NCBI GenBank assembly: GCA_030446505.1
Contig: JAUJND010000010.1
Location: 1 to 64,000, forward strand
DNA length: 64,000 nt
Direction: 5' to 3'
From: Chroococcidiopsidaceae cyanobacterium YX2bin18
GTDB lineage: Bacteria; Cyanobacteriota; Cyanobacteriia; Cyanobacteriales; Chroococcidiopsidaceae
How positions within the stretch are numbered: position 1 is the stretch's first letter; every line of letters begins with the position of its first letter. Under the pieces are notes generated by a model that did not search any database, had not been told where the DNA came from, and saw only the letters and a list, made by a program, of their open reading frames with translations. Made by a program: the position numbers and the translations under genes. Shown here piece by piece: positions 1-64,000 of the stretch.

Positions 1-36
1 AGGAATGCTAATTGGGCGTTTACCGATGCGAGACAT
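1..36 (-). CDS. rplF: 50S ribosomal protein L6, N-terminal fragment running off the window edge
   Basis: Reverse complement reads MSRIGKRPISIP, the typical L6 N-terminus, directly downstream of rpsH. Confidence 0.85.
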   Translation of the reverse strand, partial: MSRIGKRPISIP

Positions 37-40
37 AATT

Positions 41-124
41 TTTAGTCCTTAGTCCTTAGTCCTTAGTCCTTAGTTATTGGTCATTAGTCATTAGCAAAGG
101 ACTAATGACCAGTGATTAATAACT
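41..124. repeat. heptanucleotide (TTAGTCC/TTAGTCA) repeats plus inverted repeat in the rplF-rpsH spacer
   Basis: (TTAGTCC)n, then GGTCATTAGTC ... GACTAATGACC. Confidence 0.85.
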
Positions 125-521
125 ACCATACATAACAAAGCACTTCACCCCCTAAGCCTTGACGACGCGCTTCCCGATCAGTCATAACCCCACTTGAGGT
201 AGAAATAATAGCAATACCAATGCCACCAAGTACCCGTGGTAATTCTTTCCGATTCGAGTAAACCCGTAAACCAGGCTTACTAATGCGCTTTAAGGAAGTG
301 ATTAGTGGCTGGCGATTACCCTTATATTTTAAGGAAACCACCAAGCTTCGCTTGACTCCTTCTTGCTCTTCTTGAAATTCAGCGATAAAGCCTTCATTTT
401 GAAGAACTTTGGCAATGCTGCGCGTCATCTTTGTTGCTGGAATTTGTGTAGTTTGATGCCGCGCCATGTTGGCATTGCGTATGCGCGTCAGCATATCTGC
501 AATCGTGTCGTTAGCCGCCAT
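123..521 (-). CDS. rpsH: 30S ribosomal protein S8
   Basis: [22 protein letters not shown]... ending [26 protein letters not shown]; operon position. Confidence 0.97.
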
Positions 522-536
522 CGTTTCCTCTTTATA

Positions 537-1082
537 TTATTGTTCCCGAAAAGGCATTCCCATTGCTTTTAGTAAGGCGCGACCCTCTTCGTCGTTTTTA
601 GCTGTAGTGATAAGTGAAATATCCATGCCCCGAATCTGGTCAATACTGTCGTATTCGACTTCAGGAAAAATCAACTGCTCTCTAACACCGAGGGTATAAT
701 TACCGCGACCGTCAAAGCTTTTGGGACTAACGCCCCGAAAGTCTCGAATTCGGGGCAAAGCCAGGTTAATTAGCCGATCAGCAAATGCGTACATCCGGTC
801 TCCTCTAAGGGTAACCATCAGACCAACAGGCATCCCTTGACGAATTTTGAAGCCGGCGATCGCTTTTTTCGCACGTGTAACTACGGGTTTTTGACCTGTA
901 ATTACGGATACTTCATTCAAAGACGCTTCTAGTGATTTAGCATTTTGAGCCGCTTCCCCCAAACCTCTGTTAATCGTGACTTTAATCAGCTTAGGCACCT
1001 GATGGATATTGGTGTACTGGAACTGAGCCATTAATTGGGGGACAATTGTTTCTTGGTATAAACTTTTGAGTTGTGCCTTCAT
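537..1082 (-). CDS. rplE: 50S ribosomal protein L5 (start likely at internal [10 protein letters not shown])
   Basis: L5 signatures [22 protein letters not shown] and [29 protein letters not shown]. Confidence 0.96.
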
Positions 1083-1193
1083 ATTTGTCCTTATCATCCC
1101 TGGACTTGGTCAGGGTATCAATATTTCACTTGTGAGTAATGCTTACTACTCCTCTACATTCCTACTTAGTGATGACTGAAACACTCAAACGAG

Positions 1194-1556
1194 TTATTTA
1201 TCAATCATTTCACCCGTTTTTATCAGCTTTCGCAGTTTACGACCTTGTTCATTAAAGGTGTAGCAGATGCGACTAGCAACGTTTTGCTTTGTAGAATAAT
1301 GCATAACGTTGGAGCTATGAATTGGGAACTCCATCGTGATGATGCGTCCCGATTCTCCCTCTTGCTGAGGTTTGACGTGCTTAGTTTTGATGTTCACGCC
1401 TTTAACAATCACCTTACTCAACTTAGGAAATGTCCGCACAATTTCTCCGACTTTGCCTTTATCGCTGCCACTGATCACTTGAACGGTGTCACCCATTTTG
1501 ACGTGCATTTTGTATCTTTGTGGCTGAGCCGTTTTATTCCGCTGCTTAATCGCCAT
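1194..1556 (-). CDS. rplX: 50S ribosomal protein L24
   Basis: [27 protein letters not shown] motif; operon position. Confidence 0.96.
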
Positions 1557-1924
1557 TACAGCACCTCCGGAGCCAGGGAAATAATTTTAGTAAAGTTTTT
1601 ATCACGCAGTTCTCGTGCTACTGGTCCAAAAACTCGCGTTCCTCTTGGGTTGCCGTCAGCATTGATCAGCACGGCAGCGTTGTCGTCAAAACGGATACTC
1701 ATGCCACTATCGCGACGCATACCTTTGCGGGTGCGGACAATTACTGCCCGCACTACATCGGACTTTTTCACAGCCATATTAGGAATAGCATCTTTGACAA
1801 CGGCAATAATTACATCGCCTATGCCGCCATAACGCCGATTGCCAGCGCCTACAACGCGGATGCACATTAATTTTCGCGCTCCACTATTATCGGCAACATT
1901 GAGGTAAGACTGGGGTTGAATCAC
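1556..1924 (-). CDS. rplN: 50S ribosomal protein L14
   Basis: [24 protein letters not shown]... [28 protein letters not shown]. Confidence 0.98.
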
Positions 1925-1942
1925 AATTGGTCTCCTTAGTGT

Positions 1943-2194
1943 TTAGCTAGTAGTGCCACTACTAAGAATGTCTGCCACGACCCAGCGCTTGGTTCGACTA
2001 AGTGGTCTAGTTTCCTGAATGCGGACGCGATCGCCCATTTGACACTTATTTTCTTCATCGTGAGCTTTATACCTTTGGGTACGTACTACAATTTTTCCGT
2101 ACTTAGGATGAGGAGCGCGGTTTTCGACAACAACGACTACCGTTTTATCCATTTTGTCGCTTACTACTAAGCCAACTCTTTCTTTGACTGCCAT
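1943..2194 (-). CDS. rpsQ: 30S ribosomal protein S17
   Basis: [26 protein letters not shown]...[18 protein letters not shown]. Confidence 0.97.
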
Positions 2195-2201
2195 AGTGTA
2201 T

Positions 2202-2480
2202 CTACTCTTGTAAGGGAGTTTCCGATTCGCTCAAGCCTCCCGGAAAACCATCTGCTGCAATAGCTTCTGACGTTTTTGCTACTGCTCGTTTTCTGTCGTG
2301 TTCCACCATTAGCAATTGCGCTAGTGGGTGTTTAGCGTGTTTGAACTGATGACGCATGTCTAATTGACGAGAGACTTTTTCCAACAGCAACTGAAATAGT
2401 TGCTTCTTAATGGCAATAATTTGTTCAGCCACTTCTTCATCGCTTAAGTCTCTGGCTTCTGAGATTTTAGGCAGAGCCAT
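2202..2480 (-). CDS. rpmC: 50S ribosomal protein L29
   Basis: [35 protein letters not shown]; between rplP and rpsQ. Confidence 0.9.
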
Positions 2481-2487
2481 AATCTAC

Positions 2488-2903
2488 CCTGCTCCTCCTC
2501 GGAGCGCATAATGAACTTAGTATGGATCGGTAACTTGTGGGAAGCTAAACGCATGGCTTCACGGGCAGTTGCTTCCGGGACACCAGCAATTTCAAACAAA
2601 ATTCGTCTGGCTTAACTACTGCCACCCAAAATTCAGGCGAACCTTTACCAGAACCCATTCGGGTTTCCGCTGGGCGCATAGTCACGGGTTTGTCTGGAAA
2701 AATCCGAATCCAGATTTTGCCACCTCTACGGATATAACGGGTCATCGCTCGACGACTAGCTTCAATTTGACGTGAGGTAATCCAGGCTGGCTCTTGAGCT
2801 TGGAGACCAAAATCGCCGAAGTTAAGGTTGCTCCTCTAGTGGCAAGACCTTGCATCCGTCCACGTTGTTGTTTGCGGAACTTAGTTCTTCTTGGACTTAG
2901 CAT
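2488..2903 (-). CDS. rplP: 50S ribosomal protein L16, at least two apparent single-base deletions (3' end approximate)
   Basis: [27 protein letters not shown] | [14 protein letters not shown]...[46 protein letters not shown] | [12 protein letters not shown] across three frames. Confidence 0.85.
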
Positions 2904-2919
2904 GATTAGTCATTTTGTT

Positions 2920-2992
2920 ATTAGTCATTAGTCATTAGTCATTAATCATTAGTCATTTGCTATTAACCGATGACCAGCAACTAATGACCAAT
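2920..2992. repeat. ATTAGTC-type heptanucleotide repeats in the rpsC-rplP spacer
   Basis: TATTAGTCATTAGTCATTAGTCATTAATCATTAGTCATT ... AACTAATGACCAA. Confidence 0.85.
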
Positions 2993-3737
2993 TATTCTTC
3001 ATTTGAGCGGTCTTCAAATTGCGGACGTCGGCGTTGTTGTTGACGGCGGCGCGGTTGAGCAGCTCAGGTGTTGGCTCTGGCTCTTGTCCAGGAATAATTT
3101 CTCCTTGAAGATCCACACTTTGACCCCAAGAATGCCAAAGACTGTTTGAGCTGTGGTGTAAGCGTAGTCAATGTCAGCCCGTAAGGTATGTAATGGTACT
3201 CTACCCTCGCGAGTCCATTCTGTCCGGAGCAATTTCTGCTCCGTTAAGTCGACCACCCACTTGAATTCTTATGCCCTGGACACCAGCTTTTTGAGCACGT
3301 TGAATTGATTGGCGCACAACTCGGCGAAAGGAAACGCGGCGTTCTAGTTGTTGAGCAATGTATTCCGCAATTAAGTAAGAATCGGCATCAACTTGAGAAA
3401 CCTCTACAACATTGATCCGAATTTGACGATTTCCTCCTAAGAGTTCCTGAAGTCCAATTCGCAATGATTCAATGCCAGTGCCTCCTCGACCTACTACAAC
3501 ACCAGGGCGTGCTGTACGTACCTCCAACTCAATTTGATCTGCTTTGCGATCAATCCTTACTTCAGAAATTCCAGCGTTATTAGAGGCTAGCCTACCTAGC
3601 TTTTGCTCTACGTACTGACGGAGTTTAAAATCTTCTTTTAGAGTTTCTGGATAGCGTTCAGGAGGAGCAAACCAACGGGATTGGTGTTCCTGAGTAATAC
3701 CCAAGCGAAAACCTTTTGGATGAATCTTCTGTCCCAC
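2992..3737 (-). CDS. rpsC: 30S ribosomal protein S3, apparent indels
   Basis: [24 protein letters not shown]... [10 protein letters not shown] | [41 protein letters not shown] | [11 protein letters not shown] ... [13 protein letters not shown], in different frames. Confidence 0.88.
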
Positions 3738-3798
3738 AAATGCGTCCTTAAAGAGTGCAATTGATTGTGTTAATGGCTGTTAAAGGGCCTGATTTAAC

Positions 3799-4158
3799 TT
3801 ATGTTTCTGTTGCCTCTGGAGAAACTGCAACTGTGATATGACAAGTCGGCTTACGAATTTGGTAGGCGCGACCTTGTGCTCTTGGCTGAAAGCGCTTCAA
3901 TACTGCTCCTTGATTAGCATAAGCTTGAGTAATTTTTAAACTAGCTGGGTCTAACCCAGCGTTATGCTCGGCATTAGCAACAGCGGAACGCAGCACTTTA
4001 AGGACTGGATCGCAGGCTCGGTAAGGCATGAACTCTAGGATGATTAGTGCTTCTCGGTACGATCGCCCACGGATTTGATCTAGGACGCGACGAACCTTAA
4101 AGGGAGACATCCGGATGTAACGCGCGATCGCCTTTACTTCAGTCGTATCAGTAGCCAT
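3799..4158 (-). CDS. rplV: 50S ribosomal protein L22
   Basis: [41 protein letters not shown]. Confidence 0.97.
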
Positions 4159-4182
4159 AAATTTCTCCTACCTCAATTCCTC

Positions 4183-4461
4183 CTATCTACCTGCCTTTTT
4201 GTCACTTTTAGCGTGACCCCGAAATGTACGTGTAGGAGCAAACTCTCCTAACTTGTGTCCAACCATCTGCTCAGTGAGGTATACAGGGACGTGCTGACGA
4301 CCATTATGAACAGCGATCGTATGCCCTACCATTAGTGGTAAAACTGTTGATGACCGAGACCAGGTTTTGATGACTTGCTTTTCGCCTCTAGTGTTTAGCT
4401 TCTCAATTTTGGTGAGCAAACTATCGGCAATAAAAGGACCTTTTTTAAGAGAACGACCCAT
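4183..4461 (-). CDS. rpsS: 30S ribosomal protein S19
   Basis: [20 protein letters not shown]...[22 protein letters not shown]. Confidence 0.98.
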
Positions 4462-4467
4462 ATTTAA

Positions 4468-4500
4468 ATAGTTTTGAGTTTTGAGTTTTGAGTTTTAAGT
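4468..4500. repeat. GTTTTGA heptanucleotide repeats in the rplB-rpsS spacer
   Basis: GTTTTGAGTTTTGAGTTTTGAGTTTTAAGTT. Confidence 0.85.
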
Positions 4501-4575
4501 TGAATAATTTAGTTTTAAGTTCTGAATCAAAGCAAAAAACAATTGCCTCTTCAATGCAAAACTTACACCTATTAT

Positions 4576-5439
4576 TTAAGACTCGCGACCGCCTCTCCCA
4601 CGTTTGGATGATTTACGGCGGCGACGCACAATTAAGGCATTACTTAATTTTTTCGGCTTACGTGTCTTTGCACCCAAGGTTGGTTTACCCCAAGGCGTCA
4701 CTGGACCAGCTCTACCGATTGGTGCCTTACCCTCACCACCACCATGAGGATGATCAACCGGGTTCATCACACTACCTCTAACCTTTGGACGGCGACCCTT
4801 CCAGCGATTCCGACCAGCTTTACCTGCACTTAGATTTCTGGCATCAATGTTACCGACTTGTCCAATCGTGGCATAACAATTACGAGGTACTAAACGTACT
4901 TCTCCTGAAGGCAGCCTAAGTGTAACGTAATCGCCTTCCTTGGCAACTAACTGAGCACCTGCACCAGCAGCGCGCACAATTTGAGCACCTTTGCCTGGAA
5001 TCAGTTCCACGTTATGAACTGTGGTTCCCAAAGGAATACGCATAAGCGGCAAAGCGTTACCGTCTTCAATCGGCGAGTCAGGTCCAGAAATAATCAGTGT
5101 CCCCACTGCCAAACCGTTTGGATGGAGAATGTACCGTTTTTCACCGTCTTGGTAGTATAAGAGAGCAATTCGAGCATTGCGGTTAGGATCGTACTCGATC
5201 GCTGCCACTTTTGCTGGTATATTATGCTTGTCACGCTTAAAGTCAATTGTCCGGTAAAGACGTTTGTGACCTCCACCCCGACGACGACTGGTAATTACAC
5301 CACGATTATTTCGACCTTTATCGCGATGCACCGAGGCAGTTAGAGATTTCTCTGGCTCACTCTTTGTAATCTCAGCGAAGTCAGAAACTGTAACCTGGCG
5401 AGTACTTGGGGTGTATGGTCGGTAAGAACGGGTACCCAT
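4576..5439 (-). CDS. rplB: 50S ribosomal protein L2
   Basis: [21 protein letters not shown]...[22 protein letters not shown]. Confidence 0.98.
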
Positions 5440-5445
5440 AATAGT

Positions 5446-5480
5446 AGTTTTGAGTTTTGAGTTTTAAGTTTTGAGTTTTT
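5446..5480. repeat. GTTTTGA heptanucleotide repeats in the rplW-rplB spacer
   Basis: GTTTTGAGTTTTGAGTTTTAAGTTTTGAGTTTTT. Confidence 0.85.
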
Positions 5481-5506
5481 AGGGGAAATTTTAACCTAAC
5501 AACTAA

Positions 5507-5822
5507 CTACACTTCTGGGAAGAGAACCTTTCTAATCTTGTCTTCGTCCCCAGGAGCCAAGGTGACAATAACTCGCTTGTAGTGAGGCTTAAATCCAATA
5601 AACTTCCCAACTCGACGCTTTTTACGCGGCAATTGCTGAGTATTCACTTGTACAATTTTGACCTGAAACAAATCTTCAATTGCCGCTTTAATTTCTGGCT
5701 TAGTCGCTTGGGGAGTTACTTCAAAAGTATATTTATTCTGCTCCATGAGCAGTGTAGCTTTTTCGGTCACAATTGGGCGACGCACCAAATCTGGAAGCCT
5801 CCGGGGTCAAAGTTAGGCATTG
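5507..5822 (-). CDS. rplW: 50S ribosomal protein L23, one apparent deletion near the 5' end
   Basis: [10 protein letters not shown] (ATG at 5820-5822) then, one frame over, [24 protein letters not shown]. Confidence 0.9.
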
Positions 5823-6444
5823 TAGACCTCCTGAATTTTTCCAAGCGCCGATGCTGTAGCCACAATTTTATCGGCGTTCAGCAAATCATAAATATTTAAC
5901 TGAGTAGCTGAGATTAGCTTGAGATTAGCAACATTGCGACCCGACAAATAAATCGTTCCTGCTTGCTCAGGCAATATCAACAAAACCTTTGCTTGTGATG
6001 TTACTCCCCAACGGCTGATTGCCGCCATTAATTCCTTTGTTCTCGGGCGCGCTAGTTGCTCTCCAAAGTCTTCTACTACAATTAAGTCGTCGCCACGACT
6101 AAAAGCGCAGTACGCAGTGCTAAACGCAGCTCTTTCCGGTTCATTTTGATCTCATAGTCTCTCGGCTTTGGACCAAAAATGACACCGCCGCCACGCCATA
6201 ATGGTGAACGAATTGAGCCAGCTCTAGCGCGACCTGTTCCCTTTTGCCGCCAGGGTTTACGACCGCCACCCCTAACTTCAGAGCGAGTTTTTGTGCTGGC
6301 ATTTCCCTGCCTAGCATTAGTCATTTGTCTAACCAATGCTCTGTGGACAATATGAGCAGCAGTCTTTTCACTGGCAACCTTTAAATCCAGCGTTGTCTGC
6401 CCAACTTCTTCTCCTTGCCAGTTTCGTACTATACATTCAACCAT
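5813..6444 (-). CDS. rplD: 50S ribosomal protein L4, one apparent T-run deletion
   Basis: [23 protein letters not shown]...[14 protein letters not shown] | [32 protein letters not shown]...KIQEVYNA. Confidence 0.92.
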
Positions 6445-6453
6445 AGTAAGTTC

Positions 6454-7089
6454 CTATTTCCCCACAAGCGTTGCAGGCACAATACTCAGCAATGTACCAG
6501 GTTTACCAGGAATTGCTCCCTTAATTAGCAACAAGTTGCGTTCTGGGTCTACTCGCACTATGGTCAATTTACGAATTGTGATTCGCTTACCACCTAAACG
6601 ACCTGCCATCCGTTTTCCTGGATAAACGCGACCAGGAGTGGTGACAGGACCAATAGAACCGGGCGCTCGGTGATTTTTGGAACCATGAGACATTGGTCCC
6701 CGACCAAAGTTGTTTCGTTTCTGGTTGCCAGCAAAACCACGACCGATACTTGTACCGCTTACATCTACAACTTGTCCAGGAGTAAAAATATCGGTCTTAA
6801 TTTCTTGACCCATAGTATATTCACTCGTGTTATCTAGGTGATACTCACGCAGATGACGCAACGCTGGGGCAGATGATTTGGCAAGGTGACCCAATTCTGG
6901 CTTGTTCAGCGATTTTGGTTTCACTTCTTTAAATCCAACTTGGATGGCTTCATAACCATCAGTTTGTTTCGTTTTAATTTGCGTAACAGTGCATGGACCT
7001 GCTTGAACGACTGTTACAGGGATTGCTTTTCCTACTTCGTCAAACACTTGGGTCATGCCCAGCTTGGTGCCAAGGATACCTACAGACAC
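6454..7089 (-). CDS. rplC: 50S ribosomal protein L3
   Basis: [33 protein letters not shown]...[32 protein letters not shown]. Confidence 0.98.
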
Positions 7090-8063
7090 AGGTTTTTGGT
7101 CTCTCCTTTTTTCAAGAGTTATATTGAAACCGGATTACAACCATTTGCTGAATCCGCTTACTTCCTCATTAAGGCAATCAGAAATCATCCCTAATTTAGG
7201 AAAACTCCTTTTGTAAAGAAGTGGAGTAAGGTTTTAGCTAGCTTTAGTGAAGCAACATTTTATCTGAGCAATTGGTTTAGCAATACTTGGTCTCACTAAG
7301 ACTTAAGTGGTTTACCACTCAGTATCTGATGGCTGAGACTGAATACAATGCTGAAATAACTTACATTGCTGCTCATTTTTTGCTTCATAGACCCGTCTAA
7401 ACAAGCTTTGGGTCTTTGCCTGAAAATTTTCCAGACAACTTAAGTAGATGTTTATCATACAATAGATCTAGATTTGACAATTATCTAAACCATTGTACTT
7501 TTGCTGTTTTAGGACTTTATAAATTAGGCACACCTTAACGTGTCTTACATTATTTCGCTTATCCTATACAGGATGAAGCTATTAAGCTATTAAACTTAAG
7601 ACAAGATAAGAAAGTTATAAGTTGCTTTGTTTTTTGGTCACAGTCTACTATATTAAATCACTGCTTCAAAATTAGCAACTAGTCAAACAACATTTTCTAT
7701 AATCAGCAAATTAGGGCAGTATATAAATCACGTCACAAGTGAAAAAAAGACTGCTAGAGCTATTGAGTGAAAGCTCAGGGGTTTGAACCTGATAAGCATA
7801 GATACCTAAGTTCTCATGTAGAATAGGCAAGCAATTAGGTAATATATTTTTTAGATAAAAATAAGGGAACAACCTTTAGTGGTAGGTATTTAGCATGGAT
7901 CTGTCTTAGAGCATACTACCTTGTGGTAATTTCGTCTGAAGCAATTATTTTCCTAGCTTTAGTCCCACGTAGTTCTTAAGTTGCAGCATTGACGTGAATA
8001 TCTCTCTACATAGCTAGTTACGAACCAATTATTCAATAGATTCTAAGTGGGTTAGCTAAATCT

Positions 8064-8531
8064 ATGGCACTCCTTACCACTGGTAGAAAACTGATTAAAG
8101 ACTTGGAAACATTTGGTGCTCTTGGGCTTTACGTACCTCCCGAAGGAGGCTTTGAAGGTCGTTACCGCCGCCGACTCCGCACTGCTGGCTATGTTACATT
8201 GCATATTACAGCACGAGGGTTGGGTGATTTGGCTGCGTATCTAACCGGAGTTCATGGAGTGCGTCCCGCTCATCTGGGGAAGAAAGACATCAGGGTTTAT
8301 TATTTGCCTCCTTTAGTAAGCTACCACCTAGAACAGCTACCTCCACATTCAAAAGGGCTAGTGTTATGGATTATAGAAGGACACCTGCTTTCAAATCAGG
8401 AAGTTGAGTTTTTAGCGACTTTGCCTAGTCGAGAGCCACGAGTGAAAGTGGCATTGGAAAGAGGAGGCGATCGCGCTTTTCGGTGGATGCCTTTACAAGA
8501 AACACTGTTGCCGAGTTATCAGAGTGTTTAG
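8064..8531 (+). CDS. ndhN: NAD(P)H-quinone oxidoreductase subunit N
   Basis: MALLTTGRKLIKDLETFGALGLYVPPEGGFEGRYRRRLRTAGY; divergent from the ribosomal cluster. Confidence 0.93.
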   Translation: MALLTTGRKLIKDLETFGALGLYVPPEGGFEGRYRRRLRTAGYVTLHITARGLGDLAAYLTGVHGVRPAHLGKKDIRVYYLPPLVSYHLEQLPPHSKGLVLWIIEGHLLSNQEVEFLATLPSREPRVKVALERGGDRAFRWMPLQETLLPSYQSV

Positions 8532-8584
8532 TTGATTTTAATTTGGGCGATCGCTACTTAATATTAGGTTACCAATCTTTAATT

Positions 8585-9649
8585 ATGGAGTCTGCTCCTG
8601 ACCACGCCAAAGCCTCACCACCTGCTCTAGAAATTAGTGCCTCCAGACAGTTTACTTCCTGGCTTGCTTCCCAAAAAGTTAGCCTTTCCTTCAGCACCTA
8701 TCAAACAGGTAAGCTGTTTTTTATCGGCTTGGCACAGTCAGGTAAATTGTCTGTATTTGAGCGTACCTTTGAGCGCTGCATGGGATTGTGGACAAGTCCC
8801 GATCGCCTGTACATGAGTTCGATATATCAACTGTGGCGGTTTGAAAATGCTCTAGAGCCACAGCAACTGCAAAATGGTTTTGACCGCCTGTACGTGCCGC
8901 AAGTGGGTTATACCACAGGCGATTTGGATATTCATGACATCGCTGTTGATAGCAAGGGCAGAGTAATTTTCATCAATACCTTGTTTGGTTGTCTGGCAAC
9001 AGTTAGCGAGTCCCACAGTTTTATTCCATTGTGGCAACCACCGTTTATTTCCCGACTGGCTGCTGAAGATCGCTGCCACCTAAATGGGTTAGCAATGGAA
9101 AATGGTGAGCCGCGTTTTGTGACGGCAGTAAGCCAAAGTGATGTTGCAGATGGCTGGCGCGATCGCCGCCGTAATGGTGGCTGTGTGATTGATATAGCAA
9201 GTAAAGAAATTGTCGCTTCTGGTTTTTCGATGCCTCACTCACCTCGGATGTATCGGGACAAGTTATGGCTGCTTAACTCTGGGACTGGCTATTTTGGCAC
9301 AGTAGATCTAAACTCTGGCACATTTACTCCAATAACTTTCTGTCCTGGTTATTTACGCGGACTAGCTTTTGTGGGGGACTATGCAATTGTTGGTTTGTCT
9401 AAAATGCGGGGTAATAAAACGTTTTCTGGTCTGGAATTGGACGACAATCTAGCAGCAAAAGACGTAGAAGCCCGTTGTGGGTTACAAATAATTGATCTGC
9501 GTAACGGTGACATTGTACACTGGCTGCGGATACAGGGGATGGTGGAGGAGCTTTATGACGTAGCGATAATTGAAGGGGTACGCCAACCGATGGCTTTAGG
9601 TTTCAAGTCTGATGAAATCCGCCGTACGATTACGATTGGCTCTCAGTAA
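8585..9649 (+). CDS. TIGR03032-like conserved protein of unknown function (likely start 8585)
   Basis: FSTYQTGKLFFIGLAQSGKLSVFERTFERCMGLW...LYMSSIYQLWRFENAL matches my memory of this family. Confidence 0.75.
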   Translation: MESAPDHAKASPPALEISASRQFTSWLASQKVSLSFSTYQTGKLFFIGLAQSGKLSVFERTFERCMGLWTSPDRLYMSSIYQLWRFENALEPQQLQNGFDRLYVPQVGYTTGDLDIHDIAVDSKGRVIFINTLFGCLATVSESHSFIPLWQPPFISRLAAEDRCHLNGLAMENGEPRFVTAVSQSDVADGWRDRRRNGGCVIDIASKEIVASGFSMPHSPRMYRDKLWLLNSGTGYFGTVDLNSGTFTPITFCPGYLRGLAFVGDYAIVGLSKMRGNKTFSGLELDDNLAAKDVEARCGLQIIDLRNGDIVHWLRIQGMVEELYDVAIIEGVRQPMALGFKSDEIRRTITIGSQ

Positions 9650-9679
9650 TTTACAAAAGATGTGTAGTGTCATATTTAA

Positions 9680-9994
9680 TTAAAATGTCGGGCGAAAAAT
9701 TACAGCAACGACAATTCCAATAACAGTAAGAATGAGGGCAATGATTAAAGCCCAGTATTGGAGTGCATAAAGTTTTCTTAGCTCACCGAGCGCATTCATT
9801 AAATTCTCAATATCACTGCCCTGTGTTTTGACAATGAGTTGAAATGAAGTTGCTGCCTTAGTAGTCCAGATGCCGATGACAACTTGAATGATTCCTTGGA
9901 TGATAGTGGCGAAACCACCTGCTCTAAAACTCACTATACCTGCCAGAATCAGAAGTACTCCTAAGGCAATTAAGAAGTAGCTGACAAAGCGCAT
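9680..9994 (-). CDS. small hypothetical membrane protein
   Basis: 104-aa ORF with three hydrophobic segments. Confidence 0.55.
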   Translation of the reverse strand: MRFVSYFLIALGVLLILAGIVSFRAGGFATIIQGIIQVVIGIWTTKAATSFQLIVKTQGSDIENLMNALGELRKLYALQYWALIIALILTVIGIVVAVIFRPTF

Positions 9995-10272
9995 TTTTTG
10001 GGACAGTTCCCGAACTTAGCTGGTTTTGGGTGTTGTTAAATTCGTATGGTTGTGATTGCACTTGATATTCCTTTGCTTGTCGAATACAGGCAGATTTTTA
10101 GGATATTTCTCGTTGTTAGAGGAGTGAGAGGTAACAAAGTAATCGTTTATAGATTCAACTATGAGCGCGAAGAAAACATATAGAAGGCGATCGCACTCCG
10201 CTCTTGATGATTACAAATAACACAACAGCTACTATAAAACAGGTGTTGTGCTAATGCTGCCACAATAAAAGG

Positions 10273-11652
10273 ATGACGATTGAACCCAATTCTTCCCAGC
10301 CCAATTCCTCCCCTAGCCCAGAAGTGATTCCCCAGCCTGACTTGCCACCAGATGATTATGAGTGTGCAAGTAATAATGGTCTCACCGCCGAAGGTTTAGC
10401 AACTCAGCAAGCTTTAGCAAAAATCAGTTCACTACAATCACATCAGCACCTAGCTGCTCTATCACAAGCTCGTCTTGATGTTAAGCAGGCTGTTAACCTT
10501 CGGACAGGTAATGCACCCGCTACCTTGATTACCTTAGTGGCGATCGCGATTGTGTTTGTCGGATTAGCCCTTGATAATTTATTAATTGGTTTATTAGGAA
10601 CGCTGCTGGCTCTGCTGCTATCAATTTCAGTGCTTTTGCCTTGGTTGCAAGCAGTTGTAACAGAGTTTGTTTCACCCCAAGAGCGATCGCTATTTGTTGC
10701 CTTCTTAGGAGCAGTAGCAGCGCTGATTGGCTTATTCCAATTTACTGGTATCAATCGTCGCATCCTAGCTTGGTCTGGTCAACTTAACTGGGACGCTGTG
10801 GGCGCGTTGGGCGAAGTGTTTGGAGCGTTGGGACAAATTTTGATTGCTGTTGTCGCCGTTTACGTTGCTTGGCGGCAGTACGTCATTTCCAAAGACTTAA
10901 CGATTCAACAAAACCTGCTCACTGTTCAGCAAAATCTGATTACTCAGCAGCAGACAATTGATTCCTATTTTCAAGGTATCTCTGATCTAGTATTAGATGA
11001 AGAAGGAATGTTAGAAGACTGGCCCCAAGAACGAGCGATCGCTGAAGGTCGCACTGCTGCAATTATTAGCTCTGTAGATGGCAGCGGTAAAGCCAAAATT
11101 ATCCGATTTTTATCACAATCCAAATTACTATCACCTTTGAGACGAGATATTCGCTTGGGTCGAGCCATTCTCGATGGTAGAGGTGGCTACGCAGAAGACC
11201 GCATTGAGGGAGTGCGCGTCATTGATTTGGGAGTGATGCTGGCTGCGGCAGACCTTTCTGGCACTGATCTGCGGTGGACAGATCTCAGCGAAGCTAATCT
11301 TGTCCGCGCCAATCTTAGTCGCTGTGATTTAGTAAGAACCAATCTTTCCCGGACTATTTTGTACGATGCTCAACTGGTTGGGGCTGATTTTAAGGGAACC
11401 CGTTTATTCTATGGCTCAGCGCAAACCGCTACTCCCCGTAGCCGTACTCAACCGCCCGACTATAATACCGGAGAACACACTGGCGCTGTAATTGAAAATG
11501 CTGATTTTACCGATGCCCAACGGATGTCTGAATCAGTACGCTACTACTGCTGTGCTTGGAGTGGTGAAACTAGAGCCACAATTCCTGATGGTTGCGAAGG
11601 AATTCCTAATAAGCTAGAGATGATTAAAAGTCAGGATTTGAGCGAGGGCTGA
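10273..11652 (+). CDS. membrane protein with C-terminal pentapeptide repeats
   Basis: Several hydrophobic helices then DLSGTDLRWTDLSEANLVRANLSRCDLVRTNLSR. Confidence 0.8.
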   Translation: MTIEPNSSQPNSSPSPEVIPQPDLPPDDYECASNNGLTAEGLATQQALAKISSLQSHQHLAALSQARLDVKQAVNLRTGNAPATLITLVAIAIVFVGLALDNLLIGLLGTLLALLLSISVLLPWLQAVVTEFVSPQERSLFVAFLGAVAALIGLFQFTGINRRILAWSGQLNWDAVGALGEVFGALGQILIAVVAVYVAWRQYVISKDLTIQQNLLTVQQNLITQQQTIDSYFQGISDLVLDEEGMLEDWPQERAIAEGRTAAIISSVDGSGKAKIIRFLSQSKLLSPLRRDIRLGRAILDGRGGYAEDRIEGVRVIDLGVMLAAADLSGTDLRWTDLSEANLVRANLSRCDLVRTNLSRTILYDAQLVGADFKGTRLFYGSAQTATPRSRTQPPDYNTGEHTGAVIENADFTDAQRMSESVRYYCCAWSGETRATIPDGCEGIPNKLEMIKSQDLSEG

Positions 11653-11847
11653 AAATCAAAAGAATAGGTAAAACTTTTTATATTGTAAATTATTTTACTA
11701 TAGTATTGATACTTTAGATGTTATTATTAAATAATAGATATCTGTCAATTTTTTTAAACTTCGCTAATATTTCCATTATAAAATAATTATAGTAAAAAAC
11801 AAGGATACTGTAAACAAAAAGCTAAAACCTGCCCTTAAAAATAGCTA

Positions 11848-12837
11848 ATGACAGTTAAATATTCTTTGGTGATTCCGGTATATAACGAGGAAAAAACAAT
11901 TCTAGAACTATATCGGCGAATTGTTGCTGTCATCAACCAGATAGATGGGTCAGTAGAAATAGTCTTTGTAAATGATGGCAGCCGCGATTACTCGCTACAA
12001 CTACTACGCGATCTGCATCAAAAAGATCCACGTATTTGTTACCTCAGCCTTGCTCGCAACTTTGGACACCAAATTGCTGTAACAGCTGGTCTAAACTTTG
12101 TGCGTGGTCAAGTTATAGTCATTCTAGATGCTGACTTACAAGATCCACCAGAACTCATCCCAGCTATGATTGAAAAGTGGCGACAAGGCTATCAAGTCGT
12201 TTATGCCCAGCGCACACATCGCCGCAAAGAAAGCTATTTTAAGCGTTTCACTGCCTATTTGTTCTATCGTCTCTTGAAGCGTCTTGCAGATGTAGAAATT
12301 CCCACTGATACTGGCGATTTTTGTCTGATAGATCGCCAAGTTGTAGATGTTATCAATTCTATGCCAGAACGTAACCGCTATTTGCGGGGATTGCGATCGT
12401 GGGTTGGGTTCCAACAAACAGCTATTCGATTTGAGCGTGAAGAACGCTTTGCTGGGGAAGTAAAGTATACCTTTGGCAAATCCTTAAGTTTAGCTGTGAA
12501 TGGTTTAGTATCCTTCTCAAAAGTCCCCTTGAGGGTTTCTACTTATATTGGATTGCTAGCAGCTGTAGTCGCAATTTTAATGGGATTATTAGTGCTGTAT
12601 TGGCGCATTTTTGTACCACATTCACCTTTAACAGGATTCACAATTATTCTAGTTGCCGTCTTCTTTTTGGGGGCTGTGCAACTGGTCAGTATTGGCATTT
12701 TGGGCGAGTATATTGGGCGGATTTATGAAGAAGTCAAAGGAAGACCACTATATACACTTGCAGAGATTGGCGGTTTTAGCAGTCAGACTTTGCACCGCGA
12801 TCACTGCCTAAATTTAACACCAAAAAATCTAGATTAA
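11848..12837 (+). CDS. family 2 glycosyltransferase (GtrB/dolichol-phosphate-mannose-synthase-like) with C-terminal TM helices
   Basis: [21 protein letters not shown]...[11 protein letters not shown]...[14 protein letters not shown]...[14 protein letters not shown]. Confidence 0.92.
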
Positions 12838-12846
12838 TTCTTGAGT

Positions 12847-13164
12847 TTAGGGACGCGATTTTGAGTTAGATAGTTGCTCGCTCAAGCGAGTTACTTGTGC
12901 TTTGAGGTCAACTACCAACTTCTCTAACTGCTCTCGTCTCGCACCTTCCCAGCCCATTCCACCTAATGCCGGAGGTTGGAATGTTGACCAATTCAGCAGA
13001 TCTATTTTGGAATCTAGCCTTTCTAGGCGTGAGGTGATCTTATAAAGTTCAAATTCTAAACGATCAACACGGGATTGCTCAACAGCTCGCATTGATCCAC
13101 AACCTTGAAGCGTTGTGAGGCATAGTAGAAAAGCAATGCAGAACTTCGCTATTTTATTTAGCAC
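12847..13164 (-). CDS. small putative lipoprotein with coiled-coil
   Basis: Signal plus lipobox-like LTTLQGCGS, followed by heptad-rich sequence. Confidence 0.5.
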   Translation of the reverse strand: MLNKIAKFCIAFLLCLTTLQGCGSMRAVEQSRVDRLEFELYKITSRLERLDSKIDLLNWSTFQPPALGGMGWEGARREQLEKLVVDLKAQVTRLSEQLSNSKSRP

Positions 13165-13308
13165 TTTATATAGCTTCCTAGACTCATCCTTAGTATGGCA
13201 TCAGGGGCAATTACTAAAGGGTGACCTCTCTAGAATATTGCACTTTAATCTCAGTAGAAAGAAACCTAGCTCGAACTGCAAACATCGAGCTAAGAACCTA
13301 TTAGTGTT

Positions 13309-14160
13309 TCAAACCTTAGCTGAAGCTTGATTTGAAGGCATCACAACTTTCTTAGCTAAACCAAGAGTTTGCAAACCTTTAATTGCCCACCAAGTCATAT
13401 CAATTTCCCACCAATTCAAGCCAGCTTTTGCTACTTTTGGGTCAGCGTGGTGGTTATTATGCCAACCTTCTCCGTAAGTTAAGATTGCTGCCCACCAGAG
13501 ATTACGAGAGTTGTCATCCAACTTAAAATTACAATAACCCCAGAGGTGAGTTGCAGAGTTAATCAGCCAAGTGCTATGCCAGAGTAATACTGATCTGACA
13601 AAAATGCCATAGATAACAAAAGACCATCCTCCCAAAACGTACAGTAGGATGCCAAGGGGAATTTGAAGCAGTAAAAAGTAGCGATTCAGCCAACAATAGA
13701 ATGGATCGCGGGCTAATTCGGGTGCAAATCTTTTGTAAGTTTCCGGTTCAAAAAACTCTGAACGTGGGTACAAAATCCACTGCATATGGCTCCACCAAAA
13801 ACCCCGCTTGGAGGAATAGGGATCTTTATCTTCGTCCTCAGTATAAGCATGATGCAAACGGTGTCCAGCTACCCAAAAGATTGGTCCGCCTTGAATAGCA
13901 AGTGCTCCCAAGATAGCGATCGCATATTCCAACCACTTTGGAACTTGAAAGCTGCGGTGGCTTAAAAGTCGGTGATACCCCAAGCAAATACCAATGCTAC
14001 CAAATAACCAGTGGAGGAATATTGTAACTCCCAAGGCAGACCAAGAAAAGAACCAAGGAGCTAACAGAGCTAAGGCATGAATTGTCCCGAAAAATGCCAC
14101 GTTAATCCAACTGAGGTTAAGCGGCTGCTTACCTTCAGTGGTTGCTGAATGCATAGTCAT
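13309..14160 (-). CDS. desC: acyl-lipid/acyl-CoA delta-9-type fatty acid desaturase
   Basis: Histidine boxes HRLLSH, HRLHHAYTEDEDKDPYS and HNNHHAD. Confidence 0.88.
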   Translation of the reverse strand: MTMHSATTEGKQPLNLSWINVAFFGTIHALALLAPWFFSWSALGVTIFLHWLFGSIGICLGYHRLLSHRSFQVPKWLEYAIAILGALAIQGGPIFWVAGHRLHHAYTEDEDKDPYSSKRGFWWSHMQWILYPRSEFFEPETYKRFAPELARDPFYCWLNRYFLLLQIPLGILLYVLGGWSFVIYGIFVRSVLLWHSTWLINSATHLWGYCNFKLDDNSRNLWWAAILTYGEGWHNNHHADPKVAKAGLNWWEIDMTWWAIKGLQTLGLAKKVVMPSNQASAKV

Positions 14161-14269
14161 AATTTCCTTTTACGGGCAAACCGTAAATAAACCAGCGCTG
14201 AAAACTGCAGAACTGGTTAGCTCATCCTCTGTGAGAACTAGCAAAGACGGCTAAAGTAGAAGCAGAGGA

Positions 14270-14332
14270 TGCAAGTGCTACTTACATTATTAGCTTAACA
14301 AAAATACTTTTTAAATGCAAGTGACACTTGCA
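14270..14332. promoter_or_regulatory. two operator-like palindromes in the desC/TetR intergenic region
   Basis: 14316-14332 TGCAAGTG-A-CACTTGCA (perfect 8-bp arms); 14270-14286 TGCAAGTG-C-TACTTACA (second arm 6/8), 46 bp apart. Confidence 0.7.
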
Positions 14333-14341
14333 TATTAATTT

Positions 14342-15547
14342 ATGCCTGCTCAACGAAATTCAACTCGACAGCGATTGATCAATGCAGCGCTTGAGTTGTT
14401 TGCTACTCAAGGAGTCGCCGAGACGACGACTCGACAGATTGCAGAATTGGCACAAGTCAATGAAGTAACGCTATTCCGGCATTTTGGGAACAAGCAGGGA
14501 TTGCTATTGGCAGTGATTTCAGAATCCGCAGTATTTAAGGATTTAGGTGAATCTTTAAAAAAGCAAGCAAATCAACCTGGCAGTGTCTACCAAGCTTTAA
14601 AAAACTATGCAAGCGATCGCCTACAGGCTCTAGAACAAGTTCCAGAGTTGGTACTATCTGTAGTAGGTGAGGCAAGGCAGTATCCACTAGAAAATCGTCT
14701 TGCTCTAGGAAGAGGCTTAACTCAAGCCAACCGCTATGTTGCGGAATATTTAGCAACAGTTATAGAACGTGAGCAATTACACACTCTGCCAGCAGAAAAG
14801 CTAGCAAGTTTGCTCAATAGTCTTTTACTGGGGTATGCCGTAATTGAATTTACGAGTGAATTTCATCAGCTTTGGCATGATCGAGATGAGTTTTTAGAGA
14901 GTTTGCTAGATCTGTTTTTAGGTACAGCAGATCCCATCAACTTTCCTGATCAAGAGAGACAAGCAACAACAGATAAGGTTGCTGATTTACCAGCAAATTT
15001 AGTTCATTTGATTCTGCAACGAGCAAAAAAATTGGGATTACGAGATTACGCATTAATGTACGTTTTGTTTGGCGCAGGTTTGTCTCCAGCAGAAATTGTT
15101 AATTTAGAGCGAATGCACCAAATAATTGATACACATCAGCATTTATTACAGATAACCCAAGCTGTACGACAAGTAGCAGTCAATCAGTGGATCATGGGTA
15201 AGCGCTATGGTTCCTATACTCGTAATCCATTAACTCAATGGCTTAAAAGCCGTAAAGACGAGCGATCAGCATTATTTCTTAACGACGCTGGAATACCAAT
15301 TTCAGAGTCAGAACTATACTTACGCTGGGAAGAATTAACTGAGGGATTACTAACTCCTGAAGGGCAACCACCAGCAATTGAGCAAGCTCAACAAACGTGG
15401 TGTGTAGAAATGTTGATGAAAGGAATGAAACTGGAAGATTTGAGCATTCTTACAGGCTGGAGTTTAACTCAATTACAACCTTATGCTTGTAGAGCCAAAG
15501 AAAAATTAGCCTTAGAGCAAGCTCTTCGCCTTGATCGCAAGTCTTAA
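14342..15547 (+). CDS. TetR/AcrR-type regulator with long C-terminal tyrosine-recombinase-like extension
   Basis: N-term TetR HTH (RLINAALELFATQGVAETTTRQIAELAQVNEVTLFRHFGNKQGLL); C-term LRDYALMYVLFGAGLSPAEIVNLERM ... LMKGMKLEDLSILTGWSLTQLQPYACRAKEKL. Confidence 0.85.
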   Translation: MPAQRNSTRQRLINAALELFATQGVAETTTRQIAELAQVNEVTLFRHFGNKQGLLLAVISESAVFKDLGESLKKQANQPGSVYQALKNYASDRLQALEQVPELVLSVVGEARQYPLENRLALGRGLTQANRYVAEYLATVIEREQLHTLPAEKLASLLNSLLLGYAVIEFTSEFHQLWHDRDEFLESLLDLFLGTADPINFPDQERQATTDKVADLPANLVHLILQRAKKLGLRDYALMYVLFGAGLSPAEIVNLERMHQIIDTHQHLLQITQAVRQVAVNQWIMGKRYGSYTRNPLTQWLKSRKDERSALFLNDAGIPISESELYLRWEELTEGLLTPEGQPPAIEQAQQTWCVEMLMKGMKLEDLSILTGWSLTQLQPYACRAKEKLALEQALRLDRKS

Positions 15548-15811
15548 AAAAATTCTATTAGAAGAACTAATACTTAGGCATCTGTAGCTTGATAGAAAGC
15601 TTTATAATTGTGGAGAATGAAAGCTTTAATTCTCGTTTTTATTTCTCGTAAACAACTAGATATTAAAGTAGAAACTTCAATTCCTTAATGTTGTATTCAA
15701 TAGTATGACAACGTTCAATTTGGTAAATTCAGAATACAGTTAATTACTTATTTACTATAAAAATAAAATTCGTGAGACTGTCCTGCTAGCCAATCAAAAC
15801 TAGAAGTTTGC

Positions 15812-16756
15812 TTACAAATTCACTTTAGAATTTGTAAGCTGAATCATTTTTATCTCTAAATTTCCATAGTTACCTTCTGGGTACATCCTAATACACAATG
15901 CATCTTGTTCAGAATAATATTCAATCCATTTGTATACATTGTATTTACAGCTATCGACTGCTTTGAACAAATTATTTTTGATTCGAGTAGATTTAAAGGG
16001 AAAAAACTTTAGAGGACTTCCTAGAGGAATGTATCGTATATTTTTATTTTCGTTAAGACTAGCTATTAAATTCGTACCTATAATTGCGCCAAAGCTATGA
16101 GCTACAACTGTTACATTAATATAATTTTTCTCTTGCACTAAACTTAAAGTTTCTAAAACTCTCTCATTAATCTTATCTTTTGTAAATTCGTCTTCAAAAT
16201 AACGTTCAGCAAAATTAACTAAATTGGCAGTTTCACTTACAGGTAATAAGCCTACCAAAAAAGTATTAACTAACCATATCAAGCCTGTTGTTGATTTAAA
16301 TCTTTTTAAAAAATCTAATTCTACTTCTTTAACTACCTCTGCAAATATAAGAAGAATAGTAATAAAGTACCAGCAGACAACAATAAATAGTAACGCAGTA
16401 GAGCCAAGCACTAAAAGCATTGATTTCTGAAAAGCTTTAAAGATACCAGAGTGAAGCCAGTACAACAAAAGGTAGAAGCCACGAGGTACTCTTTGTGTAA
16501 GTTCCATCTTAGTTAAATCTTCTATAAGATCTCCCCAATAGGCTTCATATACATCAATCAAACGATTACTGATTTGAAACCGTTTGACACTACAGCTATT
16601 TTTATCAAGTTTTCTTACTTCTTTGGCTCCAGCCTTCTGGAATTCCTTTCCAATACGATGGAGAATCAAGTTTCTTTCTTTTGTGGTAAAACCAGGTATC
16701 AGAAATATAGCTTCTAAATTTTCTGATCTGTCAAGTTTATTAACATTCAGTTCCAT
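15812..16756 (-). CDS. hypothetical membrane-associated alpha/beta-hydrolase-like protein
   Basis: VTVVAHSFGAIIGTNL nucleophile-elbow-like motif; two hydrophobic segments upstream of it. Confidence 0.55.
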   Translation of the reverse strand: MELNVNKLDRSENLEAIFLIPGFTTKERNLILHRIGKEFQKAGAKEVRKLDKNSCSVKRFQISNRLIDVYEAYWGDLIEDLTKMELTQRVPRGFYLLLYWLHSGIFKAFQKSMLLVLGSTALLFIVVCWYFITILLIFAEVVKEVELDFLKRFKSTTGLIWLVNTFLVGLLPVSETANLVNFAERYFEDEFTKDKINERVLETLSLVQEKNYINVTVVAHSFGAIIGTNLIASLNENKNIRYIPLGSPLKFFPFKSTRIKNNLFKAVDSCKYNVYKWIEYYSEQDALCIRMYPEGNYGNLEIKMIQLTNSKVNL

Positions 16757-16774
16757 CTTAGTAAGCCTTTGAGC

Positions 16775-17809
16775 TTAGTTAATAAAAATTTCTTCTTCCA
16801 TAACTACGGTTTCTCCTGTCTCAGCCGATCGCCTTGCTGCATCCGCAACCTTGAGGGCATAGAAGCTAGCCTCTGGAGTCACATACAGCGGCGTACCTTC
16901 AAATAAGTGATCTAATACCATACCTGTGTCTTTGGCAAATAAACCCCGGCGAGTACCAACTTCAATCGGTGTAGTTTCCTCAGCCTGTATTAAAATTCCT
17001 GCCTCTTTATCGAAAATTAAGCCGCCTTTTTCGCCGTGAACTTCAAACTTACGTTCGTCTTGCCAGAGCGTTTCACCTTTACCATAAGTAATATTAGCAA
17101 CAAGTCCACTGGTAAAGCGTAACTGAGCAGTGCACAGACAGGCAGTATAAAATTCTGAGTCTGCGCCCCAATACCTGTTTTGACAACTAACTGTGGCAAC
17201 TGTGCCAAATAAATCTGTGAGACGGTGGATTCGGGAAAGTGCGCCGCTGAAGGGGAAGCCAAATAACTCCCGATGATAAGTCCACTTGCGGGGTGCAGGG
17301 CGTTGGGGATTAATAGTGCTGTAGCGGGCGTAAAATAACGTGCCGATCGCATCTAAGTTTTGTTTAAGTGCCTGATGCAAGCCGCCAAGCAGTTCAATAT
17401 GCTCTACATGGAGAAGCTTACTTTGTGCTTGTGCCAGTGCGATTAATTCCTCCGCTTCAGCTACATCTAGGCACAAAGGATATTCAACAATAACGTGCTT
17501 ACCATTTTGGAGTGCAGCACGGGCGATCGCTCCATGATCTCGATTAATATTCGAGACAATTACTAAGTCCAAATCTGAGCGTACCAGTTGTTCCCAGTCA
17601 CCCAGCGCCTCGGCTTGGTACGCCTGACTAAAAGCTGCTGTCTTTTCTGGCGTATGCCCAACAATTGCTACTAGATGCGTTCGCGCAGCGTGCGCTCCGC
17701 GCATTCGCTCATCTTGCTGTAACGTCTCTGCCCTTAACTTCGCGGCGTACCCAGTACCAACTAAACCTACCCTGACTGGGGAAGTAACAAGCGAAGAAGT
17801 ATCTACCAT
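16775..17809 (-). CDS. Gfo/Idh/MocA family oxidoreductase
   Basis: RVGLVGTGYAAKLRAETLQ... GKHVIVEYPLCLDVAEAEELIALA. Confidence 0.88.
   Translation of the reverse strand: MVDTSSLVTSPVRVGLVGTGYAAKLRAETLQQDERMRGAHAARTHLVAIVGHTPEKTAAFSQAYQAEALGDWEQLVRSDLDLVIVSNINRDHGAIARAALQNGKHVIVEYPLCLDVAEAEELIALAQAQSKLLHVEHIELLGGLHQALKQNLDAIGTLFYARYSTINPQRPAPRKWTYHRELFGFPFSGALSRIHRLTDLFGTVATVSCQNRYWGADSEFYTACLCTAQLRFTSGLVANITYGKGETLWQDERKFEVHGEKGGLIFDKEAGILIQAEETTPIEVGTRRGLFAKDTGMVLDHLFEGTPLYVTPEASFYALKVADAARRSAETGETVVMEEEIFIN
17677..17708. repeat. GC-rich palindromic repeat inside the Gfo/Idh/MocA CDS
   Basis: GCGTTCGCGCAGCGTGCGCTCCGCGCATTCGC; encodes (R)MRGAHAART in-frame. Confidence 0.65.
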
Positions 17810-18196
17810 CGTTTATAAGCTTAATATCAGCACCCAAACACCATACCCATTTAATCTACATGGTGTCAGCGCGATCACGTTCAAAGTCGGCAAAGTAATT
17901 GCGCTACTCGTAACTTTTAGTTATTACTGGCTGAAGTTAATCCTAAGTATTAATCTTAACTGCTTATAATTTCAAGGTGATCTCAATTATATAAGAAAAA
18001 CTAATTAGGATTAAATTACTAAATTCCATTACTAATCCCATTGAATATCGAGTCAATTTAGCGTTGCAAGCTTTAGTTTTTCCCGTAGTATCTTAAGATG
18101 AAGCGAACTTAAACCCGTGGGCTTTTAGATTATCAAAGCCTTCAGTTTGCTTTAGATAAACTTATCAATGCCGTTTCAAACAGAGAGGACTGCCAC

Positions 18197-18496
18197 ATGG
18201 CAACTTACAAAGTCACATTAATCAACGCGGCTGAAGGGCTGAACCAAACGATTGATGTTGAAGATGACACTTACATTCTAGACGCAGCAGAAGAAGCCGG
18301 ACTTGACCTACCATACTCTTGCCGCGCTGGTGCTTGTTCAACCTGTGCTGGTAAGCTCACCGAAGGTTCTATTGACCAGTCTGACCAGTCTTTCTTAGAT
18401 GACGACCAGATTCAAGCGGGATATGTGTTAACGTGTGTGGCTTACCCCAGTTCTGACTGCACCATCGAAACCCACAAAGAAGAAGAACTTTACTAA
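18197..18496 (+). CDS. petF: plant-type [2Fe-2S] ferredoxin
   Basis: [54 protein letters not shown]. Confidence 0.95.
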
Positions 18497-18531
18497 TCGA
18501 TTAAATCGGTTAAAAGTTGTGTAAATATTGG

Positions 18532-18568
18532 AGGCAGGAACAGGTTAATTAGGTGTTCCTGCCTTATT
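18532..18568 (+). terminator. intrinsic terminator after petF
   Basis: AGGCAGGAACA...TGTTCCTGCCT stem followed by TATTTC. Confidence 0.75.
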
Positions 18569-20302
18569 TCATTTTTGGCTAGTAGTGAGCGGTTGTGACC
18601 AAAAAGTAATCTGATCGCTAAGAGGCTTGATTTGGGTGGTGGGATAGTAAAAGTTGAGAATGCGGGAACTTGACCAACCCAACTGAGCTAACCGTTGAGA
18701 TCCTGTCTGACTCAAGCCAACCCCATGTCCTAGTCCTCCACCGACAAAGGCATAACCCCAGAGCATTTTCCCTTTGTTAAGTGGTTCTAAATAGAAAAGG
18801 GTGCTTCTAGGAGCAGAGAAGGCGTTGCGAACTTCGTCTTTTTCCAGCACAAAGATACCGCGATCAGTTTGAACAGCGAGTTTGAGAATGCGTCCACTAG
18901 GTGATCGCTCTACCACCTGGAGTTGCTGAATCTTTTTAAACGCGATTGGGTTTTTATTCACCTCCAGATAATGCTGCAAATCCTTGGATATCTGTTCCAT
19001 GCTGCTTGCTTTACGCCAGCGGAACATCCCCCAGCCAGTCTCATTAAATCCTTGACGCAGACTAATAAAACGCTGAAAGTTTTTTTCATCAGCTAAAGTT
19101 TGGCGATCCAGGTTCCAAACGTTACCAGCAGCATCAACTACAGGTTGCAAGTAGGCTCGATCTGCACCGTTCCAAATATCACTAAATGTAGCGGTAATCC
19201 CGCCCGTAGTAGAAGAATATAGGGCATCCACCAACTCGTTCTGGTAAGTAAGTACCTGCCCTCGTGTTGCCGCGATCGCTCGGTCTGCGTTTTGAACTGT
19301 GCCACTCAATCCCCGATAAACTTGGCAGTGGGTATCAGCACAAAGTTCATACCCATCTAGGGCAAATCGTCGCAAGTTCCGCAGCGCATATGTCCGCGCA
19401 ATAATGGCTTGCGCCTCAACTGCCGCATATGGAGCATTCGCTCCAATTTCGTGTGGTACAACGCCCCGTAAATAGGTTTCTAAAGGGACATTGTTAACTA
19501 AGGTATAAGTACCATAGGCATTTGGCTGTAGATGTAAACCTCCTGCGTAGAGGACATCCCGTTTATTACCCTCGCTCAGCCGGATGAGGTTTTTGCTAGT
19601 AGTAATATCTAGCTCGTTGCGGCTGTAGCGATAGCCATTGACTACCAAGCTAGTTTGGGGAATCTGTTGCAGAATTTGAGTATCTACGTAGGCAGTTTTA
19701 TTTCCTTTTGCTTGAAGACTCCGTAATAGTAAGCGTCTTAGTAAGGGAGTATTATAAACTTTCCGTTTTGCCCAAACTTGCCAGCGTTCCGGTTGAGCTA
19801 TCTCGGCTTCTATTCCTTTTTTGCGCCACTGCTCGGCACTATTTTCAGCAGTTTCAAAGCTTCGGTGAGTGCTCAGTACAACCCGCTCCTCTACTGCTGG
19901 TAAAGGTAGGGTTTGCATCACGACTTCCAACTTGGCGCTACTGGCTTGGAGTGTTTGCTGCCGCTCACCTGTTTTGAATTTAAGTATTAGGCGATCGCCT
20001 GGTGTTGCTTGCAGGTTCAGCTTGTCTGTTGGTTCGTCACCAAATCGCTGCAAAATCCCGACCTTGAGTTCCACATTGGGGCGGATTGCCGCTTTAGCTC
20101 TAGCAGTCAGCCCCAAGCAAAGCAATGTTGTCAACACACTGTAAGACAAGTGCAACCAGATGTTAGAACTAATTAGATTTTTCCAGTCATTCTTTGGCTG
20201 AGATGGTGGAGAAATCTGCCTTGACACGTATGTATTTCTTGACATTGACTTGTTTAGTCGTGGAGCAACTTCTCTCCAGATTAGCCTGATTATCTTAACC
20301 AA
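18569..20302 (-). CDS. SpoIID/LytB domain-containing protein
   Basis: LETYLRGVVPHEIGANAPYAAVEAQAIIARTYALRN... GGLGHGVGLSQTGSQRLAQLGWS. Confidence 0.88.
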   Translation of the reverse strand: MVKIIRLIWREVAPRLNKSMSRNTYVSRQISPPSQPKNDWKNLISSNIWLHLSYSVLTTLLCLGLTARAKAAIRPNVELKVGILQRFGDEPTDKLNLQATPGDRLILKFKTGERQQTLQASSAKLEVVMQTLPLPAVEERVVLSTHRSFETAENSAEQWRKKGIEAEIAQPERWQVWAKRKVYNTPLLRRLLLRSLQAKGNKTAYVDTQILQQIPQTSLVVNGYRYSRNELDITTSKNLIRLSEGNKRDVLYAGGLHLQPNAYGTYTLVNNVPLETYLRGVVPHEIGANAPYAAVEAQAIIARTYALRNLRRFALDGYELCADTHCQVYRGLSGTVQNADRAIAATRGQVLTYQNELVDALYSSTTGGITATFSDIWNGADRAYLQPVVDAAGNVWNLDRQTLADEKNFQRFISLRQGFNETGWGMFRWRKASSMEQISKDLQHYLEVNKNPIAFKKIQQLQVVERSPSGRILKLAVQTDRGIFVLEKDEVRNAFSAPRSTLFYLEPLNKGKMLWGYAFVGGGLGHGVGLSQTGSQRLAQLGWSSSRILNFYYPTTQIKPLSDQITFWSQPLTTSQK

Positions 20303-20372
20303 TGCAGGGATAGGACATTGTTTTATAGCAAAGGAGAATTAACAATATTCGCGTTTGGTGTAATTTATTCTT

Positions 20373-20903
20373 TCATGGATGAAAATCTGCTTTCTCAACT
20401 GAGTTATCATTTACTCCCAAAGTTAGCTGCAAAGGTATCTTTTGGGGATAAGCTTTTACTACCTGTCTATATACTGCGTAATTAGTTGGCAGTGTTCTTT
20501 GTTGGTTATCTACTACAAACTTGATCTGATACGCCACAGATTTCAATAGTTCAGGAGTTGTTGCTTTTTCTTGAGGCCGCTGTCTTTGTTCTACTTCATC
20601 TACAGTAGGACGCGGTGGTAAAGTAGACCACCACAGCCCTTGGTCATCTGGACCAGTCACTGCTCCTGCAGGTTTTAAGCCATTACGATTAAGCAAAGAC
20701 GTTGAGGCAAAGGTTTCAAAGCGCGGTATTTTATCACTAGTTGGGTTAATGGAATATTTTACTTGCCAAGTATAAATAGTCCGTGCTGTTGCTTCATATT
20801 GGTTAGTGCTTACTCTAGAGCAGCTAGAAAGAGTAATCGCGATTACACCACTCACAATTGAGACAATCGGATTAATTTGCCAATTACTATTAAAATTTAT
20901 CAA
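20373..20903 (-). CDS. hypothetical protein, possible lipoprotein
   Basis: N-terminal hydrophobic segment ending ALTLSSCSRV-like lipobox. Confidence 0.5.
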   Translation of the reverse strand: MINFNSNWQINPIVSIVSGVIAITLSSCSRVSTNQYEATARTIYTWQVKYSINPTSDKIPRFETFASTSLLNRNGLKPAGAVTGPDDQGLWWSTLPPRPTVDEVEQRQRPQEKATTPELLKSVAYQIKFVVDNQQRTLPTNYAVYRQVVKAYPQKIPLQLTLGVNDNSVEKADFHP

Positions 20904-20941
20904 CTACTGATGCCAACTATAGGACTACTTATAACTAAACA

Positions 20942-21640
20942 ATGCAACTGGCTCCATTTTTACCCATTTTGTACCGAATCCTTGAACCGACTTTTCCCAG
21001 TTGCCTTTGGGCTGGTAATCCAAATTCCAAAGTAATTGCTTTGACGTTTGATGATGGACCTCATCCTGATTACACACCGCAGTTGTTGGAAGTTTTAAAC
21101 CAATACTCAATCCCAGCTAGTTTTTTTTGGTTAGGTGCTTGTGTAAATCGCTCACCTGCTGTAGCCAAAGCCGTTTATGATCGCGGTCACTGGATTGGGC
21201 TACATGGTTACGATCATCGCTCTTTTCCAATGCTTACACCTGCTGAACTCAAGGAAAGCTTGCAAAAAACCCAAGACGCAATTACTCAAGCGTGCTTGTC
21301 ACCAACAACTATCCGTGATGTCCGACCACCAAATGGGTTATTTACACCCCATACTTTAAGCTTGTTACACCAGTGGCAGTATCGCTCTGTAATGTGGAGT
21401 GTTGTCCCAGAAGATTGGGTTCGCCCAGGAGTTGCCGTTGTATTGCAGCGAGTGTTACAACAGGTTCAAAACGGTTCATTGATTGTGTTACACGACGGCG
21501 CTTGCGGTGGACAAGACGTTGCTGTAATAACCGCTCAGTTAATTCCCCAATTACTGAGACAAGGATATCGTTTTGTAACGGTCGATACTTTGTGGCAGCA
21601 AGCTCAATTCCATGCTAGTAGGTTGTTACAGCGTTATTGA
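20942..21640 (+). CDS. polysaccharide deacetylase (NodB homology) family protein
   Basis: VIALTFDDGPHPDYTPQLLEVLNQYSIPASFFWLG ... GSLIVLHDG. Confidence 0.9.
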   Translation: MQLAPFLPILYRILEPTFPSCLWAGNPNSKVIALTFDDGPHPDYTPQLLEVLNQYSIPASFFWLGACVNRSPAVAKAVYDRGHWIGLHGYDHRSFPMLTPAELKESLQKTQDAITQACLSPTTIRDVRPPNGLFTPHTLSLLHQWQYRSVMWSVVPEDWVRPGVAVVLQRVLQQVQNGSLIVLHDGACGGQDVAVITAQLIPQLLRQGYRFVTVDTLWQQAQFHASRLLQRY

Positions 21641-22592
21641 GGTTCACATTAATCTCCAAGCTTTCCTGATAATTGATTAATTTCTCGCTATCCTAGCTGT
21701 CAGTCATAAATAAATTCACTAAAATGACTAAAGATAAGTTTAAAATTTGTCAAGATCAATTCGGTTGAGATTTAAGTACGAACCCAATCAAGGTGAGAAT
21801 AAAAATTGAGTGCTTAAGTTTGACAAAGGTATCGCAAGCTCCGCCTGTTATAGATGGAGTAAAGATAACCGCGTAAGTATTGTAGAAGTAGACGTGAGTT
21901 GGTCAGGAAGCTTAAGCTAACCGCTACCTCTAGCTACACTGCAAACTTGCTCCATGAGTTAATGTTTTGCAGAACCCATTATTATTTGTGACGAGCTAGC
22001 CTAACTGCTTTCGCTTGGACATAACAACTTGTCAGCAACTAAATTCATGGAACAAGGTTAAAAATAAGTGGCTCAAACCCTCTTATCTTGCCAAGGACTA
22101 AATTGGCAAAAACTGGCTGATTATTCCATATACAATTTGGAGTTGGATAGCAATCATCAAGTTTATTGTTAACTGAAAGACAATGCTGCTGCAATTTTTT
22201 GAATTTTTAAAGATCACTCAAAGTTATAATTCCAGATATTACTATCTATCTGGATAAGTAAACTCTGTATGACTTGAAAATTTAATGTCAAAACATTAAA
22301 TGCGTGCGATTTTTGTGAAATAGGCTACAATCGGGGGGTTGTTTGTTAACCTAATTGTTAATAGCAGCAATTAGCGCTGATATCAATCGCTAGCTTTTAT
22401 AAGCAAGTAAAACCCTTTCATCCAACAATAAGTGTTTAAGTTACAACACATATTGTCTTATTTTTGAAGAAGCCAATAACTTCTCGAATCATAAGCACTC
22501 TTTGCAGTTTGCCAACGGCTTACTTAATAACAAGAGTGGTAAATAAATGTTAACTAATTGATGTTTGAATCAAGGAGCATGAGGAACGCGGC

Positions 22593-23765
22593 ATGAACCA
22601 GGCTAACAACGTACTCGAAACCATTCATCAGCCTGAACTCGAAATTATTCATCAGCCTGACAGTGATTTAGAACTTTTAATTGAAGTAGATGTGGATTTG
22701 CACACCCTAGATTCTGAGGAAAATGATGAATTTATAGAAGCTCAGCCTGATGAAGACGACGCTAAGTCTGGTAAGGTTGCTAAATCACGTCGGCGACCGC
22801 AAACAAAAAAGAAGCAGTATACAGAAGACTCGATTCGCCTTTACCTGCAAGAAATTGGTCGAATCCGGCTACTGCGAGCGGACGAAGAAATTGAACTAGC
22901 TCGAAAAATTGCTGAATTACTCCAAATGGAGCGAGTACGCGAACGACTGATGGAGCAGCTAGAGCGCGATCCTCATGACAGTGAATGGGCTGAAGCCGTC
23001 GAATTACCTTTACCAACATTTCGTTATCGCCTCGCACACCTTGGTAGACCGGCACAGGCAAAAAGGGTGCACTCTACCTTGCTCCTAGGAGTTTCGATCG
23101 CGAAGAAATATATGAATCGGGGGCTATCTTTTCAGGACTTGATCCAAGAAGGAAGTCTGGGTTTGATCCGCGCCGCTGAAAAGTTTGACCACGAAAAAGG
23201 ATATAAGTTTTCTACATACGCAACGTGGTGGATTCGACAGGCAATTACAAGAGCGATCGCTGATCAATCTCGGACTATTCGCCTACCTGTTCACCTGTAC
23301 GAAACCATTTCCCGGATTAAGAAAACAACTAAGCTGCTCTCTCAAGAAATGGGTCGTAAACCAACCGAAGAAGAAATCGCTACACGGATGGAAATGACAA
23401 TTGAGAAACTGCGGTTTATTGCTAAATCAGCTCAATTACCAATTTCACTAGAAACGCCCATCGGCAAAGAGGAAGACTCCCGATTGGGCGATTTTATTGA
23501 ATCTGATAGCGAGACACCAGAAGATCAAGTTTCAAAAAATCTGTTGCGTGAAGACCTGGAAAAAGTTTTAGATAGCCTCAGTCCGCGTGAACGGGATGTT
23601 TTGAGACTGCGCTACGGTTTGGATGATGGTCGGATGAAGACGCTTGAGGAAATTGGGCAGATATTTAATGTCACCCGCGAACGCATTCGTCAAATTGAGG
23701 CAAAAGCACTCCGCAAGTTACGCCACCCAAATCGCAACAGCGTTCTTAAGGAGTATATTCGCTAA
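22593..23765 (+). CDS. sigA: group 1 RNA polymerase sigma factor
   Basis: [31 protein letters not shown] ... [51 protein letters not shown] ... [29 protein letters not shown]. Confidence 0.95.
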
Positions 23766-23795
23766 GGATTAATTAGCAATTAGTTAACCAATTAC

Positions 23796-23831
23796 AAAAA
23801 ACCTGGGATTACTAAGCACTCCCAGGTTTTT
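23796..23831. terminator. bidirectional terminator between sigA and pepP
   Basis: AAAAAACCTGGG...CCCAGGTTTTT perfect stem with flanking A/T runs. Confidence 0.85.
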
Positions 23832-25140
23832 AATATCGTTCTAATTCCGCAACAGTTTTGGGAACCCCAGCAGTTAGAACTTCATGCCCTATGGAGGTAA
23901 CCAAAACATCATCTTCAATCCGAATCCCAATGCCACTCCAGCGCGGGTCAATCTCTGGCTGATCTTCAGCTGGCTTAGTATCAGGGACAATGTAAAGCCC
24001 TGGTTCCACTGTGAGAACTTGACCAGGAATTAGGAGTTGTGGAGAGTCACCATGCTGATAAACTCCGACATCATGAACATCTAAACCTAGCCAATGTCCG
24101 GTGCGGTGCATATAAAAGGGCTTGTACTTCTCCTCCTCAATCAACTTATCGATTTCTCCTTTGAGAATACCAAGTTCAACTAAACCTTCTGTCAGGACGC
24201 GCACTGCTGTATCGTGAATTTTATGATAAGGATTACCAGGTTGGACTTGGGCGATCGCTTGCAGTTGTGCTGCTAAAACAATTTCATAAAGTGTCTTTTG
24301 TTCCGGAGTAAACTTGCCACCTACGGGAAACGTGCGCGTAATATCGGCGTTGTAGTAACCATAGGCACAGCCAGCATCAATTAGCAGCAGTTCGTTATCT
24401 TGCATCTGGCGAGTATTCTCGATATAGTGCAGCACACAAGCATTAGAACCAGAAGCAACTATTGAGGGATAAGCTGGTCCTATTCCACCGCGCAGGCGAA
24501 ATAACCGCTCCATCTCCGCCTGAATTTCGTACTCGTAGCGTCCAGGTTGAGCAATTTCCAGGGCATAGTTGTGCGCTTCAACTGAAATAGCAGTTGCTTT
24601 ACGGATTAACTCCAACTCAGCTGCACTCTTAACCTGGCGCATGGCATGGAGAATCGGTCCTGTGTCTTCAATCGCAATTGGTCCAGTACCGCGTTTAGCA
24701 TAAGTTGCCATCAACCGCTGCCAGTGCTGGAGCAGATTTTCATTAAAGGCGCGATCGCGTCCTAAATGGTAATAAATTCGCTCTGCTTTTTCTAAATACT
24801 GCGGCAGTTTCTCATCCAATTCGGCGATCGGGTAAGCTTCCACTGCGCCAAATAATTCCTTCGCCCCTTCTACTCCACAGCGATAACCTGTCCAGACTTC
24901 TTTTTCTCTTTCCTTCGGTTGCACAAATAGGACAAACTGGTGTTCTGGGTGATGCGGCGCTAAAACTGCCACTGCTTCTGGTTCGTTAAATCCAGTCAAG
25001 TAGAAAAAATCACTGTCTTGGCGAAAAGCATATTCGACATCATTATGCATAACTGCCATCGGCGCACTGCGAAAGATGGCGGTTCCCATGCCAATTTTTG
25101 CCATCAATTGCTCACGGCGCTGACGATACTCTGCTTGCAT
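23830..25140 (-). CDS. pepP: Xaa-Pro aminopeptidase (aminopeptidase P)
   Basis: MQAEYRQRREQLMAKIG...DSDFFYLTGFNEPEAV...LLIDAGCAYGYYNADITRTFPVGGKF...HRTGHWLGLDVHDVG. Confidence 0.92.
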   Translation of the reverse strand: MQAEYRQRREQLMAKIGMGTAIFRSAPMAVMHNDVEYAFRQDSDFFYLTGFNEPEAVAVLAPHHPEHQFVLFVQPKEREKEVWTGYRCGVEGAKELFGAVEAYPIAELDEKLPQYLEKAERIYYHLGRDRAFNENLLQHWQRLMATYAKRGTGPIAIEDTGPILHAMRQVKSAAELELIRKATAISVEAHNYALEIAQPGRYEYEIQAEMERLFRLRGGIGPAYPSIVASGSNACVLHYIENTRQMQDNELLLIDAGCAYGYYNADITRTFPVGGKFTPEQKTLYEIVLAAQLQAIAQVQPGNPYHKIHDTAVRVLTEGLVELGILKGEIDKLIEEEKYKPFYMHRTGHWLGLDVHDVGVYQHGDSPQLLIPGQVLTVEPGLYIVPDTKPAEDQPEIDPRWSGIGIRIEDDVLVTSIGHEVLTAGVPKTVAELERY

Positions 25141-25268
25141 AACTACTTAATTATTGATCCTGCAAATGAATTTTAAATGGAACTTACGTAGCCATCCATT
25201 GCCCAAACGTGAGGCGATCGCACGTTATGAATGCGCTCAGTCACTAAACATTCTTTTACCGCAACTGC

Positions 25269-26036
25269 CTAAAATTTGTAACTCAACTGAATCGCCGATC
25301 CATTCTGTGGCAAATCTGCTGGGTCAATAGTGATCGTGGCATTATTGGCACGGCGCACTGGCGTTCCATTGATCAACGTCAGAAACTCATCTATTGAACC
25401 AATATCACAGGCAGCAGCATCAGCAGCTTGTGTCCTGTAATGAGTGGGAATTACTAATTTTGGATTCAGAGCTTGAATTGCCTGTTGAGCTTCTTGAGGT
25501 GTGTAGACTTTTGCCCCACCACCTACTGGAATTAACAGCAGATCCGGTCGTCCCATCAAGATTTTTTGCTCATTTGTAATCGGCGCAGCGGCTCCCCCTA
25601 AGTGCAGAATATTAATTCCCCCTTGATTCCAGCGCCACGCCACATTTGTACCAAATCGCCTTCCACCTTGGCGATCGTGGTTTGTAGAAATACCTTGTAG
25701 CTGTATACCATTAAATTCGTATACACCAGGCTCATAAATTAATCGCGGATTACCAGGTAGCCCTTCCACAGAGCCTTCATCTAATAGCTGGCTACTAATC
25801 AATACCAAATCTGTTGCTACTTTCGGTGGCTGATACCCGGCTGTACATCCTAGCGTCCGAAACGGATTTACTAAAATTTTAGTTCCACCACTAGTAAACA
25901 AAAAGCAAGTATGACCCAGGGCCTTAATTGATACTGAATTGCTGTTTGGTGCTGAATAAGCCTTAAATGCAGTTGAGGTAGTAATTATTGTCGTTAACCC
26001 TATCCCAGCGTAGCTAAGCAGTTGTCGCCGTTTCAT
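25269..26036 (-). CDS. MBL-fold metal-dependent hydrolase
   Basis: IKALGHTCFLFTSGGTKILVNPF...LLIPVGGGAKVYTPQEAQQAIQALNPKLVIPTHYRT. Confidence 0.82.
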   Translation of the reverse strand: MKRRQLLSYAGIGLTTIITTSTAFKAYSAPNSNSVSIKALGHTCFLFTSGGTKILVNPFRTLGCTAGYQPPKVATDLVLISSQLLDEGSVEGLPGNPRLIYEPGVYEFNGIQLQGISTNHDRQGGRRFGTNVAWRWNQGGINILHLGGAAAPITNEQKILMGRPDLLLIPVGGGAKVYTPQEAQQAIQALNPKLVIPTHYRTQAADAAACDIGSIDEFLTLINGTPVRRANNATITIDPADLPQNGSAIQLSYKF

Positions 26037-26629
26037 TTTTTCTCCAGTTGTTTCAGGAAATTTCGTAATAATTGCTTTCCTGAAGTCGTCAGCACACTTT
26101 CCGGATGAAACTGGACTCCCTCAATGTGAGGATAGTTCCGGTGTCTCACACCCATAATGGTTCCATCCTCAACCCAGGCAGTAATCTCCAGCACCTCTGG
26201 ACAAGTTTGCTGCTCAATTACCAGACTATGATACCGGGTCGCGGTCAATGGATTATCCAATCCTTGAAAGACTCCTACTCCAGTATGAGACACCTGAGAA
26301 GTTTTACCATGCATTAACTCTGGAGCAGACACAATTTGACCACCAAAGACTTGACCAATGCTTTGATGCCCTAAGCACACCCCTAGAATCGGTAAAGTCG
26401 GTCCCAACTGGTGAATTAAATCCAAGGAAATTCCGGCATCTTCTGGGCGACCTGGTCCTGGAGAAATTATTACTGCATCTGGCTGTAATTGCCGGAGCTG
26501 CTCTAGGGAAATTTGGTCATTGCGATAGACATAAATTTCGGCTGCAACCGGGAAGTCTGACCCTAATTCTCCCAAATATTGCACCAAATTATAGGTAAAG
26601 CTGTCGTAATTATCAATAACTATGAGCAA
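26033..26629 (-). CDS. glutamine amidotransferase component of anthranilate/aminodeoxychorismate synthase
   Basis: MLIVIDNYDSFTYNLVQYLGELG...ISPGPGRPEDAGISLDLI...ILGVCLGHQSIGQVFGG...GVQFHPESVLT. trpG and pabA cannot be separated here. Confidence 0.93.
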   Translation of the reverse strand: MLIVIDNYDSFTYNLVQYLGELGSDFPVAAEIYVYRNDQISLEQLRQLQPDAVIISPGPGRPEDAGISLDLIHQLGPTLPILGVCLGHQSIGQVFGGQIVSAPELMHGKTSQVSHTGVGVFQGLDNPLTATRYHSLVIEQQTCPEVLEITAWVEDGTIMGVRHRNYPHIEGVQFHPESVLTTSGKQLLRNFLKQLEKK

Positions 26630-26655
26630 GTATCATCCTCTTCCTTACTCCTTTT

Positions 26656-27120
26656 CTAGCTTAGATTAGACTGAATCAGCGCTAGTAGGGGAGGTAGCAA
26701 CAGCACTCCAGCTACCAAAACCGCTGTTAGAGCTGAGACAAGCACGGCACCAGCGGCACAGTCCTTTGCAATTTTGGCTAGTTCATGATAAGACTGTTTA
26801 ACTATTAAGTCAACGACTGACTCAATTGCTGTATTTAGCAATTCTAATGCCAGAACTAACCCACTGGTTAGCCCAATTACTGCCACTTCAATTGAGCGCA
26901 GATGTAAAAAAATGCCCAAGGCGATCGCGCTTGCGCCGATAACTAAATGTATGCGAAAGTTGCGTTGAGTTTGCAAGGCGTAACTAAGTCCAGCCCAAGC
27001 ATATTTAAAACTAACAAGTAAATTTGAGGCGACTTGCCAGGACAACTCCCGCTTGCTTTTGGCAACCTTTTCCGGTTGGTTTGGCATTGACATTAAAAGT
27101 TTCTGGGACATGATACACAA
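26656..27120 (-). CDS. dgkA: diacylglycerol kinase family protein
   Basis: NFRIHLVIGASAIALGIFLHL...LELLNTAIESVVDLI...KIAKDCAAGAVLV. Confidence 0.88.
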   Translation of the reverse strand: MCIMSQKLLMSMPNQPEKVAKSKRELSWQVASNLLVSFKYAWAGLSYALQTQRNFRIHLVIGASAIALGIFLHLRSIEVAVIGLTSGLVLALELLNTAIESVVDLIVKQSYHELAKIAKDCAAGAVLVSALTAVLVAGVLLLPPLLALIQSNLS

Positions 27121-27369
27121 CCAGAATATAGGAGTTGAGGAGCCAAATTCGCCGCTTTTAATTGCATTGACTACTTGTTCTATTTTCTATAAAAATCCGA
27201 TTTAGACAATAAGGGATTAAGTAATATACTCTTAAATCCAATTGCTTTTATCTGGAGTCGATTAATATATTACACAAACAGCAAGGACAAACCCTTATCG
27301 TCTTAGGTATAGCATGGCGCTTCCATTAAGAACAGCTAAACCAAACACCTCAACTGCACTACTCGCAGT

Positions 27370-27888
27370 TTATGTTGTATTAACAGTAATACCGAGTGCC
27401 TGAAGCAAAATGTACTGCTGATCTAGCATTTGGATCAGACTATCCTCATCAGGATGATCCCAACCTACGAGATGGAGCAAACCGTGAGTTGCTAACCAGA
27501 CTAACTCAGTTTGTAGATGATGTCCCTGCTGCTGTGCCTGCCGATTAGCTGTATCAACAGAGATCACAATATCACCAAGATAGACGGGTTGAGGCGATTG
27601 CATCTCAATTGGCTGTGGGCAATTTACCTCTAAAGCGGCAAATGCTAAAACATCAGTAGGCTTATTTTGCTTGCGGTACTGAGCATTAAGCGCCTGAATT
27701 TCAGCATCATTTGTCAAGCGCAGACTAAGTTCGTAGTCTGCTGATGTATGAGATAGGATCTCTAGCCAGCACTCAAACCAGTTTTCCCAAGTTTCAGGGG
27801 CAATGCGATCATCTTGGTATACTGCTAAATTTGAGTCCGATAAAGAAGACTCAAAGAAACAATCCTGCACACTCACTTCGACTTGCAA
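27370..27888 (-). CDS. ybeY: rRNA maturation endoribonuclease YbeY
   Basis: LNAQYRKQNKPTDVLAFA...YLGDIVISVDTA...ELVWLATHGLLHLVGWDHPDED. Confidence 0.93.
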   Translation of the reverse strand: MQVEVSVQDCFFESSLSDSNLAVYQDDRIAPETWENWFECWLEILSHTSADYELSLRLTNDAEIQALNAQYRKQNKPTDVLAFAALEVNCPQPIEMQSPQPVYLGDIVISVDTANRQAQQQGHHLQTELVWLATHGLLHLVGWDHPDEDSLIQMLDQQYILLQALGITVNTT

Positions 27889-27904
27889 TGAACTCTCCTT
27901 GTCA

Positions 27905-28111
27905 TTAGCGAGTTAGGTAAGCAAGACCCACAAGAACAGCCAAAAGCCCTGTTATTGTCAGTGCAAAGTGTTGCAGGGAAGTACCCCGCTTCCGCACCAT
28001 GTTCCGCATGGCGAGTTTGACGTAACTAGGCTTATCGGTTGCGACTTGTGTTGCCGGGGTAGATTCAGAGGAATGATTATTTAAATGAGGATATGAAGGC
28101 GACTTGCTCAT
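27905..28111 (-). CDS. DUF3285-like small protein
   Basis: SYVKLAMRNMVRKRGTSLQHFALTITGLLAVLVGLAYLTR. Confidence 0.7.
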   Translation of the reverse strand: MSKSPSYPHLNNHSSESTPATQVATDKPSYVKLAMRNMVRKRGTSLQHFALTITGLLAVLVGLAYLTR

Positions 28112-28216
28112 GGTAACAGTGATAAGAGTATGACGAATTCTTCCCTTAATCTAACAGTTAGTAATTAATCATTAATCCCAAAGCTATTAACCAACAACCA
28201 ATGATTAATAACTAAA

Positions 28217-29339
28217 TTAGGCAATGTTGCTTTCTACCAATTGATTTTCCTGGCGGAGATAAGCTTGGATAAACAAGTCTATTTCACCATTCATCACATC
28301 AATGATCGCAGTTGTTTCTACACCAGTACGTAGATCCTTCACCATCTGGTAGGGATGGAATACATAGTTACGGATCTGGTTACCCCAAGCAGCTTCTACC
28401 ATATCACCTCGGATCTGGGCAATTTCTTGAGCGCGTTGCTCTTGGGCAATAATCAGGAGTTTGGCTTTAAGGATAACAAGGGCTTTTTCTTTATTTTGCA
28501 ACTGGCTCCGCTCTTGGGTACAGCGTACAGCAATTCCAGTAGGAATATGAGTAATTCGCACTGCTGTTTCCACCTTGTTGACATTTTGCCCACCCTTACC
28601 ACCAGCACGAGATGTAGTAATTTCTAGATCCTTTTCCGGGATATCTAGTTGCACAGAATTATCTATCTGTGGCATTACTTCCACTCCAGCAAAACTCGTT
28701 TGCCGCTTGTCGTTTGCATTAAACGGTGAAATCCGCACTAAGCGATGAGTTCCCTTTTCGCCTCGCAGGTAGCCATAGGCATAGCGACCAGTAATTTCTA
28801 GAGTTGCCGATTTAATTCCTGCTTCATCCCCCTCAGAAATTTCAGCTAAATGTACTTTATAGCCGTGGTCTTCTCCCCATCGGGTGTACATTCGTACGAG
28901 CATTTCTGCCCAGTCTTGAGCGTCTGTACCGCCAGCACCAGCATTAATCGTCAGTACGGCTCCTTGTTCGTCATAAAGACCAGACAATAGCTGTTGCAAT
29001 TCCCACTGATCGAGTTCACGACTAAGCTGATTAATATTAGATTCGGCTTCTTGCAGTAATGCTGCGTCAGTATCTAATTCCAGTAGCTCTAGCACCGCTT
29101 TGGTGTCTTCTATACTGAGTTGCCACTGGTCATACTGCTGAAGATGAGCCTTGAGGTCGTTAAGTTCTTGTAGGGTTTGTTGAGCAGCTGTTTGGTCATC
29201 CCAAAATTCCGGTTGGGCTGCTATTTGTTCTAGGTCTTGAATTTTAGCAGTCAGTGCTGGTACGTCAAAGATAGTCCTGAGTTTTACCCAGGCGCTGAGA
29301 CAACTTTTCGACTTCGCGTTTAATTTCTAGGGCTTCCAT
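28217..29339 (-). CDS. prfB: peptide chain release factor 2, programmed +1 frameshift at 29264-29270
   Basis: [24 protein letters not shown] at TAT CTT TGA C, then +1 frame [14 protein letters not shown]...; [31 protein letters not shown]. Confidence 0.93.
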
Positions 29340-29431
29340 AATTATTGAGTAGGCGATCGCGCCTTCTTGTTAACATTGATGTTATGTATTTCCATTTTTA
29401 ATCTTAGCGAGACTTTAAACTTGATAGTACT

Positions 29432-29470
29432 CAAAAGCCGTGGTATTTGACGTTCAAACCACGGCTTTTG
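29432..29470. terminator. bidirectional stem-loop between prfB and the Bax-inhibitor-like gene
   Basis: CAAAAGCCGTGGT...ACCACGGCTTTTG perfect arms. Confidence 0.75.
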
Positions 29471-29504
29471 TTCGGCTAATTACAACTACTGATGCCCAAG
29501 CTCT

Positions 29505-30233
29505 TTAGTCACGGCTATTGATCGCAATCAGCAACCTGAGAATAAAAATGAATAAGTTAATGTACGTCAAGTACATCGACAAGGCGGCTGGCAGGTATTG
29601 GTCGTTGCGGTAGGTACGGGGCAGGATGTAAAAATCTACTACCGCAGCACCAGCAAACAAAAACACACCGATGCCAGATATGGCGATTTCTAACCACGTT
29701 GGCGTATAGACACCAAACATAGCAAGTAGAAATTGACCTAAGAGAACAACGACTAAGGCAATTACTCCTAGCCCAATTGTTTTGGTCAACGCCATGCCGT
29801 CGCTTTCAGAAAGATTAGAGCCAATTTGACGAGCGGCGATAAAGGTAATGCCACAGCCAAGAGCGGCAGTACCAATGCCTGCAATCCCGACACCTTCAGT
29901 TCTCAATGCCAGAAAAACTATACCACTAAGCGTATAACCCGTCAGGAGGCTGTAGGTTGCCAAAAGCGGTAGCGCAACTTTGTTGTTTCCTTTTTGGGCA
30001 ACGTTACTCGCGACAAAGAAAAGAATCAACTCTAGGATGACAGCACCGATAAAGCTAGGAAAGAACAGACCTGGGTTGGTACGGATAACGCTAAGACCGC
30101 CTCCGGTACCCAGTGCTGTTAAGACAAGCCCACCACCCACATAAGGTAGGGCGTTGGCAATGACATTGGAACCGATAAGCGCCTGGGTTTTTGCCTCACG
30201 AAAGGCATTACGTAAGTTGCTGGTGTTACTCAT
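29505..30233 (-). CDS. Bax inhibitor-1/YccA-like membrane protein
   Basis: Seven-TM-like hydrophobicity; FREAKTQALIGSNVIANALPYVGGGLVLTALGTGGGL; C-term ALSMYLTYINLFIFILRLL. Confidence 0.75.
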   Translation of the reverse strand: MSNTSNLRNAFREAKTQALIGSNVIANALPYVGGGLVLTALGTGGGLSVIRTNPGLFFPSFIGAVILELILFFVASNVAQKGNNKVALPLLATYSLLTGYTLSGIVFLALRTEGVGIAGIGTAALGCGITFIAARQIGSNLSESDGMALTKTIGLGVIALVVVLLGQFLLAMFGVYTPTWLEIAISGIGVFLFAGAAVVDFYILPRTYRNDQYLPAALSMYLTYINLFIFILRLLIAINSRD

Positions 30234-30292
30234 GGGAGTCTCTCAAATTTATAAATCGTGCTTAAGTGACAACATTATTATTAAGCCGGGTT

Positions 30293-30367
30293 TTTTGGGG
30301 CGAATCCTTCGTCCGAAGGACGGCTTCCTTACTTAGAGTTCTACTCCAAGTACCAGCCGCCCCAAAA
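30293..30367. repeat. branched palindromic element (10-bp outer stem, two inner hairpins)
   Basis: TTTTGGGGCG (30293-30302) / CGCCCCAAAA (30358-30367); inner TCCTTC-GTCC-GAAGGA (30305-30320) and CTTaGAGT-TCT-ACTCcAAG (30332-30350). Confidence 0.7.
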
Positions 30368-30668
30368 TAACCTGACGCTTTATGCCTTAAGCCCATTGTT
30401 ACCCAGATCATCAACGATTAGCTAGAGGGAAATTGGCAGGCATTTCTCATTAATAATCATCTCAAAAACTCAATACAACATGATATTCCAGAAGAGAAAA
30501 GTAGCAATGCTGAAGCTGTGAAATCAAGCTCTTCACAAGTTCAGTAAAACAACTATGGTTTCTCTCGGCTGATCTACCGACAATAATCTCAGCTTGATAA
30601 AAGTTTACGCAACTCTATTCCTTCTACTTCTCTAAGGAAAAGAGTCTATCGCTAGCTGAGGATTTTTC

Positions 30669-31454
30669 ATGACAGCAACTCACACCTATGTTCGTTCTGA
30701 GGGAATGGAACTATTAATTTCCTACTACAATAATCCTTCTATTGAATTTCGGAATGAACTAGTAAAGGTACATACTGGATTAGTGCGGAAGATGGCTCAT
30801 CACTTTGCTAATCAATGCAGTGAACCTTATGAAGATTTAGAACAAATCGGCTACTTTGGTTTGATTCGTGCGATTGAGCGGTTTAACCCTAACCAAGGAT
30901 TTGCTTTTAGTTCCTTTGCCGTTCCCTATATTCGGGGTGAGATTCTGCATTTTTTGCGATCGCACCGGAGTAGTAAAAATTCCCCGTCGCTGGCAAGAAC
31001 TCTACACTGAGGGGCAAAAAATTCGCAAAGAGTTATTTTTAGTCTTAGATCGTTACCCTACTGATACCGAAATTGCTCGAAAACTTAAAGTATCCATTCA
31101 AGAATGGCAAGACAGCAAGTTAGCAGCCCAAAACAGAATAACTTTGAGTTTAGATACTACCGTTGTGCAACAAGTTGATTGCCCAATAACTTTGGGTGAG
31201 GCGCTACCAGATCCACGCTCTACTACTCTCCAGCAACAAGAAGATGAACGGCAACAGCTGCAAGGAGCAATGAGTCAGTTAGAGGAAAAAACCAGGACAA
31301 GGCTGTTGAGTTGGTGTTTTTAAAGGAACTTTCCCGTAAAGAAGCGGCTAAACGAATTAGTACCCAGCCCGATGACAGTAACACGTTATCTCCAAAGGGC
31401 AAAGAGCAATTAATATCTCTTTTACAAACCCAGGTTTTGCAGACTGGAAGTTGA
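30669..31454 (+). CDS. sigF: group 3 SigF/SigB-like sigma factor, multiple apparent frameshifts
   Basis: YEDLEQIGYFGLIRAIERFNPNQGFAFSSFAVPYIRGEILHFLR | DRTGVVKIPRRWQELYTEGQKI ... LEEKTR | AVELVFLKELSRKEAAKRI | MTVTRYLQRAKEQL. Confidence 0.85.
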
Positions 31455-31528
31455 TAACTTGTTAACTTCTTCAGTTAACTCTTAACGCAATAGTTAGAGA
31501 TTAAGTAACTAAAATTTACTAAATTTTT

Positions 31529-32712
31529 ATGAATAATCCAGTTGCAATACCATTTTACAACCCTAGAAATCCTATAAGTTTTCAAATTATCAGAATTGAC
31601 GATGAGCAAGTTATCAAATACGCTCACAAAAAATGGTTTTCGGATAAAGAACTAACCAAGCCTGATAAATTTACTTCATTTAGTAAAAGTCATCTGGTTG
31701 AAATTCCGACAACTAAGCTACTAAAAACACTGCTTTGGTTAGTATTTGAAGAAACAGGTGAGGTTATCAAAAATCGTTTGCAGCTCTACGAAGAAGGGCT
31801 AGCCATTTTGCTAAAGAAATGGGATAACACGCGCAATATTAAGCAAGATCAGGTTTATAAAAAGCTATCATTACAGCGAAAGGAAAATTTACTAAGTCAA
31901 ATTGCCCTGAAAACATTTGATCATGGTGACTACTTTTTCAATGAAGGAACTAGAGCAATACATCGCTGATTACATCTGCAACTTACCTAATGCCCAAACT
32001 AATCCAGAGTTATTGCAACTAGCTAGTAAGGCGGTGCTAAAATCTATCGCGGCACAACATGGAATATTAGTAGAACTAACAGAAGGAATTTACTCTTTTT
32101 CTATTCTTGCATTTCATGAGTATCTCACTGCTAAAGAAATTATAGACACCCCTAACCCACAGGCATTAGAAAAAGCTTTACAAAGTTTAGTTAGCCATGT
32201 TACTGAAACTCGTTGGCGTGAAGTTTTTACTAACAGTTGGTATGGTGCGTAATGCTGATTACCTGTTGAATTTAATAAAACATCAAACTAATACTCTTAT
32301 AGCTTTAGATCAAGAATTGCAGCACTTCCTGTCCTGGAGTAATCAAACCTCTAATTCAGCTAAAACTTTATACAAGCCATTAGCTTTGCGAGCTTTTTAC
32401 ATTGAATTTGTGCTTGGTATGGAGTCATTCAACGCAGCTTTTCGAGGAAATAGAAAGAACATTGACTTGAATTTTAGTTGTAGCCTTGACAATAACCTTG
32501 CCCATGACCTTGAATATAATCTCGCCAGTGTGCATAACTATACTTATGAACTACAAAATTGGCGATTTAATGAACAACAGAAAAAAGTGCTGAAGCAGTA
32601 TTATGATGCTAATAAGTTACTGCTTGATTGCCTAATTAGCGCTCGTTATGTAACCCGCAATGTCCGAGAGGAAATTGAGAATACTTTGTTAGTACCATCT
32701 GAGTTTTTGTAG
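31529..32712 (+). pseudogene. N-terminally truncated and frameshifted NACHT-family NTPase remnant
   Basis: LLWLVFEETGEVIKNRLQLYEEGLAILLKKWDNTRNIKQDQVYKKLSLQRKENLLSQIALKTF | KELEQYIADYICNLPNAQTNPELLQL...GIYSFSILAFHEYLTAKEI | LLTVGMVRNADYLLNLIKHQTNTLIAL; no P-loop. Confidence 0.75.
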
Positions 32713-32904
32713 AGAAGTGGCGAACACGACACAACTCCTTACTGGAAAAATAATACTAAAACCAGCGCTCTATGCGGTTTTTGTCTTGTGTAGCTCCCTC
32801 TATTCACCTAAGCAAACGCTACAGGATTTCAATTAGAGCGATCGCCAACAACTAACTTCCCTTATTAGTAAATATCATTGCTCATATCTTGCCCCTACAG
32901 AGCG

Positions 32905-32955
32905 GTGAATAGAATTCGCGACTATACAGCCGAAGTCTGTCCTCGCAAACTAATG
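32905..32955. repeat. degenerate copy of the interspersed palindromic repeat also seen at 36322-36418
   Basis: GTGAATAGAATTCGCGACTATACAGCCGAAGTCTGTCC versus GGCGAATAAAATTCGCGGCTATACAAACTAAGTCCGCC. Confidence 0.65.
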
Positions 32956-33360
32956 GACACTTGAGGTTGCGTAACCTGTGTACATGGGTTTTGAGTACAA
33001 GAGCAAAGCTTCTGTGCTTCTATAGGCGGTAAGCCTTCCCGTAGGGAGTTGGCACTGCTATTTCACCTGCCAGGTGCAAGGTGTGGAAAGGGTTATTTGT
33101 CAAATTAGCAACTCTACTCATAGGTATAAAATGAGTTAGTTGTATTTGCCGTAATTTTAGTGTAAAATTATACTTGCATCCTATGTGTAAATGTCAGTTT
33201 AAGGAAGATGAAACTAATTTTGATGAATTATGTCTTTAAAGAATATAAACACTATAGCCACAACCTAAGCTTAGTTAATAATAAATTCATGACTTAATTA
33301 AGTGTGAACATCTACTTTCATCATTGTAAATATAAATAAAATTATAGTAAAGGGTAAATA

Positions 33361-34443
33361 ATGCTATTACAAATGCTTTTAAATATTCAGCGCCCCATAT
33401 TATTAAAAGTCTTACTTTTACTAGGAGTAATATGTCTCGAATCAAGCATTCCAGTACAAGCTAAGGTAGGTATTTATCAGAATCATGAGCAGATATATCC
33501 GCTGCTAGCTCTTGGCACTAGCAGTCCAACTATTGCACAGAGCACGAAGCGGCTAGTTTTTAATGATGTGCAAGGAGGTACAGCCAGTGTAGCTAGGGAT
33601 GTAACTCTCCGTAATACAGGTAATGTTAACTTAACTATCAGTAGCATAACAGTTAGTGGCACGAATGCAGACCAATTCCAAATCACGCAACAGCCTCTAC
33701 CTGTAACTATTGCACCAGGTAGCTCTGCTAAAGTTAGTGTCGCCTTTAATCCCACAACTATTGGACCGATGGACGGTTTGCTCCAAATCAATAGCGACGA
33801 TCCAGAAACACCACAAGCTACAGTAAGCTTACGAGGTCTAGGTACAAAGGGATTGGCGGGGAAAAACGAACCCTCGCTCCAATGGATTCTTGATACGTAT
33901 CAAATCCCTGTGAATGTAGGAGATTCAGACCCCACAGACAACTTTCTATCAACAGAAACACGCTCAGGTGATGAACTCAGCTTGCCCCAATTCCAAAAAG
34001 CAGGTACGGAACCAGTCAGAATAGAAGTGATTGGAGTGTTTGCTCCAAGAAGTAGCTCAGGCATCGTTGCCAAATTTGGCTACTATAGTTCAGGCGATGC
34101 TGCCAGCAAAAGCCAACTTTTTACAGTACCTAATGCAAGTTACCAATCAGTAAGACCTTCTGTATCAGGTAGCAAAAGCTTTGATCCAGGCACAGGCAAC
34201 TTTGGTTTCTACTCCACCTGGCCTTTCTTTAATGATCGTGAGGTTTATAGCGAGGATCATCTTAACACTTCAGATGCTATTCCTCATCAGGTACGCGTCT
34301 ATCCTCTTAAGGAAGCGAATGGTACTGTTGTAGCCAATGCTTATATCTTGGCAATTGAGGAACATACCAATTATGACTACCAAGACTTTGTAGTTATTGT
34401 CCGTAATGTCAAGCCTGCAACTACAGCAGTTTTAATCAACTAA
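33361..34443 (+). CDS. putative exported protein with choice-of-anchor-D/ASPM-SPD-2-Hydin-like domain
   Basis: LVFNDVQGGTASVARDVTLRNTGNVNLTISSITVSGTNADQFQI...APGSSAKVSVAFNPTTIGPMDGLLQINSDDPETPQATVSLRGLG. Confidence 0.8.
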   Translation: MLLQMLLNIQRPILLKVLLLLGVICLESSIPVQAKVGIYQNHEQIYPLLALGTSSPTIAQSTKRLVFNDVQGGTASVARDVTLRNTGNVNLTISSITVSGTNADQFQITQQPLPVTIAPGSSAKVSVAFNPTTIGPMDGLLQINSDDPETPQATVSLRGLGTKGLAGKNEPSLQWILDTYQIPVNVGDSDPTDNFLSTETRSGDELSLPQFQKAGTEPVRIEVIGVFAPRSSSGIVAKFGYYSSGDAASKSQLFTVPNASYQSVRPSVSGSKSFDPGTGNFGFYSTWPFFNDREVYSEDHLNTSDAIPHQVRVYPLKEANGTVVANAYILAIEEHTNYDYQDFVVIVRNVKPATTAVLIN

Positions 34444-34506
34444 ATGCGTAAAAGGCGATCGCTCCCAGCAATTACTTCATCTATAGCTATCTAGAGGCTG
34501 AGAAAT

Positions 34507-36301
34507 ATGTCTAACCAAGAGCGCCTCTCTCCTCTAGAAAAGCTAGGCGAGTGTGATTCTCTTATTGCCAATGCTTTGAAATGCAACACAATCACCAAGT
34601 TCTTGCCAAATACATCACAGCAATAAAATGTCAATTGGATGATCTGACTGAACAATTCAACAACCGACCTGAATTACAGCAGATTGCTAATTTACAGGAT
34701 GCATCAGATCAAGAACATCGACAATTAGGTGAGCGTTCGGCTGCTTCAGAAGTACCAGTGAAAGTCACACAAACAGAGGTGACGGACTGGGTAGAGGAAA
34801 TACCGCAACCCATACACGTACATTCGTATGAGTATCAACTGGTATTTGACCGTTCTGAGAGTCGTTCTGTGTTGAAGGAAGCGCTCTCTAGAAGCCAGGA
34901 GCGGTTAATTATTGTCTGTCCCTGGCTCAACCGGAGTAGCATTGATGCTGAATTGTTGCAGCAAATCAGGGATTGCCTGAACCGCAATTGTCGCATTGAT
35001 ATCGGCTGGGGTTATCTAAGCGAAAGGAGTCGGGTAGGCATTGGCTGGCGATACAATGCGCTTCAAGACTTGAGACAACTGGAGCAGGATTATCCTGACT
35101 ACTTCAAGCTCAAACTTTTGGGAACCCACGAGAAGTTTCTGGTGTGCGATGGCGCTTTTGCGATGTTGGGTAGTCACAATCTACTGACTTCTAGCGCCCA
35201 AAGTGCTGAACGGGAAGCAGGTATCCGCACCACAGATCCCCAGATTATCCAAGGTTTGATTGACCGCTTTGATGGTGCTGAGATGCAAGATGCACAGCAT
35301 ACAGATGAAATGATAGCGGGTTTTGTGAGTCTTGATGATACTGAAGTTGATGCACCAGATATAGGCTATCAGTCTGATGCTAGTCCTATGAATCTCTATG
35401 ATATTGAGTTAGATGAAGATATAGATGATTCTGCTGAAGATAGCCAGGGAACAGCTGTTGATGCTGAGAATTTTTGAGACGGTATGAGGCGGGAGAACAA
35501 GATTTTACTGGGATTAGCTTAGCTGGAGCAAATCTAAGTGGCTTATCCTTAAAAAATATTAATTTAAGTAAAGCCAACCTGACAAAAGCTAACCTGGCGA
35601 AAGCCAACTTAAGCAACACCAACCTCAGCGGGACAAAACTGAGTGAAGCCAACTTGATTGAGGCAATCTTAATTCGTGCGAATCTTACTGGTGCTGACTT
35701 GAGGAGTGCAGAATTAAGTGCAACGCAATTATATGGTGCAAAGCTATTTGGCACTAACCTGAACGGTGCAGGACTTATTCAGGCGAATCTAGAGGGAGCC
35801 GACTTGAGTGGTGCCAACTTGAGTTATGCAAACTTTACTGCGGCATCCTTAGCATATGCAAACCTAATGAAAGCAAACTTGAAGGGAACAAACCTAGCTG
35901 CCGCAAACCTAACTGGAAGTAATTTGAGAAAGGCAGAATTTGATGATAAGACAAAACTCAGCGGCGCTGACCTAGATTCGGTAAATCTAGCCGGGCAAAA
36001 CCTTCAGAAAATAAACATGAGTGGAGTCAACTTGAGCAATGCAAACCTCTGTGGGGTTTGTCTGTGTGCTTCAAACTTGAGTGGAGCAAATTTAACTTCC
36101 GCTAATCTTTGCGGGGCAGACTTAAGTAGTGCAAATTTAGAAAAAGCCAACTTGAAGGGAGTAAACCTGAGTGGAGCCAATTTGGGTGGGGCAAAGTACA
36201 GTGGTGCTATTGTCCTAGTGCAGGACTCAGGAGTATGCTTTACCACTGTTCTGAAACGAGCTAAGAGTCCAAAAGAGCGATGCCTACGGCGGACTACCTA
36301 G
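34507..36301 (+). CDS. PLD-like nuclease domain protein probably fused to a pentapeptide-repeat domain (apparent frameshifts near 34577 and 35475)
   Basis: SRSQERLIIVCPWLNRSSIDAEL...GTHEKFLVCDGAFAMLGSHNLL (HxKxxxxD), acidic linker, then LRRYEAGEQDFTGISLAGANLSGLSLKNINLSKANL... Confidence 0.75.
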
Positions 36302-36321
36302 ACTTCTTGCAAAAGTACCTG

Positions 36322-36436
36322 GCGAATAAAATTCGCGGCTATACAAACTAAGTCCGCCTGCACGGACTAAGAGTAATTGAGCTACTTTAACCTGCGGAGG
36401 CAGGTTTTGTTTGTGTAGGCTTAGACTTTAGTCTAA
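36322..36436. repeat. interspersed branched palindromic repeat
   Basis: GCGAATaaaATTCGC; outer CTATACAAAC/GTTTGTGTAG; inner AGTCCG/CGGACT and AACCTG/CAGGTT; adjacent TTAGACTttAGTCTAA. Confidence 0.8.
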
Positions 36437-36473
36437 AGTGCGATCACCCTCGCCTCATCACCGCGATTTAAAA

Positions 36474-36953
36474 TCAGCGATCGCCCTCCCAGTCATTCAA
36501 TCCTTGATATCGCATAATCGTCACAGGAATTATGGGCAATATTTTGGTGGCTAGTTGAGAAACACCAAACTTCCATTTAAGCGATCGCGGTAACTCTGTC
36601 CAAGAAACAGGCATAAACCCAAAGCGGGTATAAAACTGTGTCAACCTGCTACCCAAACATTCCAAATAAAGTGGCTGGGTTGCCTGCTGAATCAGATACT
36701 TGACCAAATAGCTACCCAAACCCTGATCGCGCCAAGCTGGTGCAACCACTAAACTACCGAGTTCTTGCGCCCCAGGAAAGCAGCGCAACTGCCCACAAGC
36801 TACTATCCGCCCCTCACATTCGATCACCCAAAACTGTGACCAGCGGATCTGCGTAGGATCGAGTTTTGCACTCAGCACCAATTTCCGAATTGCCCATATA
36901 TCCTTAGCACGAGCCGGACGAAGAACACACCCTAGTAGTAAGCTGTTACGCAT
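36474..36953 (-). CDS. GNAT family N-acetyltransferase
   Basis: RPARAKDIWAIRKLV...ELGSLVVAPAWRDQGLGSYLVKYLIQQA. Confidence 0.88.
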   Translation of the reverse strand: MRNSLLLGCVLRPARAKDIWAIRKLVLSAKLDPTQIRWSQFWVIECEGRIVACGQLRCFPGAQELGSLVVAPAWRDQGLGSYLVKYLIQQATQPLYLECLGSRLTQFYTRFGFMPVSWTELPRSLKWKFGVSQLATKILPIIPVTIMRYQGLNDWEGDR

Positions 36954-37234
36954 CTAATTTGCCTATTTAGACCGCAGGGGAGTAAAGAATCCCCTCACCT
37001 TTATAGGACAAGGGGAAGGGGAGACAAGGTGACAAGGGGAAAAAGAAAAACTCCCCGTGGTCAAACGGTTTTTGTTGCCCCCGACTTGAGTCGTGGATAA
37101 AGAAGAAAAATTTGGTTCGAGACACTATTTGTGAGAAACAATGCGTCCTTGCAAGAATTGCCTTTATCTTTAGATATGGGTTGTCCCCTTGTCCCCTTGC
37201 CCCCTTGTCCCCTTGCTTCCTTCACTGCTCCCTT

Positions 37235-39231
37235 CTACCGAGACTTCAATTCAGATATTGCGCTCTTTGTCAACCCCGCGATCGCCTGATCTGTCGCCTT
37301 TGGTAAATGGTAATACTTCCCTCCTGCCTGCTGTGCCAGTTCCTTGGCAAACCCAGTGGAGATAAACTTATTCTCCGTGTCAATCACCAACATCTGCATT
37401 CCCAACGCCCGAATTCTAGCAGCAATTTCTAACAGTTCTCCTTTAATATCCGGCTTTTCCCCTTCTTGTAGCGGTTCACCAAGCGAACGCGCTAGAGAAA
37501 TATTTCCCCGCCCGTCTGTAATCGCCACAATTACAACTTGCCCAATATCGCCACCCATTCGAGCATTAGTGCCTACTCTCACCGCCTGAGTCAAACCATG
37601 AGCTAGAGGCGAACCACCACCACAAGGCATTCGTTCCAGCCGTCGCCGTGCTGAGGCAATTGAACGAGTCGGGGGTAAAAGTACCTCAGCTTGTTCTCCC
37701 CGGAAGGGAATCAGCGCCACCTGGTCACGATTTTCATAAGCTTCTGTCAATAGCCGCAACACAGCACCCTTAGCCGACTGCATCCGATTCAGCGCCATTG
37801 AGCCGGAGGCATCAACCACAAACACAACCAACGCCCCAGCTTTGCGGACTAAGCGCTTTGCCCGAATATCGCCCTGCTCAACAATTACTCGCTTACCAGG
37901 TTGCCTCTCACGCCGAGCTTTTTGATACGGCGCAGGCTGCTCTAAGTGTGGCATCAACGGCAATGCGTCGCACGGGGCCTTTAGGTAACATCGGCTTAAC
38001 ATAGCGACCCCGATCTTCGGAATAAATCAAACTACGACTACCAGATTTGCCCCGCCGTTGAGCCATTTGAGCAAAGTAAAGCACACTGGGGTCAAGGATG
38101 ACTCCTTCAGGGTCAAAAACAAATTCTTCTGGAATACTCGGCGGTTCTTGCTCGTCAGGTTCTTCAGGATTTTCGTCTTCTTCCTCCTCCTGCTCTTGTT
38201 CCGATTCATCCTGACTCTCAGGCGGTGGTGGCGGTGGCGGTGGTGGTTCTTCCGGTGGCGTTTGCACAATAGTTGCCCGTGGCACAATTACCAATTCCAC
38301 GGCACGGCGCAAATCTTCTGCATTCACTTGTGTCCGCCCATCAAGGCAGCAGATGCCTTGGCGACTCGTAGGGCAAATAACTCGGCTCGATGTCCCTGCA
38401 CTCCAGCCCGAATTGCCTCGTCAACTAAATAGGCAATTTGCTCATGAGTTACGCAGACATCCTTCAGCCATTCCCGCGCCAAAATAATCTGGGTTTTGAG
38501 GTCGTCAAGTCTTCGCTGTACTGATTCAGAAACTTCTGGGGTGAGGCGGCGTATTGGATAACTTGGTCTACTGCCTGGACTCGTTCATCTAATGCTAGTA
38601 CACCATCAGCGCTAAGTGCGATCGCTATTCTGTCCAGCAAATGTTCCCGCAGCGCTCCTTCTTCTGGGTTGTAGGTAGCAATAAATAGCGGTTTGCAAGG
38701 ATGCTGAAAACTAATGCCTTCCCGCTCAATTCGGTTGCGTCCCTCGGTTAATACCGTTAACAGTTGGTTGCTGATATTGTCATCAAGTAAATTAATTTCA
38801 TCTATATACAAAACGCCCCGGTGTGCCTGTGCCAGTAACCCTGGTTGAAACACTGGTTCGCCCTGTTTCACAGACTTCTCTACATCTACTGAACCCAGAA
38901 GTCGGTCTTCTGTGACTCCCCAAGGAATCTGCACGAAAGGCGCTGGGATAACTTCTGTAGTCAGCGTAGCGTTGCCTATTGCCAAAAGTTGGCTGTCCCA
39001 TTCTTCAGGATAGTTTGGATCGCAGTTGCTAATCGAACCTTTAACCACTTCAATCGGTGGCAGGAGAGCGTAAAGGGCGCGAGCCATAATGGATTTAGCA
39101 GTGCCGCGACGACCAGCGATCGCCACTCCCCCCAACCCCGGATCAACTGCTGCTAACAGCAAGGCTAATTTAATCGCTTCTTGACCAACTACCGCGCTCA
39201 GCGGAAAAGCAGGCATAAAGAGTGCAGTCAT
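37235..39231 (-). CDS. chlD: magnesium chelatase subunit D, several apparent single-base indels
   Basis: AAA+ half (38464-39231) | [15 protein letters not shown]...| Pro-rich/acidic linker ([34 protein letters not shown]) | VWA half with [27 protein letters not shown]. Confidence 0.92.
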
Positions 39232-39294
39232 TGTTTTAATCGTAGCTAGTCCAGATCAGCATAGCAATTAGATTGTCTTCACTTTTTAGCAGGA

Positions 39295-40503
39295 TCACAT
39301 TGAACTCGCAGCTTCAGACGTTAGCAGTGACGGTAGGATTACTGTAAACTTAGAACCCACCCCAACTTGTGATACTAGCTCAATTTTGCCTTGGAGTAGT
39401 TTTACTAGCCGAGAAACTATTGCTAATCCTAAGCCCGTGCTATCGGGCAAGTGCAGCTTATTGGTGGAACCTGCTTGCACAAAAGGGTCAAAAATAATAG
39501 TTTGGTCTTCTGGCGCAATTCCAATTCCCGTGTCAGAGACAGCGATCGCCCACTTGTTATCTGCTAGCACTTGGCAGGTTACTTTGACGCTGCCAGAATC
39601 GGTGTAGCGAATTGCATTGCTAGCAAGATTTGTCACAATTTGTTGTAATCGCAAGGAGTCTGTCAAAACTTGTTCGGGGGCGCGATCGCACTCGACCACC
39701 ATTTTTATGCCTTTCGCCCGCGCCAAAGGCTCTAATACTTCTATGACATTTTTGATTAAAGATCGGACATCTGTTGGCACTACTTGGAGGTTCATTTTCC
39801 CAGCCTCATAGCGGGACACTTCCAATGAATCATTAATCAAGCGAAGTAACTGTCTACCATTGCGTAGCACGCGTTCAATGTGTTCCAAATTAGCAAAAGA
39901 GTCTTGTATCGCAGCGTTCTGTCTTTGTTTGCGTAAAAACAAATCTGAGTAGCCAATAATTGAAGTCAAAGGGGTTCTCAGTTCGTGAGCTAGATGCGAA
40001 AAATTGTCTTGATTAGCGCGAACTAAGCGAGTTAATTCTTGATTAGTAAGTTTTAACTGACTATGTAGCTGCTCTAGTCCTTCTAACCTCTCATCTACAT
40101 AACTGTTAAAGCACTGAGAAGTTGCTTCATCTACCACAGCGTCAATTAGACGCACGGCTCGAATTAATTCTGGAGGTGAACCCTGTAGCAGATCCGGCTC
40201 TAAGATAGAAAAGATTACCTGGCGCAGTAGACTATATTCTCGCGCAATCTCTATTGGCTCAAAGCCTTGTTCAGCCCTGAGAACTCCATGATGCAAACTC
40301 GCCTTTACTATCGGCTGAATTTCACTGGTTTTAGATTCGGACAGCACGGTTGCCATTGCCGCAAGGACATAAGAAAGATGATTTTCTAGAGCTGATTTGG
40401 ATAGATTATCATCGCTCTCAATCTGTTCATCTTGGCGAACGGCTTCCACCCACTTTTCTAGAATTGCATTAGTTTTATCGAGCAGTAATTGGCTAAAATC
40501 CAT
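39295..40503 (-). CDS. sensor histidine kinase with RsbRD-like N-terminal domain
   Basis: ILEKWVEAVRQDEQIE... FSHLAHELRTPLTSIIGYSDLFLR ... LASNAIRYTDSG...DTGIGIAPEDQTIIFDPFVQ...GLGLAIVSRLVKLLQG. Confidence 0.9.
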   Translation of the reverse strand: MDFSQLLLDKTNAILEKWVEAVRQDEQIESDDNLSKSALENHLSYVLAAMATVLSESKTSEIQPIVKASLHHGVLRAEQGFEPIEIAREYSLLRQVIFSILEPDLLQGSPPELIRAVRLIDAVVDEATSQCFNSYVDERLEGLEQLHSQLKLTNQELTRLVRANQDNFSHLAHELRTPLTSIIGYSDLFLRKQRQNAAIQDSFANLEHIERVLRNGRQLLRLINDSLEVSRYEAGKMNLQVVPTDVRSLIKNVIEVLEPLARAKGIKMVVECDRAPEQVLTDSLRLQQIVTNLASNAIRYTDSGSVKVTCQVLADNKWAIAVSDTGIGIAPEDQTIIFDPFVQAGSTNKLHLPDSTGLGLAIVSRLVKLLQGKIELVSQVGVGSKFTVILPSLLTSEAASSM

Positions 40504-40756
40504 TATGGCTCAGGTATAAGTAAGGCGTAGGTAAGTAAATTCCCCAGCTTAGGTTAGTTTAGCAATTTAGGAGTTAATGAAGTTCGTTTATTAGAATGTT
40601 CATCCACCGAAAGGTATAAATTCAGCTAATATCTCTACTATGCTTCATCTGGCTCTAACTATCATTGCAACAGTCGCACATAGTATCTGCCTGAAGAAAG
40701 GTTTATTTACTAGGCGAACAATGATAAAGTCTTGTGAAATTTGAATAAGTCAGCCT

Positions 40757-40925
40757 AATCCAGTGCTTCACCTGAAAAAATTGGTGTGAGGTGAAGCTGG
40801 AGCGGAGGAACCATTTTTGGGGCGTATCTCTAACTTTAGTTCTTGTTAATTAAGAGCGAGGCGAGAAGGACATTTCTCAGTCCTAGCCCGTCAGCTAACT
40901 TCGTAGGCATTGAGAGGAGACTGAA
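40757..40925 (+). ncRNA. probable ydaO-yuaA-type (c-di-AMP) riboswitch
   Basis: AAGCTGGAGCGGAGGAACCATTTTTGGGGCGTATCTCT...AGAGCGAGGCGAGAAGGACATTTCTCAGTCCTAGCCCGTCAGCTAACTTCGTAGGCATTGAGAGGAG resembles the ydaO consensus, particularly AGCCCGTCAGCTAACxTCGxAGGC. Confidence 0.8.
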
Positions 40926-41019
40926 TCAGCATTCTTCGTAATGTTTTGATATCATCAGTGTCCTTGGCTCGTAACGCTCAGTGTTTGTTGTACCTGCTCT
41001 CGACTCTGAGGAGTATAAA

Positions 41020-41874
41020 GTGACATTGCAACTGAATCTTGCTGCGATCGCAGTGGCTGGACAAGCTGCCTGGAGACGTACTAAACCCATTGTCATTCAG
41101 GATGTTATCTTACTGCCTTTAGCTGGTTTTTTAGGGGTTATCTTACTGTGGTGGTTTATTGCCACATTCTTGACTGATTTAATGCCTACTCCAGGTTGAG
41201 GCACTGGTAGAGAATTTAGACAATATCATGCATCCTTTCTATCAACGGGGACCTGGTAACTTAGGACTCGGTTGGTTATTACTAGCGAGTCTAAGACGGG
41301 TATTGATTGGCTTTGCACTGGGTGCGATCGTCGCCATTCCTGTTGGGTTTTTGATCGGAATGTCCAAGAAAGCGATGCTGGCACTCAATCCAATCATCCA
41401 GATATTCAAGCCGGTATCGCCCCTAGCTTGGCTTCCCATTTCACTAGCAATTTTTAACCTGGCAGATCCCTCTGCCATTTTTGTTATTTTCATTACCTCG
41501 TTGTGTACCACGATTATTAACACCGCCTTTGGCGTCTCCAGTGTTTCCAAAGACTACATAGACGTGGCGCGAGTGCTGGAAATGCCTAGATGGCGACGGA
41601 TTACAAAAATTATTTGGCTGCCAGTTTGCCTTATATTTTTACTGGCTTGCGAATTAGTTTAGGAATTGCTTGGCTAGTTATTGTTGCCGTAGAAATGCTC
41701 ACTGGCGGCGTTGGTATTGGCTTTTTTGTCTGGGATGAGTGGAGCCGTCTAAATCTAAGTTCAGTCTTTTTAGCGGTATTAGTAATTGGCTTAACGGGGC
41801 TAGTTCTTGACTACGCTGTAGGCAAAATTCAGGAATTAGTTACCCGTCGCCCAGCACGCCAAACTGAAATCTAA
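41020..41874 (+). CDS. nitrate/sulfonate/bicarbonate-type ABC transporter permease, frameshifted
   Basis: RVLIGFALGAIVAIPVGFLIGMSKKAMLALNPIIQIFKPVSPLAWLPISLAIFNLADPSAIFVIFITSL | LAASLPYIFTGLRISLGIAWLVIVAVEMLTGGVGIGFFVWDEW; GTG start with upstream GAGGAG. Confidence 0.88.
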
Positions 41875-42015
41875 ATATGCATTTCTGATCTGTACCCAAG
41901 GGTAGCGTTAGGCATTTTCCATGATTGGCAAGGGCTGGAAGTTCCATATCTGCTTAATTTAATTGGCGCTGACTTACAGCTCAGCTTGCAATGAACAGCT
42001 TAGAGAAGACTGACT

Positions 42016-43438
42016 ATGAGCGATACTTCCCAAAATCACTGGAATCGACGCAACTTTCTCAAGGGAGTCGGAGCAACGGCAAGCTGGTATGGCAGTTTCC
42101 TCTTGTGCGATTAACGCTAGTAAAGCGCCTCAGGGACTATCTCAAGCTGCCCTAGCGGTAGAACAAGTGGTAGACTCTAGTACCCTGGAAAAACCAAATC
42201 TAACCGTGGGGTATGTGCCAGTAAATGACTGCGCCCCCTTTGCCGTTGCCTGGGAAAAAGGTTTTTTTCGCAAGTATGGGTTAAATGTGCAACTCAGTAG
42301 AGAGGCAAGCTGGGGTACGTCTCGTGACGGAATTATTTTTGGTCGCCTTGATGCTTCTCCGGTTGTGTGTGGCGCTGTAACCAATGCTAGAACTGGTGCA
42401 GAAGGCGCACGTCATGCTCCCCTTTGTGCCGCGATGACGATTCACCGCCACGGTAACGCCTTGACGATGAATAAAGCAATGTGGGAATCGGGGTTGCGTC
42501 CTTGGCGAGAATACAACGGGGATTTAGAGGATTTTGGACGTGATTTTAGACGCTACTTTGATAACATTCCCTCAGAGCAACGAGTCTGGGCAGTTGTACT
42601 TAGTTCTTCAATCTACGAATACTTTGTCCGCTACTTGTCTGCTGCTGCTGGGGTAGCTCCCGACGATGAATTTCGGATCGTCATTATTCCGCCGCCGCAA
42701 ATGGTGGTGAATATGCGGATTGGGGCGATGCAAGCTTATATGGTAGCAGAACCTTGGAATACACGCGCTATTACTGGTAATGAAGGGATTGGCTTTACCT
42801 TCGCTCAGGGCAGAGAAATCTGGCAAGGACACCCGGATCGACTTTTGGGCGTGATGGAGTCCTTCATTAATGAGAATCCTAAAACTTATCGTTCCTTAGT
42901 CAAAGCGATGATTGAAGCTTGCCAGTATTGCAGCGAACAGAAAAATCGGGAGGAGGTTGCCAAGCTGATCTCAGACAAGTCATTTACTGGTGCTAAACCT
43001 AATTTGACTCGTGCTGCGATTGTTGGTGAATATAATTATGGCGGCTTTGATGGCAAAAAACGGATTGTGCGATCGCCTGACACAACTATTTTCTTTGACC
43101 TGCCGCCAAACCTTGCTAGAGTGCCAGGAGATCATTCAACATTTCTATGGCAGTCAGAAAGTATCTGGTTAATGACTCAGGCTGCTCGTTGGGGACAAAC
43201 TCCTGGCATTCCCAAAAATGCAGAAGCATTAGCCCGTAAAGCTTGGAGAACTGACCTTTATCGTGAAATTGCTGCTGAAATGGACATTGAGTGTCCCCAA
43301 GAAGACTACAAAATTGAACCCGCTGAAGTATTCATAGACAACAGAGAGTTTGATCCCAGCGATCCAGTAGGCTATCTGAATAGTTTTGAAATTAGAGCTA
43401 ACCGCCCCAAATCCTTTTTTTTAGGGGCTAGGAGCTAG
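42016..43438 (+). CDS. NrtA/CmpA-like ABC transporter substrate-binding protein with Tat-like signal, one apparent insertion near the 5' end
   Basis: MSDTSQNHWNRRNFLKGVGATA | GMAVSSCAINASK...LTVGYVPVNDCAPFAVAWEKGFFRKYGLNVQLSREASWGTSRDGIIFGRLDASPVV. Confidence 0.88.
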
Positions 43439-43519
43439 AGGCTGAAAGATTTTCTATTCCTCCCCTGTCTCCCAAAGAGAAATCTGTTTCTGCAACAAGC
43501 CTATATCTAGGAGCTTTTT

Positions 43520-44359
43520 ATGACTAAATTTACCTCCTTCCCAAACAATGCTACTGAGAGAGATGTCAGCCCTACTGGATTTCTGGAGATTGAAAATTTA
43601 GTCAAGTCCTATCCAACAACTGATGGAGACGAGTTTGTCGTCCTGAACGGTGTCAATCTTACTGTAGGCGAGAACGAATATATTTCTGTAATTGGTCACT
43701 CTGGTTGTGGTAAATCTACCTTGCTTAAAATTGTCGCTGGTTTAGAAAAAGCAACTTCCGGCTCAGTGCGACTAGATGGAAAAGAAATTCGTAAACCCGG
43801 AGCAGAACGGATGATGGTGTTTCAACACTATTCGTTGCTGCCGTGGCTAACTGTACGCGAGAATATCCGGTTGGCTGTGGATGAAGTGTTGAAAGATGCC
43901 AAGCGTGCCGAAAAAATCAGCATTGTAAATGAACACCTGGCAATGGTGAATTTAATGGCGGCAGCTGACAAATATCCAGATGAAATTTCTGGGGGAATGA
44001 AACAGCGCGTGGGCATTGCTAGAGCTTTGGCAATTCGCCCCAAGATGTTGCTGATGGATGAACCTTTTGGAGCGCTTGATGCTTTGACTCGTGGCAAGTT
44101 GCAGCGCCAAGTTCTTGATATCTGGGAAAACCATCGGCAAGCAGTAATGATGATTACCCATGATGTAGATGAAGCAATTTATATGTCTGATCGCATTGTA
44201 TTAATGACCAATAGTCCAGCAGCGACAATTGGGGAAATATTGGCTGTACCGTTTGAGCATCCCCGTGATCGCGCCTCTATGCGAAACTCAAAAGAGTATT
44301 TTGAACTGAGGAACCACGCCCTGAATTTCCTAGACCACTATTTTACGCAAGATGAGTAG
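43520..44359 (+). CDS. NrtD/CmpD-like ABC transporter ATP-binding protein
   Basis: Walker A GHSGCGKST, signature SGGMKQRVGIARALAI, Walker B MLLMDEPFGALD. Confidence 0.93.
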   Translation: MTKFTSFPNNATERDVSPTGFLEIENLVKSYPTTDGDEFVVLNGVNLTVGENEYISVIGHSGCGKSTLLKIVAGLEKATSGSVRLDGKEIRKPGAERMMVFQHYSLLPWLTVRENIRLAVDEVLKDAKRAEKISIVNEHLAMVNLMAAADKYPDEISGGMKQRVGIARALAIRPKMLLMDEPFGALDALTRGKLQRQVLDIWENHRQAVMMITHDVDEAIYMSDRIVLMTNSPAATIGEILAVPFEHPRDRASMRNSKEYFELRNHALNFLDHYFTQDE

Positions 44360-44394
44360 TTCTGATCGCTTCAGATTAATGTCACAATTGTAGT

Positions 44395-45165
44395 ATGGAC
44401 TGGAAAGAAATCTCTGATAATTGGGTTCTAATTCCCCCACACCCAAAGGGCATTGTGCATTTCCTTGGGGGAGCATTTGTAGCGGCAGCACCCCAAGTCA
44501 CCTACCGCTGGTTATTAGAACAACTGGCCGATCGCGGTTATGCTGTTGTCGCCACACCTTTTATCAACACACTGGATCATACCGTGATCGCTCAGTCAGT
44601 GTTGCAAAGCTTTGAAAGTGCGATCGCCCAATTACAAGCAACAGCCGTTTTACGTAAGCGCTATCTCCCAATCTACGGTATGGGACACAGTATGGGCTGC
44701 AAACTCCACTTACTGATCGGTAGCCTGTTTCCTGTTGAACGTGCAGGTAATATTTTAATTTCCTTTAATAATTACGCAGCACGAGATGCCATCCCCTTTG
44801 TGCAGCAGTTCAATAACCCTGCCTTTACGATCGAGTTTACTCCGTCGCCTGTGGAAACAAGTACCCTCGTGCGATCGCGCTACAATGTCCGCCGCAACCT
44901 GCTAATTAAATTTACTAACGACACTATTGACCAATCGGCTGCGTTAACTGAGTTGTTGCAACTCCGCTTTCCCAGTATGGTAACAGTGCAGACACTAAAT
45001 GGAACACACACTACACCTTTGGGTCAAGATGTTAAATGGCAACCTGGAGCGACGTTTACGCCCTTTGATGCTTTTGGTCAGTGGTTTAAGCAAGAAGTTT
45101 ATCGCGATCTAAATCAGCTAAAACGCACCATTTTATTGTGGTTAAATCCTCTTTCCCAACTGTAA
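44395..45165 (+). CDS. DUF1350 family protein
   Basis: WVLIPPHPKGIVHFLGGAFVAAAPQVTYRWLLEQLADRGYAVVATPF. Confidence 0.88.
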   Translation: MDWKEISDNWVLIPPHPKGIVHFLGGAFVAAAPQVTYRWLLEQLADRGYAVVATPFINTLDHTVIAQSVLQSFESAIAQLQATAVLRKRYLPIYGMGHSMGCKLHLLIGSLFPVERAGNILISFNNYAARDAIPFVQQFNNPAFTIEFTPSPVETSTLVRSRYNVRRNLLIKFTNDTIDQSAALTELLQLRFPSMVTVQTLNGTHTTPLGQDVKWQPGATFTPFDAFGQWFKQEVYRDLNQLKRTILLWLNPLSQL

Positions 45166-45433
45166 TATTTGACTAGAGTAGGGAGCAGGGAATATTTATT
45201 CATGCTTTCACTTTGTGGGATGACAAGTTAATAAAAAGTGATTAGTTGACCACCCCCATAGAGGTGTCGACTTCCATCGTCCGAGCGTCCTGAGTCAGTT
45301 TCGCATACCTTGGGCGTTAGTGTTCACGCAGTGTAGCGCAACGTCTAGCGGGAAGAAGTCCGCCATGTACCTACTACTAATGACTGATGAATAATGACTA
45401 CTTCGTAAAGTTACTCGCAGCCTATCTTCCCCC

Positions 45434-46561
45434 ATGTTCCAAATTTTAATTATTGATGATGACCAAATAGTGCAGTTAACGCTGACAAGAATACTGGAAA
45501 AACAGGGTTATGAGGTGCTCACAGCAAGCGATGGTGCAGCAGGAATTGCTCAGGCGCAACACTTCCATCCCGCACTAATTATTTGCGATTGGCTAATGCC
45601 TCGGCTCACAGGATTAGAGGTGTGTCGTCAAATTAAATCAGATCCAAACTTATCTACTACGTTCTTTATTCTATTAACCTCTTTAGGTTCAGTAGCTGAT
45701 CGTGTCAAGGGGTTAGATGCTGGTGCAGATGATTTTATAGCTAAGCCGATTGAGCAGAATGAATTGAAAGCAAGGGTAAGAGCAGGATTACGTTTGTACC
45801 AGATAAGCCATGATTTAAAAACCCAGAAACAAATACTAGAGGCGGAACTTGCAGAAGCAGTTGAATATGTGCGATCGCTTCTTCCTCCCCCAATGACTGA
45901 ACCACTCGTCATCAATTCATTGTTTATTCCGTCGCAGCGACTTGGAGGCGATTGCTTCGATTATTACTGGCTCGATCCCGATTATTTAGCTATTTACGTG
46001 CTTGATACAGCTGGACATGGTCTTAGAGCCACACTCCCCTCAATTTCAGTCCTAAATTTACTTCGTTCTCGGACTATTCCTAGTCTTAACTATTATCAAC
46101 CTAATGATGTTCTCAGTGCCTTAAATAACACTTTTCAAATGACTTATAAAAATAATAAATATTTTACAATTTGGTACGGAGTTTATAACCGCGTCAATCG
46201 CCAATTAATTTATGCCAGTGCTGGACATCCGCCAGCGGTGTTGCTATCTGGAGCGACCACCCAACTGAGCCGACTGCAAACACCTGGAATACCTGTTGGT
46301 ATGTTTCCCGACGCAGAATATACTAATGGTTTCTGTAATATTGAAGAATACAGTAGTCTTTATGTTTTTAGTGATGGAGCTTACGAAATTCATTTATCAA
46401 ATGGCACAATTTGGGATCTAGAAGCTTTTATTGAGCTACTCAAAAACTGCCAAAATTTTTCAGAATGTAATCTTAATAAAATCTTAAATTACCTACTAGA
46501 TTTAAACCCGAAAGACAGTTTTGATGATGACTTGTCTATTCTTCAAATTAACTTTAATTAA
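45434..46561 (+). CDS. response regulator with SpoIIE-type PP2C phosphatase domain
   Basis: Receiver (LIIDDDQIVQLTLTRILEKQGYEV...DGAAGI...LIICDWLMPRLTGLEVCRQIK) then GGDCFDYYWLDPDYLAIYVLDTAGHGLRATL...ASAGHPPAVLL. Confidence 0.93.
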   Translation: MFQILIIDDDQIVQLTLTRILEKQGYEVLTASDGAAGIAQAQHFHPALIICDWLMPRLTGLEVCRQIKSDPNLSTTFFILLTSLGSVADRVKGLDAGADDFIAKPIEQNELKARVRAGLRLYQISHDLKTQKQILEAELAEAVEYVRSLLPPPMTEPLVINSLFIPSQRLGGDCFDYYWLDPDYLAIYVLDTAGHGLRATLPSISVLNLLRSRTIPSLNYYQPNDVLSALNNTFQMTYKNNKYFTIWYGVYNRVNRQLIYASAGHPPAVLLSGATTQLSRLQTPGIPVGMFPDAEYTNGFCNIEEYSSLYVFSDGAYEIHLSNGTIWDLEAFIELLKNCQNFSECNLNKILNYLLDLNPKDSFDDDLSILQINFN

Positions 46562-46598
46562 AGTATCTAAAATTAATATTATGTAGAAATTGAGAATA

Positions 46599-46631
46599 TG
46601 AAAAGGAGGCGACATTCCTCTCACCTCCTTT
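46599..46631. terminator. bidirectional terminator-like hairpin
   Basis: AAAAGGAGG...CCTCCTTTC between convergent genes. Confidence 0.65.
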
Positions 46632-46649
46632 CGCTTCAGCCTACTTTAT

Positions 46650-47189
46650 CTAGCTTACTTGTGCAGGAACTTTCATCTCTTTTGACTGACCACCATCAGA
46701 TTTAAGCGATTCACCTTCAATAAACGAACGTAACATCCATGCCATTTCTTCGTGCTGCTCCATTAAACCAGTCAGGAAGTCAGCAGTTCCTTGGTCGTGG
46801 AATTGTTCACCGCACTGATCTACATGGTCGCGGAGATTACGGATAATCAACTCATGGTCGTCCACTAGCTGCGACACCATCTCAGTCGCTAAAGGAATAG
46901 TATTTGTTTGTTCTTTGATAGAAGCGTACTTCAAGAAGCCTTCAGCTGTGCCAACTGGGAAACCACCCAAAGTCCGGACACGTTCTGCCATAGCATCAAT
47001 GTTGGTCGTCAAGGCTTGATAGTGTTCTTCCCATAACTGGTGCAGTGAGCGAAACTGTGGTCCAACTACATCCCAATGAAACTTTTTCGTCTTAATTAAC
47101 AGCAGATAAGCATCCGCTACGTCACGATTCAACAACTCAGTGACACCTGCGCGTTGCTCTTCAGTTAAACCGATGTTTATCTTACGCAT
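46650..47189 (-). CDS. dps: Dps/ferritin-like DNA protection protein
   Basis: LLIKTKKFHWDVVGPQFRSLHQLWEEHYQALTTNIDAMAERVRTLGGFPVG. Confidence 0.92.
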   Translation of the reverse strand: MRKINIGLTEEQRAGVTELLNRDVADAYLLLIKTKKFHWDVVGPQFRSLHQLWEEHYQALTTNIDAMAERVRTLGGFPVGTAEGFLKYASIKEQTNTIPLATEMVSQLVDDHELIIRNLRDHVDQCGEQFHDQGTADFLTGLMEQHEEMAWMLRSFIEGESLKSDGGQSKEMKVPAQVS

Positions 47190-47351
47190 AATTTCGGAAT
47201 TTACTTTTTCTACTTTTTGACTCCATACCTAGTGGAACAAATCAATGTCAAAAGAGTCATCAGCCAAAGGAATGATTATGTTAAATTAGTCGCTCCTGCA
47301 AGGCTTTGAGAGTTTTCTATCAAACTAGAATTAACAACGCATCAAGCATTA

Positions 47352-48068
47352 TCAACCTTCTTGCATGGGACTGACCTGAGCACGGTAGAGCAGCTTGTCA
47401 CCTTGACGATAGCCTGTGTAGCGGATCTTAACTCTTTCACCTGGTTGAGCAGTTCCTGCCAAAAGTTGGTGCATTTGTGGGTCATAAGGGAGTTCTGCTC
47501 CCACGGGTGCGATCGCCTCCACTCCCCACTGGTGCAACAGCTGGGTCATCGGTCGTAATAACGGCAGTAATTTTACTGCTGGCAACTGGGGATTTTCTTC
47601 GGCTTTGTGGGCAGCTGTTGGCCATTGTAGTAACCAAGATTCCAGCACCCCAAGAGTCGATTGCTGAAATTCCTGCCACAGTATTTGTCGCTGTTGTTCC
47701 AACTGCACTTGTAACCGCTGATACTCTCGTTTTAACTGTTTTGATTCTTGTAACGACGCGGCATCTTGTCGCCGCTGTTCTCCGTCTTGTAACCAGATTT
47801 GTGGCATACCAGTTGAGTCAAAAGTTGTCACTAACTCGGTTAATGACAGTTGTAGTGCCTGACTTAACTTGAGCAGAGTATCTACCCGCATTTGCTGTAC
47901 TTCTCCACGCCGCAACCGCAGCAATTGCCGCTCGGAAACGCCAGCAGAAACTACCAGCGCTTTAAAACTGGAAATACCCACCCGCTGCATTAAATCTTGC
48001 AGTTGATGGGTGAAATTTAGCTGGGAGGATTGAGGCATTATTCTTCCAGCAAACTTCTTAGCATCCAA
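47352..48068 (-). CDS. XRE-type HTH N-terminal domain fused to GrpE-like C-terminal domain
   Basis: [41 protein letters not shown] ... [54 protein letters not shown]. Confidence 0.75.
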
Positions 48069-48526
48069 GCATTCTTTTCATGTAGTTGCATCCGTTGAGT
48101 CAATAGATCAGCAGTCGGTTCGTCGTTCGCCTGATCAACAACTGGGAATATAGAGCGTGCGGTTCGCGCTACGGCTTCTTGACCTTCCACCAGTAAGCGA
48201 ATCATTTCCGCAGCTTTGGGAACTCCGGCAGTCTCTGGAATCGAACTTAACTTGGCAAAATCACTATATGTACCTGGTGCCGGATAGCCAAGTGCTCTGA
48301 TTCTTTCAGCGATTAGATCAACAGCTAAAGCTAGCTCTGTATACTGCGTCTCAAACATCAAATGCAGGGTTTGAAACATTGGACCTGTGACGTTCCAGTG
48401 AAAGTTATGAGTTTTAAGATACAGCGAATAGGTGTCTGCGAGTAAACGAGATAGCCCGTCAGCAATTTGTTTTCTATTTTCCTCGTTAATACCGATATTG
48501 ACAGTCATAATGTCTTGGGTTTGCAT
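48038..48526 (-). CDS. dps: second Dps/ferritin-like DNA protection protein
   Basis: [56 protein letters not shown]. Confidence 0.93.
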
Positions 48527-48615
48527 AAAATTCTCCTATTCTTGAGCAGATGTAATTATGTTTTTGGAATATCTAAGAGGCATTAGCTCTTGGATGATGC
48601 AGTACTGACTCTTAC

Positions 48616-48876
48616 TCATGCTAAATGCATCTTCAGAACAGCACGCGGAGCTTTGCGGACTCTAGCAAGAATTGTTTCTTTGCCCAAACGCTGGCAAGCC
48701 TCAAAGCGGTGGCAACCAGAAAACCCATAATATTTACCATCGACTTGCAAAACATCAATAGGTTCTTGTTGTCCGATCGCACTGATTGATTCCATTAAGG
48801 CTAATACCTTATTCGGATCGTTCTGTCGCGGTAGGGGTCGGTTAATTTGGTTTAGGGGAATCTCTTGTACTACCAT
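48616..48876 (-). CDS. srx: sulfiredoxin (ParB/Srx fold)
   Basis: VQEIPLNQINRPLPRQNDPNKVLALMESI...GFSGCHRFEACQRLGKETILARVRKA; F(S)GCHR active-site motif. Confidence 0.85.
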   Translation of the reverse strand: MVVQEIPLNQINRPLPRQNDPNKVLALMESISAIGQQEPIDVLQVDGKYYGFSGCHRFEACQRLGKETILARVRKAPRAVLKMHLA

Positions 48877-49045
48877 TAGGCGGATGACTACCTCCCTTCT
48901 TTGCTCTTCTTTCTAAATCATAGTCGTTATGACTTTATTTTACAACTTATGGTTGGAGGTTATTTTGTGCAAACGCGATTTATTGGCTACGAATGCGCTT
49001 AAGAATCACCCATCATAGAATAAATAGTAAAGATGAGGCATATCT

Positions 49046-49948
49046 ATGTTTCAGCCACCTGGTTTTGAACAACAATCTGTAATGACCTCACTTGGCAGAA
49101 TGGTCTACTACACTGCCACTGGAGTACCTTGGCGTGAAGCAGATACCGATTCAGAAATGGAAACGTTAGTTTTTCTGCACGGATTTGGCGGTGGGTCATC
49201 TGCCTATGAATGGTCAAAGGTTTATCCTGCTTTTGCCACAGAATACCGCATCGTAGCGCCGGACTTAATCGGTTGGGGTAGATCAGAGCATCCAGCACGA
49301 GATTACAAAATTAAGGATTACCTGACGACAATTACAGAGTTTATTGAGCAGACCTGTAGTCAGCCAGTAACAGTAATTGCTTCGGCGCTAACTGCTGCTT
49401 TTACGATCCGAGTAGCGATCACCCGTCCCGAATTATTTAAGTCGCTAATTCTAACTACACCCGCCGGACTATCAGATTTTGGTGAGGATTACTCCCGTAG
49501 TTTCTTTGCCCAGTTAATTAGCACCCCAATTCTTGATCGATTACTCTACAGCACTGGCGTTGCTACTAGTAATGGTATTCGTACTTTCCTAGAGCAGCGT
49601 CAGTTTGCCCGTTCCAGCCGAGTTTACCAAGAAATTGTAGATGTTTACTTAGAATCAGCCAAGCAGCCGAATGCTGAATATGCAGCACTTTCTTTTGTCC
49701 GTGGCGACTTGTGCTTTGATTTGTCGCAATATATTGCTCAGCTAACCGTTCCAACAGCGATTATTTGGGGTGAAAAATCTCAATTTACTGGTCCAGAGAT
49801 TGGGCGGCGGTTTGCTAAGATGAATCCGCAAGTAATTCGGTTTCAACATCTAGAAGATGTCGGACTAACACCTCAATTGGAACTACCAGCGGTAACAATT
49901 GGTTTAATCCGACGATTCTTACAAAGTCGTCAGCTATCAACGGTCTAA
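49046..49948 (+). CDS. alpha/beta-fold hydrolase
   Basis: LVFLHGFGGGSSAYEWSKVYPAFATEYRIVAPDLIGWGRSEHP. Confidence 0.9.
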   Translation: MFQPPGFEQQSVMTSLGRMVYYTATGVPWREADTDSEMETLVFLHGFGGGSSAYEWSKVYPAFATEYRIVAPDLIGWGRSEHPARDYKIKDYLTTITEFIEQTCSQPVTVIASALTAAFTIRVAITRPELFKSLILTTPAGLSDFGEDYSRSFFAQLISTPILDRLLYSTGVATSNGIRTFLEQRQFARSSRVYQEIVDVYLESAKQPNAEYAALSFVRGDLCFDLSQYIAQLTVPTAIIWGEKSQFTGPEIGRRFAKMNPQVIRFQHLEDVGLTPQLELPAVTIGLIRRFLQSRQLSTV

Positions 49949-50486
49949 CATTTGAGTGGCAAGTCTTCAGTTCCTGCCGCACACGGGCTTGTTTTACAGA
50001 AATTACAGAAACCCGCTACTTTGAGGGTATGGCTCAGTGCAGGATTTCTGGGGAAACTTTTCCCCGAAATCTTACTTCTCAGTTTTTCTCACTTGTTGCC
50101 CAATCCGTAAAAGTTCTGGCAAGACTTCGGTTTGTTTGCGGGATTGCTGTTCGCAGTATTTTTAAATATGCTTTAGAGGAATGTTGAAGTTAGATAATAC
50201 CAGTGTGTAGGATTGGGAGCAGCACCTAACAAGCGTGGCGATGATACTTGGATGGAGCAGACACATATTCCCTAGAGCTTCCCTTCTAGATGTAGCACAG
50301 TAGGACTAAAGCACAATCACTACTGATAGCACGTTTCTCTAATTGGAAATTGTTAAGCAGTATATTAATTTATGGCAGGAAGTTTGATGGTGATTAAAAA
50401 CGCGATCGCTGCCTACCCCAGCAATGAGTTGCGAAGTTTGCGTTGCGGCAAATCTCGGTCAAATCGTTATTCCTTAAAATCAGAAC

Positions 50487-52491
<2,005 letters not shown>

Positions 52492-52784
52492 AGGGTTTAA
52501 TAAAGCTCAATATCTGAATTAATTAGATAAATTATTACGAGAAATTTTGTAACAAGTTATTCCCAATCATAATGATACTTCTATCTCTGGTCGGATGGAA
52601 TAATTCACAAATTTGCTCACCATTACAAAAGAAAGTCTGAACTTGTGCTGTAGATAAGTTATGTGCAAATGCCCTGTGATTTATGAGGAAAATTAGTTAA
52701 AGTAAACAACTAATTTGACCGCAGCACTAGTGGGCATACTAGTTTTAAAACACGTCCTTTTGTGATTTACAGAGAAGAATTACG

Positions 52785-53274
52785 ATGAATACCGTATACC
52801 CACAGCGTAGAAGGGGTTTGCGCATAATATAGCGCTACTACTTTCAGCTTTGCTAACATTGCCACTTTTGACAGCCTGCGGCGGAGGTTCGCAGAGATCT
52901 TCTCAGTTGCCGCCAATTGATGATACGCGTGGTGGAACAGTGTCTAATACTCGTCCTGCCAACCAACCCCAGGCTAAACGAGGATTGTCAACAGGACAAA
53001 AAGTAGCAATTTTAGGTGGAGCCGCTGCCCTTTACTACCTCTATAACAAGCATAGAATTCACAAGGGCAAGGAGCAGAAGGGCAGTACTACCTTTCTAAG
53101 AATGGACGCGTATATTACCGTGATGCTCAAAATCGCGCTCACTGGGTAACGCCGCCTCCAGGTGGAATTCAAGTACCAGAATCAGAAGCGCGGCAGTACC
53201 GCGACTTCCAAGGCTATAACAATAGTTCCTCAGGTCGTACTCTCAGTGACTTGCAACCTGCTTCAGCAATGTAG
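52785..53274 (+). CDS. putative lipoprotein, apparent frameshifts
   Basis: MNTVYPQRRRGLRI | ALLLSALLTLPLLTACGGGSQ...GQKVAILGGAAALYYLYNKHRIHKGKEQKG | YYLSKNGRVYYRDAQNRAHWVTPPPGGIQVPESEARQYRDFQGYNNSSSGRTLSDLQPASAM*. Confidence 0.65.
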
Positions 53275-53508
53275 CCACTACCATTGGAATGTTGGATAGG
53301 TAGCAGATACGAGTAGCGTCAGTGAAACGAAGCCCTTGGAAGTAAGATTTAAGGGGGAGGATTCCCCTTAAACTCTGCGCCATTAGTTAGTGCCTCCGAT
53401 AGAGCGCACGCTATTAACCAAGAAGATTTATAGAACATAACGGCTAGGTAAAATCGGTCTTACCGTTTACACGGCGTTGTAACAATAGAGATAACAAGGA
53501 AATATATC

Positions 53509-53811
53509 ATGAATATCTTTCCCATTCAACTTAAATCCTTTCGACGACTCTAGAGACGGAGAGGATTTTGTAATAATTCCAGCCAGTGAAGATCCCTACG
53601 GTGACCCGCATATCAGGATCAATTTGGTAATGTATTGCCAGCCAGTGAAGATCCCTACGGCGACCCCGCATATCAGGATCAATTTGGTAATGTATTGCCA
53701 GCCAGTGAAGATCCCTACGGCGATCCTGCATATCAGGATCAATTTGGTAGTGTATTGCCAGCTAGTCAAGATCCCTACGGCGACCCTGCTGACCAAGAAA
53801 ACACATGGTAA
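53509..53811 (+). CDS. small acidic tandem-repeat protein (20-aa repeat), one apparent insertion and one apparent deletion
   Basis: RBS-like AAGGA, ATG 53509; FNLNPFDDSRDGEDFVIIPASEDPYGDPAYQDQFGNVL-PASEDPYGDPAYQDQFGNVL-PASEDPYGDPAYQDQFGSVL-PASQDPYGDPADQENTW*. Confidence 0.65.
53579..53790 (+). repeat. 60-bp tandem repeat, about 3.5 copies, nearly identical
   Basis: Units begin at 53579 (59 bp, one C missing), 53638, 53698 and 53758 (partial, diverged). Confidence 0.95.
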
Positions 53812-53895
53812 CAGTCAATTAGAAAGTTTGAGTATTGATTTTAATACACCAGAAAACCTGAGACAAGCTTAACGGTCTAGTGTACATATATTAGT

Positions 53896-53936
53896 TAAAA
53901 AGGCAGTAGTGACTAATACTACTGCTTTGTTTTTTA
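53896..53936 (+). terminator. intrinsic terminator downstream of the tandem-repeat gene
   Basis: AAAAAGGCAGTAGT...ACTACTGCTTTGTTTTTT. Confidence 0.75.
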
Positions 53937-54017
53937 TTAAAACTACACTACAGTTTTACATTGGGCGCGATCCGCGATATTTTCTACAAAATAAAATAAA
54001 TCAGCGATCGCTCTTGT

Positions 54018-55113
54018 TTAAGCTTGCATCTGCCGCAATACTTGCCTAATGGTATCTGCTGGCACTTGGTCAGTTACAGTTGCTGCACCAATTTGGGTAG
54101 GGAGGACAAATCGGACACGACCGGCTGCGACTTTCTTATCAGTTTGCAGAGCATCTAAAATTGCTGCAATATCAACACCATGCTGGCAGTTGTGTAGGCA
54201 GCCCAGCTTTTGAATTAGAGCCATCTGACGCTCTTGCGCTACCTGTTCCCAAAACTTGAGTTCTACAGCTAGTTGCCCTGCTGCTACCATTCCAATCGCC
54301 ACCGCTTCACCATGATTGACAGAACGATAACCTGTTAAACTTTCAACTGCATGACCAATAGTATGACCGTAGTTGAGAATCGCCCGCAGCCCTGCTTCTT
54401 TTTCATCCTTACTGACAACATCAGCTTTAGCTTGACAAGAACGAGAGAGAATTTGTTGTAATAGACCTGCGTTTAAGTAACGGCGTTGATCCAGGCGCTT
54501 ACTTTGTTCCAATTGGGCAAATAAATCAGCGTCCCAAATCACACCGTACTTAATTACCTCGCCATTCCCGCCCGAAATTCCCGTACTGGTAGCGTGTTTA
54601 GTACCTGCGGGTCAATTAAAAACTAGCCTGGGTTGATAAAATGCTCCAATCAGGTTTTTGCCTTGGGGATGATTTGCGCCAGTTTTACCGATCACTGCAT
54701 CAACCATTGCTAGTAAGGTTGTTGGTACTTGCACAAAGTTAATGCCCCGCAGCCAAGTAGCAGCAGCAAGCCCAGTCATATCACCAATCACACCTCCACC
54801 TAAAGCAACCAGCGTTGAGGAGCGCTCTAGACGGTTTTCCAGGGCTGCATTGTAGATTTTCTGAATTGAGGCGAGGTTTTTGTAGCGTTCACCCGCCGGA
54901 AGATTACAGACAGCAACCTCAAACCCAGCAGATTTTAGAGAAGTAATTGCTCGTTCACCGTAATGCCGTTCGATTATTGGACTGGAAACAAGCAAGACTT
55001 TCTTACCCAAGTTAAGCTTGGTCATGAATTGACCTAGCTGATCTAGAACGTGATCGGCGATCGCAATTTGGTAAGGGTGCTGCGGTAAATCTACATGGAC
55101 AACAGAATGCATG
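54018..55113 (-). CDS. aroB: 3-dehydroquinate synthase, apparent indels near 54560-54620
   Basis: [23 protein letters not shown]...[64 protein letters not shown] | [32 protein letters not shown]...[12 protein letters not shown]. Confidence 0.92.
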
Positions 55114-55206
55114 ACAAAACCCCTACTCTCCAAGCGCCTCTAATCGCTCTATTTTACGCCGCTAGATGATTCAATAGTCCTTATGTAGTTCTAGCGAAGA
55201 AAGGAA

Positions 55207-55302
55207 ATGCTTGGAGTGATAGCTTACATTTTGTTCTTAGGTTTATTTTTTGCGATCGCTGTGGGGCTGCTTTTCGGTCTACGAGCTGCCAAGATCCTCT
55301 AA
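55207..55302 (+). CDS. petL: cytochrome b6-f complex subunit PetL-like 31-aa membrane peptide
   Basis: MLGVIAYILFLGLFFAIAVGLLFGLRAAKIL*; single TM; upstream AAGGAA. Confidence 0.75.
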   Translation: MLGVIAYILFLGLFFAIAVGLLFGLRAAKIL

Positions 55303-55453
55303 GGTTATATTTATCAACCAATAGCTGTCAGCTTAGGAACATCTGACAGCTACTGATTGACCACTGTTGCAGTTTTATGCCGTAAAGAGCTTGGAAAAGA
55401 CTTCGCTATCGTTTTTAAGGCGATCGCACTCTCTTACCCCCAAGGCTAATCTA

Positions 55454-57052
55454 TTAAAATGTTGATAACCTAGCTAAGACAGGCGCAGTATCACCTAAAG
55501 CTTTACTGTCATGGTTATTTTCAGCTTGTACCAAAAATTCAGCTAGCTGCCCTTCAATCTCATCGCGCACAATTTGGCGATACTCCAAAAAATGTTCATT
55601 GTGAGCGCAGACAGTAAGGTAATGCTCCCAAACAGCCGGGTTGCGCTTGATTATGCTCAACAGGTGGTGCCAAAACTTGAAGCGAGTTTTGCGTTTTACA
55701 CCCTGTCGCCAAACAACAATTAGCAGCGCTCGTAAATCTACCCAGCTAGGCATTTTAAAGGGAGCTTTGCACTTCGGCGCACCCATGATTAGAAAACAGC
55801 GATAGGTGCGATCTAAAAACCGCTCCGCGTCGTACAGATTCCAGAACGCCTCGACATATTCTCTGGCAATGTCTTCTAAAGGTCTAGTGGGGGTAAAATT
55901 CATCAAAGTTGTCTGGTTGATGTTGCCATCATTACCCTGCAACCTTCCCTCTTTCTCCAGCCGATGCCACAAAGCAGTATTTGGTAAGGCTTGCAGCATG
56001 GCGAAGGTGGTGGTGGGAATACCTGTAGTTTCGGCAAATCGGACAATGCGATCGCCTGAACCTGCTTTTTCCCCATCAAACCCAATAATGAACCCAGCCA
56101 TTGGTCGCAATCCAGCTTTTGTAATTGCTTGCACCGAATCAATTAGCGAGTTGCGAGTATTTTGAAATTTCTTCGTCAGTTGCAGACTTTCTTCATCCGG
56201 CGTTTCAATTCCTAAGAACACCGCATTAAAGTTGCACTCCACCATCAAATCCATCAGTTCTTGGTCTTGGGACAAGTCAACTGAGGCTTCAGTATTGAAG
56301 GCAAAGGGATACTTGTGCTCTGCCATCCAGACTTTCAACTCTTGAAGTAATAGCTTGACATTCCGCTTGTTACCAATAAAGTTGTCATCCACCATGAACA
56401 CACCACGCCGCCACCCCAACTGATAAAGATAATTTAACTCTGCTAACAGTTGCGCTGGAGTTTTAGTCCGAGGCTTACGACCATAAAGCACAATAATGTC
56501 ACAAAACTCACATTGAAAAGGACAACCCCTAGAAAACTGGACTGACATGGAATCATAAGCATCAAGTTCCAACAAGTCAAACCGGGGTATGGGAGTTGTT
56601 GTCAAATCTGGTTTTTCTGTTGTCCGAAAAATTCCACTCTTGTCGCCTCTTTGCACAGCCTCAACAAACATCGGCAGTGTAATTTCTCCTTCGTCCAAAA
56701 TCATGTAATCTGCTCCGGCAGATAAAGCTTGATCAGGAACAGAACTTGAATAAGGACCACCAACTGCAACCGATTTACCACGCCGCTTTGCTTCTCGGAT
56801 TTGGTCTATTAAATCTTCTTTCTGGACAATCATGGCGCTAAAAATGCACACATCTGCCCATTTCCACTCTGCTTCTGTAACTGCGCGGATGTTGCGATCG
56901 ACTAGCTTAAACTCCCATTCCTGGGGCAAAATCGCAGCTACTGTAATCAAACCTAAAGGTGGTAATAAAACTTTGCGATTGATTAATTCCAGAATTTTTT
57001 CGTAAGACCAGAAGGTTTTTGGAAACAGAGGATAAATCAGTAAAACTCGCAT
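55454..57052 (-). CDS. B12-binding-domain radical SAM protein
   Basis: VLLIYPLFPKTFWSYEKILELINRKVLLPPLGLITVAAILP...FSRGCPFQCEFCDIIVLYGRKPRTKTPAQLLAEL. Confidence 0.92.
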   Translation of the reverse strand: MRVLLIYPLFPKTFWSYEKILELINRKVLLPPLGLITVAAILPQEWEFKLVDRNIRAVTEAEWKWADVCIFSAMIVQKEDLIDQIREAKRRGKSVAVGGPYSSSVPDQALSAGADYMILDEGEITLPMFVEAVQRGDKSGIFRTTEKPDLTTTPIPRFDLLELDAYDSMSVQFSRGCPFQCEFCDIIVLYGRKPRTKTPAQLLAELNYLYQLGWRRGVFMVDDNFIGNKRNVKLLLQELKVWMAEHKYPFAFNTEASVDLSQDQELMDLMVECNFNAVFLGIETPDEESLQLTKKFQNTRNSLIDSVQAITKAGLRPMAGFIIGFDGEKAGSGDRIVRFAETTGIPTTTFAMLQALPNTALWHRLEKEGRLQGNDGNINQTTLMNFTPTRPLEDIAREYVEAFWNLYDAERFLDRTYRCFLIMGAPKCKAPFKMPSWVDLRALLIVVWRQGVKRKTRFKFWHHLLSIIKRNPAVWEHYLTVCAHNEHFLEYRQIVRDEIEGQLAEFLVQAENNHDSKALGDTAPVLARLSTF

Positions 57053-57568
57053 AAAATTTGTATCCTCACACTTCTATAGGTGTCAGCTTAAAAGCTGAAG
57101 TATAAATGATGAAATTATTAAGTCATTGTTACACCACCTTTAAAAGGCAGTGCCTGCACTGACCGCCTTTCGCGGTCAATCTCATCACTTTCGTTACTAA
57201 CTTTTGACGACACTAAAGCTAATTAGTGTCTCATTGTCCTTAATGTTTAACACATCAACTTAACTGTAACTAGGAAATACCGATTTTTTTGATTAAAATG
57301 CTAGCTAGTTAGATGATCAAGCACTATTATCAGGACGTACGCAGTTAAAGTCCCCCAACTCTCTTGATAAACAGGGCTATATAGTTCCCCTTTTGTTGAC
57401 AGGACTAGCAGGGATCAATATCTCAGGCACAAGAGTACGTGAATTCTAACTTCGAGTGAAGTGTAACGTCAGCTAATGTCACGGAGGGAACCTCTGCGAT
57501 CGCTGTCATGTCAAGTTTGATTTCTTGCGTTCTTATTAATTGCTTATTGGACGTGTTAGCGTAATTTC

Positions 57569-58570
57569 TTAGTGTTTCACACCAGGGGAAATTCCATAAA
57601 TCTGCAAAACATCAGTGATCGTAGCGCAGTAATTCGTTAATCCCAGGGAGCTAGGGTTAACTGGATTTTCATAAGTAAAATGCCGATATTGTAAGCAGAA
57701 GCGATCCCAAGCAGCCATCTGAATTTGAAATAAAACAATCAATACATTAGCTAAAGACAGCGATAAGGGAATGCTGAAGTAAATTTTTTTATTTAAATAG
57801 TTGCAAATTTCTGCTATGACCTGGTTTACAGTCAAGCGATTTTGACCTAAAACAAAGGAGAATGTTTCTTTGGGCATTATGTGCTTACGTTTCCCCGCTA
57901 AATCTTGCTTACTCTGTGGAGGATGATCGATAAAATACCGTACCACTTGAGCAATATCTCGCGCGTGAATGAAGTGAAAACTGCCATCTACCTTGAGAAA
58001 GCGAATCAAATCAACCCATTTTACTACTTCTGGCAAGCCAGTTGTGAGATGAGAATATGGTTTTTGGGCATCGCCTCCCACTACTAGAGTAGGAAACAGA
58101 GTTGTTACTTTAGGAGCGATCGCGCTTTTAGATAACTTAAGTAGACAGTCGTACTTGGAACGGATGTAGTCTGTACCTATTTCTCCTGCTTGTTTAAGTA
58201 ACTGGTTGTTACCATCCAAAATACTAGCTGTTGAAAAATATATTACCTGCTGACAATCTGGAGAAAGTAGATTTAGTAGTTCGTGTGTCTTAACAACATT
58301 GGTATCAAATACGTCTGCACCACCCCAAGCAGTTGCTGTCAGAACGGCAATATCTATTGTTTTTAACAAGCTAGAAAACTGCTTAATTTCTTGCATATCG
58401 CCCTGTAAAATTGTAATTCCAGGGCGAGATTGAGTATCTACTTGGAGTTTATTCGGGTTTCTCACCAGTAAATACAGATCGTAATCAGTTTCTTGAATTA
58501 ATGCTTCGGTGATGTAGTGACCAATGCAACCACTTGCACCAGTCACTAAAATCTTTTTAGGAACCATAAT
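57569..58570 (-). CDS. NAD-dependent epimerase/dehydratase family protein
   Basis: KKILVTGASGCIGHYITEALIQETDYDLYLLVRNPNKLQ. Confidence 0.88.
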   Translation of the reverse strand: MMVPKKILVTGASGCIGHYITEALIQETDYDLYLLVRNPNKLQVDTQSRPGITILQGDMQEIKQFSSLLKTIDIAVLTATAWGGADVFDTNVVKTHELLNLLSPDCQQVIYFSTASILDGNNQLLKQAGEIGTDYIRSKYDCLLKLSKSAIAPKVTTLFPTLVVGGDAQKPYSHLTTGLPEVVKWVDLIRFLKVDGSFHFIHARDIAQVVRYFIDHPPQSKQDLAGKRKHIMPKETFSFVLGQNRLTVNQVIAEICNYLNKKIYFSIPLSLSLANVLIVLFQIQMAAWDRFCLQYRHFTYENPVNPSSLGLTNYCATITDVLQIYGISPGVKH

Positions 58571-58571
58571 A

Positions 58572-59674
58572 TTAGCGCTTGATCTGCTTTGCTGTTTCAA
58601 AGAAGAAAGCTACGTTTTCCTCTGGAGTGCCGGGTAAAACGCCATGACCAAGATTTAAGATATGTCCCTTGTCGCCAGCTTTACGCACGGTGTCATAAAT
58701 GCGATCACGAATCACCTCTTTAGAACCAAACAAAACACACGGATCTAAATTTCCTTGGACTCCAATTGCTCCTAGTCTTGCCCTTGCTTCCGCCATATCA
58801 ACTGTCCAGTCCACACTAACGATATCTACGCCGGACTGTGCCATCCGCTCTAATATGCCAGCGCTACCGTTGATGTATAGAATTAAAGGTGTATCTGGAT
58901 GAGTTTGTTTGACTTGTTTGACTACCTGTTGTTGGTAGGGTAAAGCAAATGCCTCGAAGTCTTGAGGACTAAGTTGCCCCGCCCAAGAGTCGAACATCTG
59001 CACCACTTGAGCGCCACAATCAATTTGATAACGGACGTAAACTGCGATCGCGTCTGCTAATTTACCTAAAAATTGATGCAGCATAGTTGGTTCTGAGAAC
59101 GCCATGCTCTTGATATTGATATAGTCTTTGGAGCTTTTACCTTCAATTGCATAAGCAGCTAGTGTCCAAGGCGCACCCACAAATCCCAACACAGCAGCAC
59201 GATCGCCTACTTCCCGGCGTAAGGTTTGCAATATTTCCCGAATAAATTCCTCTGGTTCTAGGGGATGCGTTCATCAATTTGTGATTGGCTACGGATGGCT
59301 CGTTGTTCAATAATTCAATGTCCGGTTCTAGGGGATGCAGTTCATCAATTTGTGATTGGCTATGTATTAGGGTCCCCGTTGTTCAATAATGTCGAAGGGA
59401 ATGCCAATTCCTGGTAGTAGTGTAAGGATATCTGAAAACAGAATTACGCCATCAGGTTGAAAGGGCGAAACGGTTGCAGAGAAATTTCAATTGCAATAAG
59501 ATTTGGCGGCTCTGGATTTTCCGAGCGTTCTCGAAACGAAGGGTATTTATCCCGCAGTTCCCGATAAGCTTTCATATAGCGACCTGCTTGGCGCATCATC
59601 CACACTGGCGGACGGTCTAATATTTCACCACGCGCTGCTCTTAGCAAATAGGGAACTTGCGTTGAAACGGTCAT
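58572..59674 (-). CDS. hemE: uroporphyrinogen decarboxylase, internal tandem duplication and apparent indels
   Basis: [48 protein letters not shown] ... [12 protein letters not shown] ... [38 protein letters not shown]. Confidence 0.92.
59254..59396 (-). repeat. imperfect tandem duplication (about 75 bp) inside hemE
   Basis: GGTTCTAGGGGATGC(A)GTTCATCAATTTGTGATTGGCTA...GTTGTTCAATAAT occurs twice in tandem. Confidence 0.9.
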
Positions 59675-59725
59675 TTGCTGCTCGAACTATTCACCTTAAT
59701 TTTGTTTTTTTATGTACTTGTTAGC

Positions 59726-60717
59726 TTATCTCATTGTCCACAACTGAAAATACTCTTTCTTAACTGAATTTAGTTTACAAAGTAGAAACTCAGTTACGAA
59801 AGTCACAACTAAGAATACCTTGGTCTGCATCCAACTGTACCAATATGCCTCCACACACTGGTAGTGCTGCATCAACTGCTTAACCGCTCTGGTAGCGCTG
59901 CAACCATCATGACCAAAGGGGAGGTTAGAGACAATCGGAATATCTAAATCACTCAAGCGATCGCGTAGCACCTCTTCAAGCGTCAAACTAGGAATATTTG
60001 GTGGTGGTTCACAGCGGCTAAAGCGTCCTAGCGCAATGCCTCGAACTTTTGATAATGCACCACTCAAGCGCCATTGCGTCAGCAATCTATCAATGCGATA
60101 AGGAGCCTCTGTCACATCCTCCAAAGCCAGAATTACGCCATCAAAATTTGGTTGGAGGGTGTACCGAGTAGATGGGTAGCAACGGTGAGATTGGCTGGTA
60201 ATAAAATACCTGTAGCATTGCCACCGCCCCAACCTGTACCCTTAAGAGGAGATAAAGAGCGACCTTCCACTAAATCGAATAATCGCTGAACTGACCAATC
60301 CGGTTCAGCCGCCAAAGTAGTTAGTACCGGACCATGAACACCTGAAATACCAATTAGACTTAAACTCCAGAGTAAAGCGGTAATATCAGAAAAGCCAATT
60401 AGCCACTTTGATTCATTTTTAGACCAAACCCAGTCTTCTAAGATTCTGGCGCTACCATAACCCCCTCTGGCGCAGAGAATAGCGCGACATTCTGGATCTT
60501 GCCAAGCCCTGAGTAGTTGATGACGGCGATCGCTATCTGTTCCTGCTAAATAACCCCAGCGATTATCAATTTTGGTGCTGATTTCTACCCGATAGCCGCG
60601 CGATCGCCAAATCTGCACACCTAAATTAAACGCCTGCGTTTCTCTTAATGCACCACTAGGTGCAATTACTTGCAGTAAATCTCCTTGTTTTAATGGTGGT
60701 GGTAACTGGCAATTCAT
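59726..60717 (-). CDS. LD-carboxypeptidase (S66/LdcA-like), frameshifted near 60150
   Basis: LPPPLKQGDLLQVIAPSGALRETQAFNLGVQIWRSRGYRVE...CRAILCARGGYGSARILEDW...LIGFSDITALLWSL | NFDGVILALEDVTEAPYRIDRLLTQWRLSGAL. Confidence 0.85.
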
Positions 60718-60773
60718 TTAAGTTTTATTAGAGTAATAAGATAGTAACTTGCGCTGTTTAATAAATAAGTTTA

Positions 60774-61537
60774 ATGATACAAATAATTAGCCTTTGCTTC
60801 TTTGCATTTTTAGCAGGCTTAATTGACTCAATTGTTGGAGGTGGCGGTTTAATTCAACTTCCAGCACTTTTAGTACTTCTTCCCAATACCGCTATACCTC
60901 TTATTATGGGTATAAATAAATTGTCTTCATTTGCGGGAACATCAATTGCTGCAATTCATTTTCTAGAGTAGTTAAAATTAGCTATTCAATAGTTTTAGTA
61001 GCTGCAATAGCAGCGTTTATATTTTCTTTTATTGGTGCAAAGGCTGTTAGCATTATTCATCCTGATGTTATTCGTCCAATAATACTTTTACTACTTATTG
61101 CAGTTGCTATTTATACTTTTATTAAAAGATTTTGGTTCTCAACATTTTTTAAGCTTAAAAAACAAAAAACAAATAGCATTCGCAGTTATTATTGGCTCTT
61201 TACTTGGTTTCTATGATGGTTTTCTAGGACCAGGCACTGGAAGCTTTCTAATTTTTGCATTTATTGGAATTTTAGGTTTTGATTTCCTTAGAGCTTCAAC
61301 CGCTGCCAAAGTTGTTAATTTTTCAACAAATCTGGCGGCACTTATTTATTTTGCTTTTACTGATAATATTATTTATTCTATTGCTTTACCAATGGCAGGA
61401 TGCAATATGCTTGGAGCAAGCATTGGAGCAAATTTAGCAATAGCAAAAGGAAGTTCTTTATCCGAATTTTATTTATAGTAGTAGTTTCTATATTAATAAG
61501 TAAATTAGCTTATGATATATTTTTTGTCAGAAACTAA
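60774..61537 (+). CDS. TSUP (TauE/SafE) family membrane transporter, frameshifted
   Basis: ISLCFFAFLAGLIDSIVGGGGLIQLPALLVLLPNTAIPLIMGINKLSSFAGTSIAA | FWFS...GFYDGFLGPGTGSFLIFAFIGILGFDFLRASTAAKVVNFSTNLAAL. Confidence 0.88.
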
Positions 61538-61596
61538 TGAGTAATATTAGTAGTTTTTATTAATTATCCGATCTTTTAGCCGCAGCATAAACAGAT

Positions 61597-62654
61597 TTAC
61601 ACAAGCAATATATCCCGAAACCATTTTTCAAAGCGATCGCCTAATGCCTCTAGAGAAAACTCAGCTTCGGCTTGTTGACGGCAGGCGTAGCGATCAATTT
61701 CATCTAAACGAGTGATCGCATCAACCAACTCATTTACACTATCTGGTTCCACTAAAAAACCCGTTTTCCTATCCTGCACAATTTCAGCAGGACCACCACG
61801 ACGATAAGCAATCACTGGCACACCACAGGCAAGCGCTTCAATTGCCACATTCCCAAACGCCTCGATCCAGCGGGAGTCATCAGCATAGCGCGACACTGAC
61901 GTAACTCTTGCTGCATCTGGGTAGTTGGCAGAAAGCCAAGGTATTCAACAGGTGCATCTGGGTACTCTTGGCAAATCCTTTCCCAATAGCTTTTATCCTG
62001 CATTTTGCCCATAATTTTCAGCGGAATATTGGCAATTTTTGCGGCGGCTACTGCATCCTCTAAACCCTTTTCTGGCGCAATTCTACCTAACCAAGCTAAA
62101 CACTCTTTTGGTTGACTACAAAAACTCATAAAGCGCTAAATCAATGCCACTACTTAAACAAGGACACTGCTGCGAAATTGCAAAAGTTGCTGCCTGTGAC
62201 GGAGTATAGAAGCCAACTGTACCAGGAAACTGATTTTCGACTTGGGCAACAATTTGATCCATTGCTTCAGATAGCGAACCCATACTGACAAAATGGGCGA
62301 TCGCACGACTAAAAAAAGGTGTTAAATAAAACGGCAACCAATCGTAGGCAAAATTAACAACTAAGTCATACTCAGCTTGCACTTGACGAGCATATTCCCA
62401 CATATTCGCCAAGACAGAATCCGCTGGCATAGTAATTGGGTCAATGCGTTCTTGGCTTTGGGCAATAATCTGAAAGTTACCAGCAATTTGCACTACTGGC
62501 ATTGATTCAAGTGTTGAGCCTTGAGGAGCAACAATTTCGATATTATGCCCCGCTTAATCATTTCTTGAGCAATATTATGTAAACTTAGTTCAACTCCTCC
62601 TCCGAGTCCAGTGCCTAGTGGTCCAACGGGAGTGGAGATAAATAGTAGTTTCAA
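61597..62654 (-). CDS. family 4 glycosyltransferase, frameshifted, TTG start
   Basis: LKLLFISTPVGPLGTGLGGGVELSLHNIAQEM | ...LAWLGRIAPEKGLEDAVAAAKIANIPLKIMGK ... FGNVAIEALACGVPVIAYRRGGPAEIV. Confidence 0.85.
62576..62653. repeat. 78-bp direct repeat copy 1 (5' end of the GT4 gene)
   Basis: 77/78 identical to 63294-63371 by eye. Confidence 0.95.
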
Positions 62655-62870
62655 ATAGTAATCAGGGAAAGTGGTTATATCATTCAGCCTAATTTTATCA
62701 AAAATGTACTTTTTAAACTAGTAACCACTTAACTTTGTGTTACTTAAATAACGACTTACTCGATTTGCAAAACCATAAACGTATTATTTATCTATAATTT
62801 GCTTTCACACCATAGCATAGTTAATAAATTATTCTAAAAACAAAAGCTTAGATAAGAATCAAAAGTAAAT

Positions 62871-63212
62871 ATGAAAAAGTTTTTTAAAGCCGACTGGCGA
62901 AAGCTTTTGCTATTCAGTACATTCGTTCTGATCGCAGTTAGTGGTAATATTCAAGCTTGGGGCTTTGATGATGACCCTCAAACAAAGCTACCCTTATACG
63001 ATTTTTTAAGACCTTATCCCTTTTGGTTAGTATGGGTTTTTTCAATGGTTCCTTTACTCATTATTTCAGCACCTTTTAGAAGCCTTGCTCAAAACCTTGG
63101 AGTTGATGTATTCCATCGGTTATGGTGGACTGTGCTTGTTGTTTATTACTACGTACTTTCTTGCTCTTTCTTTTACCTAATTGACTTATCTAAGACCAGA
63201 ATCAAGCGCTGA
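62871..63212 (+). CDS. hypothetical membrane protein
   Basis: 113-aa ORF with three hydrophobic segments, lying between the two repeat copies. Confidence 0.5.
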   Translation: MKKFFKADWRKLLLFSTFVLIAVSGNIQAWGFDDDPQTKLPLYDFLRPYPFWLVWVFSMVPLLIISAPFRSLAQNLGVDVFHRLWWTVLVVYYYVLSCSFFYLIDLSKTRIKR

Positions 63213-63293
63213 TATTTTTATTTAGTAATGATAACATTAGCCACAATTAACATAAATTTTTGGCTATTCATGGCATATCCGACTCTGATTCTG

Positions 63294-63371
63294 TATGTAA
63301 ACTTAGTTCAACTCCTCCTCCGAGTCCAGTGCCTAGTGGTCCAACGGGAGTTGAGATAAATAGTAGTTTCA
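63294..63371. repeat. 78-bp direct repeat copy 2
   Basis: TATGTAAACTTAGTTCAACTCCTCCTCCGAGTCCAGTGCCTAGTGGTCCAACGGGAGTTGAGATAAATAGTAGTTTCA. Confidence 0.95.
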
Positions 63372-63588
63372 GAGAATTGAAACGGGAAGTATTCATAGGG
63401 ATGAACGACACCAGAGCGATCGCTTCAATCAACAATAATCTATCGCAGTGCTTCCCCCAATACTGAATTTTTCTAGGCTGACAGCCTGATTCTGATGTAC
63501 GCTCACTACTTTCTTAACTAACTAGTCATTAATCAAGGCTATATTCAGCTAATCTTTGATAAATTCAATAAGCTTATGGCAACAAGTC

Positions 63589-64000
63589 ATGAAACGAAAT
63601 CGTTATTTATGGATTATCGCCTTGGTAGTGACATTCTTGGCGATCGCCATCCCTGGATATTCCCAACTACGTCCTAAAAGTGAGACTCTGTTTCAAACAT
63701 CCACCATTAGTGCTCTTTTGGAAGGTGTTTATGACGGAGAAACAACTTACAAAGCGTTAAAACAGTATGGCGACTTTGGTTTAGGGACTTTTGATGCTCT
63801 AGATGGAGAAATGATTGGTTTAGAGGGAAAATTCTATCAGATCAAAGATGATGGAGTCGCTTATCCAGTTAAGGATTCAATGAAAACGCCCTTTGCCACG
63901 GTGACATTTTTTAAGCCGGAGCAATCGGTTTTATTAACAGAAGCGATGAATTATGAACAAATGCAGCAATATTTAGACAAAGTTCTTCCAACTAAAAATA
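63589..64000 (+). CDS. budA: alpha-acetolactate decarboxylase with predicted signal peptide (runs off the window end)
   Basis: MKRNRYLWIIALVVTFLAIAIPGYSQLRPKSETLFQTSTISALLEGVYDGETTYKALKQYGDFGLGTFDALDGEMIGLEGKFYQIKDDG. Confidence 0.85.
   Translation, partial: MKRNRYLWIIALVVTFLAIAIPGYSQLRPKSETLFQTSTISALLEGVYDGETTYKALKQYGDFGLGTFDALDGEMIGLEGKFYQIKDDGVAYPVKDSMKTPFATVTFFKPEQSVLLTEAMNYEQMQQYLDKVLPTKN

What the first reader, a model, noticed from the sequence alone, without database searches (positions are those of the whole stretch)
14342..15547. TetR regulator carrying a degenerate tyrosine-recombinase-like C-terminal domain
The first ~200 aa are a standard TetR HTH plus ligand domain. The remaining ~190 aa (from about VHLILQRAKKLGLRDYALMYVLFGAGLSPAEIVNLERM to TWCVEMLMKGMKLEDLSILTGWSLTQLQPYACRAKEKL) follow the order of a phage-integrase/Xer catalytic domain: the R-D-x-AL-x5-GLRxSE helix, a later HxLRHTFAT-LL-x-G-x-l-x2-I-x2-LLGH-S-like stretch, and a Tyr near the C-terminus. 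The first catalytic Arg is Ser (GLSPAE) and the HxLR position is not conserved. That suggests a recombinase fold reused for DNA binding or dimerisation.
Basis: partly seen in the sequence, partly recalled or inferred. Interest (0 to 1): 0.7.

Follow-up and report, generated by a model that had tools for sequence, protein, structure and literature searches.

The report
Desaturase repressor with dead recombinase domain
In many cyanobacteria, a switch protein that probably controls a membrane-fat desaturase gene is a normal TetR repressor fused to a broken DNA-recombining enzyme domain that has kept its shape but lost its cutting residues.

Summary
ORF 14342-15547 is a TetR regulator (TetR_N, E 2.7e-15) with a C-terminal tyrosine-recombinase catalytic domain (PF00589 above its cut-off). 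The domain's AlphaFold model matches XerA (Foldseek E 6.7e-8; VIA-align Z 20.1), XerH, Tn1549 Int, Cre and lambda Int. Catalysis looks lost: in 101 family members Arg I is Ser in 89, Arg II is Gln in 80, the HxLR His is never His and the Lys is not conserved. Only the Tyr persists (97). The domain is under purifying selection (dN/dS about 0.1-0.2), joined by a near-neutral linker, and the fusion recurs across cyanobacteria (293 loci in one scan).

In every testable locus the gene lies head-to-head with a delta-9 acyl-lipid desaturase gene. The gap holds two 19-bp palindromes (ATGCAAGTGnnACTTGCAT), 46-47 bp apart in most, that overlap predicted promoter elements of both genes and, in 60 genomes, occur mainly at this locus.

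Best reading: a dedicated, self-regulating desaturase repressor whose recombinase fold serves as an extra DNA-contact or dimer-bridging module; that role is inferred. Phage repressor MrpR (YopR) is the nearest precedent. I found no published description of this fusion.

The parts
14342..15547 (+). TetR-tyrosine-recombinase-like fusion regulator, 401 aa
   Evidence: ORF; orthologues in 27 of 60 relatives and 293 loci of the GTDB species collection
14342..14515 (+). TetR_N helix-turn-helix domain, about residues 1-58
   Evidence: PF00440 E 2.7e-15 at residues 12-58; dN/dS about 0.08-0.21
14516..14926 (+). TetR ligand-binding/dimerisation domain, about residues 59-195; ligand unknown
   Evidence: all-helical in the model; no specific Pfam family; position typical of TetR proteins
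14927..14977 (+). Flexible linker, residues 196-212
   Evidence: pLDDT below 50 at 196-211; dN/dS near 1 where it could be computed
14978..15544 (+). Degenerate tyrosine-recombinase catalytic domain, residues 213-401: S248 (Arg I site), E347/Q350 (HxLR site), W373 (His/Trp site), Y381 (Tyr site)
   Evidence: PF00589; Foldseek/VIA to XerA, XerH, Cre, lambda Int; residue survey
15191..15232 (+). Family-specific motif IMGKRYGSYTRNPL, residues 284-297, the most conserved stretch of the C-terminal domain, partly low confidence in the model
   Evidence: 86% mean pairwise identity against 66% for the domain; pLDDT below 50 at 284-290
14269..14287 (.). Operator 1, ATGCAAGTGCTACTTACAT
   Evidence: present in 77 of 78 aligned intergenic regions together with operator 2
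14315..14333 (.). Operator 2, ATGCAAGTGACACTTGCAT (perfect palindrome apart from its centre)
   Evidence: 4 strand-matches to the motif in the window against 0.34 expected
14292..14320 (-). Predicted desaturase promoter: -35 TTGCAT (14320-14315, inside operator 2), 17 bp, extended -10 TTGTTAAGCT
   Evidence: plus-strand ANNNTANCAA almost invariant at fixed distance from operator 2 in 74 of 77 loci; assignment as promoter is inference and a simple consensus scan preferred other hexamers
14282..14310 (+). Predicted promoter of the regulator gene: TTACAT (inside operator 1), 17 bp, TACTTT
   Evidence: weaker conservation (T 60/77, A 37/77, T 54/77); inference
13309..14160 (-). Delta-9 acyl-lipid desaturase (DesC type), divergent partner gene, 283 aa
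   Evidence: PF00487 E 1.7e-22; divergent in 26/26 relatives, 77/77 further loci, 10/10 phylum-wide loci, 1 plasmid

Best explanation
The protein is the dedicated, self-regulating transcriptional repressor of the divergent delta-9 desaturase gene. Its TetR head, as a dimer, binds each of two palindromic operators in the intergenic region. Operator 2 covers the predicted desaturase -35 element and operator 1 lies over its start site; for the regulator's own promoter the arrangement is the mirror image, so occupancy shuts both genes. The TetR middle domain probably releases DNA on binding a lipid-related signal such as an acyl chain. The C-terminal domain is a tyrosine-recombinase fold that has lost catalysis and is retained as a binding module: most likely it contacts DNA between or beside the operators and/or bridges the two bound dimers through the oligomer surfaces that recombinases use in synapsis. 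Shown by computation: fold, loss of catalytic residues, purifying selection, synteny, paired operators. Inferred: repression, the signal, and the C-terminal domain's role.
For: Fold: (profile against PDB, XerA 4a8e E 1.9e-6). Catalytic loss. Selection on the domain equal to that on the HTH while the linker is near neutral. Divergent desaturase in 26/26, 77/77 with enough flank, 10/10 phylum-wide loci including deep branches, and a plasmid copy that carries the same pair; these sets overlap partly. Paired palindromes in 77 of 78 regions, centre spacing 46-47 bp in 66 of 77 although the intergenic length varies from about 120 to 575 bp. Across 60 genomes the strict operator pattern clusters at this locus, and the genomes that have a close desaturase but no fusion protein (G022, G033, G039, G046) lack strict operators and a visible TetR neighbour there. 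Precedents for each half: a TetR repressor of desaturase genes released by acyl-CoA (MadR, PMC8872791); a recombinase-dead fold acting as a DNA-binding repressor (MrpR/YopR, PMC10516654).
Against: No experiment. The domain's net charge is only slightly positive (+1 in the window, mean +2.3), so strong non-specific DNA binding is not obvious. Fixed operator spacing can be explained by overlapping promoters alone, and in one deep-branch locus (L204) the operators are 85 bp apart, so bridging at a rigid distance is not required. The simple promoter scan did not pick the elements I propose. TetR proteins can also activate.
Confidence: 0.62

Rival explanations
1. The C-terminal domain is not a DNA or bridging module but a second sensor or protein-docking domain (for example binding a metabolite, lipid or partner protein) that tunes the TetR head; only the TetR head touches DNA.
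For: Near-neutral net charge; the strongest conservation is a family-specific motif GKRYGSYTRNPL that the XerA alignment does not share; the known DNA-contacting catalytic Arg residues are gone.
Against: Precedent MrpR keeps DNA binding after losing the same catalytic residues; the fold is DNA-binding in all close structural matches.
Confidence: 0.25
2. The protein is an activator, or a dual regulator, of the desaturase rather than a repressor.
For: Operator 2 sits at the predicted -35 region, where some activators bind; the large C-terminal domain could contact RNA polymerase (speculation).
Against: Operator 1 appears to cover the start site; most characterised TetR proteins next to a divergent gene repress it (general knowledge); the MadR precedent is a repressor.
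Confidence: 0.12
3. The recombinase domain still cuts or joins DNA with a relaxed active site (single-strand nicking, topoisomerase-like activity).
For: Tyr retained in 97 of 101 and Trp at the His/Trp site in 70; 18 of 101 keep Arg II and 3 have Arg at the Arg I site.
Against: Arg I, the HxLR His and the Lys are lost in nearly all members including the window protein; no invariant catalytic set remains; the Tyr can be structural.
Confidence: 0.03
4. Fortuitous fusion with a decaying integrase remnant of no function.
For: Catalytic residues look as if they decayed stepwise: deep branches keep QARHTW, later ones mostly QAQQTW.
Against: dN/dS about 0.1-0.2 over the domain and 51 positions at least 95% conserved; found in 293 loci.
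Confidence: 0.02

Closest known systems
MrpR (YopR), master repressor of prophage SPbeta, and the related fold of phi3T SroF
   Same: Tyrosine-recombinase fold without recombinase activity acting as a DNA-binding repressor (PMC10516654); both appear among the VIA matches to the C-terminal domain (YopR Z about 12, SroF Z 12.7). In MrpR too Arg I becomes Val/Ser and the Tyr is kept.
   Different: Phage protein with its own core-binding domain and no TetR part, controls lysogeny; here the domain is fused to a TetR head, encoded by cellular genomes next to a lipid gene, and the core-binding domain is absent.
TetR-type regulators of fatty-acid desaturases (MadR of mycobacteria; DesT of Pseudomonas by recall)
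   Same: TetR HTH and linkage to desaturase control (MadR: PMC8872791).
   Different: As far as I know they are ordinary two-domain TetR proteins; none was found described with a recombinase domain. The ligand here is unknown.
XerA/XerH/Cre/lambda Int tyrosine recombinases
   Same: Fold of the catalytic domain, the Tyr, and the Arg of the KxRxVP strand (R276, 101/101).
   Different: Catalytic Arg I, Lys, His and in most members Arg II are lost; no core-binding domain; attached to TetR.
DesC1/DesC2 delta-9 acyl-lipid desaturases of cyanobacteria (partner gene)
   Same: Histidine boxes HRLLSHRSF, GHRLHH, GEGWHNNHH in the window protein agree with the delta-9 pattern given in PMC2593844 and PMC4390868.
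   Different: Whether it is the sn-1 or the sn-2 type was not resolved.

Membership tests
TetR family of transcriptional regulators | TetR_N helix-turn-helix at the N-terminus | tested here: met
   PF00440, 56.3 bits, cut-off 24
TetR family of transcriptional regulators | All-helical second domain forming dimer and ligand pocket | tested here: inconclusive
   All-helical in the model, modelled as monomer with moderate confidence
TetR family of transcriptional regulators | Palindromic operator near the gene | tested here: met
   Two 19-bp palindromes; binding itself not tested
Tyrosine recombinases (active) | Catalytic-domain fold | tested here: met
   Foldseek E 6.7e-8, VIA Z 20.1 (rmsd 6.7, 179 aligned) to XerA
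Tyrosine recombinases (active) | Catalytic residues R-K-H-R-H/W-Y | tested here: not met
   Window: S248, no Lys, E347, Q350, W373, Y381; similar in most of 101 homologues
Tyrosine recombinases (active) | N-terminal core-binding (SAM-like) domain | tested here: not met
   TetR occupies the N-terminal half; none found by Pfam
Recombinase-dead fold repressors (MrpR type) | Recombinase fold, catalytic residues lost | tested here: met
Recombinase-dead fold repressors (MrpR type) | The recombinase-like domain itself binds operator DNA | not testable with these tools
   needs EMSA or structure
Desaturase-linked TetR repressors (MadR/DesT type) | Controls a desaturase gene | tested here: inconclusive
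   Invariant divergent synteny and shared operators; regulation not measured
Desaturase-linked TetR repressors (MadR/DesT type) | Release by acyl-CoA or similar lipid ligand | not testable with these tools
   needs ligand assay
Delta-9 acyl-lipid desaturases (partner gene) | Boxes HR-X3-H, HR-X-HH, HN-X-HH | tested here: met
   HRLLSH, HRLHH, HNNHH in the translation, criteria from PMC2593844

The most novel reading that the evidence does not exclude
The recombinase-like domain works as a synapsis module: two operator-bound TetR dimers are joined through it into a tetramer that also reads the 27-28 bp spacer (which holds the near-invariant ANNNTANCAA and is about as long as a dif core site), so a transcription switch uses a recombination-type nucleoprotein complex without cutting DNA.
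Probability: 0.2. Interest if true: 0.85.

Novelty: new variant of a known kind. Interest (0 to 1): 0.6.

Why it matters
It shows a cellular (not phage) capture of a tyrosine-recombinase fold for gene regulation, fused to a very common bacterial repressor family, with an operator pair precise enough to test at the bench. It also names a candidate dedicated regulator for delta-9 desaturase genes in a wide range of cyanobacteria, where control of membrane unsaturation by temperature and light is a long-standing question.

Tried and rejected
Artefact (frameshift, misassembly, neighbouring integrase remnant): rejected, one intact ORF in over 100 loci. Chance Pfam match: rejected by profile, fold and selection evidence. 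Active recombinase: rejected on residues. Wide regulon: the strict operator pattern in 60 genomes falls mainly at this locus; neighbours of four stray sites (L197-L200) showed no consistent or obvious lipid-gene target. Viral origin: an IMG/VR scan with the C-terminal profile found no relative. Other contexts for the domain: the phylum search found only the fusion (41 genomes) and then weak hits (E 1e-8 to 1e-3), mostly about 290-340 aa ORFs that I take, without testing, for ordinary Xer-type recombinases; other phyla were covered only by the scan, whose 80 kept loci are all cyanobacterial by title. Relatives in complex with DNA could not be superposed to test DNA contacts. Literature searches found no description of a TetR-recombinase fusion, within an open-access library only.

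Full report
What is there. The ORF at 14342-15547 (+) encodes 401 aa. Residues 12-58 are TetR_N (E 2.7e-15) and residues 219-374 match PF00589 Phage_integrase at 30.9 bits, above the curated 27.1. NCBIfam gives the same picture weakly, with TetR models for the N-terminal part and XerC/XerD models for 226-334.

The C-terminal domain has a recombinase fold. A profile of 51 homologues finds Pyrococcus XerA in the PDB at E 1.9e-6, collinear over 179 positions. AlphaFold2 on residues 200-401 gives pLDDT 88.2 and pTM 0.83. All 47 Foldseek matches at E<=0.001 are tyrosine recombinases or integrases: XerA 6.7e-8, XerH, Tn1549 Int, Cre, lambda Int, a staphylococcal integrase. VIA-align gives XerA Z 20.1 (rmsd 6.7, 179 aligned), XerH 17.2 (rmsd 3.7, 188 aligned), Cre and lambda Int about 14-15. 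In the full-length model the linker 196-211 has low confidence and the relative domain position is uncertain (pTM 0.48).

It is catalytically dead, judged by residues. In 101 distinct homologues: Arg I site Ser 89, Arg 3; HxLR His site Glu 67, never His; Arg II site Gln 80, Arg 18; His/Trp site Trp 70, Cys 20; Tyr 97. The Lys position falls in a variable loop with Lys in at most 6. The deepest branches found (L201-L203, 41-45% identity) still read ARHTW or PRHTW at the HxLR motif but already lack Arg I, which suggests a stepwise decay in which Arg I went first. R276, equivalent to the Arg of the KxRxVP strand, is invariant.

It is retained. dN/dS between the window and five homologues is 0.10-0.20 over residues 213-385, against 0.08-0.21 for the HTH and about 1 for the linker where dS could be estimated. 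The most conserved stretch is IMGKRYGSYTRNPL (284-297).

Distribution. 27 of 60 relatives, 41 of 386 genomes across the phylum at E<=1e-46 with ORFs of 399-496 aa, 293 loci in the species-level collection, of which the best 80 were kept, all cyanobacterial by record title. One copy is on a plasmid of Gloeothece citriformis PCC 7424, where it is annotated only as 'TetR/AcrR family transcriptional regulator'.

Context. In 26 of 26 relatives, 77 of 77 further loci with enough flank, 10 of 10 phylum-wide loci and on the plasmid, the gene is divergent from a delta-9 desaturase gene (window 13309-14160, PF00487). The sets overlap in a few species. Genes further out vary. Four relatives (G022, G033, G039, G046) hold a close desaturase without the fusion protein; they have no strict operator there and no TetR gene visible beside it (L192 shows only part of its flank).

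Operators. Two 19-bp palindromes, ATGCAAGTGnnACTTGCAT, lie between the two genes in 77 of 78 aligned regions. In the window they are at 14269-14287 and 14315-14333; four strand-matches against 0.34 expected by chance, none of 100 shuffles reaching four. Centre spacing is 46-47 bp in 66 of 77, range 45-53, whatever the intergenic length; among the ten phylum-wide loci one has 85. The one locus without operators, Nostoc sp. PA-18-2419 (L121), has a deletion that also removed the HTH-coding part of the regulator.

Promoter reading (inference). The spacer holds plus-strand ANNNTANCAA at fixed distance from operator 2 in 74 of 77 loci. Read on the minus strand it is TTGnTAnnnT, an extended -10, 17 bp from TTGCAT of operator 2. 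A weaker mirror image serves the regulator: TTACAT of operator 1, 17 bp, TAnnnT. Each operator would then cover the -35 of one gene and the start of the other, giving joint repression and autoregulation. A consensus scan favoured other minus-strand hexamers, so 5'-end mapping is needed. This geometry alone can fix the operator spacing.

Regulon. A strict operator pattern in 60 genomes falls mainly at this locus in genomes with the protein; stray sites elsewhere are few and inconsistent (controls with the reversed pattern gave 5 hits in all).

Mechanism. A dedicated repressor of one desaturase gene is the best-supported function. For the C-terminal domain, DNA contact or dimer bridging is most likely, by analogy with MrpR/YopR, a recombinase-dead repressor whose residues decayed similarly (PMC10516654), and because recombinases oligomerise on DNA. 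A sensor or docking role is the main rival. None of this was tested experimentally.

Novelty. Each half has a precedent (MadR, PMC8872791; MrpR). The combination, its cellular fixation and its operator pair were not found in the literature searched, which is open-access only. I rate it a new variant of a known kind.

Noticed in passing
L211 2067-6245 (NC_011730.1, Gloeothece citriformis plasmid pP742403): The desaturase and fusion-regulator pair lies on a mobilizable plasmid with both operators, beside genes for an orange carotenoid protein N-terminal domain protein and an ssl1498-family light-harvesting-like protein, which looks like a light-stress cassette.
   Followed up: partly
L121 about 4417-4608 (Nostoc sp. 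PA-18-2419): A deletion removes both operators and roughly the first 86 codons (HTH) of the regulator while the rest of it and the desaturase stay open; a natural operator/HTH-less variant or an assembly artefact.
   Followed up: partly
window 15191-15232: Motif GKRYGSYTRNPL is the most conserved part of the C-terminal domain yet poorly modelled; it may be the true functional surface.
   Followed up: no
L108 4323-5591 (Kastovskya adunca) and L019: These members have Arg at the Arg I site (GLRPQE, GLRTNE); L108 also keeps Arg II, Trp and Tyr, more of the catalytic set than most others.
   Followed up: no
window 15812-16756 (-): 314-aa ORF without a Pfam match, with a VVAHSFGA stretch and hydrophobic segments, possibly an alpha/beta hydrolase.
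   Followed up: no

Follow-up and report, generated by a model that had tools for sequence, protein, structure and literature searches.

A c-di-AMP riboswitch with a conserved two-hairpin module in front of an NrtA-family importer operon of cyanobacteria

The locus and the state of its genes

The window, i.e., the whole 64,000-nucleotide stretch of Chroococcidiopsidaceae cyanobacterium YX2bin18 DNA that was analysed, contains a single match at the gathering level when it is scanned with cmscan against Rfam 15. This match is to RF00379, the c-di-AMP (ydaO/yuaA) riboswitch, and it precedes genes for a permease, an NMT1_2/NrtA-like binding protein and an NrtCD-type ATPase, in this order. The features of the locus are the following:

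39295..40503, minus strand: gene of a divergently oriented RsbRD_N sensor histidine kinase, conserved as a neighbour by position
40742..40924, plus strand: c-di-AMP riboswitch aptamer (RF00379, full length, positions 1-134 of 134; cmscan 72.3 bits, E 7.7e-15, gathering cut-off 38 bits)
40873..40917, plus strand: span of the aptamer pseudoknot, UUUCUCAGU (40873-40881) with AUUGAGAGG (40909-40917), 9 contiguous pairs in the window
40911..40998, plus strand: module A, about 85 nt with two hairpins, overlapping the 3′ tail of the aptamer (E 2.7e-14 with covariance model R1, built from 30 sequences, that of the window among them)
40916..40963, plus strand: hairpin H1 of module A (GGAGACUGA ... UCAGUGUCC), helices 1-3
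40966..40998, plus strand: hairpin H2 of module A (consensus GGCUGGUAC ... GUACCUGC), helix 4
41008..41013, plus strand: Shine-Dalgarno sequence GAGGAG of the permease gene, from the sequence and a comparison of leaders
41020..41874, plus strand: ABC permease gene (NtrB-like, BPD_transp_1) with a GTG start at 41020, from family matches and the relative L098
42016..43438, plus strand: substrate-binding protein gene of the NrtA family (NMT1_2 match, 6.5e-64)
43520..44359, plus strand: ATPase gene of the NtrCD subfamily (TIGR01184, 358 bits, cut-off 291.8)

The permease is split over three frames (41020-41199, 41228-41662 and 41590-41874) by single-base differences, at 41201 and 41618, with respect to the closest relative, a Gloeocapsa-labelled MAG (L098) whose permease is one intact frame of 282 aa and whose binding protein, 91% identical to that of the window, is likewise intact. 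In the binding-protein gene an extra base at 42082 puts the signal peptide, an N-terminal RRNFLKG stretch (42016 to about 42082) that is twin-arginine-like by eye, out of frame with the main coding frame (42089-43438). Single-base breaks also occur in the neighbouring chelatase-type gene (38343 and 38507), and elsewhere in the assembly an NrtC-type gene (on contig C28) and an NrtA-type gene (C66) are read in several pieces. Since the relative is intact and other genes have broken frames too, the breaks in the permease and binding protein of the window look like assembly indels, not decay. As to the assembly at large, its genes read in two or three frames (in the window those at 37235-39231 on the minus strand and those broken at 41201, 41618 and 42082) are consistent with indels of this origin, and such frames may lower its estimated completeness.

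The riboswitch and the module that follows it

The aptamer belongs to a known class, and the region from 40742 to about 41019 constitutes the 5′ leader of a riboswitch that is predicted to bind c-di-AMP. The complementarity between loop and 3′ tail is typical of the class, with a mean of 7.6 pairs over 81 distinct leaders, among which the two pseudoknot strands, both being conserved, show no more covariation than swapped controls do. The distance between the 3′ end of the aptamer and the GTG at 41020-41022 is 96 nt. An earlier, sequence-only reading had placed a ydaO-type riboswitch on the plus strand at 40757-41022 (i.e., the leader together with all of the aptamer except the initial 15 nt), ending about 95 nt before the permease start, and had proposed a covariance-model search; the full-length match well above the gathering cut-off confirms the assignment, both motifs quoted at the time are located in the sequence (about 40799-40824 and 40876-40908), and the family matches bear out the predicted order of permease, NrtA/CmpA-like binding protein and ATPase. 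Within the whole assembly (4.15 Mb, 73.5% complete) no second RF00379 match and no gene with the diadenylate cyclase (DAC, PF02457) domain were found; a PF02457 gene is present in all four relatives tested (G001, G006, G038 and G056), and its absence here is probably a matter of incompleteness.

The link between riboswitch and operon, proposed in the same reading for this one locus, is kept across cyanobacteria. RF00379 matches occur in 43 of 60 relatives, where, of 70 aptamers inspected, roughly half directly precede the ABC operon, and the riboswitch is present in 96 genomes of a 388-genome sample of the phylum. An aptamer lies upstream of 50 of the 55 orthologous binding proteins of this sample (at least 67% identical; aptamer sought within 0-2.5 kb on the same strand), at a distance of 997-1322 bp. 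Of the five exceptions, four have their binding protein and an aptamer on separate contigs. In one of these four, G037, module A is found at the extreme end of the contig bearing the operon, so that the aptamer was probably lost to a contig break; in the fifth exception, G111, binding protein and aptamer are both on contig C1, far apart. The same picture emerges from 80 named loci (Gloeocapsa, Calothrix, Scytonema, Nostoc, Microcoleus, Phormidesmis and others): of the 77 with sufficient sequence upstream, 75 have an aptamer, which was detected by its motif in 71 and by cmscan in a further 4, and the operon retains its ATPase in 79 and its permease in 77 of the 80. The operon is almost an obligate target of the riboswitch. 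Cyanobacterial operons of this kind are also found in public MAGs labelled Tatlockia (L099) and Candidatus Gracilibacteria (L130), labels that are probably wrong.

The leaders of the ABC operon remain similar to one another far downstream of the aptamer, and the shared element is module A. In an alignment (A1) of 30 non-redundant sequences, some of which precede other genes, helices 1-3 of H1 are paired in 79-93% of the cells, with 6 pairs changed on both sides, and helix 4 of H2 in 89%, the window's own H2 being partly degenerate (GGCUCGUAAC); overall, 87.8% of the cells are paired. Sliding the partners lowers the pairing to 31-47%, a control that leans in favour of the structure insofar as the latter was derived, by summed pair probabilities, from the same leaders. 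The stronger point, though inflated by shared ancestry, is the excess of two-sided changes, which amount to 32 cells as compared to 16 in shuffles, none of 500 shuffles being as high. RNAalifold yielded no usable consensus from the leader alignment, which is rich in gaps, and module A is absent from Rfam 15, a relaxed threshold yielding only a chance miRNA match.

All 42 matches to module A in 34 selected genomes abut the 3′ end of an aptamer, as do 61 of the 62 matches in 387 genomes, the remaining one being at a contig edge. In this larger set module A was found after at least 42 of the 52 aptamers that precede the ABC operon and at least 19 of 92 other aptamers, both figures being lower bounds owing to strict filters, and it is also found before universal-stress-protein, glycosyltransferase and antiporter genes. 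Bound as it is to aptamers, and present before these other genes too, module A is probably part of the switch rather than of any one gene, as far as its distribution tells.

Pairing between the H2 loop and the Shine-Dalgarno sequence has a value of -5.72, as compared to -4.71 (sd 0.23) for shuffled loops, and is not better than with swapped partners, so that this sequence comparison is only suggestive. Furthermore, module A also occurs before genes whose Shine-Dalgarno sequence differs or whose start codon lies at a distance of hundreds of bases, which disfavours simple masking as its only function. An anti-aptamer pairing of CAGUCCUAGCC (aptamer) with GGCUGGUACUG (module A), complementary by eye in about 10 of 11 pairs, was considered and rejected, as it displays no covariation and its own energy (-13.0 kcal/mol) equals that of swapped partners (-13.1 kcal/mol).

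Other c-di-AMP aptamers of cyanobacteria are followed by a second conserved type of leader, designated type B. It consists of GGAGUACC...GGGUCUCC followed by ACCUCUC...GAGAGGU, in which GAGAGGU is the Shine-Dalgarno sequence, and looks like a masking hairpin; it is found at L081, L082, L087, L092 and L011, before universal-stress-protein genes, at L036, L041 and L047, and at L066.

The importer, its relatives and its neighbours

The binding protein is homologous to the solved NrtA (2g29) and CmpA (2i48), and this homology is decisive as to the predicted fold; its best-scoring comparison is with the sensor domains of NrtC and CmpC. In a maximum-likelihood tree rooted at the midpoint the riboswitch-linked binding proteins form a clade of their own, separate from both NrtA and CmpA, with 100/100 support. 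The pocket also sets them apart. In NrtA the charge of nitrate is balanced by His196 and Lys269, and CmpA uses Ca2+ (PMC8786288). The corresponding positions are His/Lys in the NrtA group, Gln/Glu in the CmpA group and Tyr/Arg in 53 of 53 riboswitch-linked proteins, none of which has an acidic, Ca2+-compatible residue at the position of Lys269. Since the pocket keeps a basic residue, an anion is a plausible cargo, the residue pair matching neither of the known importers.

Separate nrtA-type and cmpA-type genes are present in the same assembly, and the importer appears to be, judging from its sequence, the third NrtA-family system of the cell. In relatives an NrtA-type gene stands beside nirA (recognised by eye from its sequence) at other loci, and in G006 a LysR-type gene adjoins the separate cmpA-type locus. 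Upstream of the riboswitch, NtcA sites occur at background frequency (13 of 103 leaders, 11 being expected), and no nirA cluster is among the frequent neighbours of the operon at the 80 named loci.

The neighbours that do recur at these loci are a universal-stress-protein (USP) gene (41 of 80), a homologue of the divergent histidine kinase (34 of 80) and a CitMHS/ArsB-like permease gene (30 of 80). In relatives some of the USP and CitMHS/ArsB-like genes carry c-di-AMP aptamers themselves, and in Synechocystis a reported target of a c-di-AMP riboswitch is slr0753, a putative chloride efflux transporter (PMC10117731). The CitMHS and USP neighbours fit ion or osmotic homeostasis. In the light of the pocket residues, the separate nrtA and cmpA genes, the background level of NtcA sites, these neighbours and slr0753, a role in ion or osmolyte transport would fit better than nitrogen or carbon supply.

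Some clusters contain two or three c-di-AMP aptamers, placed before the CitMHS permease, the ABC operon and the USP gene (L050/L055/L087, on one contig of G038; L052/L092; L070/L081; L095/L054). At three loci (L033, L067 and L076) the operon is seemingly deleted, and the leader with the first permease codons remains before a CitMHS or USP gene, an arrangement that seems to represent capture of the riboswitch by deletion.

A model of control and its significance

The explanation that we favour, with a probability of about two in three, is that a c-di-AMP riboswitch equipped with module A acts as an OFF switch on a third NrtA-family importer, the cargo of which is an anion or osmolyte other than nitrate and bicarbonate. 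Binding of c-di-AMP would fold the aptamer and turn down the operon, by analogy with tested members of the class, the OFF behaviour of which has been described for the kdp riboswitch of B. thuringiensis (PMC6488665) and for Dehalobacter (PMC9337991); module A would relay the signal of the aptamer. The sequence-only reading had suggested early termination between 40925 and 41020, and this is not visible as an intrinsic terminator; indeed, none (GC stem followed by a U-tract) was found between 40400 and 41300, so that control would more likely occur at the level of translation initiation or by Rho-type termination. Translation initiation is attractive because about 20 nt separate the end of module A from the start codon of the permease. 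The cargo would probably be a small anion or osmolyte, neither nitrate nor bicarbonate, and its uptake would be part of ion and osmotic homeostasis alongside the neighbouring CitMHS-type permease and universal-stress protein.

A different cargo was implied by the earlier proposal of a link between c-di-AMP and nitrogen or inorganic-carbon uptake, which finds no backing in the distinct clade, the Tyr/Arg pair, the separate nrtA- and cmpA-type genes and the NtcA sites. That the operon imports nitrate/nitrite or bicarbonate, with c-di-AMP directly gating their uptake, is in our opinion unlikely, despite the TIGR01184 score of the ATPase, the NMT1_2 match of the binding protein, the fact that NtrB is the best match of the permease pieces, the basic residue retained at position 269 and the failure of Synechocystis c-di-AMP mutants to recover from nitrogen chlorosis (PMC10117731); the clade is on a long branch, Tyr replaces His at position 196 throughout, the cell has nrtA-type and cmpA-type genes elsewhere and NtcA sites are at background. 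Furthermore, annotation is a poor guide in the NrtA/CmpA superfamily: genes that are associated with ykkC and carry the annotation of nitrate/sulfate/bicarbonate transporters are part of a guanidine riboswitch class (PMC7266159), and guanidine is imported by an ABC system in Synechocystis (PMC12186494).

The function of module A admits another interpretation, namely that it is a second sensing or protein-binding domain, responding to an ion, a metabolite or a protein, and that the leader integrates two inputs in governing a new class of anion/osmolyte importer. Tandem Na+/c-di-AMP riboswitches exist (PMC9337991), and it is unusual for an expression platform that sequence and fold are kept across cyanobacterial families and several downstream genes, with loop nucleotides conserved despite differing Shine-Dalgarno sequences. 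An independent sensor, on the other hand, should sometimes stand alone, whereas module A is apart from an aptamer only at one contig edge, and no Rfam class matches it; such a two-input switch is unlikely. Still less probable is that the operon is a pseudogene in this organism and the riboswitch a relic. The breaks at 41201, 41618 and 42082 and a shortened operon in one member of another genus (L053) speak for decay; against it, all three breaks are single-base differences from a relative with a 91% identical binding protein, the main coding frames are still long, and the single-base breaks of the chelatase-type gene, like the pieces of the NrtC-type and NrtA-type genes, follow the pattern of assembly indels.

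The favoured OFF switch shares with the RF00379 class a full-length aptamer far above the gathering score, the pseudoknot complementarity and a location within a transport operon's 5′ leader, and differs from it by a covarying, sequence-conserved two-hairpin module outside the Rfam model; unlike kdp of B. thuringiensis (PMC6488665) and the Dehalobacter tandem (PMC9337991), the leader in the window is without an intrinsic terminator. The riboswitch of slr0753 (PMC10117731) is of the same class and also cyanobacterial, and the aptamer-bearing CitMHS/ArsB-like permeases of relatives have a putative kinship to slr0753, whereas the target in the window is a three-gene ABC importer. With NrtABCD and CmpABCD this importer has in common the families of the binding protein, permease and ATPase; it differs from them in the separate clade of its binding protein with Tyr/Arg at the charge-setting positions, in having one ATPase and no fused NrtC-type sensor domain, and in its gene order (permease, binding protein, ATPase) with a c-di-AMP riboswitch in front.

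The literature searched makes no mention of the association of aptamer and operon, which Nelson 2013 or Block 2010 may list in their supplements; to the extent that this could be verified, neither module A nor the importer's pocket signature has been described before. The annotation "nitrate transporter" should not be read as control of nitrogen by c-di-AMP. Few direct targets of c-di-AMP are known in cyanobacteria, and the near-universal pairing of the riboswitch with one orphan importer ties the cargo of the latter to processes controlled by c-di-AMP, offering a testable route to its identity, while module A represents a conserved output domain of a riboswitch that is open to study across many natural variants.
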